A DNA stretch of 40,132 nucleotides from Patescibacteria group bacterium (GTDB taxonomy: Bacteria; Patescibacteria; Microgenomatia; Levybacterales; UBA12049): assembly GCA_023381035.1 (NCBI GenBank), contig JAMCTK010000052.1:1-40132 (forward strand), given 5' to 3'. The translations under genes were made by a program, and so were the position numbers. Positions 1 through 40,132 of the stretch are shown one piece after another. How positions within the stretch are numbered: position 1 is the first letter of the stretch; each line of letters starts with the position of its first letter. The notes below the pieces were generated by a model. It was given only the letters and a program-made list of their open reading frames with translations, was not told where the DNA came from and searched no databases.

Positions 1-12
1 CCGCCCTATAGT

Positions 13-41
13 TTGACTTTACTGCTATAACTTGCTATCAT
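13..41 (+). promoter_or_regulatory. Promoter of the orphan gene at 50
   Basis: A TTGACT -35 box (13-18), a 17-nt spacer and a TATCAT -10 box (36-41) end 8 nt before the ATG at 50. The transcript would start at or just before the ATG, so the gene is probably leaderless. No Shine-Dalgarno sequence is present. Confidence 0.65.
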
Positions 42-49
42 GTTCCCCC

Positions 50-331
50 ATGGAAAAAGAAAAACCAAGCAAAATATTTCACCATTCTTTCACTAAAGAC
101 GTTAATTCGGTCAGAAACCTTCTTGATTCAGGAATAATAACAGAACAAGAAGCTCTATTAACAACTGCTATTCATGCATTTATAGCAATAACCCGCATGG
201 AAAGAGGAGTACAAATTGAGGCTTCTGAAGTTGAGAGTGCAGCTTCCTTTCTATCTACTAACTGGGAAGTGATACCCGAAGATATTAAATCAAGATTTAT
301 GGCTCCAGAACTTACTACTGGAAAAAAATAA
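50..331 (+). CDS. Hypothetical protein, 93 aa
   Basis: I do not recognise this gene. The product is a small, soluble, mostly helical-looking protein with a charged N-terminus and no signal peptide or membrane segment. An earlier in-frame TTG exists at 32, but it lies inside the promoter, so the ATG at 50 is the better start. Its 3' end overlaps the tail of the convergent PAP2 gene by about 42 bases, an unusually deep tail-to-tail overlap. It has its own promoter and no same-strand partner within the window. Whether the upstream region holds related genes cannot be seen. Confidence 0.6.
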   Translation: MEKEKPSKIFHHSFTKDVNSVRNLLDSGIITEQEALLTTAIHAFIAITRMERGVQIEASEVESAASFLSTNWEVIPEDIKSRFMAPELTTGKK

Positions 332-937
332 GCTTAAAAAGCCTAAAGAAGCTCCAAGCAAGACTCCTCCGATAACATCGGTCATCCAATGTTCTCCTAA
401 GTAGACCCTACTCACAAACATCAGAATATCAAAAGCAGCCAGTAGCAAAATTCCGGCAATTTTTTGGGTTTTAGAAAGCTTTGAATTCAATATTAAAATA
501 AAAATTATTGCCGAGACAAAGGCTGTTCTTCCTGCATGCCCAGATGGATAAGAAAACCCAGGCTTTACAGAAGAGGTTGGAAAAATAAAAGGAATATCGT
601 AACGAAAAAATTTAGAAGATGGACCAATATGGTCTATAAAATACTTTCCGAAAAGCTCAATGAGGTGAAAAATCGCATATCCCAAAAGAACATAAACAGT
701 GCTCAGCTTTCGCCACAATATCAATATAAGTAATAGTATTAGGCTTGCAATCTCAACGCTCCCAATCAAACTAAAAACTGAAAATGGCGTATCCACTCCC
801 CTATTTATTATCGATTGAATTTTTAGAGTAGTACGAAGATCAAGTCCGGTAAAATAGTTAAAATGTACTAAAACAGAAAACAGAAAAAAAGCTAAAAGTA
901 TTATAATTCCAGTTAAGAATAGCTCATTTTTTTTCAT
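290..937 (-). CDS. PAP2 family membrane phosphatase
   Basis: This is a multi-pass membrane phosphatase of the PAP2 / type 2 phosphatidic acid phosphatase superfamily, 215 aa. The conserved motifs are visible: PSGH within SYPSGHAGRT, and the SR-x5-H-x3-D motif within SRVYLGEHWMTDV. The upstream K-x6-RP motif is degenerate. About five or six hydrophobic segments are present. Family members dephosphorylate lipid phosphates such as phosphatidic acid or undecaprenyl pyrophosphate; the substrate here is unknown. It is the last gene of a galU / membrane protein / PAP2 unit, starting 3 nt after the preceding stop. That context suggests a role in envelope glycan or lipid-carrier metabolism (inference). 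No strong Shine-Dalgarno sequence is seen. Confidence 0.85.
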   Translation of the reverse strand: MKKNELFLTGIIILLAFFLFSVLVHFNYFTGLDLRTTLKIQSIINRGVDTPFSVFSLIGSVEIASLILLLILILWRKLSTVYVLLGYAIFHLIELFGKYFIDHIGPSSKFFRYDIPFIFPTSSVKPGFSYPSGHAGRTAFVSAIIFILILNSKLSKTQKIAGILLLAAFDILMFVSRVYLGEHWMTDVIGGVLLGASLGFLSLFFSSSKFWSHKS

Positions 938-940
938 ATT

Positions 941-1471
941 TCATTTATTTTGTTTTTTATGGTGTAGATAAATCCCTGCTCCTACTAACCCTGCAACAGT
1001 AGCCACCGTTAATACTACCCCTTTATGCGCATTTGCTTCTGCCCAAACATGCCTACCTCTCTCATGAAAACCATTTACCATTCCCTTAAGCTCTTCGTTA
1101 TTTTCCAACTCAGCTCTTAATTCTTCCTCATTTTTCGGTCTTGCTCCTTCAAAAACCACAACTCCGGGAATAGTCTCCAGAAGAGGAGGGATATCGCCAG
1201 CAACATCTTGATGGTGCTCTTCTAATGCCACCCCCACCTCCCTTGCTCCTTCTTCAGATCTCATTCTCCTTTTAATGTCATCTGCAGCCTTGAAAGCTTG
1301 ATCCGAATTAAAAGGGTCTCCAACGGAACCTGGTCTTTTTAAGTGAACTATGTCTTTAATGGAAAATCCTAGAAGCGAGTGTCCGTTTTGTGATGGGTCT
1401 AACCCTAGACCGGAAGGTATTAATTTTTTAAGCGCATAGACTGCCAGCCTACTTGAAAGCTCTTTACCCAT
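941..1471 (-). CDS. Hypothetical C-terminally membrane-anchored protein, 176 aa
   Basis: I do not recognise this family. The N-terminal and middle parts are soluble and charged, and a single hydrophobic segment near the C-terminus (VVLTVATVAGLVGAGIYLHH) is followed by a short basic tail. The protein could therefore be tail-anchored with its bulk in the cytoplasm. An in-frame ATG at 1513 would overlap galU, but the ATG at 1471 lies one base after the galU stop and has a GGAG Shine-Dalgarno sequence about 7 nt upstream, so I prefer it. The arrangement implies translational coupling to galU and co-transcription with the downstream PAP2 gene. Confidence 0.7.
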   Translation of the reverse strand: MGKELSSRLAVYALKKLIPSGLGLDPSQNGHSLLGFSIKDIVHLKRPGSVGDPFNSDQAFKAADDIKRRMRSEEGAREVGVALEEHHQDVAGDIPPLLETIPGVVVFEGARPKNEEELRAELENNEELKGMVNGFHERGRHVWAEANAHKGVVLTVATVAGLVGAGIYLHHKKQNK

Positions 1472-1472
1472 A

Positions 1473-2363
1473 CTAAAGCTCCAGCTCTTTGAGGAATTTG
1501 CGGAACTCTCCATTTATATCAGGATGCTGAAGTCCTAATTCGACAACTGATTTCATATATTCCAGCTTGTTTCCGGTGTCATAGTACTTTCCACCCTTAA
1601 CCTCACACGCCAAGACCCTTTTGCCGTCTTCCAGCATTAATTTTAAGGCATCATTGTAATAGAGCTCGCTTCCCTCTTTAAGGTTTCCTAAAGCAATGTC
1701 TAAATATTCAAAAATGTCAGGAGTTAGAACAAATCCGCTAACAGTTGCGAGATCAGAAGGAGCATGAACTTTTCCAGGTTTTTCAATAATTGTATCCGTA
1801 TCTAATAATCCAGGTCTTAACTCTTTTCCTCCTGCGAATCCATATCTATCATAATCTTCATCTTTTGTTGCCTTAATTCCTGCTAAAACAGAACAATTAA
1901 ACTCTTCGTAGACATCTATTAATTGTTTAAAGCGGGACGGTTCAGATTTAATGAAATCATCACTCCAGGTGTAGACAAATGGCTCATTCCCGATTATTTC
2001 TTTAACATTCAGAAGGGGTGTGCCATTTCCATACGGTCCCTTTTGTCTCACATAAATAAAATTGGCCATCTCTGAGACAGCCTCTATTTGTTCCAGAAGA
2101 TGTTTCTTGCTTTCTCCTCCCATTCTTAAGTTTTCAATTAATTCAAGACTTGGCCTATCAAAATGATCCTCTATGGAACGCTTATGATAACCGGTCACGA
2201 CAATTATGTCTTTTATACCGGCGTCTACCAACTCTTCTACAACATACTGAACAATCGGCTTATCTACGATCGGTAGCATCTCTTTAGGCATTGCTTTTGT
2301 TTGAGGCAAGAAGCGGGTTCCGAACCCAGCAGCAGGAATAACAGCTTTTCTTATCTTCTTCAT
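1473..2363 (-). CDS. galU: UTP--glucose-1-phosphate uridylyltransferase
   Basis: GalU makes UDP-glucose from UTP and glucose-1-phosphate for surface polysaccharide and glycolipid synthesis. The N-terminal nucleotide-binding signature AAGFGTRFLPQTKAMPKEM is intact. Further hallmarks are VEELVDAGI, a TWSDDF segment in place of the usual metal-site loop, and the family pattern IIEKPGK. At 296 aa it is normal length. In-frame ATGs further upstream lie inside or next to the promoter, so the start is placed at the ATG giving MKKIRKAVIP. It leads a minus-strand unit with a membrane protein and a PAP2 phosphatase. With galT at 9799 it gives the genome two sugar-nucleotide enzymes in this window. Confidence 0.92.
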   Translation of the reverse strand: MKKIRKAVIPAAGFGTRFLPQTKAMPKEMLPIVDKPIVQYVVEELVDAGIKDIIVVTGYHKRSIEDHFDRPSLELIENLRMGGESKKHLLEQIEAVSEMANFIYVRQKGPYGNGTPLLNVKEIIGNEPFVYTWSDDFIKSEPSRFKQLIDVYEEFNCSVLAGIKATKDEDYDRYGFAGGKELRPGLLDTDTIIEKPGKVHAPSDLATVSGFVLTPDIFEYLDIALGNLKEGSELYYNDALKLMLEDGKRVLACEVKGGKYYDTGNKLEYMKSVVELGLQHPDINGEFRKFLKELEL

Positions 2364-2375
2364 AACGGTCTTTAA

Positions 2376-2405
2376 ATTGTAATCCGACATAATACAGTCT
2401 GTCAA
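2376..2405 (-). promoter_or_regulatory. galU promoter
   Basis: On the minus strand there is a TTGACA -35 box (2400-2405), an 18-nt spacer and a TACAAT -10 box (2376-2381). The -10 box ends 12 nt before the preferred galU ATG, giving a very short leader. It is divergent from the secE promoter. Confidence 0.65.
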
Positions 2406-2421
2406 CTCCTCATAGCTCCTC

Positions 2422-2450
2422 TTTACATCAAAATCATATTCTGATAAAAT
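2422..2450 (+). promoter_or_regulatory. Promoter of the secE-nusG-rplK-rplA operon
   Basis: A TTTACA -35 box (2422-2427), a 17-nt spacer and a TAAAAT -10 box (2445-2450) predict a start near 2457, leaving a leader of about 36 nt before secE. Confidence 0.6.
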
Positions 2451-2457
2451 ACTTCAG

Positions 2458-2481
2458 AGGTTGGTTTACAACCTTGTTTTT
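2458..2481 (+). promoter_or_regulatory. Hairpin with T-rich tail in the secE leader
   Basis: A 6-bp stem (2458-2463 with 2469-2474, 5-nt loop) is followed by a T-rich tract. It begins almost at the predicted transcription start. It resembles a minimal terminator or attenuator, but it is short and could be a simple leader stem. Confidence 0.35.
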
Positions 2482-2492
2482 GTATTGTAAAA

Positions 2493-2678
2493 ATGGCTAC
2501 TACTCCAATCACCTTTTTGAAAGAAGTTAGAGACGAATTAAGATTAGTAGTATGGCCAACAAGAGACGAAGTAATTAGGCTAACGATGATCGTAATACTT
2601 GTAAGCCTATTAGTCGGAGTTTTCTTAGGCGGACTAGATTACATTTTTACAAGCACAATGACATTGTTAATAAGATAG
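2493..2678 (+). CDS. secE: Preprotein translocase subunit SecE
   Basis: SecE is the small essential clamp subunit of the SecYEG channel. The 61-residue product has the typical bacterial layout: an amphipathic N-terminal helix with the conserved FLKEVRDELRLVVWPTRDEV segment region, in which the VWPTR core is diagnostic, and then one transmembrane helix. It lies directly upstream of nusG, the usual bacterial order, with a 14-nt gap. The usual neighbours rpmG and tRNA-Trp are not upstream. The first gene of the operon starts after a short leader carrying a small hairpin. Confidence 0.93.
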   Translation: MATTPITFLKEVRDELRLVVWPTRDEVIRLTMIVILVSLLVGVFLGGLDYIFTSTMTLLIR

Positions 2679-2692
2679 GTTGGATTTTTTAA

Positions 2693-3472
2693 ATGGATAC
2701 AACAAATAAAACAGACGAAATAAAAGAAAAGAAAGTTGAAGAAACAACTGGGGAAACTCCTGTGGAGCCAACAGAAGAACCAGCTGAAGCCAAGGAAGAA
2801 GAAGTTGTTGAGGAACCTCAAGAAATTGAAGAACCAAAAGAAGATGCTGAAGTAGAAAAAGTTGAAGAAGCAGAAGAAGCTCCTAAGGAAGTAAAAACAG
2901 AAAACAAACCTCAGGATATTTTGGAAGAACAAAAACCTGAAGTTCCAAGTGACGCTAGGTGGTTTATTGTCCACACCTATTCAGGTCATGAAAACAAAGT
3001 CGCCAAAACCTTAAAACAAAGGGTTCAGTCTTTAGGATTTGAAAACAGAATTTTTGACATTATCGTCCCCGTTAGAAGTACCATTAAGGTTACGGGCGGC
3101 AAGAAAGAAGCAGTAGATGAAAAGATTTTCCCAGGATATGTTTTGGTAAGAATGATTCTCGACGATGAATCATGGTTACTAGTCAGAACAACTCAAGGAG
3201 TTACAGCCTTTATTGGCTCCGGAAATAAACCTACACCCATTTCCGATAAAGAAGTCGAAGCAATTCAGAAGTTTATGAAAACAGAAGAGCCTCTTTACAA
3301 AGCTGCTTTTGTTCAGGGTGAGGCTGTTAAGATTGTTGACGGACCGTTTTCAGATTTTCTTGGTACCATTGATGAAATCGATGAGGCAAAAGGTAAATTA
3401 AAAGTTTTAGTTTCCATTTTTGGCCGAGAAACACCAGTTGAACTGGATTTCTTGCAAGTAGCAAAACTATGA
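2693..3472 (+). CDS. nusG: Transcription termination/antitermination protein NusG
   Basis: NusG binds RNA polymerase and links it to Rho or the ribosome. The NGN domain starts near residue 86 ([17 protein letters not shown]) and contains the conserved FPGYVLV core. A C-terminal KOW domain includes [14 protein letters not shown] and ends with [17 protein letters not shown]. The total of 259 aa is far above the usual 175-190. The excess is an N-terminal tail of about 84 residues dominated by glutamate, valine, proline and lysine, likely disordered. The ATG follows secE by 14 nt with an AGGTTGG-like site upstream. Its TGA stop overlaps the ATG of the next small reading frame (ATGA). Confidence 0.95.
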
Positions 3473-3675
3473 GAATTGAAAATATGAGCGCAGTAACAGA
3501 GGTGACCGCTAAAGGTTTTCCTCTATTTAAGAGGCGCATGCTAGTTGTTACAAAATTTAAATCTAATAACGACGTAGTCGGATACGTAGGAATGCATCGA
3601 TCAAAATTCGTTGCAGCCAAAGCAGCCCAAGAAACATGGCTAGGTATTAAATCTAAAATATGGCAAAAAAAATAA
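3469..3675 (+). CDS. Small hypothetical protein between nusG and rplK, 68 aa
   Basis: I do not recognise this protein. It starts in an ATGA overlap with the nusG stop; a second ATG at 3484 would give 63 residues. Its 3' end overlaps rplK by 16 bases. The product is basic, with a lysine-rich C-terminus, a [20 protein letters not shown] segment and no membrane helix. The open frame fills exactly the otherwise unexplained space between nusG and rplK, which normally lie close together. That supports a real gene, though without homologues it remains uncertain. Confidence 0.5.
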
Positions 3676-4082
3676 AAACATTAATTAAATTAACAATTCC
3701 CGCAGGAGCAGCTACTCCTGCTCCACCGGTCGGTCCAGCTCTTGGGCAACACGGACTTCCAATCATGGAGTTTGTAAAAGCATTTAATGACAAGACGGCA
3801 GAACAAAAGGGCACCTTAATCCCAGCTGTTATTACCGTCTACGAAGACAGGACCTTTTCCTTTATTGTTAAAAAACCACCTGTTGCGGAAATGATTAAAA
3901 AAGCAATTAGCAAAGATAAAGGTTCTCAAAAGCCAGGACGTGAATCTGCAGGAGAATTAACTCAATCTCAAGCAGAAGAAATCGCTAAAGCCAAGATGGA
4001 AGATTTAAATACTGATAATGTTGAGCAAGCAGCAAAAATCGTTGCCGGAACAGCAAGATCAATGGGAATAACGGTGAAATAA
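3660..4082 (+). CDS. rplK: 50S ribosomal protein L11
   Basis: L11 forms the GTPase-associated centre with 23S rRNA and the L10-L12 stalk. The 140-residue sequence shows the signature N-terminus [20 protein letters not shown] with GQHG, then the [20 protein letters not shown] region. The C-terminal rRNA-binding domain ends with [12 protein letters not shown]. The length is standard. It overlaps the preceding small reading frame by 16 bases and is followed one base later by rplA, so it belongs to the secE operon. No strong Shine-Dalgarno sequence is seen at its expected position. Confidence 0.96.
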
Positions 4083-4083
4083 T

Positions 4084-4920
4084 ATGGGTAAAATCAGAGT
4101 AAAAACAATTGGCGATGAAGAAGCCGAAAAAAAAGAACAACAGAAAAAACAAGCTAGAATAGAAGCTAAAAAAGCTGAAGCATCTAGCAAAGCTGAGGAA
4201 ATTGAAGAAGTTAAAGAAATAGATAAAGTTGAAACTTCCAAAGCAGAGGAACCATCAGAAACAATTCAAGCTCCTAAAGAAGAGGCAAAAGCAAAACCTA
4301 AAACTTCAAAGTATAAAGCTAAGGTAGCAGCAAAACAACCTCATTCAAAATCATATAGCACAGCCGTTCAAGTAATTGATAAAGCCAAAACTTATTCCCT
4401 AGCAGATGCTTTGGAAACTCTTAAAAAATTGCAAAGAACAAAGTTTGATGAAACAGTTGAATTACATATCAACTTAACAAATAAGGGAGTTTCTGGACAA
4501 GTTACCCTTCCACATGGAACAGGTAAGCAAACAAGGGTTGCAATTGCAGACGACAAAATTATCGCAGATATTGAATCAGGGAAAATTGAATTTGATATTT
4601 TGGTTGCAGAACCAGCAATGATGCCAAAACTTGCAAAGGTTGCCAGAGTATTGGGACCAAAAGGATTAATGCCAAATCCAAAAAACGGCACAGTTACTTC
4701 AAAACCTGAAGATGTTGCTAAAAAATATGCAGGTGGACAAATTAGCTTTAAATCAGAATCCAAAGCTCCCGTAATTCACCTAACGGTCGGAAAAATGTCT
4801 TTTGGAGAAAAAAAGCTGGAAGAAAACATTAAGGTAATTTTCGGAGCAATCAAGAAAGATCAAATCGCAAACATCATCCTAAAATCCACTATGTCTCCTG
4901 GAATAAAACTCAGCATATAG
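4084..4920 (+). CDS. rplA: 50S ribosomal protein L1 with charged N-terminal extension
   Basis: L1 binds 23S rRNA at the L1 stalk and helps move deacylated tRNA out of the E site. The canonical domain begins around residue 92 (KSYSTAVQVIDKAKTYSLAD). It includes the signature LGPKGLMPNPKNGTV and the closing residues MSPGIKLSI. The total is 278 aa against a usual 225-235. The extra N-terminal part of about 90 residues is rich in lysine, glutamate and alanine and may be helical or disordered. The gene starts one base after the rplK stop and ends the secE operon: a new promoter follows before the next gene. Confidence 0.95.
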   Translation: MGKIRVKTIGDEEAEKKEQQKKQARIEAKKAEASSKAEEIEEVKEIDKVETSKAEEPSETIQAPKEEAKAKPKTSKYKAKVAAKQPHSKSYSTAVQVIDKAKTYSLADALETLKKLQRTKFDETVELHINLTNKGVSGQVTLPHGTGKQTRVAIADDKIIADIESGKIEFDILVAEPAMMPKLAKVARVLGPKGLMPNPKNGTVTSKPEDVAKKYAGGQISFKSESKAPVIHLTVGKMSFGEKKLEENIKVIFGAIKKDQIANIILKSTMSPGIKLSI

Positions 4921-4941
4921 CTTTTAACAAGAGAAAACAAA

Positions 4942-4956
4942 CGGAAAAATTTTCCG
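4942..4956. repeat. Short inverted repeat after rplA
   Basis: A near-perfect palindrome with a CGGAAA arm and a TTTCCG arm (4942-4947 and 4951-4956) lies 21 nt after rplA. No T-run follows it, so it is not a convincing intrinsic terminator. It might stabilise the 3' end of the operon transcript. Confidence 0.35.
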
Positions 4957-4981
4957 ATGTAGGACAAAAACAATTCTCTGA

Positions 4982-5010
4982 TTGACACCATTTGTCCCTT
5001 AGCGTAGAAT
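4982..5010 (+). promoter_or_regulatory. Promoter of the orphan gene at 5020
   Basis: A consensus TTGACA (4982-4987), a 17-nt spacer and TAGAAT (5005-5010) end 9 nt before the ATG. The mRNA leader should be only a few bases long. Confidence 0.75.
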
Positions 5011-5019
5011 TACGCATTA

Positions 5020-6126
5020 ATGAATGAACAAGACCCATCACATTTAAATCCTCAACCAGAAAATTTTCAAAATGCGTTTGATTTTTGCCAACAAGCCACA
5101 ATTTTAGCTTCCAAAGGAATAACCGAAGGACTAGAAAACAAGGCGATAACCAATGCTTCCTTTTTTCTTCCAAACAACAGTGTTTTGACAATAATGCATT
5201 TTAAAGATCTTGATTATGTTGCTGTTCAGGCCTGCATTTGGAAAAAAGCACAGATTGGAGAAACAACTGTGGTTCCCGTTCGAAAATATACAGTCGTATA
5301 TGAGAATAATGCTCTGGTTACAGACGAAATTGTGACCTCTGTTGAAGTTTATTATCCAAAAAGTCTCACGACTGATCCCAATTTTGATCAAGCAATCAGT
5401 CAATTAAAAACAGCTTGGGAGGAAAAAACTAGAGAAACTAATATCTCAAGTGTTTTAGAATCCGCACAACAACTCGAACCGTTTACTTTAAAAGAAACTC
5501 TTCTACCGTCAGACATTTTAGAAGACAGGGGTGGAGGTTTTAAAGCTTATGTTGAAAATACTGAAGAAGAAAAAAAACATAAACTTGAAAGGTTAAAACG
5601 TTTTTATGAAACTGTTTCCAGGCTTACCAATAAAGGAAAATCTGAGGATCTTGACAAAGGCGTCATGAAAACAGCTACCTATCCCTTAGATGATTGTAGC
5701 GTTGCCTACCTTGGACAATGGGAACAAGATGAAATCAGTGTAGTAAGAGCTACTATTGTCGATACTTTTTTTGATGAAAATGAAAAGATTGTTTTAATAC
5801 CAAAAGATCATTTTTCAGCAATATTTTTAACCAGTGACCAATCTATACAATCAATCTCTGAAGATGTTGTTTTCAATTCAGAAGTTAGCTGGAGTGCCGT
5901 AAAAGACATAGAGACTACTTCTCAAAGCTCAGCTCCAGATAGCGCACTTGCTTTAAAAGAACACATGGGAGAAAGATCAAGTGTTGATGTTATTCATCAC
6001 ACCCTAAGCATTTTAGAAGACTTGCGACCTCATGACAGAATAGATCACAGTTCAACCCTTCTCCCCCCTCTCAAGACACAAGAAATTATTGCCTTAAAAC
6101 AGATGGTATTGACGAAGAAAGAGTAA
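5020..6126 (+). CDS. Hypothetical protein with apparent internal duplication, 368 aa
   Basis: I do not recognise this protein. It is soluble, with no signal peptide or membrane helix. By eye, residues around 22-75 (with KGITEGLENKAITNASFFLP) resemble residues around 190-245 (with KGKSEDLDKGVMKTATYPLD). Both copies have a KG-x-EDL-like segment, then an aromatic-x-L and a Ser-Val strand. This suggests two tandem copies of one domain of roughly 170 residues. The gene sits between rplA and rplJ, where bacteria normally have no gene. It has its own near-leaderless promoter, and the rplJ promoter lies at its 3' end. Function unknown. Confidence 0.75.
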   Translation: MNEQDPSHLNPQPENFQNAFDFCQQATILASKGITEGLENKAITNASFFLPNNSVLTIMHFKDLDYVAVQACIWKKAQIGETTVVPVRKYTVVYENNALVTDEIVTSVEVYYPKSLTTDPNFDQAISQLKTAWEEKTRETNISSVLESAQQLEPFTLKETLLPSDILEDRGGGFKAYVENTEEEKKHKLERLKRFYETVSRLTNKGKSEDLDKGVMKTATYPLDDCSVAYLGQWEQDEISVVRATIVDTFFDENEKIVLIPKDHFSAIFLTSDQSIQSISEDVVFNSEVSWSAVKDIETTSQSSAPDSALALKEHMGERSSVDVIHHTLSILEDLRPHDRIDHSSTLLPPLKTQEIIALKQMVLTKKE

Positions 6127-6137
6127 TCTGATAAACT
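6109..6137 (+). promoter_or_regulatory. rplJL promoter
   Basis: TTGACG (6109-6114), a 17-nt spacer and TAAACT (6132-6137) lie across the 3' end of the preceding gene. The predicted start is near 6144, at the beginning of the L10 leader. Confidence 0.6.
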
Positions 6138-6143
6138 ACTCTA

Positions 6144-6222
6144 GTTCGAAGACAGTGGGCATTCAATAAGTCCTACCGAGAGCAAAGACGGATATTTTGC
6201 ACTCACTTCGAGTGCTTTTTTT
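6144..6222 (+). ncRNA. Ribosomal protein L10 leader (autoregulatory attenuator)
   Basis: The leader matches the bacterial L10 leader type. A GACAGTGGG segment (6151-6159) and a CCTACCGAG segment (6172-6180) form the two sides of the protein-binding arm, and the G/C-containing stem GTGGG with CCTAC can pair. In known examples free L10(L12)4 binds this RNA and represses rplJL. Here positions 6146-6157 can also pair with 6200-6211 (10 of 12 positions). That pairing would disrupt the terminator, so the two folds are mutually exclusive: L10 binding favours termination and its absence favours read-through (inference from pairing). Confidence 0.75.
6199..6222 (+). terminator. Attenuator terminator abutting the rplJ start codon
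   Basis: A perfect 6-bp stem (6199-6204 with 6210-6215, 5-nt loop) is followed by seven T residues (6216-6222). The T-run ends directly against the rplJ ATG, leaving no space for a Shine-Dalgarno sequence. Confidence 0.75.
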
Positions 6223-6771
6223 ATGAATACAGATAATAAGCCAAATGTCAGTCAAAATAGAGCTAAAAAAGTAGCTGTTGTGGCTGAAATTAGCGAAAAA
6301 GTTGCAAAGTCCAAGGCATTAGTTTTTACCAACTATCAAGGCCTAACTCATGTTCAAATTGAGGGACTTAAGAAAAAGTTAAAACCAGTAGATGCAGATT
6401 TAGCTATAACTAAAAACACTCTTCTTAAAATCGCTCTCAAAGACAACGGACTTAAGATAGAAGATGAAAAAGCCTTAGAAAATGCAACCTCGACAATTTT
6501 CATTTATTCTGATATCGTTGCTCCTCTTAAAGAGCTGGCAAAAGTCATTAAGGAATTAAATCTTCCTGAAGTTAAATTCGGATTCCTCGATAAAAGCATC
6601 ATATCTAAGGATCAAGTATTAAAGCTCGCTACCCTACCTTCACGCGAAGTTCTTATTGGCCAGGTAGTATCAGGACTTAAATCTCCAATTTTTGGCTTAC
6701 ACAGAGCTCTATCTTGGAATTTACAGCAATTTGTTATGACACTTAACGCAATTCAGGCAAAGAAATCCTAA
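6223..6771 (+). CDS. rplJ: 50S ribosomal protein L10
   Basis: L10 is the base of the ribosomal stalk, holding L12 dimers and binding 23S rRNA near L11. The family core is clear: KKVAVVAEISEKVAKSKALV, then FTNYQGLTHVQIEGLKKKLK, KNTLLKIAL, and a C-terminal helix that binds L12. At 182 aa it is slightly longer than usual because of about ten extra N-terminal residues. The ATG is the only in-frame start after the attenuator. It has no Shine-Dalgarno sequence because the terminator T-run is immediately upstream. Read-through of the leader should control rplJ and rplL together. Confidence 0.94.
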   Translation: MNTDNKPNVSQNRAKKVAVVAEISEKVAKSKALVFTNYQGLTHVQIEGLKKKLKPVDADLAITKNTLLKIALKDNGLKIEDEKALENATSTIFIYSDIVAPLKELAKVIKELNLPEVKFGFLDKSIISKDQVLKLATLPSREVLIGQVVSGLKSPIFGLHRALSWNLQQFVMTLNAIQAKKS

Positions 6772-6783
6772 TATTAGATTTTT

Positions 6784-6793
6784 GAGGGAGGTG
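6784..6793 (+). promoter_or_regulatory. Strong Shine-Dalgarno site of rplL
   Basis: A GGGAGGTGAG sequence about 7 nt before the rplL ATG is one of the best ribosome-binding sites in the window. It fits the need for several L12 copies per ribosome. Confidence 0.7.
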
Positions 6794-6800
6794 AGAATTT

Positions 6801-7193
6801 ATGGCAAAAATTTCAAAAGATGATTTAATAAAAGCAGTCGAAGAGATGTCAGTTCTCGAACTTTCCGAGCTAGTAAAGGCTTTGGAAGAGAAGTTTGGAG
6901 TATCAGCAGCTATGATGGCAGCTCCAGCAGCAACCGGAAATGGCGCAGCGGCAGCGGATACAGCTCCAGCAGAAGAGCAAACAGTTTTTAACGTCGTAAT
7001 CGCAAGTTCCGGCGCACAAAAAATTGCAGTTATTAAGGCTTTAAGAGAATTAGTTCCAACTTTGGGACTTAAAGACGCAAAAGACTTAGTAGACGCAGCT
7101 CCAAAAGAAATCATGACAGCAGTTAACAAGAAAACAGCTGATGAAGCTAAAGAAAAGTTAACAGCAGCAGGAGCTACTGTGGAGCTTAAATAA
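6801..7193 (+). CDS. rplL: 50S ribosomal protein L7/L12
   Basis: L12 is the multicopy stalk protein that recruits translational GTPases. The 130-residue protein shows the N-terminal dimerisation helices ([19 protein letters not shown]), an alanine-rich hinge around residues 38-55, and the C-terminal domain. The latter contains [20 protein letters not shown] followed by KDLVDAAPK and ends with GATVELK. Its start follows rplJ by 29 nt and has a strong Shine-Dalgarno site. It is the last gene of the rplJL unit and is followed by a clear intrinsic terminator. Confidence 0.96.
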
Positions 7194-7219
7194 GAGTTTT
7201 AAATTTTTATTTACAAGAG

Positions 7220-7242
7220 AACTCCCCTTTGGGAGTTTTTTT
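7220..7242 (+). terminator. Intrinsic terminator after rplL
   Basis: A perfect 7-bp stem (AACTCCC at 7220-7226 with GGGAGTT at 7231-7237, 4-nt loop) runs into a T-run ending at 7242, 27 nt after the rplL stop. This is the clearest terminator in the window. Confidence 0.9.
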
Positions 7243-7258
7243 GTGGAATTAAGCTTAT

Positions 7259-7287
7259 TTGCATTAAAGGTTTTCTTTTGTTATTAT
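7259..7287 (+). promoter_or_regulatory. Promoter of the small gene at 7295
   Basis: TTGCAT (7259-7264), a 17-nt spacer and TATTAT (7282-7287) end 7 nt before an ATG. This is the leaderless spacing seen at many genes in this window. Confidence 0.6.
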
Positions 7288-7294
7288 TCCCCTG

Positions 7295-7474
7295 ATGAGA
7301 AGTCCCGATATTTATATTCCTGGCTCAAAGCCAAGCGAACCTATCCTTCCACAATCCGTGGAAAAACACCCTTTGATTAGAAAAGCTTATGGATTAGTGT
7401 CACATTTAGTAATATCCCACGTAGAAAACGTCGGATTAGTCTTTAAATCCCCGGAACAACCAAAAAGAAGTTAA
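7295..7474 (+). CDS. Small hypothetical protein, 59 aa
   Basis: This short reading frame runs from ATG to TAA and encodes a 59-residue protein beginning MRSPDIYIPGSKPSEPILPQ. I do not recognise it. It is basic at the C-terminus (ending PEQPKRS) and has no membrane helix; the middle contains a VSHLVISHVENVGLVFKS segment likely to form strands or a helix. The support is the well-placed promoter 7 nt upstream, its position just after the rplL terminator, and sensible codon content. It is the kind of small leaderless gene a length cut-off would miss. Confidence 0.5.
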   Translation: MRSPDIYIPGSKPSEPILPQSVEKHPLIRKAYGLVSHLVISHVENVGLVFKSPEQPKRS

Positions 7475-7532
7475 TTCCTTAAAGAAAAAAACGTAAATCT
7501 TCAAAACAATAATGTTGCATCAAAATGGGGGC

Positions 7533-7562
7533 TTGACAAAGGTTGCTATACTTTGTTATTTT
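7533..7562 (+). promoter_or_regulatory. Promoter of the HTH gene at 7612
   Basis: TTGACA (7533-7538) is followed at 17-18 nt by a T/A-rich -10 box (TTATTT or TATTTT, 7556-7562). The transcript would start near 7568, leaving a leader of about 44 nt that contains the palindrome at 7570-7594. Confidence 0.5.
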
Positions 7563-7569
7563 AAAAGCA

Positions 7570-7594
7570 CTTAATAATCATATTGATTATTAAG
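7570..7594. promoter_or_regulatory. Perfect 10-bp inverted repeat, possible operator
   Basis: CTTAATAATC (7570-7579) and GATTATTAAG (7585-7594) are perfect inverted copies separated by 5 bases. They sit at the predicted transcription start of a helix-turn-helix gene. The symmetry suits a dimeric DNA-binding protein and suggests autoregulation (inference). As RNA it could also form an AU-rich hairpin. Confidence 0.55.
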
Positions 7595-7611
7595 TATCTA
7601 CTCTCGAAGCT

Positions 7612-7821
7612 ATGTCTGATCAAAACATATCAATCAACAACCTACCCGATCTTCTAACAGTCCGTGAGGTGGCAGAAATTCTTAGAGTATCGCCTTTAAC
7701 AATCAAGAGATGGGGAAAAAGAGGAAAGCTACCAGCAATTAGAATTAACTCACGTGGTGACAGACGCTACAAGAAAGAAGCAGTCCTTTGGCTGCTTGGA
7801 ATTCAACAAAAGGCCGAATAA
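7612..7821 (+). CDS. Excisionase/MerR-like helix-turn-helix protein, 69 aa
   Basis: This small DNA-binding protein consists almost entirely of a winged helix-turn-helix of the excisionase-like (HTH_17/BldC) type. The core is LLTVREVAEILRVSPLTIKR, followed by WGKRGKLPAIRI and a wing with RRYKKEAVLWLLG. The family pattern of two helices, Trp in the recognition helix region, and a basic RRY motif is complete. Such proteins act as transcription factors, recombination directionality factors or plasmid regulators. No integrase or recombinase is nearby, so a transcriptional role is more likely. The palindrome in its own promoter region is the obvious candidate target. Confidence 0.8.
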   Translation: MSDQNISINNLPDLLTVREVAEILRVSPLTIKRWGKRGKLPAIRINSRGDRRYKKEAVLWLLGIQQKAE

Positions 7822-7897
7822 AGCTGCTTCTCCAAGATCCTTAATAAAACATTTGTTCCATTGCCATCATTGGCAAAAAGAGGATAATTTACAAATT

Positions 7898-8629
7898 TTA
7901 TGGTTTCAGAGAAGGAGTCGGAGTGACCGAGGGAATAAAGTCTTTTCCTAATATGATCAGGATTGCAGAATCTACTGTCTTTTCTCCTGTTGGAATTGGA
8001 CCCACTTCCCCTCCTAATATTTTTGCAATTTGTTCAGCCGTAGCTTTTTGCGAATTAGAGCCATAGCTAACCAAGGTTTTTTGGTAGGTATTTTTACTGG
8101 CATTATCTTTATCAACTACCTGAAGAGTTGAAATTTTTTCTTTTAATTTTGTCTCTGCCAAATTAGTTAAGCCAATACGAGTTGTTCCATTGAGAATTAC
8201 TGCTTTTATTATTGCTGGTGTTGGAGACACAGATTTACTAGCAGACTGCTGGTTATTTGACATATTCAAATTAACTGAGGCAACTTCAATTATTTTATTT
8301 ATCGAAGGTCTATATAAAATTGCTTTTTGTGCCCGAGAATAAATTAAAACTTTGTCGTCATTTTCGGCGTTTTTAAAAAAGGCTTGATTAGCAAGCTTTT
8401 TCTTGTCAGATACTGTTGCTACTGTTGGCACTTCACCTGACGGAAGAATCATAAGGCTTCCCACCTTTGTTAGAAGTGCCTGAATTTCAGCTTTACCAGC
8501 TTGATTGGGATTTTCAAGAAGTTTTTGAGCCTGCTGGTACTTGGAGTAAAAATAAAAAGAGGAAATAAGAGCAATAGCCACAACAATAAAGACTAAGGGA
8601 AATATAATATTTTTGCTCTTAGCAGACAT
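7898..8629 (-). CDS. Membrane-anchored LytR_C-domain protein
   Basis: The 243-residue protein has one N-terminal transmembrane helix (IIFPLVFIVVAIALISSFYF) and an extracytoplasmic region. It ends in a LytR C-terminal-type domain: KAVILNGTTRIGL, then an ATAEQIAKILGGEVG segment and a final strand AILIILGKDF. The LytR_C domain occurs at the end of LytR-CpsA-Psr proteins and alone in envelope proteins; its exact role is unclear. The LCP catalytic domain is absent. An upstream in-frame ATG at 8704 would include the promoter, so the start MSAKSKN at 8629 is chosen. It ends with a Pro/Thr/Ser-rich tail. Confidence 0.7.
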   Translation of the reverse strand: MSAKSKNIIFPLVFIVVAIALISSFYFYSKYQQAQKLLENPNQAGKAEIQALLTKVGSLMILPSGEVPTVATVSDKKKLANQAFFKNAENDDKVLIYSRAQKAILYRPSINKIIEVASVNLNMSNNQQSASKSVSPTPAIIKAVILNGTTRIGLTNLAETKLKEKISTLQVVDKDNASKNTYQKTLVSYGSNSQKATAEQIAKILGGEVGPIPTGEKTVDSAILIILGKDFIPSVTPTPSLKP

Positions 8630-8644
8630 TTTCAAGATAACATC

Positions 8645-8674
8645 ATCATACTTTATGCTCGAAAACCTTGTCAA
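8645..8674 (-). promoter_or_regulatory. Promoter of the LytR_C-domain gene
   Basis: On the minus strand there is TTGACA (8669-8674), an 18-nt spacer and TATGAT (8645-8650). The leader to the ATG at 8629 would be about 9 nt. This placement rules out the longer start at 8704. Confidence 0.65.
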
Positions 8675-8745
8675 GCTAAATTTGCCTATGATTGATATAT
8701 TCACTTATTGAGCTTTACTTGATAAGATTATCTTGTGATTTGCTA

Positions 8746-9789
8746 ATGAAAAATAAGACTGAAACATCTAATTTTTTTCTTCATTTATTTTTTCCTCACA
8801 AGCTCATTTTTATTCTTTATGCAGTTTTTCTAATTGTGGGGCTTTTTCTTGGTCAATACCTATCTATTTCAACTGAATCAATTCCAAAGCTTCAATCTCT
8901 AACTTCAGGATCTAAAGAAATACGGCTAAATAGTGGGTATAAATATACAAATCCTCTCCTGGAATGCGAAACCAACCAAAACTCCTCAGAACAAGAATAC
9001 AAGCCATCCAAAAATAGAGTTGAAGAAATAATCAGCAATAAGAAAGCCTCAGGAGAGATAACAGACGTAGCTGTCTATTATCGTGATCTTAATAATGGTC
9101 CTTGGTTTGGAATTAATGAAAAAGCTTCTTTTACCCCGGCAAGCCTGTTAAAACTACCAATTATGGTAGCTTACTTTAAAAAACTAGAATCCAATCCTTC
9201 ATTTCTGGATAAAAAAATGATTTATCAAGATTTATCTGCTTCTGAAATGGAATACTTTAAGCCTCAAGTTAGCCTTAAGCCTGGAACATCTTATACGCTT
9301 TTAGAGCTAATAGAAAGCATGATAAAATACTCAGATAACAACGCTCTTTCGCTTCTGGGAGAAAGTATTGATACGTCCGCAGTAAAAGATGTAATGTCTG
9401 ATTTGGGAATAGAAAACGTTTCCGAAAACTCACCCGCTGATTTCATGTCTGTTAAATCCTATGCTACACTCTTTCGCGTTTTATATAATGCATCATATCT
9501 TACAAGAGAATCTTCGGAAAAAGCTTTACAGATATTAAGCGAGGTTAAGTTTGATAAGGGAATTGCTCAAGGACTTCCCCAAAACATTGCAGTTGCTCAT
9601 AAATTTGGAGAAAGAGACTTGAGTAACGGAACCAGACAGCTTCATGATTGTGGAATTGTTTACTACCCTAATCATCCCTATCTTCTTTGCATTATGACCA
9701 GAGGACAAGAATACGAAAAAATGTCCGGAGTTATCGGAGATATCTCAAAAGAAATCTATTCAGATATTAATCAGAGGTATAAAAAATAG
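8746..9789 (+). CDS. Membrane-anchored beta-lactamase-fold serine hydrolase
   Basis: The protein has an N-terminal membrane helix (LIFILYAVFLIVGLFLGQYL) and an extracytoplasmic domain of the class A beta-lactamase / penicillin-binding fold. The three catalytic elements are visible: SLLK (residues 133-136, within ASLLKLPIMVAYFKK), SDN (196-198) and a KFG triad in place of KTG/KSG (from residue 286). I do not see the ExxLN omega-loop of true class A enzymes. A cell-wall or peptide hydrolase is therefore as likely as a beta-lactamase. The length from ATG is 347 aa; an earlier TTG at 8692 is less likely. It is convergent with galT, 9 nt apart. Confidence 0.75.
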   Translation: MKNKTETSNFFLHLFFPHKLIFILYAVFLIVGLFLGQYLSISTESIPKLQSLTSGSKEIRLNSGYKYTNPLLECETNQNSSEQEYKPSKNRVEEIISNKKASGEITDVAVYYRDLNNGPWFGINEKASFTPASLLKLPIMVAYFKKLESNPSFLDKKMIYQDLSASEMEYFKPQVSLKPGTSYTLLELIESMIKYSDNNALSLLGESIDTSAVKDVMSDLGIENVSENSPADFMSVKSYATLFRVLYNASYLTRESSEKALQILSEVKFDKGIAQGLPQNIAVAHKFGERDLSNGTRQLHDCGIVYYPNHPYLLCIMTRGQEYEKMSGVIGDISKEIYSDINQRYKK

Positions 9790-9798
9790 GAACGGATC

Positions 9799-10770
9799 CT
9801 AAACTCCCTTGCGATACTCTGCCTGATGCTGCTTGAGAATCTTATCAAAATCAGGGTTTTCAAAATGTTCCTTAAGAAAATCTAAGGTTTCCTTTGAATC
9901 CTGAGTGTTTACGAAAATACCGGTAACAAGTTCAAATCCGCCAATTGTTTTTTGCCTTGGGATTAACCTCAAATACCAGTCTTTTCCAGGGTATATGTAA
10001 TAATTAAACGACATATCTTTCCCATGCCTAATATCCATGATTTGAATTAAACGCTGGAGAATTTCAGCAAAATCCTTAATCTCCACGTCTGTAATATCAC
10101 CAAATTCCCTACCTCTTTTTTTCGGTGCTATCCAGACTTCATCCGGCCACTGACTTGTATCTGGGCAAAATAAGTAAAAATGGTTATTTTCGATCATTTT
10201 TTCTTTTTCCAACAGCTTCTCGCTTAAGAAATTAGTCTTCTCATTTAGGGTGTGAACCTCAATTGGCTTAGGGGAAACACCAACGGTTGAATCAGGATCA
10301 AGAGAGGGAGCATCCACACTAACCTGCTCTGGAATAACAACAAGCTGAGTGTGTGCATGAGGCAAACTCTCCCCACCTGCTTTTCCTCTATTGTGAAAGA
10401 TGAAGATTTTCCCTTTTCCCTGATGAAGCTGATATCGATATCGATAGGTTTTTAATATATTCTCAACTTGACTTAAAGGCAGAGTGTCGATATTTAAATC
10501 ATGGTTTGGAGAATGAATAATTATTTCATGAATTGGAGCAAAAGGAAATTTGTTATGGATCACCTTTACAAGCCAATCACTTTCTACACCGAGAAGACGC
10601 TTAGTTTGCTGGGGATCATCCGCAGGGATTTCATAAATTACTTCCTCCTTATTAAGACAAAATGGACATATGGGCACGGTTTCCTTAGCCACGTTTGGTC
10701 TTTTGGCTCTTCTTGGGGCAGAAATCACCCATTTTTTCGTAATTGGGTTTTGCAAGAATTCAAAATCCAT
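9799..10770 (-). CDS. galT: Galactose-1-phosphate uridylyltransferase family protein
   Basis: GalT-type enzymes of the HIT superfamily exchange UMP between UDP-glucose and galactose-1-phosphate; relatives act as ADP-glucose phosphorylases or nucleotidylyltransferases. The 323-residue sequence has the N-terminal zinc CxxC (residues 35-38, CPFC), the KNP-like HNKFPFAPIHEIIIHSPNHD region, and the active-site motif PHAHTQ with the catalytic central histidine. A C-terminal domain contains NYYIYPGKDWYLRLIPR. galK and galE are not adjacent, so the physiological sugar is uncertain. The start is placed at the ATG 7 nt after a TATAAT box, giving an apparently leaderless transcript. Confidence 0.85.
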   Translation of the reverse strand: MDFEFLQNPITKKWVISAPRRAKRPNVAKETVPICPFCLNKEEVIYEIPADDPQQTKRLLGVESDWLVKVIHNKFPFAPIHEIIIHSPNHDLNIDTLPLSQVENILKTYRYRYQLHQGKGKIFIFHNRGKAGGESLPHAHTQLVVIPEQVSVDAPSLDPDSTVGVSPKPIEVHTLNEKTNFLSEKLLEKEKMIENNHFYLFCPDTSQWPDEVWIAPKKRGREFGDITDVEIKDFAEILQRLIQIMDIRHGKDMSFNYYIYPGKDWYLRLIPRQKTIGGFELVTGIFVNTQDSKETLDFLKEHFENPDFDKILKQHQAEYRKGV

Positions 10771-10777
10771 TAACTCT

Positions 10778-10808
10778 ATTATAGGCGCAAAAGAAGTGCA
10801 AATTGCAA
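10778..10808 (-). promoter_or_regulatory. galT promoter
   Basis: On the minus strand a TATAAT box (10778-10783) ends 7 nt before the ATG. A TTGCAA candidate -35 (10803-10808) is 19 nt away, slightly long. Confidence 0.5.
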
Positions 10809-11064
10809 GAGTTATAATCCTGATCCCAGGTCATTATATTTTTCTAAAAGTTACAACAGCAAAATTAAGCAATTTAGTTTTTTGAAAGTATATAAATATA
10901 TAACGCAATATGTAATAAGGTTAAGCAATAAGTCAATAATTTTTTGCAAAAACGGCATTTTTATGGATTCTTGTCATTGAAACTCAAAAAAAATTAGGGG
11001 TTATTTTATAAAACCTTACCAAATCATCATTTTTTTTCAAAAAAAGAAATTTTTGGTTTACCCG
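10809..11064. other. AT-rich intergenic region between galT and the WecG/TagA gene
   Basis: No open frame worth calling is present. The region holds the galT promoter at its left end, homopolymer A and T tracts, and a weak minus-strand terminator candidate near 10986-11015. I see no tRNA fold. Confidence 0.5.
10986..11015 (-). terminator. Weak intrinsic terminator candidate downstream of the WecG/TagA gene
   Basis: On the minus strand a short GGTT...AACC stem with an A/T-rich interior is followed by an eight-T run (complement of 10986-10993). The stem is weak, but its placement about 50 nt after the stop codon fits. Confidence 0.35.
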
Positions 11065-11793
11065 TTAATTGAAGCTTTTACCAAACTTTTGCGCCAACAC
11101 CAAAAAAACAAATTTGGGCAATCTTAACTGACGCTTTATCCTCCATGGCTCCATTATTAACCTAAACAGCCACTCGAGACCTGCCTTCCTAGCCACAATT
11201 GGAGCACGAGCAACCCGTCCACTCAAAAAATCAAAAGCTCCTCCTACTCCAATAGCCACTTTTACGGGTAAACGATTAAGATTTTCTGCAATCCAAAGCT
11301 CTTGTTTTGGAGATCCGAAGGCAACAAAAAGCAAATCTACATGCTTATAAGGAGCCACAAATCCATCCTTGTGCCACTCGTCAGATATGAAGGAAACTTT
11401 CAAACCTGGACTTTTTTTCTGTAAGCACTCCGCTGTCTTGACCGCCACACCGGGCCTACCACCCAAAAAGCCCACCGTTATAGGCTTTTCGGACACCCTG
11501 TCACAGAGGCTTTCTACCAAGTCAACCCCTGTTATCCTGCTCTTAAGCCCAAGCTTTAACAATTTGCCTGCAATTATTACCCCAACTCCGTCAGGCAAGG
11601 CTAATTTTGCTTCATTTAAGACATTTTTAAAATCTTTATCTGATTGAGCAATTACTAAAAGTTCAGGGTTTGGAGTAAAAATAAAGTGTTTTTCTTCGTC
11701 TGTTATCAGACTTGTAATAATATACTCTAAGACTTCTTCTTTATTTGCTTCTGAAATACCAACTCCAAGGATATTTTTTTTGTGAAATTTCAT
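11065..11793 (-). CDS. WecG/TagA/CpsF family glycosyltransferase
   Basis: This is a glycosyltransferase family 26 enzyme, 242 aa. It transfers an N-acetylhexosamine-type sugar to a lipid-linked acceptor in teichoic acid or exopolysaccharide synthesis. Family signatures are present: FTPNPELLVIAQSD, ALPDGVGVIIAGK, GFLGGRPGVA and FVAFGSPKQELWIAENL, then a GVGGAFDFLSG segment and RAPIVARKAGLEWLFRLIMEP near the C-terminus. It acts on the cytoplasmic membrane face. A TATAGT -10 box lies 6 nt before the ATG without a good -35, so it may also be leaderless. It is the only clear polysaccharide glycosyltransferase in the window. Confidence 0.9.
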   Translation of the reverse strand: MKFHKKNILGVGISEANKEEVLEYIITSLITDEEKHFIFTPNPELLVIAQSDKDFKNVLNEAKLALPDGVGVIIAGKLLKLGLKSRITGVDLVESLCDRVSEKPITVGFLGGRPGVAVKTAECLQKKSPGLKVSFISDEWHKDGFVAPYKHVDLLFVAFGSPKQELWIAENLNRLPVKVAIGVGGAFDFLSGRVARAPIVARKAGLEWLFRLIMEPWRIKRQLRLPKFVFLVLAQKFGKSFN

Positions 11794-11867
11794 GTTTATA
11801 CTATAAGGTTTAAATTACAAATCATAAGGTCAGTAATTCCTGCTTTTATGAGTACTTTTTGTATACG

Positions 11868-11987
11868 TCATTGTGCCCGATGACTAAAGAGCAAAGCTTT
11901 GGAATTCTTTTGATTTTTTAAATTTTGAATTTTAATACTATAAGTAGATTTTTCTGTGAAAAATTGAAGAAAAAATGCACATTTCAT
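11868..11987 (-). CDS. Possible very small protein, 39 aa
   Basis: A short reading frame downstream of mreB starts at an ATG preceded by an AAGGA-like site about 8 nt upstream and ends at TGA. The product is basic and unrecognised. The region is AT-rich, so chance is a real possibility. The rest of 11794-12030 shows nothing else convincing. Confidence 0.2.
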   Translation of the reverse strand: MKCAFFLQFFTEKSTYSIKIQNLKNQKNSKALLFSHRAQ

Positions 11988-12030
11988 AATGGATTTCCTT
12001 TCTTCTAAATTATTATAAGCTTAATTTTTA

Positions 12031-13047
12031 CTATCGCCTCGCGATGCTTCTCTTGTATAACTCTATATTTTCTAAAGCCACACCAGTACCTCTAACAACA
12101 CACAAAATCGCATCTTCCGCCACGTGGCAAGGAACACCTGTTGTCCTAGTCATTAGCTTGTCAAAGTTTACCAGAAGCGATGTCCCTCCAGACATAATTA
12201 TACCTTTATCAATAATATCGCTAGCAAGCTCAGGAGGAGTCTCTTCCAGAACACCTTTCACTCCCTTGATAATATCCCCAAGCACAGGAGAAATAGCCTC
12301 ATTTACAGCTGACTCTGTTAGCTCAATTGTCCGCGGTAAACCGGAGATACTGTCTCTCCCTCTGATTTCCATCTTTTTTTCTTCTTTGTCTTTCTCCACT
12401 ATTGCATTGGCAATATTAATTTTAATTTCCTCGGCAGTTCTTTCTCCAATTAAAAGATTGAATTTTTTCTTGGCATAATTTGCAATTGCCTCGTCAATTT
12501 TATTTCCTCCTACTCTAACGGAATTATGAACAACAACACCACCCAGGGAAATAACTGCACATTCAGTTGAACCTCCGCCTATATCCACTACCATGTGTCC
12601 GGCTGCTTGAGCAATTGGAACTTTTGCGCCAATAGCAGCAGCTAAAGGCTCTTCTATTAAATAAGCAACTTTTGCCCCAGCCGCCATGGTGGCATCCAAT
12701 ACCGCACGTCTTTCTACTTGAGTAACTCCCGAAGGAATACAAATCATTACTTCAGGTTTAAAAAAACGGGAACGCCCTGCTGCTTTGTCTATGAAATACG
12801 AAAGCATTGCTTCCGTAATTGAGTAGTCTGCAATAACTCCGTCGCGAAGTGGTCTCAAGGCAACTATATTACCAGGGGTTCGTCCAAGCATCTCTTTTGC
12901 CTCTCTGCCAACAGCTACCACCTTATTCTCTTCTGCTGTTACGGCAACTACTGTGGGTTCGTTAAGAACAATTCCCTCTCCAGCCAAATAAACAACCGTA
13001 TTTGCGGTTCCTAAATCTATGCCTATTCTTTTACCCGTAAACATCAT
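12031..13047 (-). CDS. mreB: Rod shape-determining protein MreB
   Basis: MreB is the actin-like filament protein that guides lateral cell-wall synthesis. The 338-residue sequence has the phosphate-1 loop GIDLGTANTVVY, the phosphate-2 loop VDIGGGSTECAVI and the adenosine loop IIMSGGTSLL. It also has the MreB-typical CIPSGVTQVERRAV segment. The length is normal. The protein starts with two adjacent ATGs, at 13047 and 13044, and either could be used. mreC and mreD are not adjacent, unlike in many bacteria. A GAAG-type weak ribosome-binding site lies upstream; no convincing promoter was found. Confidence 0.96.
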   Translation of the reverse strand: MMFTGKRIGIDLGTANTVVYLAGEGIVLNEPTVVAVTAEENKVVAVGREAKEMLGRTPGNIVALRPLRDGVIADYSITEAMLSYFIDKAAGRSRFFKPEVMICIPSGVTQVERRAVLDATMAAGAKVAYLIEEPLAAAIGAKVPIAQAAGHMVVDIGGGSTECAVISLGGVVVHNSVRVGGNKIDEAIANYAKKKFNLLIGERTAEEIKINIANAIVEKDKEEKKMEIRGRDSISGLPRTIELTESAVNEAISPVLGDIIKGVKGVLEETPPELASDIIDKGIIMSGGTSLLVNFDKLMTRTTGVPCHVAEDAILCVVRGTGVALENIELYKRSIARR

Positions 13048-13179
13048 ATATCTTACTTCAAATCAGAATATAAGCTTAAATTGTAACTTATAAATTGAAA
13101 ATTAGTGTATCGTACTATTACCTAACCGACTCATATCTCGATTAGATCCTATTTCGATTATATATATGGGTTATACGTC

Positions 13180-13209
13180 TTGCAAGTGCTATTGTTGCTT
13201 ATGTATAAT
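13180..13209 (+). promoter_or_regulatory. Promoter of the PEGA-domain gene
   Basis: TTGCAA (13180-13185), an 18-nt spacer and TATAAT (13204-13209) end 7 nt before the ATG at 13217, predicting a leaderless transcript. Confidence 0.7.
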
Positions 13210-13216
13210 TAAACTA

Positions 13217-14404
13217 ATGAAAAAGCAATTGCTGATTCCCTTGCTCACACTCTCAATACTGCTTGTTGCAACCATCTTGGTAATTCTTTATGGTAAGGGC
13301 TATCGCTTTTCTTTTGAAAGAGGAAAACCTGATCTCTCAGGAACCGGGCTTTTAGTGGCGACCAGCATTCCTGATGGCGCCCAAGTTTTTATTAATGGTC
13401 ACTTAACAACCGCTACAGATAATACAATTAACCTTGCTCCGGGAAGCTACGAAGTAAAAATAACTAAAGAGGGATATTTTCCCTGGAATAAAAAAATTAT
13501 TGTCAAAAAAGAAGTTGTTGCCAAAGCTGATGCATACCTTTTCCCAACTGCTCCAAAGCTGGAAAACATCACCAGTATTGGAGTAAGCAACCCTGTACTT
13601 GATCCAACCCAAACAAAAATTGCCTACAATGTTTCTTCACAATCGGCATTAACCAAGAACGGTGTTTATGTGCTGGATATGAGCGCAAGGCCAATTTTAA
13701 CTTTACAAAGCGCAGCCACACAAATTGCAGATGATACGCTTGGAGCTTTTTCCTCTACTCTCCTAAGCTGGTCTCCTGATGCCTCACAGCTACTTGCTAC
13801 TATCTCAGGAAGAGCGACCTATTTGCTTAACGCAAGAGGGTTCAATCAAAATCCTCAAGATATTACGGAAACAATCGCAGGAGTTAATTCCACTTGGAGC
13901 AAACAAGAAAATGACAAAGAAAAAGCAAGGCTAAGTGCTCTTTCTTCTAAAACGAGAGCTTTGGTTGTAAACAACTTTAATGTAATAGGTTGGAGTTTGG
14001 ACGAAACCAAAGTGCTCTATAAGGCAAAAGCATCAACCGAGCTACCTATAATAATCTCCCCTAGAATGATCGGAGCCAATTCAACAGAAGAGCAAAGATC
14101 TATTAAAAAAGACTCTGTTTACACTTATGATCTTAAAGAAGACCGCAATTACAAAATCCTAGATTCACTTGAAACTACCTCAAAACCATTAAGCTGGTTT
14201 CCGGATTCAAAACATCTTGTTTACGTAAACAATCAGAAAGTGGAAATTATGGAGTACGATGGGCAAAACATTACTACTGTTTATGCCGGTCCTTTTGTAA
14301 ACGACTATGTTTTCTCCTGGCCGGATGCCACAAAGATAGTTATTTTAACAAATCTTGGCAATCCAAATATCCCTGCCAACCTCTATACGATTGTTTTAAA
14401 ATAG
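13217..14404 (+). CDS. Membrane-anchored PEGA-domain beta-propeller protein
   Basis: The 395-residue product has an N-terminal signal anchor (LLIPLLTLSILLVATILVIL). A PEGA domain follows (VATSIPDGAQVFINGHLTTA through a GSYEVKITKEGYFPW segment). The rest looks like WD40/TolB-type propeller blades, shown by repeated SWSPD/GWSLDE/SWFPDSKHLVY elements. PEGA domains are extracytoplasmic surface modules, and the propeller may bind peptides or glycans. A longer start at 13166 would place the promoter inside the gene, so the ATG at 13217 is chosen. It is divergent from mreB. The precise function is unknown. Confidence 0.75.
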   Translation: MKKQLLIPLLTLSILLVATILVILYGKGYRFSFERGKPDLSGTGLLVATSIPDGAQVFINGHLTTATDNTINLAPGSYEVKITKEGYFPWNKKIIVKKEVVAKADAYLFPTAPKLENITSIGVSNPVLDPTQTKIAYNVSSQSALTKNGVYVLDMSARPILTLQSAATQIADDTLGAFSSTLLSWSPDASQLLATISGRATYLLNARGFNQNPQDITETIAGVNSTWSKQENDKEKARLSALSSKTRALVVNNFNVIGWSLDETKVLYKAKASTELPIIISPRMIGANSTEEQRSIKKDSVYTYDLKEDRNYKILDSLETTSKPLSWFPDSKHLVYVNNQKVEIMEYDGQNITTVYAGPFVNDYVFSWPDATKIVILTNLGNPNIPANLYTIVLK

Positions 14405-14428
14405 AAGCTACTTAGACACTGAAAGTAC

Positions 14429-14812
14429 TTACATCATGTTAGTTATTCCAATAATATTTCCCTCTGTGTCCTTAAACCAGGCGCCCTTAAATTCACCCAT
14501 AGCAGCAATCCCATCCTCATCTGTCTTAAGATGCGGCATATCATATTGCTCAAAAACAACACCTTTCTCTTTTAATTCCTCGACCACCTCTTCCAAGTCT
14601 TCTACGTAAAAACTGGCTGCTGTACTATCCGCCTTGGTTGGTTCATCTCTCTTGTAAAGAACTAGGCTTGTTCCTTTACCACATTCGAAAGTAGCGTTCA
14701 TTTCTGTAGCTTCCTCCATAAGTTCCAACCCAAGCATATCCTCGTAAAACCCTATTGCCCGCTCTAGATCAACAACCGGTAAAGTCGGAGCAATTGGAGC
14801 ATCGCTTAACAT
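14429..14812 (-). CDS. VOC superfamily (glyoxalase/bleomycin resistance-like) protein
   Basis: This 127-residue protein has the vicinal-oxygen-chelate fold pattern of two beta-alpha-beta-beta-beta units. The N-terminal PTLPVVDLERAIGFYEDMLG is the standard first motif. The C-terminal half ends with GAWFKDTEGNIIGI, where the usual metal-ligand glutamate precedes GN. Family members include glyoxalases, dioxygenases and antibiotic-binding proteins; the substrate is not predictable. A textbook AGGAGGTG site 6-8 nt upstream fixes the start at the ATG at 14812 rather than the GTG three codons earlier, which lies inside that site. It is one of the few genes here with a strong Shine-Dalgarno sequence. 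Confidence 0.8.
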   Translation of the reverse strand: MLSDAPIAPTLPVVDLERAIGFYEDMLGLELMEEATEMNATFECGKGTSLVLYKRDEPTKADSTAASFYVEDLEEVVEELKEKGVVFEQYDMPHLKTDEDGIAAMGEFKGAWFKDTEGNIIGITNMM

Positions 14813-14907
14813 ATTTTTCACCTCCTTTAATTTCCAAAATTATTATGCAAATCTACTAAATGATCTCGAGTAAAACTAAGTAAGAAAAAAGGAAGAAATA
14901 TGCGTAG

Positions 14908-15633
14908 CTATTTAGGTTTAGCTATGATTAGAAGTCTTTTCCAAGTGGTTCCAGGAGGCCAGCAGGTCTGCAAGACTAATGTTTCCCCTTTATCGTGCTT
15001 GGCATTGGTAATATATGATAGATCATTTCCTTCAATAATTTTCTGTTCTGAAACTACATAATTATGTCTAGTGTTTTCGAAATATACAATTATGTCATCT
15101 CCAGGAGAAAGATTTTTAAGCAGATAAAAAACAGCATTGTAACGCCCTACATTCCAAAAATTGTCTGTTGAGTGGGCAAAAAGATAAATATTCCCACTCA
15201 TTCCCGGAAAAACAGTCCCTGCCGCATGAGCAATCCCCTGTTGCAATATTGGTAAAAAAGCATTTTGGTTTCCTGAATCTATGTTGGGAAAAATTTTTGC
15301 ACTGGCTCCGATTTTAGGAATTACAATACTAAAACTGGTGTCTTTAGGAATTATCACTCTGGTTCTTTTATCTGCTAATATTGAAATGAAGCTATCATCT
15401 GTTGTTGTTTGAGAAAGTTGAGTTTTTCCTCTTTTTGGAAAACTGGGCTCATTTTGATTGGCAGTCGGATCAATCAACTGATAACGTACCCCTTGATACT
15501 CACGCAGCTTAAATTGCGCTTCATAATATGCGATTGGTCCAAAAGTGGCAAATACACCAAAAATTGCAAACAGCAACAAGAAATTGCCTATTGAACGAAG
15601 AACTAAGAATTTAATAATTTCCGATTTCGTCAC
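14908..15633 (-). CDS. Sortase family cysteine transpeptidase
   Basis: Sortases link surface proteins to the envelope or to each other. The 241-residue protein has an N-terminal membrane helix (FLLLFAIFGVFATFGPIAYY) and a C-terminal sortase domain with the catalytic triad visible. These are His in YLFAHSTDN, Cys in LVLQTCWPP, and Arg in GTTWKRLLI. The opening strand FSIVIPKIGASAKIF is typical. It starts at GTG (15633), 48 nt downstream of tRNA-Arg on the same strand, and may be co-transcribed with it. No obvious LPxTG-type substrate gene is adjacent; the nearby secreted glycosidase has no visible C-terminal sorting signal. Confidence 0.88.
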   Translation of the reverse strand: MTKSEIIKFLVLRSIGNFLLLFAIFGVFATFGPIAYYEAQFKLREYQGVRYQLIDPTANQNEPSFPKRGKTQLSQTTTDDSFISILADKRTRVIIPKDTSFSIVIPKIGASAKIFPNIDSGNQNAFLPILQQGIAHAAGTVFPGMSGNIYLFAHSTDNFWNVGRYNAVFYLLKNLSPGDDIIVYFENTRHNYVVSEQKIIEGNDLSYITNAKHDKGETLVLQTCWPPGTTWKRLLIIAKPK

Positions 15634-15680
15634 TATATTGCTTGCTCGTATTGAGCTATAAATTATGCCTAGCTGCTTAG

Positions 15681-15752
15681 CATCCCCGAGAGGAATCGAA
15701 CCTCCATTGACCCCTTAGGACGGGGCTGTTCTATCCATTGAACTACAGGGAC
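15681..15752 (-). tRNA. tRNA-Arg (anticodon CCU)
   Basis: On the minus strand a full cloverleaf folds. The acceptor is GTCCCTG with CGGGGAT (G-U pairs at 1-72 and 6-67). The D-arm stem is GTTC/GAAC, the anticodon stem GCCCC/GGGGT has loop GTCCTAA, and the T-arm contains TTCGATT. The anticodon CCT reads AGG. The discriminator base is G and the 3' CCA is not encoded. Position 32 is G, which is somewhat unusual. Confidence 0.93.
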
Positions 15753-15855
15753 AAACAACTCTCATATTTTAGCATAAAAGCACCATCGATACCTAAGACT
15801 TGACAAATTGTTAAAAGAGAGAGACAGTTAATATATAGTGGAAAATCAAATTAGT

Positions 15856-17646
15856 ATGGGAAAGAAAAAACCCCAATTAAATTTTAAAGTTCGCTATTCC
15901 TCAGCCGAAACTCTTAGATTACTAAGAAAACAAGCCATCATGCTTATCCCCGTTATTACAATCATTCTAATAATTATTTTTGTTCAGCTTTTCTTTACCA
16001 AGCAAAAAGGACCGGTCGAAACGAGAACAAGAGCCACAAATGAACGGCCGATTTTCGGCTTAGCCTCTGCTGTTTCCTATAAAGACTACAATACTACTTA
16101 CAGTGGAAACATTGACAAAGAACTGGATTTGATTAGAGATGCTGGAGCAAAATGGGTTAGACTTTCTTTGTCCTGGGGGTGGTCGGAAGGCAGGGCCAAA
16201 GGAACTTTTGATGAAAATTATTTAAGCCAATTGGATTCCGTAGTAGCTAAAGCCCAAGCAAGAGGAATCAATGTGCTTTTTGTTACAGATGGAAGTCCGT
16301 TTTGGGCAAATCCCGGAGGCAAAAATTATCCACCAACAAATCCTCAGGATTACGCAGATTGGTTCACTGTAATGGTAAACAGATTTAAAACAAAAGGCGT
16401 ACACCATTGGGAAGTCTGGAATGAACCAAATCTGGGCAGATTCTGGGGAGGAACTCCAAATGCCGCTCAATACGTGCAACTCTTAAAGGTTAGCTATGCT
16501 GCAATCAAGGCTGCAGATCCGACTGCTACTGTTATTAGCGCAGGACTGGCTCAAGGAGGAGGAGCCCTTGAACCAACGCAATTTTTAAAGGATCTATATG
16601 CTGCAGGATTAAAAGGAAATTTTGATAAAATTGGTTTTCATCCATATTGTGGCAAACTTTCTCCTGACACCTGGTCTTCAAGTTCCCCACGCGACAGTTT
16701 CCCGGTTACTCAATACGGAATTAGACAAACCATGGTTGATAATGGAGACTCCGACAAGCAAATTTGGCTTACTGAAATGGGATACTCTACATACAAGAAC
16801 TCCACCGGGGGCACAGGAACTTATGGAGTCGACGAAGCTACTCAAGCAACTTATCTGAAAAAGGCCTACCAAAAAGTAGCTTTAGACTGGCCTTTTGTTG
16901 ATGTTATGTTTTGGTTTACTACCAGAAACAGTGGAACAAGTCCAACTAACTTCGAGCACAATATTGGAATCACGACGTATGACTATGTTTTAAAACCAGC
17001 CTATGACGCATATAAACAGACCGCTGCGCTCTACTCTTCTAATCCATCCATAACCCCAACCGGTGTCGTAGCCACAATAACTTCAAGTCAACCACCTCCC
17101 GTTGCTCCAACAACAACCCCAACAGCTGTCCCAACAGCTGTCCCAACTGCTACGCCTGTACCAACTCGTGTTCCAACAGCTATACCTACTCCTTTTCCAA
17201 CGGCAGTTCCCACCAGGGTTCCAACAACTATCCCAACAATAGCTCCAACTATTGCACCAACTATTTCTTTAAGATATGAGGCAGAAAGCGCTGTCATGTA
17301 TGGAAGTCTTTTTGCAAACAATCATCTTGGATATACAGGAACAGGCTTTGCCGATTACATAAACAAAACAGGAGATTATCTTCTTTGGACAGTTAACGCA
17401 CCGGTTTCAGGAAACTACAAATTAAACTTTAGGTATGCAAACTCAGGCAGCAATAGGCCATTGGAAATTAAGATAAACAATGTTACAGTTAATAGCTCTC
17501 TTAGTTTTTCTTCAACCAAGAGTTGGGACGTTTGGAGATACTCAAGCGTTAACACAAGACTCAATGCAGGCGTAAATACAATCAAAGCCACTGTTACTGG
17601 TCGGGGTGGACCAAATATGGACCACTTGTTAATAACAAGCTATTAG
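15856..17646 (+). CDS. Membrane-anchored clan GH-A glycoside hydrolase with C-terminal CBM
   Basis: This is a surface glycosidase of 596 aa. There is a cytoplasmic basic segment and a membrane helix near residues 28-46. The TIM-barrel domain has the acid/base glutamate in HHWEVWNEPNLGRFWGG and the nucleophile glutamate in QIWLTEMGYSTYKN, a clan GH-A pattern resembling GH39/GH5-like families. A long Pro-Thr-Val linker follows (about residues 410-470). The C-terminal beta-sandwich, YEAESAV to MDHLLITSY, looks like a CBM6/CBM35-type carbohydrate-binding module. It probably hydrolyses a plant or microbial polysaccharide at the cell surface (inference). An in-frame GTG at 15838 is an alternative start; no Shine-Dalgarno sequence is seen. 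Confidence 0.85.
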   Translation: MGKKKPQLNFKVRYSSAETLRLLRKQAIMLIPVITIILIIIFVQLFFTKQKGPVETRTRATNERPIFGLASAVSYKDYNTTYSGNIDKELDLIRDAGAKWVRLSLSWGWSEGRAKGTFDENYLSQLDSVVAKAQARGINVLFVTDGSPFWANPGGKNYPPTNPQDYADWFTVMVNRFKTKGVHHWEVWNEPNLGRFWGGTPNAAQYVQLLKVSYAAIKAADPTATVISAGLAQGGGALEPTQFLKDLYAAGLKGNFDKIGFHPYCGKLSPDTWSSSSPRDSFPVTQYGIRQTMVDNGDSDKQIWLTEMGYSTYKNSTGGTGTYGVDEATQATYLKKAYQKVALDWPFVDVMFWFTTRNSGTSPTNFEHNIGITTYDYVLKPAYDAYKQTAALYSSNPSITPTGVVATITSSQPPPVAPTTTPTAVPTAVPTATPVPTRVPTAIPTPFPTAVPTRVPTTIPTIAPTIAPTISLRYEAESAVMYGSLFANNHLGYTGTGFADYINKTGDYLLWTVNAPVSGNYKLNFRYANSGSNRPLEIKINNVTVNSSLSFSSTKSWDVWRYSSVNTRLNAGVNTIKATVTGRGGPNMDHLLITSY

Positions 17647-17682
17647 TGTCTTCTTTTAGTTTTTCTTCATTTTTATCTGATG

Positions 17683-17688
17683 TATAAT
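17683..17688 (+). promoter_or_regulatory. -10 box of the tRNA-Pro gene
   Basis: A TATAAT box lies 14 nt before the tRNA-Pro acceptor stem. The -35 region is T-rich without a clear hexamer. Confidence 0.45.
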
Positions 17689-17702
17689 TAGCTTGAACAT
17701 CA

Positions 17703-17774
17703 CGGGGTGTAGTGAATCGGTATCACGCATCGTTCGGGACGATGAGACAGAGGGTTCAATTCCCTCCACCCCGA
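17703..17774 (+). tRNA. tRNA-Pro (anticodon CGG)
   Basis: A full cloverleaf folds: acceptor CGGGGTG with CACCCCG (the C1-G72 pair typical of proline tRNA), D-stem GTG/CAC, anticodon stem CATCG/CGATG with loop TTCGGGA, and T-arm GAGGG TTCAATT CCCTC. The anticodon CGG reads CCG. The discriminator is A and CCA is not encoded. Confidence 0.95.
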
Positions 17775-17844
17775 CATTGATATATTAAGCCCCACTTACA
17801 ATATATTGACAGATGAAGGTTTGTGGTATAAAAATAGGTTAAGT

Positions 17845-18201
17845 ATGCCATCCCTAGCCGAAAGTGGATACTGCCCACCGGAATTTTCCCTTAAAGTTCC
17901 TCATGATAAAGGACTTTTTCTGTTCTACACTAAAAATGGCGGCCGAGAAATAAAAGCCTTAACTGAAATTGATGACACTGGAACTCCCCCACGACCACTA
18001 ACGCCAGAAGAAGCAAACCAAGCGAGTGATCTTGTAACAAAATTTTGTAAAGGAGAGAAGATGATCGTTGATTTTTCCACCACGATGGAACCTTCTCGAC
18101 TTCAAGATACCTTAACTCAAATTAGAGATATCCTCGCTTCTACAGCTAAACAAAATCCAAGCAAGCCTAACGAAGCAATCCTAAGGCCTGTTTTTACCTA
18201 A
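17845..18201 (+). CDS. Hypothetical protein, 118 aa
   Basis: I do not recognise this protein. It is soluble, with no signal peptide, and has a GLFLFYTKNGGREIKALTEI segment likely to form strands, a PLTPEEANQASDL helix and a C-terminal helix. An in-frame TTG at 17806 coincides with a TTGACA -35 box, so the ATG at 17845 is preferred. A TATAAA-like -10 box (17827-17832, spacer 15; or two bases later, spacer 17) lies about 10-12 nt upstream. It is the first of a run of orphan genes after tRNA-Pro. Confidence 0.6.
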   Translation: MPSLAESGYCPPEFSLKVPHDKGLFLFYTKNGGREIKALTEIDDTGTPPRPLTPEEANQASDLVTKFCKGEKMIVDFSTTMEPSRLQDTLTQIRDILASTAKQNPSKPNEAILRPVFT

Positions 18202-18206
18202 ATCGC

Positions 18207-18234
18207 TTTACTTTTTAAAAATTTGGAGTATAAT
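18207..18234 (+). promoter_or_regulatory. Promoter of the frameshifted gene at 18245
   Basis: TTTACT (18207-18212), a 16-nt spacer and TATAAT (18229-18234) end 10 nt before an ATG. This fixes the start codon of the following gene and shows that the shift lies inside it. Confidence 0.65.
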
Positions 18235-18244
18235 TTGCCATTAA

Positions 18245-18827
18245 ATGAAAAAAAGAGGCTCTTAGTATTGCGGCAAACTTTTCAAGAAAAGCAAGAAGAT
18301 ATTTTTTCCCCCAAGATCATACTGATGATCCCTACCCTGATTGGACTAGTGGCGAAATTTCCAACAGAAGAACTGAGGTTAAGCTTAAATCTTTTGAGGA
18401 AGTTTTAGAGCATGCGGTAGAAGCTGAAAGCGTAAGAATTGAAGTGGCTCTATTAGCCGATCCATCTACAAAATCTTTTTTAGAACCCAAGCTAACAGAA
18501 GGCTCCAGATTTGTTGTTGATGACGGAGAAAATCAATATACATTCTTAAGACCTTATTCGTCTCAAACATTAAATCCATCGTTAGAAGCTATTAAAAGAA
18601 GAGAACAAGATGTAACAGCAATAAAAGAGATTATAGGAGATAAGACAGTCATTATTTATGAACCAAGCGAAGATGCGCAATGGCAAAAAATACTTGCTGA
18701 GCACCATCGCTCTATTCCTGCATCTGGAGTTTTCGAAGCAAAACAATCTTCAGTAGCGGAGGCTCAAAAGACTATCTTTCCTCTAAGCACAGTTCGTCGC
18801 ATTCCAAGAACCCCTGTAGCTATTTAA
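18245..18827 (+). pseudogene. Hypothetical protein gene with +1 frameshift in a seven-A run
   Basis: The promoter points to the ATG at 18245, but that frame stops after MKKRGS. Skipping one base of the A-run at 18248-18254 opens a frame continuing to 18827. The restored product would be about 193 aa, beginning MKKEALSIAANFSRKARRYF and ending RRIPRTPVAI. The downstream frame has no other ATG, GTG or TTG until a GTG at 18444, well inside the coherent sequence. The product is soluble and unrecognised. The cause could be true decay, an assembly or sequencing error, or productive +1 slippage, since tRNA-Lys can re-pair on AAA. Confidence 0.65.
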
Positions 18828-19006
18828 TATAAATCCTTATTCACATTCTTATGCTTGAGCAATTAGCCCATCCATCCCACTCTCGTCTTCTCTTAGGCTT
18901 ACACTTTCTGCAAAAAAAGAGGATCTAGCAAAAATAGCGCAAAGCTGTGCAGGTGATGAGGTTTGCGTATAGATTTTTCTTTTTAATCCCAGCTCAAATA
19001 ATAAAT
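18828..19006. other. Intergenic stretch with a possible gene remnant
   Basis: A 25-codon frame starts at an ATG near 18851, and an overlapping shifted frame continues with AKKEDLAKIAQSCAGDEVCV before a stop. Read together they resemble a short degraded coding sequence. There is no convincing promoter, so I only note it. Confidence 0.2.
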
Positions 19007-19034
19007 TTGCTTTTTTAAATTTTTTCTATATAAT
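19007..19034 (+). promoter_or_regulatory. Promoter of the gene at 19042
   Basis: TTGCTT (19007-19012), a 16-nt spacer and TATAAT (19029-19034) end 7 nt before the ATG, predicting a leaderless mRNA. Confidence 0.65.
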
Positions 19035-19041
19035 CGCCATT

Positions 19042-19497
19042 ATGAGTAGGATTATTGAAGCAGGAAGAAGAATTTTGCCCGCAAGGCAGGTCCAGTCACT
19101 GGATGAATTCATAGAGCTTACCCAGGGAGCAAGAAAAATAAAAGTCCAGAAAAAAGTTATCCTTCCTTATGAATATGGTAGTCCTGAATTCATCTGCTTT
19201 AGAAAAATAGAGGCTGTTGCTGAAAATGGAAGAAGAGTTTTAATTAGGGGAAATAACCACATTGAAGTTGATTACTCAGAAAGCATGGCTAAACAGCAAG
19301 AAAGAGCAGAGTTGCGACTTGATGCTACAGTCGGAAAAGAGATCGCTCGATTAACGGAAAACGGGCTACCTATACCAAGAGTCGTTGGAGAACGACGCAA
19401 TAACCTAGGAGTTATTTTGCATATGAAGCGATGTGCCAGTGATCAGAACATTAGACCAATTGCGTTAAATAACGGGAATATTTTTGCCAGACCTTAG
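19042..19497 (+). CDS. Hypothetical protein, 151 aa
   Basis: I do not recognise this family. The protein is soluble and basic, beginning MSRIIEAGRRILPARQVQSL. A central part with alternating strands (FICFRKIEAVAENGRRVLIR) looks like a small beta-rich domain, and a helical stretch SESMAKQQERAELRLDATVG follows. No membrane helix or cysteine motif is seen. It is transcribed alone from a leaderless promoter, with another promoter 6 nt after its stop. It belongs to the orphan cluster downstream of tRNA-Pro. Confidence 0.65.
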   Translation: MSRIIEAGRRILPARQVQSLDEFIELTQGARKIKVQKKVILPYEYGSPEFICFRKIEAVAENGRRVLIRGNNHIEVDYSESMAKQQERAELRLDATVGKEIARLTENGLPIPRVVGERRNNLGVILHMKRCASDQNIRPIALNNGNIFARP

Positions 19498-19503
19498 TTC
19501 ATC

Positions 19504-19532
19504 TTTACATTTCCTGAAAACCTCAATATAAT
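19504..19532 (+). promoter_or_regulatory. Promoter of the AlkD-like gene
   Basis: TTTACA (19504-19509), a 17-nt spacer and TATAAT (19527-19532) end 8 nt before the ATG at 19541. Confidence 0.7.
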
Positions 19533-19540
19533 TTGCCTGA

Positions 19541-20245
19541 ATGACCACACAAGAGATCATTAAAGAGCTTCAAAAGAAGCGTAACCCTGTTAACATTGCC
19601 GGAATGGCCAGATTTGGTATTAAACCAAAGAAAGAACCCTTAGGAATTGCTATGCCTACTCTTAGAAAAATATCTAAAGAGATCAAACATGCTCACCAAC
19701 AGCCTCAAGAACGTCATGAACTAGCCACGAAGCTATGGAAAACGGGAATCTATGAAGCACGACTTATAGCTGCTTTTATCGAAGATCCAGAGCTAATTAG
19801 TGAAAAACAAATGGAGACTTGGGTTGCTGATTTTGACAATTGGGCAATTTGCGATACAGTCTGCGGAACTGTTTTTGATCGCACTCCCCTTGCCTACGAA
19901 AAAGCTCTTGAATGGACAAAAAGACAAGAAGAATACGTAAAACGAGCCGGATTTACTATTGGAGCCTGGCTTACGGTTCATGATAAAAAAGCCAAGGATT
20001 CTGATTTTTATCCATTTTTAAAAGCCATAAAAGAAGAAGCAGCTGACGAAAGAATTTATGTAAAAAAAGCTGTAAATTGGGCTCTCAGACAAATCGGAAA
20101 GTCCAGAAACAGAAAAATGAACATACTCGCATTAAAAACCGCAAATGAGATCAAAAAAATTGACTCAAAAGCAGCTCGCTGGATAGCAAGCGATGCCATT
20201 CGCGAGTTAAATTCCCCTGCCATCCAAAAAAGATTTAAAGATTGA
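19541..20245 (+). CDS. DNA alkylation repair protein, AlkD-like
   Basis: The 234-residue, all-helical protein matches the AlkC/AlkD-type HEAT-repeat DNA glycosylase family. Recognisable elements are the N-terminal GIKPKKEPLGIAMPTLRKIS, LATKLWKTGIYEARLIAAFI, the aromatic/aspartate segment WVADFDNWAICDTVC, and the later KAVNWALRQIGKSRN. AlkD enzymes excise N3- and N7-alkylated purines without flipping the base; the WxxDFDNWxxxD region carries the usual active-site Trp and Asp residues. It is transcribed singly with a probable leaderless start. Its TGA stop lies inside the -35 box of the next gene. Confidence 0.85.
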   Translation: MTTQEIIKELQKKRNPVNIAGMARFGIKPKKEPLGIAMPTLRKISKEIKHAHQQPQERHELATKLWKTGIYEARLIAAFIEDPELISEKQMETWVADFDNWAICDTVCGTVFDRTPLAYEKALEWTKRQEEYVKRAGFTIGAWLTVHDKKAKDSDFYPFLKAIKEEAADERIYVKKAVNWALRQIGKSRNRKMNILALKTANEIKKIDSKAARWIASDAIRELNSPAIQKRFKD

Positions 20246-20270
20246 CACGTCTACCAATGATTGTTATATT
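20242..20270 (+). promoter_or_regulatory. Promoter of the gene at 20280
   Basis: TTGACA (20242-20247) overlaps the preceding stop codon. A 17-nt spacer and TATATT (20265-20270) follow, ending 9 nt before the ATG. Confidence 0.7.
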
Positions 20271-20279
20271 TAGACCCTA

Positions 20280-21125
20280 ATGACAGAAAAGGTTACCTCG
20301 CTGAGAAAAGTTCAAACATACGTTTCCATATTTGACGAACTTGATCCAAATAAAATATCCGATTACGAGACATATCACGGCACAGGAGGGGATGTTATCA
20401 AAGATTTAAAAGTGGCTCTACCGATCGTTGTCCGCGACTTTCAAAAAGGCTTACACACCCCGGACTTACCAATTCATGTCCCGATTTATCGATCTTACGA
20501 ACTTATGAAAATGTCAGTAGCACAAAAGATTTATATTGACAGACGAAAAAAACTCGATCAAATTAAATCGGCCATGGATGCTGTAAGACTATCCACAGAT
20601 GTTGCCGTAGCCTGTTTTTCAAGAGATAAGAGCGCACTTAAAAAGGTTGAGCACTTTGAAGCTTTCATTAAAAACAGCAGTCTTGAAAAAATGCTACTAA
20701 GAAGGGTTGATGAAGACCCAGACATTGGAATAATGCCTGAGCATCCCGGAGAAGAAGATGCAAAACTGGCTTCAGAACTAAAAAAGAAAACCGGAAAAGC
20801 AGATATCTTAGCAATCATGCTTGGAAATAGAGGGTTACGAAGAGGTCTCAATGTTTTTCTAGATTATAGAGCACAAACAAACACTCCGAACTCAGAGCCT
20901 TGGCCAATAAGATACTCCCCTAGTCATGGAGATCGAGTTCCAAATTTAGCAGTTGCAGAAATTACCCATTTACAAAAAATGACAAGAGGAAAATATATAG
21001 TTGTAATTGGACCTCAAGACAGAATAGATTTTGCACAACATTATTTCAGAGAAATTGGACTTAGAGCTAACGGAGATCCAAAAACAAAAGTAATCCCTGT
21101 CCCCCTTGGAATTCATTCAAATTAG
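20280..21125 (+). CDS. Hypothetical protein, 281 aa
   Basis: I do not recognise this family. The protein is soluble and mixed alpha/beta with no signal peptide. It has a middle helical region rich in charged residues (AQKIYIDRRKKLDQIKSAMD), a KADILAIMLGNRGLRRGLNV segment, and a C-terminal part with GKYIVVIGPQDRIDFAQHYF that looks like a Rossmann-type strand-turn-helix. It is expressed from its own near-leaderless promoter. The conserved-looking HGDRVPN segment could be functional, but I cannot assign a reaction. Confidence 0.65.
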   Translation: MTEKVTSLRKVQTYVSIFDELDPNKISDYETYHGTGGDVIKDLKVALPIVVRDFQKGLHTPDLPIHVPIYRSYELMKMSVAQKIYIDRRKKLDQIKSAMDAVRLSTDVAVACFSRDKSALKKVEHFEAFIKNSSLEKMLLRRVDEDPDIGIMPEHPGEEDAKLASELKKKTGKADILAIMLGNRGLRRGLNVFLDYRAQTNTPNSEPWPIRYSPSHGDRVPNLAVAEITHLQKMTRGKYIVVIGPQDRIDFAQHYFREIGLRANGDPKTKVIPVPLGIHSN

Positions 21126-21144
21126 TACTATTCCCTTGAATCAC

Positions 21145-21173
21145 TTGACATAGAAAGATGTACTTGCTATTAT
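21145..21173 (+). promoter_or_regulatory. Promoter of the gene at 21181
   Basis: TTGACA (21145-21150), an exact 17-nt spacer and TATTAT (21168-21173) end 7 nt before the ATG. It is one of the cleanest leaderless promoters here. Confidence 0.75.
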
Positions 21174-21180
21174 CTCGCCA

Positions 21181-21669
21181 ATGAGCGCAAAAGCAGAAAA
21201 TGACATTTTTCTTGAAGAAGGTGTCTTGAACACTCAATTTCTAAAGAATTCACTATTAGCAAGGCTTAAAGAAGTATCCACAAGACAGATGTCTTATGGT
21301 TATGGCTTAGGAGATCGTCTATATTCATCAACTCACCCAGAGGATCAAAAGCTTGCGTCAGAAATGAGAGGCTTTATTGGAGGACTTAAAGATTTATTTA
21401 AGACTAGAAACATAGAGGTCGATGATCAATCAGCCAACCCCGATCAGTTAACAGACTCTATGGTTTTAGGAGGATTCATGTTTGCGCTTGATCATGGAAC
21501 AGCACATATTTCAGGGAAACCTACATCACCCGAGAGGAGAGCTGACTTTAAAAAATGGGCAGAGGGAGCGTTACTAGGCTATACTGCAAATCAAGCATTA
21601 GGAGTTCTTTTGTCCGGAGACGATCAATCTGTTAGGACAAGAATCCATCAGGCTCTCTGCGCATTCTAA
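21181..21669 (+). CDS. Hypothetical protein, 162 aa
   Basis: I do not recognise this protein. It is soluble and predominantly helical, with a glycine-tyrosine-rich SYGYGLGDRLYS segment, a VLGGFMFALDHGTAHISGKP region and a C-terminal GYTANQALGVLLSGDDQSVR stretch. No membrane helix is present. It has its own promoter and ends 3 nt from the convergent fhs gene, with no terminator hairpin between them. It is the last member of the orphan cluster that begins after tRNA-Pro. Confidence 0.65.
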   Translation: MSAKAENDIFLEEGVLNTQFLKNSLLARLKEVSTRQMSYGYGLGDRLYSSTHPEDQKLASEMRGFIGGLKDLFKTRNIEVDDQSANPDQLTDSMVLGGFMFALDHGTAHISGKPTSPERRADFKKWAEGALLGYTANQALGVLLSGDDQSVRTRIHQALCAF

Positions 21670-21672
21670 TTA

Positions 21673-23337
21673 TCAAAACAATCCCACTGTTTTTCCGCTT
21701 GAATCAACATCTATTTTCTCCGCAGCAGGCATTTTTGGCAAACCGGGCATTGTCATAATATTTCCGGCAAGAGCAACCACAAATCCTGCACCGGCACTAA
21801 ATTTTAGCTCTCTAATAGTTACTTTAAAACCAGATGGTCTTCCAAGTAATTTTGGATTATCTGAAAGTGAATATTGAGTCTTAGCAATACAGACAGGAGC
21901 TGCTTCAAGCCCAAGCTTTTTTACTTCTTTTAACTGATTTTTAGCAAAATCAGTAAATTCCACCCCATCTGCTCCGTAAATTTCTCTAGCTACAGTTTCA
22001 ATTTTCTGAGCAATAGAGTAATTATTCGGATATAAAGGCTTAAAATTTGTTTTTTGCGAACTTATTACATCGACCACTTTTTTAGCAAGATTTACTCCCC
22101 CACTTCCACCTTTTGCCCAGACCTGAGTTAAAACAACCTCCGCTCCGGCTTTTTTGCAAAGAGATTCTACTAATTCAACTTCTGCTTTGGTATCGGTTGG
22201 AAACTCATTAATAGCCACAACCACAGGCACTTTGTATTTTTTAATATTCTCAAGGTGTTTTTCTAGGTTTGTGAAACCTTTTTGCAAGGCCTTAAGATTT
22301 TCTTTGGTTAGATTTTTAAGCTCTGCCCCACCATGATATTTTAGAGCTCTGATTGTGGCAACTAAAACAACTGCATCGGGTTTTAGTTTGCCGAAACGGC
22401 ATTTGATGTCAAAAAACTTCTCTGCTCCCAGATCAGCACCAAATCCAGCTTCAGTTACTACATAGTCGCCTAATTTTAAGGCCATTTTAGTAGCAATAAT
22501 CGAGTTACAACCGTGAGCAATATTGGCAAAAGGACCACCATGAATTATGGCGGGAGTTCCCTCCAAAGTCTGAACTAAATTTGGTTTTAATGCGTCTTTT
22601 AAAAGCACTGCCAAAGACCCTGTGGCTTTAAGGTCACTAGCGGTCACAGGGATGCCTTTTGTGTTGTAAGCTACTACTATACTTCCTAAACGTCTCTTTA
22701 AATCCCTAAGGTCATTAGAAAGGCATAAAATGGCCATTATTTCCGATGCAACGGTTATCATGAAACTTTCTTTTCTGACAACTCCATGTCCGTCTAAACC
22801 AATCTCAATACTACGAAGAGATCTATCATTTAAATCCATTGCTCTTTTCCAAAGAATTCTCTTAGTATCTATTTTCAGCTTATTCCCTTGAAAAAGATGA
22901 TTGTCAATTAAGGCAGAAAGCAAATTATGAGCAGTTGTCATGGCATGAATATCACCTGTAAAATGCAAGTTAATGTCTTCCATGGGCACAACTTGGGCAT
23001 ATCCTCCCCCTGCTGCTCCCCCTTTTACTCCAAAACAAGGACCAAGAGATGGTTCTCTCAATGCAACAACTGTTTTTTTTCCGATTTTATTTAACCCCAT
23101 AGACAAACCAACGCTCACTGTGGTCTTGCCCTCCCCTGCAGGAGTCGGATTAACTGCAGTAACAAGTATTAGTTTCCCATCTTTTTTACCTTGTAGTTTT
23201 TTAAATAAACTAAGAGGCAGCTTAGCCTTGTATTTTCCATAAAGCTCTAGAACGTCAGGATTAATTTTAAGTTTTTTTGCAACTTCAGTTACGGGCTTAA
23301 TTTTGGCTTCTTGAGCGATTTGGACATCGGACTTCAT
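21673..23337 (-). CDS. fhs: Formate--tetrahydrofolate ligase
   Basis: This enzyme makes 10-formyl-tetrahydrofolate from formate, THF and ATP for purine and initiator tRNA formylation. The 554-residue length is normal. Signatures include the P-loop region [20 protein letters not shown], then [40 protein letters not shown] and the C-terminal [15 protein letters not shown]. It is the only C1 enzyme in the window; folD or purine genes are not adjacent. A TTTAAT/TATAAT promoter ends 8 nt before the ATG, so it too appears leaderless. The gene is divergent from dsbA. Confidence 0.96.
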
Positions 23338-23345
23338 GAAAAATG

Positions 23346-23374
23346 ATTATACCGATAAGTTGGTAGAAATTAAA
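23346..23374 (-). promoter_or_regulatory. fhs promoter
   Basis: On the minus strand there is TTTAAT (23369-23374), a 17-nt spacer and TATAAT (23346-23351), ending 8 nt before the fhs ATG. Confidence 0.6.
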
Positions 23375-23411
23375 GATGGAAAAAATTGACAAGAGTAAAC
23401 TTTTGCTTAGC

Positions 23412-23440
23412 TTAATTTTTCAATTAAAATGTGTTATCAT
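23412..23440 (+). promoter_or_regulatory. dsbA-VKOR promoter
   Basis: TTAATT (23412-23417), a 17-nt spacer and TATCAT (23435-23440) end 7 nt before the ATG at 23448. The -35 is weak. Confidence 0.5.
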
Positions 23441-23447
23441 ACTCTGT

Positions 23448-24173
23448 ATGGAAAATCTCACCAAGAAAGAGAAGAAAGAGCTTCATAAGTACGAAGCTTT
23501 GGAAAAACTGCAGAAAGAACACCGCAATAATTTAATTAAAAAAATTATCTATTGGGTACTGGGAACAGCAGCCTTAATTTTAACAGTTTGGGTATTGCTT
23601 GTTTCTACAACCTCAAATCAAGCAACAGAAACCATAGCTGTTAAGGCTCCCCCAATAACAAAAGATGAGATATCGACCGGTCCGACAGGTGCAAAGGTCA
23701 CAATTATCGAATATGCTGATTTCCAGTGTCCGGCTTGTGCAGCGTATTCTCCGATAACAAGACAGCTTAAAAAAGAGTTTGAAGGAAAAATAAGATATAT
23801 TTTCAGATTCTTCCCTCTTTCTTCTCATCAATATTCAATGATTGCAGCCCAAGCAGGATATGCAGCATATCTTCAAGGCAAGTTTTGGGAAATGGACAAT
23901 CTTTTGTATGACAATCAAAAGACCTGGTCATCATCAACCGAACCACTTAAGTATTTCAAGGAATACGCAACATCTCTTGGGCTTGATATGTCTAAGTTTG
24001 AAGCTGATATGAATGCAGAAAGTACTAAAAACTTTATTAAGAATCAATCAAGTAAAGGCACAGAAGCAGGAGTTAATTCGACTCCCAGTTTTTTTATAAA
24101 CGGGGTAAAAATTCAAAATCCTCAAGGATATAACGCTTTTAAAGCTCTTATTCAAGCTAAGCTTGATCAGTGA
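23448..24173 (+). CDS. Membrane-anchored DsbA-like thiol oxidoreductase
   Basis: The 241-residue protein has a cytoplasmic charged segment, one membrane helix (IIYWVLGTAALILTVWVLLV) and an extracytoplasmic thioredoxin-fold domain of the DsbA/thioredoxin_4 type. The active site CPAC lies in EYADFQCPACAAYSP. A helical insertion follows, and the cis-proline loop appears as GVNSTPSFFINGVKI. It should introduce disulfides into exported proteins. The start is the ATG 7 nt after the -10 box; an earlier ATG at 23376 would include the promoter. The VKOR gene follows after 6 nt, giving a complete oxidase/re-oxidase pair. Confidence 0.9.
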   Translation: MENLTKKEKKELHKYEALEKLQKEHRNNLIKKIIYWVLGTAALILTVWVLLVSTTSNQATETIAVKAPPITKDEISTGPTGAKVTIIEYADFQCPACAAYSPITRQLKKEFEGKIRYIFRFFPLSSHQYSMIAAQAGYAAYLQGKFWEMDNLLYDNQKTWSSSTEPLKYFKEYATSLGLDMSKFEADMNAESTKNFIKNQSSKGTEAGVNSTPSFFINGVKIQNPQGYNAFKALIQAKLDQ

Positions 24174-24179
24174 TCTTAT

Positions 24180-24635
24180 ATGCTCTCTTTCTCCAAACTT
24201 AAACACCCTGCTCTTGACCAAACAGGAATCAGTATTGTTCTGCTTATCCTTAGTTTTCTTGGTTTTATAGATGCTGCTTATCTGACAATTACCCATTATC
24301 AAAATGTCATTCCTGCTTGTACTGTTCTTGGAGGATGCGAGCTGGTTGTGACCAGTCAATTTTCAACAGTTCTTGGTATACCTTTGGCACTTTTAGGCAC
24401 AATCTATTTTTTTATTTTGTTCTATCTTTCAATTGCAATTTTATCTTCTCGCAAAAAACTTTACGCTAAGTTATTTAACAGATTTGCCTACTTAGGGTTA
24501 TTAGTTTCTTTATTTCTGTTCTTAATTCAAGCTCTTATTCTTAAAGCTTTTTGTCAGTATTGTCTTCTCTCAGAGGCTATTGCTTTGTCCATATATATTT
24601 TCAGTATCCAACTCCTACGCAAGCATACCGACTGA
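24180..24635 (+). CDS. VKOR family quinone-dependent thiol oxidase
   Basis: The 151-residue four-helix membrane protein matches bacterial vitamin K epoxide reductase homologues. The loop cysteines appear in ACTVLGGCELV and the quinone-side CxxC is FCQYC, with the downstream helix containing LLSEAIALSIYIF. In bacteria lacking DsbB, VKOR re-oxidises DsbA and passes electrons to quinone. The gene is 6 nt downstream of the DsbA-like gene, so the two form an operon. Whether this organism has quinones is not visible here; many CPR genomes lack respiratory chains, which makes the electron acceptor an open question. Confidence 0.9.
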   Translation: MLSFSKLKHPALDQTGISIVLLILSFLGFIDAAYLTITHYQNVIPACTVLGGCELVVTSQFSTVLGIPLALLGTIYFFILFYLSIAILSSRKKLYAKLFNRFAYLGLLVSLFLFLIQALILKAFCQYCLLSEAIALSIYIFSIQLLRKHTD

Positions 24636-24649
24636 TTTCCGGTTTTCAT

Positions 24650-24679
24650 TTGACATCAAAGAGTGAGCTCCTTTATAAT
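24650..24679 (+). promoter_or_regulatory. Promoter of the split-frame gene at 24689
   Basis: TTGACA (24650-24655), an 18-nt spacer and TATAAT (24674-24679) end 9 nt before the ATG at 24689, fixing the start of a gene whose main frame is shifted. Confidence 0.7.
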
Positions 24680-24688
24680 CTTAAGTCC

Positions 24689-25020
24689 ATGAGAAATCTA
24701 GAATCACTACGAAGCTTAAACAAAGAAACAGGATTTTTAAAAATCTTATTGGATTTCAGGTTCAAAAAGAACCTCGAATTGCCAAACAACCTGATCTTCC
24801 TGAAGTAAGTCCTGAAGACATATTTATCTTAGAAAAACCTTATAGCGAAAAACTTTTTGAAAACGAACATCTGCCTAAGCCTATGTTAAGAATGGTCAAA
24901 GATTCAGGAGAAGTTGTAATAGAAGAAGACCTTTCGGAAAAATCCCCAAAGAGAACTGCAGAAATAACTATTTTCACTGCTCCAAGATTAATAAAGAGAA
25001 TTTTGGAACAAAACACTTGA
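24689..25020 (+). pseudogene. Hypothetical gene with -1 frame change; candidate programmed frameshift
   Basis: The promoter-defined ATG opens a 39-codon frame ending at 24808 (MRNLESLRSLNKETGFLK...). The downstream -1 frame runs coherently to the TGA at 25018-25020 (NLIGFQVQKEPRIAKQPDLP onward to RLIKRILEQNT) but has no start codon of its own. Where both frames are open, the canonical slippery heptamer T TTA AAA lies in phase at 24736-24742. A perfect 6-bp hairpin (24758-24763 with 24769-24774) follows 15 nt later. A -1 shift there would give about 110 residues. A one-base deletion near the start, decay or an assembly error are the alternatives. The product is unrecognised. Confidence 0.6.
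24736..24774 (+). promoter_or_regulatory. Slippery heptamer and downstream hairpin
   Basis: T TTA AAA (24736-24742) is in the phase needed for -1 slippage. AGGTTC (24758-24763) and GAACCT (24769-24774) form a stem with an AAAAA loop. The 15-nt spacing is longer than the usual 5-9 nt. Confidence 0.4.
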
Positions 25021-25054
25021 CAGCGAGTGATATAGTACAATTAGAGGTAATTTT

Positions 25055-25378
25055 ATGTCTCTTGCAATAGAAGCCAGCATCGCAAGAACTGAGCAAACAA
25101 GCACTCTTCACATAGTTGCCGAGCCTATTTCCCCGATTATCCAGCCTTTTCAAGAACCAAGAATCATACCAAAAGCACGATTTGAAGGATTAATTGAATC
25201 GTACATGGGAGGATATTGTCCCCTTACAAGAGCGGAAGCTGAAAAAAAAGCAAGAATTGAACTTGGTGATAATAATTATATTATTGATGTTTCCGAATTT
25301 TCGACTAAAGCCTCTGAGTCTAAGCCAATTGAGATATTCTCTTCAAAAAATACAATTCCCGAAGCATTAATTGCCTGA
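25055..25378 (+). CDS. Hypothetical protein, 107 aa
   Basis: I do not recognise this protein. It is soluble, beginning MSLAIEASIARTEQTSTLHI, with a central IESYMGGYCPLTRAEAEKKA segment in which a helix of charged residues follows a Gly-Tyr-Cys turn. An AGAGG Shine-Dalgarno-like site sits about 7 nt before the ATG, so unlike its neighbours it is not obviously leaderless. It starts 34 nt after the split-frame gene and could be co-transcribed with it, although a TTGACA overlaps the preceding stop codon. It ends 2 nt from the convergent ndk gene. Confidence 0.6.
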   Translation: MSLAIEASIARTEQTSTLHIVAEPISPIIQPFQEPRIIPKARFEGLIESYMGGYCPLTRAEAEKKARIELGDNNYIIDVSEFSTKASESKPIEIFSSKNTIPEALIA

Positions 25379-25380
25379 GA

Positions 25381-25845
25381 TTATTTCTTTTCTTCAGGTA
25401 GGTAAACGAAGTCTAAATCCATTTTCTCCCAGCTAAATAACTCGTGGTCATTAAATAGAAGCTTTACTTCTTTTATGGCAATTTCTGCATTTTCGGAAGC
25501 ATGAATCAAATTGTATTGCTGACTCATGGCAAAATCCCCTCTTACTGTTCCAGGATCTGCTTCACGAGCCTTGGTAATTCCTACTAATTTACGAATTGTG
25601 CTAACAGCTTCGTTCCCCTCCCAACACATAGCAACGACTGGATAAGACTGCATATAGGATTTTAGTCCTGGGAAAAAAGGCTTGTCTTTGTGATGCGCAT
25701 ACCACTCGTCCAAGAGTGCATCGTCTAGAGAGATCATTTTAAGTCCTATTAGCTTAAGGCCTTTTCGCTCAAATCGATGGATTATTTCCCCAATCAAGCC
25801 TCTTTGGACTCCATCAGGTTTTACAATAATTGCAGATTTTTCCAT
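25381..25845 (-). CDS. ndk: Nucleoside diphosphate kinase
   Basis: Ndk balances nucleoside triphosphate pools by transferring the gamma phosphate through a phosphohistidine. The 154-residue sequence carries the whole fold: KSAIIVKPDGVQRGLIGEII at the N-terminus, PFFPGLKSYMQSYPVVAMCWEG in two adjoining segments, the RKLVGITKAREADPGTVRGD nucleotide-binding region, and the catalytic histidine in NLIHASEN. It is slightly longer than the common 140-150 residues, with a short C-terminal tail. It follows the M16 peptidase gene after 18 nt on the minus strand and probably shares its transcript. Confidence 0.95.
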   Translation of the reverse strand: MEKSAIIVKPDGVQRGLIGEIIHRFERKGLKLIGLKMISLDDALLDEWYAHHKDKPFFPGLKSYMQSYPVVAMCWEGNEAVSTIRKLVGITKAREADPGTVRGDFAMSQQYNLIHASENAEIAIKEVKLLFNDHELFSWEKMDLDFVYLPEEKK

Positions 25846-25863
25846 ATTTGATAACTACGTTAA

Positions 25864-27135
25864 TTACAACTTTAGCAAATTTTCAAATTCTTGTCCACTT
25901 GCAAAATCACCGATTATGGCAAGATTCAATCCCTGTTCAACAAAGTATTTCTGAGCAACCTGCGCGAGCTCTTCACGAGTAACGCCATCTATTTTCTCAA
26001 TGATTTCCTTAATCGTCTCTATTTCCTTATCAAGTAGCTCCTGTTGAGCAAAAAACCCAGCTACAGACCTGCTGTCTTCAAGCTCAAGAACCATATGTCC
26101 TTTTAGAAATTCTTTAGCTTTTTTAAGTTCACTCTCTCCGCCAAATTTTCCTTCTTTGGCTTTTTTAAACTCTCCGATTATGACGCTAATGGCTTCTTTG
26201 ATCTTATGCGGATCAAGACCGGCAAATGCCGTCAATGTTCCATTGTCTAAATAGTGTTCTGAGCTTGTTCTGACAAAATATGCTAGTCCCCTTTTCTCTC
26301 TTACTTCATGGAATAAACGACTGCTTGCTCCTCCTCCTAATATTGCTGATAAAACAGCAAGTGCATATCTGTCCGGAGTCTGATTTGAAGCTGTTTTAAA
26401 ACCAAGGGCAATATGAGCCTGTTCTGTTTTTTTGGATTTAACCAAAACCTTAGGTTTTGTTTGTTTTAAATCAACTTTATCATATCCTAATGTATCGAAC
26501 CTAGTCACTTGACCAAAGTATTTTTGAGCCAAATCAAATGCTTTTTCCGCTGTCACTCCACCGGATATGACAACAGTCATATTGTGAGGGCTATAAAGCT
26601 TTGACATATAGCTAGTAAAATCATCTCTTTTCATAGATCTGATAACTTCCTTTTGTCCGGAAATGTCCCAACCAAGCGGTGTATCTCCAAAAACCAGATT
26701 CTCATAAACGTCACCTATCTTTCGCATAGGGGTATCCTCATACATGCTTATTTCCTGCAAGATTACCCCTCTTTCTTTTTCGATTTCTGCCTCATCAAAC
26801 TTTGAATTCTGTAGAATGTCAGAAATAACGTCTAGACATATTTCGATATGGTTTTTAGCTGATTTGATATAGTATCCGGTGACTTCTTTACTGGTAAATG
26901 CATTAAATTCTCCACCAATACCATCAATTTCTGTCATTATTTCCAAAGCTGTTGGCCGCTTTTCCGTTCCTTTAAAAGCCATGTGTTCTAGGAAGTGGGA
27001 AACTCCATTATTCTGTTTTGATTCGTAGCGACTACCTGCTCCAACCATTGCCATTGCGGTAACGCTTTCCAAAGATGGCATTGGAGCTGCAATAACTCTC
27101 AGACCATTTGCTAAAATTTTGCGTTGGTAATTCAT
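25864..27135 (-). CDS. M16 family zinc metallopeptidase
   Basis: The 423-residue protein is a pitrilysin-family peptidase of the bacterial processing-peptidase-like type. The inverted zinc motif HxxEH is intact in GVSHFLEHMAFKGT, and the distal zinc-ligand glutamate lies in ERGVILQEISMYEDTPMRK. The second, inactive M16 domain contains GGGASSRLFHEVREKRGLAY. The length fits single-chain bacterial enzymes that dimerise. Substrates in bacteria are poorly known. The start at 27135 (MNYQRKIL) is chosen because a TTGGCA/TACAAT promoter ends 11 nt upstream and the earlier in-frame start would overlap it. It is co-oriented with ndk. Confidence 0.93.
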   Translation of the reverse strand: MNYQRKILANGLRVIAAPMPSLESVTAMAMVGAGSRYESKQNNGVSHFLEHMAFKGTEKRPTALEIMTEIDGIGGEFNAFTSKEVTGYYIKSAKNHIEICLDVISDILQNSKFDEAEIEKERGVILQEISMYEDTPMRKIGDVYENLVFGDTPLGWDISGQKEVIRSMKRDDFTSYMSKLYSPHNMTVVISGGVTAEKAFDLAQKYFGQVTRFDTLGYDKVDLKQTKPKVLVKSKKTEQAHIALGFKTASNQTPDRYALAVLSAILGGGASSRLFHEVREKRGLAYFVRTSSEHYLDNGTLTAFAGLDPHKIKEAISVIIGEFKKAKEGKFGGESELKKAKEFLKGHMVLELEDSRSVAGFFAQQELLDKEIETIKEIIEKIDGVTREELAQVAQKYFVEQGLNLAIIGDFASGQEFENLLKL

Positions 27136-27146
27136 TCTGAGAGTTA

Positions 27147-27176
27147 ATTGTACCACTTGGCCTTGCTTTTGCCAAG
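27147..27176 (-). promoter_or_regulatory. Promoter of the M16 peptidase-ndk unit, with inverted repeat
   Basis: On the minus strand there is TTGGCA (27170-27175), a 17-nt spacer and TACAAT (27147-27152). An inverted repeat, CTTGGC (27156-27161) and GCCAAG (27171-27176), spans the spacer and the -35 box and might be a regulator site. Confidence 0.55.
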
Positions 27177-27219
27177 CAAATAAAGCAAAAATAATTCCCG
27201 AATTAAGATTTTGCGCAAA

Positions 27220-27327
27220 TTAAACATGGATCAAAATAGATCGCAATATCTCAGCATGTCTAAGGCTGTTTACGACCGGAACATCATGAAAAGCCTTTAT
27301 TTGGGAATTTCTTCCTGAGGTATTCAT
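27220..27327 (-). CDS. Possible very small protein, 35 aa
   Basis: This frame lies downstream of argS on the same strand. It starts at an ATG with an AAGAAG-like site upstream and ends at TAA. The predicted peptide begins MNTSGRNSQIKAFHDVPVVN and is unrecognised. Nothing else is seen in 27177-27371. Confidence 0.25.
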   Translation of the reverse strand: MNTSGRNSQIKAFHDVPVVNSLRHAEILRSILIHV

Positions 27328-27371
27328 GTTGATTTTCTTCTTATTGATATTTTTTGACCTACTTTGAACAG

Positions 27372-29087
27372 CTACATCTGTTCCGGAGACTCAATCCCTA
27401 AAAGCTCTAGGCCTAATTTTAGCACTCTTGAGGTAATTAGCGCTACGAAAATTCGTAAGTGTTCTTGCTCTGATCCGAGAATTTTGTGCTTCTGATAAAA
27501 AAGGTTAAAGCTTTGAGCAACATCAAACAGATAATTTGATAAAATATTTGGTAAAAGTTTTTCTGCAGCTTGTTGCTTAATCTCAGGGTAACGATAAATT
27601 AACCTTAGAAGATTTTCCTCTTCAACCTCCAGATTATCAAGCTTGAATTTACTTCCCTGATTCAAATCAGTTGGTGAGACTTTAGATTTAGCAAGAATGC
27701 TGTTTATTCTTGCGATCGTGTATTGAAGGTAGGGACCACTATCTCCTTCAAGCGATACCGACTTTTCTATATCAAAAGATACATCCTGACCTGTTCCGAC
27801 CTTTAAGATCGAATATTTGATTGCTCCGATTGAAATTTGCTCCGACACCTTTTCTTTATCATCAGCTTTTATTCTCCCCTCTTTAAGCATTTGCATAACT
27901 TTTTCTTTGACTTGATCAATGAGCCAGTCTACGGTAAGTACATCTCCAGTTCTGCTACTCATTTTTCGATCTGAAAGCTGAACCATGCCCATGGAAATAT
28001 GAAGCTGTTTGCCTTCAAATTTTTCAGGATCTATTAAATCAAGAGCTTTGAAAACAACTTCGAAATATCCTTTTTGCTCACTTGCTACTACGTGAATCTT
28101 TCGATCAAACTTAAATGCCTTGTATTGAGCCTGAGCATTACCTAATTCTTTACCTTCGTAGGTAGGATTCCCATCTTTAGTTATGAAGACACGTCTATGT
28201 AGTCCGTATTTATCTCCGGGGAAAATATAAGCACCCTGGTCAAGCAAGAATACCTTAGGTGTATTGTCTAACACGGTCTGTTTGCCAACTTGTGCCATTT
28301 CGGATTCGAAAAAGAGTTGGTCAAAATGCGTATAAAATCGAGTATAAAACTCGTCGTAGTAATCTAAACTCCATTTTCTAGTTTGTTCATAAATTACCTT
28401 AATATCTTCAGACTTTGAGTAGAGCTTCTCGTTTATGTCATCAATTTCCTGTTTATGCTCTTCATAATCCTGACCGCCAACTACATACCCTTGTCCCAAG
28501 AAATGCACTTTATCTTTGCTGCTCCATTTTTCTACCACTTCCAGCTTCAGATTTTTCTCAGCCATTATTTTCTGAATTCCATAAATAGCTTTGGCAACAT
28601 GAGGACCGATGTCCCCCTGATAGTTTGCCCTAAAAACATCTGCATTTTGTGATTCAAGTAATCTTGAAATGGCTTCTCCTGTTACTAGTGTTCTCATGTG
28701 TCCAATATGCATTTCTTTGTGAGTATTCGGATGAGCATACTCAACCATGATTTTTTGACCATCAAATACTGAATTGTCAGTTTTCTTGCCTGAAGTAAGC
28801 AGGTCACTCAAGGAAGCGCTAAGAAAATCAAGGGAAATGTAAAAATTGATGAAGCCACCAACAGTCTCGACTTTTCGTAGGTACTCTTTTTCCCTTAATC
28901 TAGAACAAATCTTACTTGCTATTTCCTGAGGTGACTTTTTCAGTTCTTTTGCGGCAATAAAAGCAACATTTGTGGTGTAGTCTCCTTTGGAAATGTCTTT
29001 TGGAACTTCTACGGTTATCTTTTCTTTAAACCCGATCCCACTTAAAACAGCTGTCAGATCTTTTTTTATTTGTTCTTTAATATCCAT
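27372..29087 (-). CDS. argS: Arginyl-tRNA synthetase
   Basis: ArgS charges tRNA-Arg; a cognate tRNA-Arg(CCU) is in this window at 15681. The 571-residue enzyme has the N-terminal Add1 domain, the HIGH-type motif HIGH-like in THKEMHIGHMRTL, a KMSSR loop in LSDRKMSSRTGDVLT, and the DALR anticodon-binding domain at the C-terminus. The mid-length insert around DYEEHKQEIDDINEKLYSKS is within normal variation for class I ArgRS. A TAAAAT box ends 7 nt before the ATG, so the mRNA may be leaderless. The promoter overlaps the divergent promoter of the gene at 29149. Confidence 0.95.
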   Translation of the reverse strand: MDIKEQIKKDLTAVLSGIGFKEKITVEVPKDISKGDYTTNVAFIAAKELKKSPQEIASKICSRLREKEYLRKVETVGGFINFYISLDFLSASLSDLLTSGKKTDNSVFDGQKIMVEYAHPNTHKEMHIGHMRTLVTGEAISRLLESQNADVFRANYQGDIGPHVAKAIYGIQKIMAEKNLKLEVVEKWSSKDKVHFLGQGYVVGGQDYEEHKQEIDDINEKLYSKSEDIKVIYEQTRKWSLDYYDEFYTRFYTHFDQLFFESEMAQVGKQTVLDNTPKVFLLDQGAYIFPGDKYGLHRRVFITKDGNPTYEGKELGNAQAQYKAFKFDRKIHVVASEQKGYFEVVFKALDLIDPEKFEGKQLHISMGMVQLSDRKMSSRTGDVLTVDWLIDQVKEKVMQMLKEGRIKADDKEKVSEQISIGAIKYSILKVGTGQDVSFDIEKSVSLEGDSGPYLQYTIARINSILAKSKVSPTDLNQGSKFKLDNLEVEEENLLRLIYRYPEIKQQAAEKLLPNILSNYLFDVAQSFNLFYQKHKILGSEQEHLRIFVALITSRVLKLGLELLGIESPEQM

Positions 29088-29094
29088 GCAATTA

Positions 29095-29123
29095 ATTTTA
29101 TCACAACCTCTTGATCCCTGATA
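29095..29123 (-). promoter_or_regulatory. argS promoter
   Basis: On the minus strand TAAAAT (29095-29100) ends 7 nt before the argS ATG. A weak TATCAG -35 (29118-29123) lies inside the divergent promoter at 29111-29140. Confidence 0.45.
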
Positions 29124-29140
29124 CTGGATAATGATATAGT
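29111..29140 (+). promoter_or_regulatory. Promoter of the gene at 29149
   Basis: TTGATC (29111-29116), an 18-nt spacer and TATAGT (29135-29140) end 8 nt before the ATG. It overlaps the argS promoter on the opposite strand. Confidence 0.6.
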
Positions 29141-29148
29141 TTGCTCAT

Positions 29149-29595
29149 ATGACCGGCTGGCTTACTTTTTTTTTGTGCATAGTTCTTGGTTATTTATTTT
29201 TCCTGTATTTGTCTCATCCACAGAAGAAAAAGAATAAAGTCCCTAAAATCAGCATTGGAAGAATTGACCTACTCCCAAATTTTCGGATTCATATTGGCAA
29301 AAAAACCTATCATTTCCATCATTGGCTGCTACTTACCCTCATAATTGCAATTCCTGTTGTCATACAAGAGAATTTCCCCTACCCAATGATGGTTAGAGGA
29401 CTTCTTATCGGAGGAATCTTGCAGGGTCTTCGCTACTCGGACCGTTTTAAATTCAGATATCCAAGAGAAATTGAGCAGTTTACCGAGCAGATCAGCGAAC
29501 AAATTGTTAAAGAGTTAAATCAGTTTAATGAAAAGATGAAAAAGCCCCAGATAGATCCTCCGGAAGCCAATCTTCAGGAAGCTAAAAAGGACTAA
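29149..29595 (+). CDS. Hypothetical membrane protein, 148 aa
   Basis: I do not recognise the family. An N-terminal membrane helix (WLTFFLCIVLGYLFFLYL) is followed by a short basic stretch, and a second hydrophobic segment WLLLTLIIAIPVVIQ is preceded by the striking YHFHHW. That histidine cluster at a membrane border could bind a metal or heme (speculation). The C-terminal third is a charged, probably coiled-coil helix (REIEQFTEQISEQIVKELNQ). It is transcribed from its own promoter, with the two-component unit starting 51 nt after its stop under another promoter. Confidence 0.65.
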   Translation: MTGWLTFFLCIVLGYLFFLYLSHPQKKKNKVPKISIGRIDLLPNFRIHIGKKTYHFHHWLLLTLIIAIPVVIQENFPYPMMVRGLLIGGILQGLRYSDRFKFRYPREIEQFTEQISEQIVKELNQFNEKMKKPQIDPPEANLQEAKKD

Positions 29596-29610
29596 ATCAG
29601 AACTTGCAAT

Positions 29611-29638
29611 TTGCAAAAATACCTGCTAGCGTTATTAT
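29611..29638 (+). promoter_or_regulatory. Promoter of the two-component unit
   Basis: TTGCAA (29611-29616), a 16-nt spacer and TATTAT (29633-29638) end 8 nt before the response regulator ATG at 29647. Confidence 0.6.
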
Positions 29639-29646
29639 TAGCATCT

Positions 29647-30039
29647 ATGAAAATTCTTTTAATTGATGATGATGAGTCTTTAACTTCAATATATAGCGCT
29701 GCTTTCAACAAGGCTGGATATGAAACAGAGATTGCCAATTCTGGCCATGATGGACTAGGTAAAGCAAAAGCCGGAAGTTTTGATTTAATTCTACTGGATC
29801 AAGTTCTTCCTGATATCTCCGGAAATGAAGTTCTAAAAGAACTAAAGCTGACAAATGAAACAAGTAATATTCCCGTTGTCGTTCTTTCAAACTTCGGTCA
29901 GGAAGATTTGGTAAAAGAAGCAATCGCTAATGGAGCGACCGAATATGTGTTTAAGTATCAAGTTGAGCTTTCCGATGTGCTCGGAAAGGTGAATGGAATT
30001 TTAAAAAAAGAAAAAACGGAAATGGAGAACAATAATTAA
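29647..30039 (+). CDS. Single-domain response regulator
   Basis: The 130-residue protein is a lone receiver (REC) domain. The acidic pocket is IDDDES (D7-D9) and the phospho-acceptor aspartate is D51 in LILLDQVLP. The conserved serine is in VVLSNFG and the conserved lysine in EYVFKYQ. There is no DNA-binding or output domain, so it must act through protein contacts or as a phosphate relay. An earlier start at 29611 would cover the promoter, so the ATG giving MKILLIDDDES is chosen. It leads a four-gene unit ending with a sensor kinase, an unusual order with two small proteins in between. Confidence 0.92.
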   Translation: MKILLIDDDESLTSIYSAAFNKAGYETEIANSGHDGLGKAKAGSFDLILLDQVLPDISGNEVLKELKLTNETSNIPVVVLSNFGQEDLVKEAIANGATEYVFKYQVELSDVLGKVNGILKKEKTEMENNN

Positions 30040-30043
30040 ACCT

Positions 30044-30406
30044 ATGCAACCCAAAACAGACGTAGAATACAAAAATTTACTAACCGAGGTCATTAAAAAA
30101 CAAATGGTAATTCTTGGTCCAACAATTACCCTGGCTAAAGCTAGAAATGTTAAAGGTTTGACCGTTCAAGATGATGGCACAGTCACAAATCTTACCGGAA
30201 ATCCTCAGGAATTAATCCAAGCGCTTATCGATCAATTTGTTCAACTCTCTGGACTAATTGTAAAAAAGACCATGGAGCCTCTTTTTGCCATATCTCAGAC
30301 GAGTACGCCCACCGCAGCATCTCCCGACTCATCTTCTATACAAGACACTATTAACAAACAAGCACAGTTGGTAGGACAACCCGTGCAAGGGCAAACAGGA
30401 TTATGA
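30044..30406 (+). CDS. Hypothetical protein in two-component operon, 120 aa
   Basis: I do not recognise this protein. The first 80 residues look helical and start with TDVEYKNLLTEVIKKQMVIL, followed by a short GLTVQDDGTVTNLTGNPQEL turn region and another helix (LIQALIDQFVQLSGLIVKKT). The tail is Ser/Thr/Pro/Gln-rich and likely disordered. No signal peptide or membrane helix is seen. It begins 4 nt after the response regulator and overlaps the next gene by 4 nt (ATGA), so translation is coupled. Its constant place beside a receiver and a kinase suggests an adaptor or phosphotransfer role (inference only). Confidence 0.7.
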   Translation: MQPKTDVEYKNLLTEVIKKQMVILGPTITLAKARNVKGLTVQDDGTVTNLTGNPQELIQALIDQFVQLSGLIVKKTMEPLFAISQTSTPTAASPDSSSIQDTINKQAQLVGQPVQGQTGL

Positions 30407-30738
30407 TTGATGCACAGAAATTATTAACTATTGCTGTAGAGGGCGGAGCTCTAGTTTCCGCCTTTGCCGGAATTGTGGCCGGAGTAATTATGACCCAGGT
30501 TACCAAGCATTTTGGAACCGGGATTTTAGCAAGTGGATTTAAAGCAATTTCAATAGGAATATTTTTTATTGCTATTGGAATTTTGTTTGATGCGGTTATT
30601 ACCTACCTACAACTGAGCACCCCTGAAATAGTTATTGCCCTTGCTCTAATTAAATACGCTTTGTTTATCATCGGAACCTACACCATTGTTATCGGAAGTA
30701 AAAGAACCGGCGACAAGCTTGAATCGTTAACTAAATAA
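30403..30738 (+). CDS. Small membrane protein in two-component operon, 111 aa
   Basis: I do not recognise this protein. It has three or four hydrophobic segments: ALVSAFAGIVAGVIMTQV, ISIGIFFIAIGILFDAVITY and IVIALALIKYALFIIGTYTI, with a short basic C-terminal tail. It overlaps the preceding gene by an ATGA junction and lies 14 nt before the histidine kinase. A membrane partner that senses a signal for the kinase is plausible, since the kinase has only one membrane helix and a cytoplasmic GAF region. This role is an inference from context. Confidence 0.7.
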   Translation: MIDAQKLLTIAVEGGALVSAFAGIVAGVIMTQVTKHFGTGILASGFKAISIGIFFIAIGILFDAVITYLQLSTPEIVIALALIKYALFIIGTYTIVIGSKRTGDKLESLTK

Positions 30739-30752
30739 GGTTTTCTCTGCCC

Positions 30753-32498
30753 ATGAATATTATTGACCTCTCTGAGAATATTTGGCTTATTCTAACAACT
30801 CTGTTTGATTTCCTGGCTATATTTCTGCTTATTCAAAAGACAAGGAGCAATAAGCTCATGGCGCAAAGAGAAAAGACTCAACAACAAAAGGTTTACCAAA
30901 TCTCGGTTTTAAAAGAAATTCAGGATCGCATCAGCTACTCTCTGGACATTGAGGAAATCGTCGACATAATTATTGGCAGCTTAAAGCACCTCTTCTCCTA
31001 CTCCACAGCCTCGTCCCTAATTCTGAGAAACGATAAAGTCATCTTTAAAACTTACGTTGAAGAACGAGTTAGCCCCAGGTTTATTCAAAGCGTCAAAGAC
31101 GGGATTATTGATTCATTTGCCGCCATTACCGGACAAAGCTTTTCTGAAGTTACTGAGGAAATGACAGGCGCTCCCCTTGATGAAACAAACATTTCCCCTC
31201 TGGCTTCGTTTTTCCATATTCCTTTAATTGTTAATAATAAGGTCGTTGGAATAATTAATGTTTCTTCTGTGAAACCGAATCTTTACAAGGAAGAAGAAAT
31301 GACAATTCTCTACCAGATTGTTTCTCAAGCCTCAAATGCAGTAACAAAATTAAAAGAAGTTCTGGAAACCGAGAAAGGAAAACTAACAGCTATGATAAGC
31401 GGACTTGCTGACGGAGTATTTATGGTTGATAACAAAAAAGATCTAATGATCATAAATGAAGCTGCCAAAGCTTTTCTTAATATAGACAAACAAAATTGCA
31501 CTTTTTTTGACATATTAAGTTCATTAAAAGGACAGTATGATATTGTTTCTAAAATCGATGAAGCCTTAGCCTCCGGAAATTCAATTACTGAAAAAGAAGT
31601 TGAAATTGGAGATAAATCTCTTCAGGTTTTTATTACCCCTGTTATTAAGGAAAATGAAACCGGTAAAACCGTTATTGGAGCCTCAATACTTCTCCATGAT
31701 TTTACCATTGAGAAAAAACTTTCAAATATTAAAGAGGATTTCACTCATATGGTCGTTCATGAGATTCGAGCTCCTCTTACGGCTATCAAGGCCTCTTCCG
31801 AGCTCATTCTGGAAGGAGGAGCAGAAATTGACAAGGCTCAGGAAAAACAAATGTTGGAGATTATCAGACAGCAATCAAAAGTTTTGCTTGAGCAAATTGG
31901 CTCAATCCTTGATGCAGCAAAAATTGAAGCTAAGAGCTTTAGTGTCAACAAGGAATTGGGAGATATAAAACAAGTCATTGAAGACGCTGTAACCGCACAA
32001 ACTCCTGTAGCTGCTAAGAAAAAGATAATGCTGATTAGACACTTGGATGAACATCTGCCTAAGCTTGAATTTGACCATATTAGAATTAGCCAGACAATCA
32101 ATAACCTTATTTCAAATAGCCTTAAATTTACCCAAGAAGGAGGCACTATTACTATTTCAGCAAACATTGATCATAACTCAATAAAAGTTTCTGTTTCAGA
32201 TAACGGGATTGGAATTCCTCAAGACGAGATTAATGATCTTTTTTCCAAGTATTATCAGATACGAAAAACCCCTCGTGAGCTCGCCAAAAAAGGCACAGGA
32301 CTTGGGTTATATATTGTTAAAGGAATTATTGAATCGCACGAAGGCAAGGTTTGGGCAGAGTCAGAGGAAGGTAAAGGCACAACCATCTCATTTACTCTTC
32401 CCATAAAAGTCGGACAACAGCCAAAGCAAGTTGAGCCTGAGGCAAAAAAACAAACTACTCCACCGCTCTCTCCAACTACCGGAATGGTCTTAAACTAG
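30753..32498 (+). CDS. Sensor histidine kinase with GAF and PAS-like regions
   Basis: The 581-residue kinase has one N-terminal membrane helix (IWLILTTLFDFLAIFLLIQK) with no sizeable external domain. A GAF-like domain (about 60-205) and a PAS-like segment (about 210-325, with SGLADGVFMVDNKKDLMIIN) follow. The HisKA domain has its phospho-acceptor at H336 in HMVVHEIRAPLTAIKA. The HATPase domain shows N-box NNLISNSLKF, G1 DNGIGIP and G2 GTGLGLYIVKG. The C-terminus is a Pro/Gln/Thr-rich tail. It should phosphorylate the single-domain regulator at the start of the same unit. Its stop is 2 nt from the convergent MBL gene. Confidence 0.93.
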   Translation: MNIIDLSENIWLILTTLFDFLAIFLLIQKTRSNKLMAQREKTQQQKVYQISVLKEIQDRISYSLDIEEIVDIIIGSLKHLFSYSTASSLILRNDKVIFKTYVEERVSPRFIQSVKDGIIDSFAAITGQSFSEVTEEMTGAPLDETNISPLASFFHIPLIVNNKVVGIINVSSVKPNLYKEEEMTILYQIVSQASNAVTKLKEVLETEKGKLTAMISGLADGVFMVDNKKDLMIINEAAKAFLNIDKQNCTFFDILSSLKGQYDIVSKIDEALASGNSITEKEVEIGDKSLQVFITPVIKENETGKTVIGASILLHDFTIEKKLSNIKEDFTHMVVHEIRAPLTAIKASSELILEGGAEIDKAQEKQMLEIIRQQSKVLLEQIGSILDAAKIEAKSFSVNKELGDIKQVIEDAVTAQTPVAAKKKIMLIRHLDEHLPKLEFDHIRISQTINNLISNSLKFTQEGGTITISANIDHNSIKVSVSDNGIGIPQDEINDLFSKYYQIRKTPRELAKKGTGLGLYIVKGIIESHEGKVWAESEEGKGTTISFTLPIKVGQQPKQVEPEAKKQTTPPLSPTTGMVLN

Positions 32499-32500
32499 GC

Positions 32501-33349
32501 TCACCTTAATCCCCATTTATCTCCATCAGAAATAATCTCTATCTCGCCAACCAGGTCTGTTCTTAATGTTTTTATTCCATGTTTGTTTAGGATATCAAGA
32601 ACCTGAGGAGAGGGATGGCCATAGCGATTTTTTAGACCAACCGAAATAACAGCCAGATCCGGGTCTAGTTCCTCCACGATCTTATTATCCAAACCTGTTT
32701 TTGAACCATGATGTGAAACTCGCAAAATAGAGATCTTCCCTGCTTCAGTTACTATCTGATCTTGAACACTTGAAGTGGCATCTCCGGTAATTAGTATCTT
32801 AAACTTGCCATACTGCAGAAGCTCGATTAGCGAGGATCCATTAACGTCTAAGTTTTTTTCATTAAGAATTAATGATGAGTTTTCCGGCCAAAGAGTAAAA
32901 AACCCTACCCCGTCTTTAATTTTAAGAGAATCTCCTTTTGAAAAAAGTTTAGCACTTAACTTTTTATCTGCCAAAATGGCTTTCTCGACTTTTGCCAAAT
33001 CAGACGAAATTTCTCCTTTTTGTCGAACATAATGTATCACATTATATCTTTTTAACGTTGAAATCACCCCATTTAGATGATCGGCATGTGGATGAGTTAC
33101 GAAAACTACTTCAATTGTTCTGTCCCAAAAAGGCATATGATTAGTTAGGCATTTCAACACCGAATCATCCGGTCCTCCATCAATTAAGATGTCTGTTCCT
33201 TTTGGAGTTCTGATAAAAGTGGCATCTCCTTGACCAACATTGCAAAAGACAACGTGCAATTTCCCATCATTGAACTTTGACTGGTCATAAAAGAAAAAAC
33301 CACCCAGGATAAAAACAAGCATTGCAAAAATTAAACTAAGTTTTCTCAT
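32501..33349 (-). CDS. ComEC C-terminal-type metallo-beta-lactamase domain protein
   Basis: The 282-residue protein has an N-terminal membrane helix (LSLIFAMLVFILGGFFFYDQ) and a metallo-beta-lactamase fold of the ComEC/Rec2 type. Visible motifs are FCNVGQGDATFIRTPKGTDI, the metal site THPHADHLNG, the ITGDA loop, RVSHHGSKTG, and the closing NRYGHPSPQVLDIL. In most bacteria this is the C-terminal domain of ComEC, where it probably degrades or processes the non-transported DNA strand. Here it is a separate gene overlapping the channel gene by 14 bases. An extracellular orientation is expected from the single N-terminal helix. Confidence 0.88.
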   Translation of the reverse strand: MRKLSLIFAMLVFILGGFFFYDQSKFNDGKLHVVFCNVGQGDATFIRTPKGTDILIDGGPDDSVLKCLTNHMPFWDRTIEVVFVTHPHADHLNGVISTLKRYNVIHYVRQKGEISSDLAKVEKAILADKKLSAKLFSKGDSLKIKDGVGFFTLWPENSSLILNEKNLDVNGSSLIELLQYGKFKILITGDATSSVQDQIVTEAGKISILRVSHHGSKTGLDNKIVEELDPDLAVISVGLKNRYGHPSPQVLDILNKHGIKTLRTDLVGEIEIISDGDKWGLR

Positions 33350-34622
33350 ATCTTTGGTTTAAAATATAAATTAAAGCAACCAGAAAACAATAATATGAAG
33401 CTGCGAATGCCCAATTCAAAACTGGAAACATAATGACAGTATTAAGTCCGGCAAAGAAATTAACGATTCTCTCAAAATATATTAATAATGGCAGGCTAAG
33501 AAGAAGACTTAACTGACCGAAAGGCAAAAACACTAACCCTAAAAGAGAGCCTGAGACTCCAATGAGCATTAGAAATGGAACAGTCCATAAAACCAGCATG
33601 TTTACAGGAATTGCCCAGAGTGAATAAGTTCCAAAGATTAGAATGAGAATCGGTAGGGTCGCAAGCTGAGCACAAAACGTTGTTGCAAGTGATTCTGTTA
33701 AGAAATTTGGTTTCTTAAATGGTTTTAGCCTTAAAATCAATGGTTGAATATATAAGATGCCGGCTGTAGAAAGAAAAGAAAGCTGAAAACCAAGATTCTC
33801 TATTTGCTCGGGAGAAATAAAAAGCATAACAAAAGCTGTTAAAAATAACGAATAAGAAGCTAAGGATTGACGACCTAGAATCTGAGAAGAAAAAACTATA
33901 ATTCCCATAATTGAAGCCCTGATAATTGAAGGTTCAAACCCTGCCAAAAAGGCGTAGAAAATAGTTCCAAAAATACTTATGAGAAGAGCTGTTTGTCGTT
34001 TGAAAAATTGGGTTGAAATTGAACTTAAAAAACCTGCAGTCATGGTTACATTCATTCCTGATGCTGCTATAACATGCACCACTCCAACTTGTCTCAGGTT
34101 ATCTAAAAATGTTTCAGGCATTGTTTCTTTGATTCCAAAAGTGATCCCCAACATTAAACCGGCAAAACTTGCAGGTAAAGCAGCATTAAAAATGCTAACT
34201 AAGTTTTGGCGAAGACTAAAAATAACTGCTAAAAACCCCTCTTGAAAACTATTGAAATTATTTTCACGACTTTTCACAAGCTCGATCTTGGGTTTTAACA
34301 GAGAAATGGTTTTGACTTTTGTCACTCGGTTATTCCTACTGCTTACGAATTCTTTCTCTTCCACACTTCCCCTAATCTTAATCTTGTCTCCATAAAAAAA
34401 CTGAGGATATCGCGGCGCAAGAATAGTTATTTTTTGTCCCTGATAGGTTATTTTTAGTTTCTGGAAATTAAGAATAATTTCTGGCTCATAACTTAGGCTT
34501 GTTTGAAAATCAAGCATCTCGCCCTGCTTCAAGTTTGTAGAATTAGTAAAAAATTGGGCAAATCTAATTCCAAGAAGAATAAGTAAAATTGTAAAGAATA
34601 TAAATGCTCTAAGTTTTGTCAT
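33336..34622 (-). CDS. comEC: ComEC competence channel domain (split, without MBL domain)
   Basis: This 428-residue polytopic membrane protein is the DNA-uptake channel part of ComEC/Rec2. After an N-terminal helix and an OB-like extracellular region (GDKIKIRGSVEEKEFVSSRN), the competence domain shows the conserved HVIAASGMNVTMTAGFL segment and many hydrophobic helices. It ends shortly after the last helix, without the metallo-beta-lactamase domain, which is encoded by the next, overlapping gene. comEA lies 29 nt upstream. Together these supply the receptor, the channel and the nuclease-like part of natural transformation; type IV pilus genes are not in this window. Confidence 0.9.
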   Translation of the reverse strand: MTKLRAFIFFTILLILLGIRFAQFFTNSTNLKQGEMLDFQTSLSYEPEIILNFQKLKITYQGQKITILAPRYPQFFYGDKIKIRGSVEEKEFVSSRNNRVTKVKTISLLKPKIELVKSRENNFNSFQEGFLAVIFSLRQNLVSIFNAALPASFAGLMLGITFGIKETMPETFLDNLRQVGVVHVIAASGMNVTMTAGFLSSISTQFFKRQTALLISIFGTIFYAFLAGFEPSIIRASIMGIIVFSSQILGRQSLASYSLFLTAFVMLFISPEQIENLGFQLSFLSTAGILYIQPLILRLKPFKKPNFLTESLATTFCAQLATLPILILIFGTYSLWAIPVNMLVLWTVPFLMLIGVSGSLLGLVFLPFGQLSLLLSLPLLIYFERIVNFFAGLNTVIMFPVLNWAFAASYYCFLVALIYILNQRYEKT

Positions 34623-34651
34623 TACGAGTTGGAAACAGATCTGAAAACTAA

Positions 34652-35254
34652 CTAATAAGCGCTTATCTTATCCTTAATCTTTTCAAAAGCAGCTGCTCCT
34701 AAGATTTTTTTGGCAACCAAGTCAGTGGTCAAAGCATAGGGTCTGCCATTTATGATTTTCTCAGCTGTTACTTTTCCGACCCCAGGCAAGGTGTCTAGCG
34801 ATGTTGAATCAGCAATATTTATGTTTATTAAACCATCAACGCTGGAAACAGTACTGGTATTTTGATTTGATACCTGTTCCCCTTCCTTAGGAATATATAT
34901 TTTTGCTCCGTCAGTAAGTTTAGCTGCTAAATTCAGATTTTTAGCAACCCACTCTCTGTCTGCCAGTTCATTTAATCCACCGGCAGCAATTAATCCGTCT
35001 TTGATTCTTCCTGAGGATGAAATTTGGTAAACTCCAGGTTTAAAAACTGCTCCTTCAACGTCTACGCTTATTTCAGCCTCATCCTTTGAATCTACTTGCA
35101 TGTTTATCTCCACCTGATCTGAAGCAGTTGATGATCCAAAAAAAGACATTAATCCGTAGGAAAGGAAAATAAACCCAGCTAGGCATAAAATAACAAATAA
35201 GAAGTTTTGTTTAAGAAATGAGAGTAATTTTTGACGTAGTTCCTCTAATTCCAT
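34652..35254 (-). CDS. comEA: ComEA-type DNA receptor with SLBB and helix-hairpin-helix domains
   Basis: ComEA captures double-stranded DNA at the cell surface for transformation. The 200-residue protein has an N-terminal membrane helix (FLFVILCLAGFIFLSYGLMS) and a SLBB domain (VDVEGAVFKPGVYQISSSGR onward). A Ser/Thr/Gln linker leads to the C-terminal helix-hairpin-helix, with ININIADSTSLDTLPGVGKV and TAEKIINGR. The HhH motif LPGVGKVTAEKI is intact. The last residues FEKIKDKISAY are typical. It lies between leuS and comEC on the same strand, 24 nt after leuS, and probably belongs to one transcript. Confidence 0.92.
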   Translation of the reverse strand: MELEELRQKLLSFLKQNFLFVILCLAGFIFLSYGLMSFFGSSTASDQVEINMQVDSKDEAEISVDVEGAVFKPGVYQISSSGRIKDGLIAAGGLNELADREWVAKNLNLAAKLTDGAKIYIPKEGEQVSNQNTSTVSSVDGLININIADSTSLDTLPGVGKVTAEKIINGRPYALTTDLVAKKILGAAAFEKIKDKISAY

Positions 35255-35262
35255 TCTTGATA

Positions 35263-35276
35263 ATAGGAATTCCTAT
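35263..35276. repeat. 14-bp perfect palindrome between leuS and comEA
   Basis: ATAGGAATTCCTAT is fully self-complementary and sits in the 24-nt gap between leuS and comEA. It has no loop and no T-run, so it is not a terminator. It may be chance or a protein-binding site. Confidence 0.35.
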
Positions 35277-35278
35277 AG

Positions 35279-37735
35279 TTAAATTACAAAATTTATTATC
35301 TTTCCTTCAATATAAACTACTTTCCTAACCTGTCTTGCATCAAGATATGCCTTAACCTTGTCGCTTTTTCGTGCTTTCTCTTCAACATAGCTTTGATTTT
35401 TTAATTCTGAACTCGGGATTAACAAATTTTCTCTCACCTTGCCATTGACCTGAACAACAATTACAACTTCATCTTTAACAAGAAGTCTGGAATCAAATTC
35501 CGGCCATTCTTCCATGTGAATCGAATGAAACTCTGAATTTTTAGAAAAAGATTGATAGATCTCTTCGGAGATATGAGGCGCAAAAGGTGCAAGAATTGCT
35601 AAAAACCTTATTAAATCTGCTTTGGATAAGCCCTTTTCATCTCCCTGCCAATCATTAATAAATTGCATCATGGCTGCAACAGCTGTATTAAATTTAAAAT
35701 CTTCCAAATCTTGACCAACCTTCTTTATTGTTTGATTCAGACTGGCACTTAAAGTGCGTGAAGTGGCAGTTTCCGAAACATTTGATTGAGATAACTGCCA
35801 AATTCTCTTAAGAAATCTAAAACAGCCTTCTACTCCATTGTCATTCCAAGCAATTGTCTGATCAAAAGGACCCATAAACATCTCGTAAATTCGCAAGGTG
35901 TCGGCTCCATATACTTTTACGATATCATCAGGATTTATGACATTACCAAAAGACTTGCTCATCTTGCGCCCATCCGGACCAAGTACTATTCCATGAACCC
36001 TTCTTTTAGCATAAGGTTCGGGATTAGGAACGATTTTTTGGTCATAAAGGAATTTGTAAACAAAACGAGAGTATAAAAGATGGAGTGTCGTGTGCTCAAA
36101 GCCTCCTTGGTAAACATCCACTGGCATCCAATGCTTGATGACATCTTGATTCTCTTCGAAGATGTTTTCTTGATTTGGATTTTTAAGCTTACTAGCAAAT
36201 AAATATGCTAAATAGTACCAGTTTGATCCTGCCCAATTTGGCATAGTATCTGTTTCGCGTTTCGCTTTACCCTGACATTTTGGGCATTTCACGTTTACCC
36301 ACTGCGAGACAACAGAAAGAGGTGACTCTCCGGTTCCTGATGGCTCGTATTTTTCCAAATATGGCAACTCAACCGGCAAGTCTTTCTCGAGAACAGGCTG
36401 TGTTCCGCATTTTTCACAATGAATCATAGGTATGGGTTCCCCCCAATAGTGTTGTCTGCTAAAAACCCAGTCTCGAATTTTATACTGGACCATTGTTTTG
36501 CCAAAATGATGTTCTTCGATATATTTTGTTATATTTTTTGCAGCTTCTTTTGAACTCTGTCCGTTAAATTCTCCTGAGTTAATTAAAACGCCATCTCCTT
36601 CGTATGGTTGTTTTTTCACATCTCCACCCTTAATTACTTCACGAATTTCCAAGTCAAATTTCTTGGCAAATTCATAATCCCTCTTATCATGGCCTGGAAC
36701 CAACATGACTGCTCCTTTTCCATACCAACCAAGCACATAATCACCCACCCAAAGTGGAATCTCATCATTGCTTACCGGGTTAATAACAAACAAGCCTGTT
36801 GAAACTCCTGTTTTTGCTTTGTCTAAGCTTGTTCTCTCGATTTCGGATTTCTTCTTGCTCCTCTCAACGTACTCTCTGATTTCTTTCAGATTTTCGTATT
36901 TAATTTTTAATTTTTCGCTTAGAATTTGTAGCACTAATGGGTGTTCCGGTGCTAAAACTAAACCTGTAGTACCATAAATGGTGTCAGGACGAGTCGTAAA
37001 AACAGCTACTTCTATATCAGACTCTTTCAATTTAAAATTTATCTCAATCCCTTGAGATTTGCCTATCCAATTCTCCTGTTGGACCCGAATCTTATTTGGA
37101 TAATCAACTTTTCGTAAATCTTCCAGAAGCCTGTCTGCGTATTTGGTAATAGCTAAAAGCCATTGTTTCTGCATCCTTTTCTCTGTTAAGGTACCGCACC
37201 TCTCGTGCGTACCATCAGCCAGAACCTCTTCATCTGCAAGGTTGGTTTTACAAAATGGACACCAATTCACAGGAACGTCAGCCTGATAAGCCAAGCCCTT
37301 TTCAAAAAACTTAAGAAAGATCCACTGAGTCCATTTGTAATAGTGAGGATCAGTTGTATCTATTTCCCTACTCCAATCAAAGGACATTCCCAAGCTTTTT
37401 ATTTGTCTTTTAAAATTCAGGATGTTTTCGGCAACCACGGTTTTAGGATGTATTTTCATTTTAATGGCGTAGTTTTCAGCCGGAAGTCCAAAAGCATCCC
37501 AGCCCATGGGGTACAAGACATTTTTTCCCTCCATACGCTTCTTGCGCGAATAGGCATCCATTGCTGACCAGGAACGAGTATGTCCGACATGAAGTCCGGC
37601 ACCTGAAGGATACGGAAATTCGATTAAGGTATAGAATTTGGGCTTATCTGACTTATCATCAGCTCTATACATCTTCTCTTCTTCCCATTTTTTTTGCCAC
37701 TTAGGCTCAATCTCTGTTGGAAAATATTTTTTCAT
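35279..37735 (-). CDS. leuS: Leucyl-tRNA synthetase
   Basis: LeuS charges tRNA-Leu. The 818-residue enzyme has the HIGH-type motif in FPYPSGAGLHVGHTRSWSAM, the CP1 editing domain (TTRPDTIYGTTGLVLAPEHP, and the MLVPGHDKRDYEFAKKF region), and a zinc-like Cys-rich module (CEKCGTQPV, VKCPKCQGKA). The KMSKS loop is DGRKMSKSFGNVINPDD, and a C-terminal anticodon-binding and tail domain follows. The start giving MKKYFPTEIEP at 37735 is chosen over an ATG 30 bases upstream that falls in the inverted repeat. It has its own promoter and leads the comEA-comEC-MBL run. Confidence 0.95.
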   Translation of the reverse strand: MKKYFPTEIEPKWQKKWEEEKMYRADDKSDKPKFYTLIEFPYPSGAGLHVGHTRSWSAMDAYSRKKRMEGKNVLYPMGWDAFGLPAENYAIKMKIHPKTVVAENILNFKRQIKSLGMSFDWSREIDTTDPHYYKWTQWIFLKFFEKGLAYQADVPVNWCPFCKTNLADEEVLADGTHERCGTLTEKRMQKQWLLAITKYADRLLEDLRKVDYPNKIRVQQENWIGKSQGIEINFKLKESDIEVAVFTTRPDTIYGTTGLVLAPEHPLVLQILSEKLKIKYENLKEIREYVERSKKKSEIERTSLDKAKTGVSTGLFVINPVSNDEIPLWVGDYVLGWYGKGAVMLVPGHDKRDYEFAKKFDLEIREVIKGGDVKKQPYEGDGVLINSGEFNGQSSKEAAKNITKYIEEHHFGKTMVQYKIRDWVFSRQHYWGEPIPMIHCEKCGTQPVLEKDLPVELPYLEKYEPSGTGESPLSVVSQWVNVKCPKCQGKAKRETDTMPNWAGSNWYYLAYLFASKLKNPNQENIFEENQDVIKHWMPVDVYQGGFEHTTLHLLYSRFVYKFLYDQKIVPNPEPYAKRRVHGIVLGPDGRKMSKSFGNVINPDDIVKVYGADTLRIYEMFMGPFDQTIAWNDNGVEGCFRFLKRIWQLSQSNVSETATSRTLSASLNQTIKKVGQDLEDFKFNTAVAAMMQFINDWQGDEKGLSKADLIRFLAILAPFAPHISEEIYQSFSKNSEFHSIHMEEWPEFDSRLLVKDEVVIVVQVNGKVRENLLIPSSELKNQSYVEEKARKSDKVKAYLDARQVRKVVYIEGKIINFVI

Positions 37736-37736
37736 A

Positions 37737-37784
37737 AGAATTACTTGCTGAAGCAATTCTAACAATTAAGTAGTTAACAATCAA
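37737..37784 (-). promoter_or_regulatory. leuS promoter with overlapping inverted repeat
   Basis: On the minus strand there is TTGATT (37779-37784), a 17-nt spacer and TAGAAT (37756-37761). An inverted repeat of ten positions (37737-37746 with 37751-37760, one G-T pair, 4-base loop) overlaps the -10 box and ends 1 base before the leuS ATG. It may be an operator, or part of a hairpin at the start codon. Confidence 0.55.
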
Positions 37785-37823
37785 TAATGAGCGCGAGAGG
37801 CACAACTATTTGCTGATTGTGAT

Positions 37824-37852
37824 TTGAAATTTGAAATTTGAAATTGTATGAT
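37824..37852 (+). promoter_or_regulatory. Promoter of the envelope gene unit, inside a heptad repeat
   Basis: TTGAAA (37824-37829), a 17-nt spacer and TATGAT (37847-37852) end 6 nt before the ATG. Three tandem copies of a 7-bp unit (ATTTGAA) cover 37822-37842, so TTGAAA recurs every 7 bases. Confidence 0.6.
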
Positions 37853-37858
37853 TTAATT

Positions 37859-38488
37859 ATGAAGCTTATTGTTCAATCTCTTGTCTTAATTGTCTCTTTT
37901 CTTGCCATTTATATCTGGCAACAAACAATCTTAACTGCCTACACTATTCCAGCCTTAGGCTTCTTGATCTTTATTTACCTTTTTCTTTCTGCTCGCAAAA
38001 AAGGCAGAGCTTTTTTGGAATTAGGTAATAGTCCTTGGGCAATCTTTGCTCTTAATACGGTCATCTTTCTCTTGATCTTTTCTACAGAAGGATTAAGTTC
38101 TCCAATATTTTTCCTTTTGTACTTTCTTGGCTTTGGAATTGCCTTTGTTTTTGAACCAATGGCAATTTTTGTTTTTGTCGTAGGAACAGTTCTCATCTTT
38201 TTACCTGACGCTTTGAAAAATGACGTTACAACAAACTTCTTAAAAGTCGGCTCTTTAGTCTTAATTTCTCCCCTTGCCTATTTCTTCGGCAATGAATTCA
38301 GAAGAAACGATGATCAGGAAGCTGAAATTGAGGCCTTAGAAGAACGTAGCCAGGAAGCAGCTGACACTATTGCTCAGGATGTGAAAACCGTAATTGAAGA
38401 AGAAAAGGAAAATTTAAGCACAAAAGCAACAGACAAGCTAAATGATATCTTGGAAGAAACCGAAGACCTCAGGCAGGAAAAAAAATAA
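37859..38488 (+). CDS. Hypothetical multi-pass membrane protein with coiled-coil tail, 209 aa
   Basis: I do not recognise this protein. About five hydrophobic segments fill the first 140 residues (LIVQSLVLIVSFLAIYIWQQ, FLIFIYLFLSA, FALNTVIFLLIFSTEGLSS, FFLLYFLGFGIAFVFEPMA and others). A cytoplasmic, strongly acidic helical tail follows, with EAEIEALEERSQEAADTIAQ and repeated Glu/Lys blocks typical of a coiled coil. It starts at the ATG 6 nt after the -10 box; a TTG 21 bases earlier is within the promoter. Two secreted proteins follow, 12 nt downstream, so a role in assembling or anchoring surface proteins is possible (inference). Confidence 0.7.
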   Translation: MKLIVQSLVLIVSFLAIYIWQQTILTAYTIPALGFLIFIYLFLSARKKGRAFLELGNSPWAIFALNTVIFLLIFSTEGLSSPIFFLLYFLGFGIAFVFEPMAIFVFVVGTVLIFLPDALKNDVTTNFLKVGSLVLISPLAYFFGNEFRRNDDQEAEIEALEERSQEAADTIAQDVKTVIEEEKENLSTKATDKLNDILEETEDLRQEKK

Positions 38489-38500
38489 ATATCCAACTGA

Positions 38501-39262
38501 ATGAAAATTGAAAATTTTAAATTGAAAATTCTCCTACTTATTTTCTCTCTCTTATGTTTTCTTTTTTATGCCGAATTAACGTTTAGCGAAACAATGTCCA
38601 ATTCAGACTATATCCTGAGATGGGGAAATTTTAATATGGTTTCCGGTAAACCAACCAACGCAAGTTACAAAGTTAGCTATACAGGAGGACAAGTTGCTCC
38701 AGGACTCTATACAGGAGCAAATTTTAAAGTCAGGTCGGGATTTCAATATATTTACACTCTTTATCCTTTTTCATTTAGTATTTCTGATTTGGATATTGAT
38801 TTTGGCATAATTGATCCTACTTCTCCTGTCAGCAGAACAAACATCTTAAGTGTTGATAATCAAACTGCAGGTGGATATGTTGTTACAGGATATGAGAATC
38901 ATCAACTCTTAATTCCTGCAAGTGGCGATTTGATCCCGGACACCTCTTGCGACAATGGTCTTTGCACGGAATCCACATCTGGACCTTGGGTAGGTACTGA
39001 AACTTCTCTTACTTATGGCTTTGGCTACAGATGTGACGCTATTACCACAAACTATTGCTCGGCGGATTTCAACACTGCTGATTACTACAAGCAGTTTGCT
39101 GATATTTCAAAAGATGAAACTCCTCAAACTATCTTTTCTAACACCTCTACTGTTGGCAAAAGCCAACAAGCTCAAATTACTTACAAAGTAAATGTTTCTT
39201 CAACTCAAAAGTCAGGCAGATATTCAAATATCATAACCTATATTGCAACAGGAACTTTTTAA
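38501..39262 (+). CDS. Secreted beta-rich surface protein, 253 aa
   Basis: A signal peptide is clear (FKLKILLLIFSLLCFLFYAE), cleaved near residue 30. The mature part is beta-rich with aromatic residues and no membrane anchor: SNSDYILRWGNFNMVSGKPT, YPFSFSISDLDIDFGIIDPT, and a C-terminal QKSGRYSNIITYIATGTF strand pair. Four cysteines in the middle (TSCDNGLCTES and RCDAITTNYCSAD) could form disulfides, consistent with the DsbA-VKOR pair encoded elsewhere in this window. The C-terminal strand pattern recalls WxL-type surface domains, but I cannot assign a family. One base separates its stop from the next gene. Confidence 0.65.
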   Translation: MKIENFKLKILLLIFSLLCFLFYAELTFSETMSNSDYILRWGNFNMVSGKPTNASYKVSYTGGQVAPGLYTGANFKVRSGFQYIYTLYPFSFSISDLDIDFGIIDPTSPVSRTNILSVDNQTAGGYVVTGYENHQLLIPASGDLIPDTSCDNGLCTESTSGPWVGTETSLTYGFGYRCDAITTNYCSADFNTADYYKQFADISKDETPQTIFSNTSTVGKSQQAQITYKVNVSSTQKSGRYSNIITYIATGTF

Positions 39263-39263
39263 T

Positions 39264-40132
39264 ATGAAAAGAATTTGCGTTTGGTCCATATTTTTCGCTT
39301 TTATATTTTTTACTTTTAGCTTAAAGCAAGCTCAGGCTGCTTCAATTTCTCTGGGCGTTTTTCCCCCAATTATTCAAATTGATTCTACTCCCCCTGCCGA
39401 TATTTCTTCTCCGATTGAAATTCAAAACAATAGCGAAGATCCGGTTCAGTTAAAAATTATTTTTAAACCTTTTAAGGCAAGCGCATCGGAAAACGGGACG
39501 CCTGAATATCTAAAAGATGGTGTTTCCTTTGGAGATGACCCATTATTTTTTCAAAAAGTTAAAATTCTTGACGGAGAAGAAATGGTTGGTAGCATAGAAC
39601 TTGCTCCAAAACAAGTTAAAAAATTAACTTTAAATATTGACATACCTGCTGATCAACCCCCATCAGACTATTACTTTTCCGTACTCTTTATATCAAAAAC
39701 TCAAATTGAGACAGACACGAATAATACTCAAGCAGCAGGAGGAATTGGAACAAATGTTCTTTTGACAATCGGTCCAAAAGGAACCACAACAGGAGTGATT
39801 AAAGAATTTTCCGCTCCTTTTTGGTTGGAAAAAGGTCCGGTTCCCTTTACGATTAGGGTTGCAAATACCAGTAAACATTTTATTAATCCCAAAGGCCAAG
39901 TGCTAATTAAAAATATGTTCGGAATGACAATTGGCAGAGTTGATTTATTACCTGTCAATATTCTAAGCGGAACTACCAGGATTATTCCCGGAACATCAGG
40001 CAGTAAGCAAGTGGTTGTAAACAACAGTGCTCTTTGGCCGGAAAAATTCCTACTCGGACCATACACCGCAACCCTTACTATATCTTTGTCTGAACAAGGA
40101 CCCATTTTAAAGAAAACTGTTCATTTTATAGG
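39264..40132 (+). CDS. Secreted DUF916/WxL-associated-like surface protein (5' part)
   Basis: The gene begins at an ATG one base after the preceding stop and runs off the window end (289 codons seen). A signal peptide (ICVWSIFFAFIFFTFSLKQA, cleaved after AQA) leads to an immunoglobulin-like first domain that begins ISLGVFPPIIQIDSTPPADI and includes NNSEDPVQLKIIFKPFKA. A second beta-sandwich region includes PFTIRVANTSKHFINPKGQV. The arrangement resembles the DUF916/DUF3324 proteins that accompany WxL-domain surface proteins; this is a resemblance by eye. A C-terminal membrane helix would be expected beyond the window. Confidence 0.7.
   Translation, partial: MKRICVWSIFFAFIFFTFSLKQAQAASISLGVFPPIIQIDSTPPADISSPIEIQNNSEDPVQLKIIFKPFKASASENGTPEYLKDGVSFGDDPLFFQKVKILDGEEMVGSIELAPKQVKKLTLNIDIPADQPPSDYYFSVLFISKTQIETDTNNTQAAGGIGTNVLLTIGPKGTTTGVIKEFSAPFWLEKGPVPFTIRVANTSKHFINPKGQVLIKNMFGMTIGRVDLLPVNILSGTTRIIPGTSGSKQVVVNNSALWPEKFLLGPYTATLTISLSEQGPILKKTVHFI

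Follow-up and report, generated by a model that had tools for sequence, protein, structure and literature searches.

An off-frame orphan gene behind a leaderless-type promoter in a Levybacterales contig, with a one-base indel allele as the leading reading

Introduction

Programmed -1 ribosomal frameshifting of the kind described for dnaX and IS3-IS911 combines an in-phase X_XXY_YYZ heptamer, overlapping reading frames, a hairpin shortly downstream and a shift in the -1 direction. The distance between heptamer and structure is usually 5-9 nt, with a minority of cases at 12-15 nt, according to the available part of one source (PMC5009743), and usually 5-8 nt according to the available part of another (PMC4066793). 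Frame-shifted genes that stand alone were treated in the GeneTack work. The accessible part of that paper (PMC3711429) reports apparent recoding in 146 of 19,430 clusters and allows for orphan genes with programmed frameshifts. It expects that 33% of orphan frame-shifted singletons are gene overlaps and that the others stem from sequencing errors and indels; poly-A/T stretches of at least 7 nt are counted as slip-prone. Poly-A/T phase-variable genes are a third group to which the present case can be compared.

The window analyzed here is a stretch of 40,132 nucleotides (contig JAMCTK010000052.1, Patescibacteria group bacterium, order Levybacterales). It holds an orphan gene at 24689-25020 whose start codon and whose coding-like frame do not agree. 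With dnaX and IS3-IS911 the locus shares an in-phase heptamer of the X_XXY_YYZ type, a predicted hairpin within 5-9 nt, the -1 direction and the overlap of both frames. It differs from them in that the heptamer is T_TTA_AAA and not A_AAA_AAG, that the shift would take place at codon 18 of an orphan, that homologues of this orphan were not found in the searches described below and that the case is known from sequence alone. Like the GeneTack singletons, as far as the accessible part of PMC3711429 describes them, it is a single sequence for which a homologue was not found, with one frame change and an A/T-rich tract at that place. Unlike these, it has a well-placed hairpin and a well-defined leaderless-type start, which add to the case for recoding. 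Finally, an A/T tract near the start of a probably fast-evolving gene, with two cases in the window, recalls phase-variable genes, although the tracts are short here (a mixed T5A5 and an A7) and known from one sequence. A text search of the literature yielded no paper joining programmed frameshifting with Patescibacteria and none that brings together leaderless genes, promoters and the Candidate Phyla Radiation; the accessible parts of PMC12641178 and PMC6851277 do not describe such genes for this group.

Results

The contig is bacterial. Its M16 peptidase was found 90% identical to that of relative P0002, the closest among the 120 listed of 7,999 matches, and at most 77% identical to all others among these 120; the organism-named matches among them belonged to Levybacteria/Levyibacteriota or Patescibacteria. 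The genes around the feature are ordered DsbA, VKOR, the orphan, orfB, nucleoside diphosphate kinase (NDK) and M16. A VKOR-family gene (24180-24635, plus strand; PF07884, E 6.9e-20) lies upstream of the orphan. Downstream, orfB (25055-25378, plus strand) is a second, uninterrupted orphan minigene, and a TTGACA at 25017-25022 overlaps the stop codon of the first orphan's -1 frame. The NDK gene (25381-25845, minus strand; PF00334, E 1.5e-48) is convergent.

A sigma-70-type consensus promoter, TTGACA-18-TATAAT, was found at 24650-24679 on the plus strand. It matches the consensus at 12 of 12 positions, ranks best among 19 promoter-like sites in 22000-28000 and shares its layout with other genes of the window. 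The ATG at 24689-24691 stands 9 nt 3' of the -10 box, too near for a leader, as is characteristic of leaderless mRNAs. Similar distances separate the -10 box from the ATG at 5020 (9 nt), 19541 (8 nt), 20280 (9 nt) and 21181 (7 nt). Allowing at most one mismatch, the window contains 7 promoters, 6 of them with an ATG 7-12 nt past the -10 box (genes at 5020, 19541, 20280, 21181 and 24689, and a minus-strand promoter at 2381); the seventh (minus strand, 8650) has an ATG at 1 and at 15 nt. Exact matches to TTGACA-N16-18-TATAAT numbered 648 in 82 genomes of the order, and 246 of these were followed by an ATG 6-9 nt later, compared with 3 matches for the longer pattern read backwards. A total of 109 distinct promoter-ATG pairs were read, all from genomes listed up to G041. 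Open frames of at least 60 codons followed in 94, 13 frames were closed and shorter, and 2 were cut by the contig end. An off-frame layout was seen in 0 of the 107 judgeable pairs, the 13 short ones being judged by eye; the survey covered exact promoters with an ATG at 6-9 nt, which suits 24689 and not the weaker promoter of a second orphan at 18245. Since this promoter-ATG spacing recurs in the window and in the order and mostly opens frames, ATG 24689 is very probably the translation start on a leaderless transcript, with the transcript start predicted from the promoter position. Judged from these sequence patterns, leaderless-type promoters appear to be frequent in this order. The short leaderless frames of relatives (L005, L001) and the 13 closed ones were considered as further cases and rejected, as by eye they either had a later ATG gene or resembled RNA or no gene, and the off-frame layout without a start was not seen among them. 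In three genomes (L159, L179, L233) the promoter is followed at 9 nt by ATGTAA; a gene frame was not seen there, and these may perhaps be small RNAs.

Two reading frames overlap behind this start. The 0 frame runs from ATG 24689 over 39 codons to a TAA (24689-24808, plus strand), while the -1 frame is open over 111 codons (24685-25020, plus strand) and offers its first ATG, GTG or TTG at codon 67 (ATG 24883). The 39 open genes of the window served to train a codon score, by which the -1 frame reached +23.3 over 110 codons and the 0 frame -9.8 over 39 codons. The preliminary description had thus rightly recognized both a strong promoter that sets the ATG and a long coding-like frame that lies in the -1 phase and lacks a start codon; a rare start codon in that frame was considered and found no support. 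On the 5' side of the heptamer both frames score close to each other, whereas on the 3' side the 0 frame falls to -11.1 and the -1 frame rises to +8.1 over 21 codons (24742-24804). A single change from the 0 to the -1 frame is placed best at 24733 (27.6), with 24736-24748 within 1.2 bits, compared with 23.3 for no change. The one-change model is only 4.3 bits above the no-change model, and its best interval, 24733-24748, covers the T5A5 tract. Density ratios for the stretch 5' of the heptamer, calibrated on real genes of the window and favoring the ATG frame when above 1, were 0.6 (13 codons), 4.0 (15 codons) and 2.2 (18 codons); a phased Markov model trained on relatives gave 3.8. Together these values are weak evidence that the frame breaks near the heptamer rather than near the start. 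A break near the start, which the preliminary description had named as the alternative to recoding, is weakly disfavored by them, while an indel at T5A5 is not. Beyond the single frame change, the frame was found without further decay.

The heptamer T_TTA_AAA was indeed found at 24736-24742 (plus strand), in phase with ATG 24689 and within the overlap of both frames. It is enclosed by the T5A5 tract (24734-24743, plus strand), a natural indel site. As a mixed A/T stretch this tract is a poly-A/T stretch of at least 7 nt at the probable place of the change. The 6-bp hairpin with an A5 loop that had been described at 24758-24774 (AGGTTC-AAAAA-GAACCT) is present, but it is merely the tip, and the inner perfect part, of a predicted imperfect hairpin of 14 bp at 24749-24785 (plus strand; -12.3 kcal/mol). 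The spacing had been given as 15 nt and thus longer than usual. As folding extends the stem to 24749-24785, the hairpin begins 6 nt past the heptamer, a canonical distance, and this objection falls. The fold of the 40-nt segment has a z of -3.28, with 1 of 200 shuffles as strong; a 100-nt segment was less striking (z -1.63, 11 of 200 shuffles).

In order to judge these elements, the open genes of the window were used as background. In 11,259 codons of 39 such genes, 104 slippery heptamers were found in phase. T_TTA_AAA itself occurred 9 times (0.03 per 40 codons), and X_XXY_YYZ with Y = A/T 86 times (0.31 per 40 codons), so that chance alone would put a slippery heptamer into roughly one in four overlaps like this one. 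As in-phase heptamers are this common, the heptamer by itself is unremarkable. At exactly this spacing, 0.75% of 10,479 coding positions have an equally strong fold, compared with 0 of 95 slippery heptamers. When three spacers and two segment lengths were allowed, 332 of 10,323 positions (3.2%) were as strong. Under these freer settings, folds of this strength followed slippery heptamers of the window's open genes in 2 of 77 cases and all-A/T heptamers in 19 of 407. Among the 94 leaderless genes of the order, 5 carry a fold of -12.3 kcal/mol or below that starts 45-75 nt past the ATG; their first 40 codons contain 29 in-phase slippery heptamers (Y = A/T), one of them with such a fold. The combination of heptamer and fold, to be expected by chance in a few per cent of cases, is suggestive and not decisive.

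Homologues were sought with the product of the -1 frame. Among 5.8 billion proteins 3 candidates appeared, none at E <= 1; this search took only proteins of 0.55-1.75 times the query length, so that it would overlook relatives that share the break and are annotated with a shorter frame. GTDB contigs gave 131 pattern matches, none of them confirmed. The frame had a homologue in 0 of 7 genomes and none in viral contigs. Matches at E <= 0.1 in 18 of 373 genomes of a class sample and in 5 of 82 genomes of the order were no more than chance. A plasmid search with 24180-25845 gave no match, and in the profile libraries the orphan had no match above the curated cut-off, with one weak NCBIfam match (E 0.039). 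Across these searches, neither a single-frame homologue nor one keeping the frame change was found. Paralogy with orfB, considered for the similar-looking C-terminal stretches, was rejected: the orphan did not align with orfB, and a 9-residue match to the orfB counterpart in the nearest genome compared (G034) had an E of 0.43.

The corresponding locus of G034 shows identities of 92% for NDK, 71% for M16, 54% for VKOR and 47% for DsbA. Two minigenes lie there between VKOR and NDK. One is the counterpart of orfB (L111:2111-2548), preceded by a similar TTGACA stretch and 33% identical over 110 positions (E 3e-8 in that single comparison). Such divergence of a syntenic pair beside an NDK of 92% identity points to very fast evolution. 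Against the 8-kb G034 locus the orphan itself gave only chance-level matches. Of 110 loci checked, 10 (8 genomes, with two pairs of loci sharing a genome) match both VKOR and NDK, and the two matches lie 8-181 bp apart there; in the window the two genes are separated by 745 bp. The locus thus has the appearance of conserved genes between which fast-evolving minigenes were inserted, and the orphan would be a recent or very fast-evolving insertion, for which missing homologues are unsurprising. The second minigene of G034, L111:2639-2833, comprises 64 codons with a TTGACA stretch of its own, between the orfB counterpart and NDK.

A second leaderless-type orphan of the contig was found off-frame at 18245-18827 (plus strand). 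Its ATG 18245 is followed by an A7 at 18248-18254, and the 0 frame stops after 6 codons (TAG). The coding-like frame, 18249-18824, is the +1 frame; it spans 192 codons with a codon score of +43.6 and has no usual start before codon 66 (GTG), with +13.4 over the preceding 65 codons. The promoter consists of a TATAAT at 18229-18234, 10 nt before the ATG, and a weak -35 box (TTTACT). No match in 82 genomes and no family were found for this orphan. The first start codon was located in 12 coding-like frames that lie outside the listed genes. Of the 6 frames with at least 100 codons, all but 18249-18824 and 24685-25017 have a start within the first 60 codons. The contig thus holds two leaderless-type orphans that are off-frame near their start, in opposite directions and at or near A/T tracts. 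As the coding-like frame at 18245 is the +1 frame, a -1 shift cannot join its two frames. A minus-strand frame of 58 codons nearby (18852-19025, score 7.6) also has a late first ATG.

The dnaX linker of 8 relatives was inspected for hints that the lineage uses -1 shifting. An A-rich slippery heptamer was present in 6 of 8 (L243, L244, L246, L247, L248 and L250), but its position differed between them and the folds were weak (-2.2 to -6.1 kcal/mol); the other 2 had none there. The result is not clear-cut and leans to no, and the weights given below were unchanged by it.

Discussion

The leading reading of 24650-25020, to which we give about even confidence, is a one-base indel allele in a young lineage-specific orphan gene. 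Transcription from the strong promoter of the gene would begin at ATG 24689 or immediately 5' of it, and the protein would be read on in the -1 frame as far as 25020. In the given sequence, the frame would be broken by the gain or loss of one base, most likely within T5A5 (24734-24743) or close to it. This allele of a fast-evolving orphan would then be inactive, or else reversible by slippage in the manner of phase-variable genes. The minigene-insertion locus, the second orphan off-frame at its A7 and the coincidence of the best codon-score interval with T5A5 all argue for this. On the other side, the indel leaves a canonically spaced hairpin to chance (3-5%), a single-frame homologue was not found, further decay is not seen, and with 0 of 107 judged pairs of relatives off-frame such breaks are unusual. 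We infer a mutation rather than a recoding site, and likewise the exact place of the break. The indel is preferred because one ordinary process accounts for both the 24689 and the 18245 cases, whereas recoding accounts for the hairpin.

That the locus is instead a leaderless, lineage-specific Patescibacteria orphan with a programmed -1 frameshift at codon 18 is possible but rather doubtful. Ribosomes would start at ATG 24689, and a share of them would slip on T_TTA_AAA at the hairpin 24749-24785 into the long fusion, the rest yielding a 39-residue peptide that ends at 24808. The layout, the start, the heptamer and a hairpin better placed than first described uphold this proposal of the preliminary description. 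In particular, a predicted 14-bp stem with a z of -3.28 follows the in-phase heptamer after a 6-nt spacer, the codon score puts the change best at 24733-24748, and the 0 frame is slightly favored 5' of the heptamer in most tests and the -1 frame clearly 3' of it. Just one of the 29 early slippery heptamers of leaderless genes has an equally strong fold. Of 64 heptamers combined with IS911 stimulators, 55 exceeded twice the background level of shifting in E. coli, and frameshifting genes need not carry efficient motifs, both according to the accessible part of PMC4066793. The same part of that source lists the most efficient E. coli motifs, and U_UU.A_AA.A is absent from this list. Equal folds with spacing left free (2 of 77 slippery heptamers, 19 of 407 all-A/T ones), and at a similar place in 5 of 94 leaderless genes, also weigh against recoding, as do the dnaX of 8 relatives without a clear -1 sign, the likelihood of an indel at T5A5 and the want of a homologue to show conservation. 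The second orphan, which needs a +1 change, carries no -1 signal. The weights are judgements: a recoding prior of a few per cent, multiplied by the hairpin and heptamer evidence, comes to about one in three or four, and the figure was lowered further because the 18245 case pulls it down. In a wider version, the near-start breaks at 24689 and 18245 may be tolerated because expression is recoded or slips.

A sequencing or assembly error of one base, with the living gene in a single frame, is unlikely. Two single-base breaks at or near A/T tracts in one contig, against 0 in the 107 pairs of relatives, would suit it. However, 121 runs of at least 6 A or T are unbroken in the 39 open genes, a partly circular count as these genes were chosen as open, and only the two orphan frames among the 6 long ones checked outside the listed genes lack an early start. 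Still less probable is that the 39-codon 0 frame forms a separate gene, or a leader, with the -1 frame read from a rare start or from ATG 24883 and the hairpin acting as a regulatory element. The internal ATG at codon 67 and a strong predicted fold near the transcript's 5' end are consistent with such an arrangement, but the -1 frame is coding-like well before ATG 24883 (24742-24804), the score of the 0 frame collapses past the heptamer, and in the order such promoters are mostly followed by a gene that opens at the ATG (94 of 109).

If the indel reading holds, 24689 is an ordinary broken orphan, yet the leaderless promoter pattern is useful; if recoding holds, a cellular orphan would use a frameshift, in a group for which our text search yielded no paper on programmed frameshifting. 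The leaderless promoter pattern should allow one to predict where small genes begin in this order, and with it frame breaks close to the start are readily noticed. Orphan minigenes without a known family, with a promoter-like stretch just 5' of the ATG, were seen in 17845-21669 and 24689-25378, starting at 17845, 18245, 19042, 20280, 21181, 24689 and 25055 (some of the promoters judged by eye).
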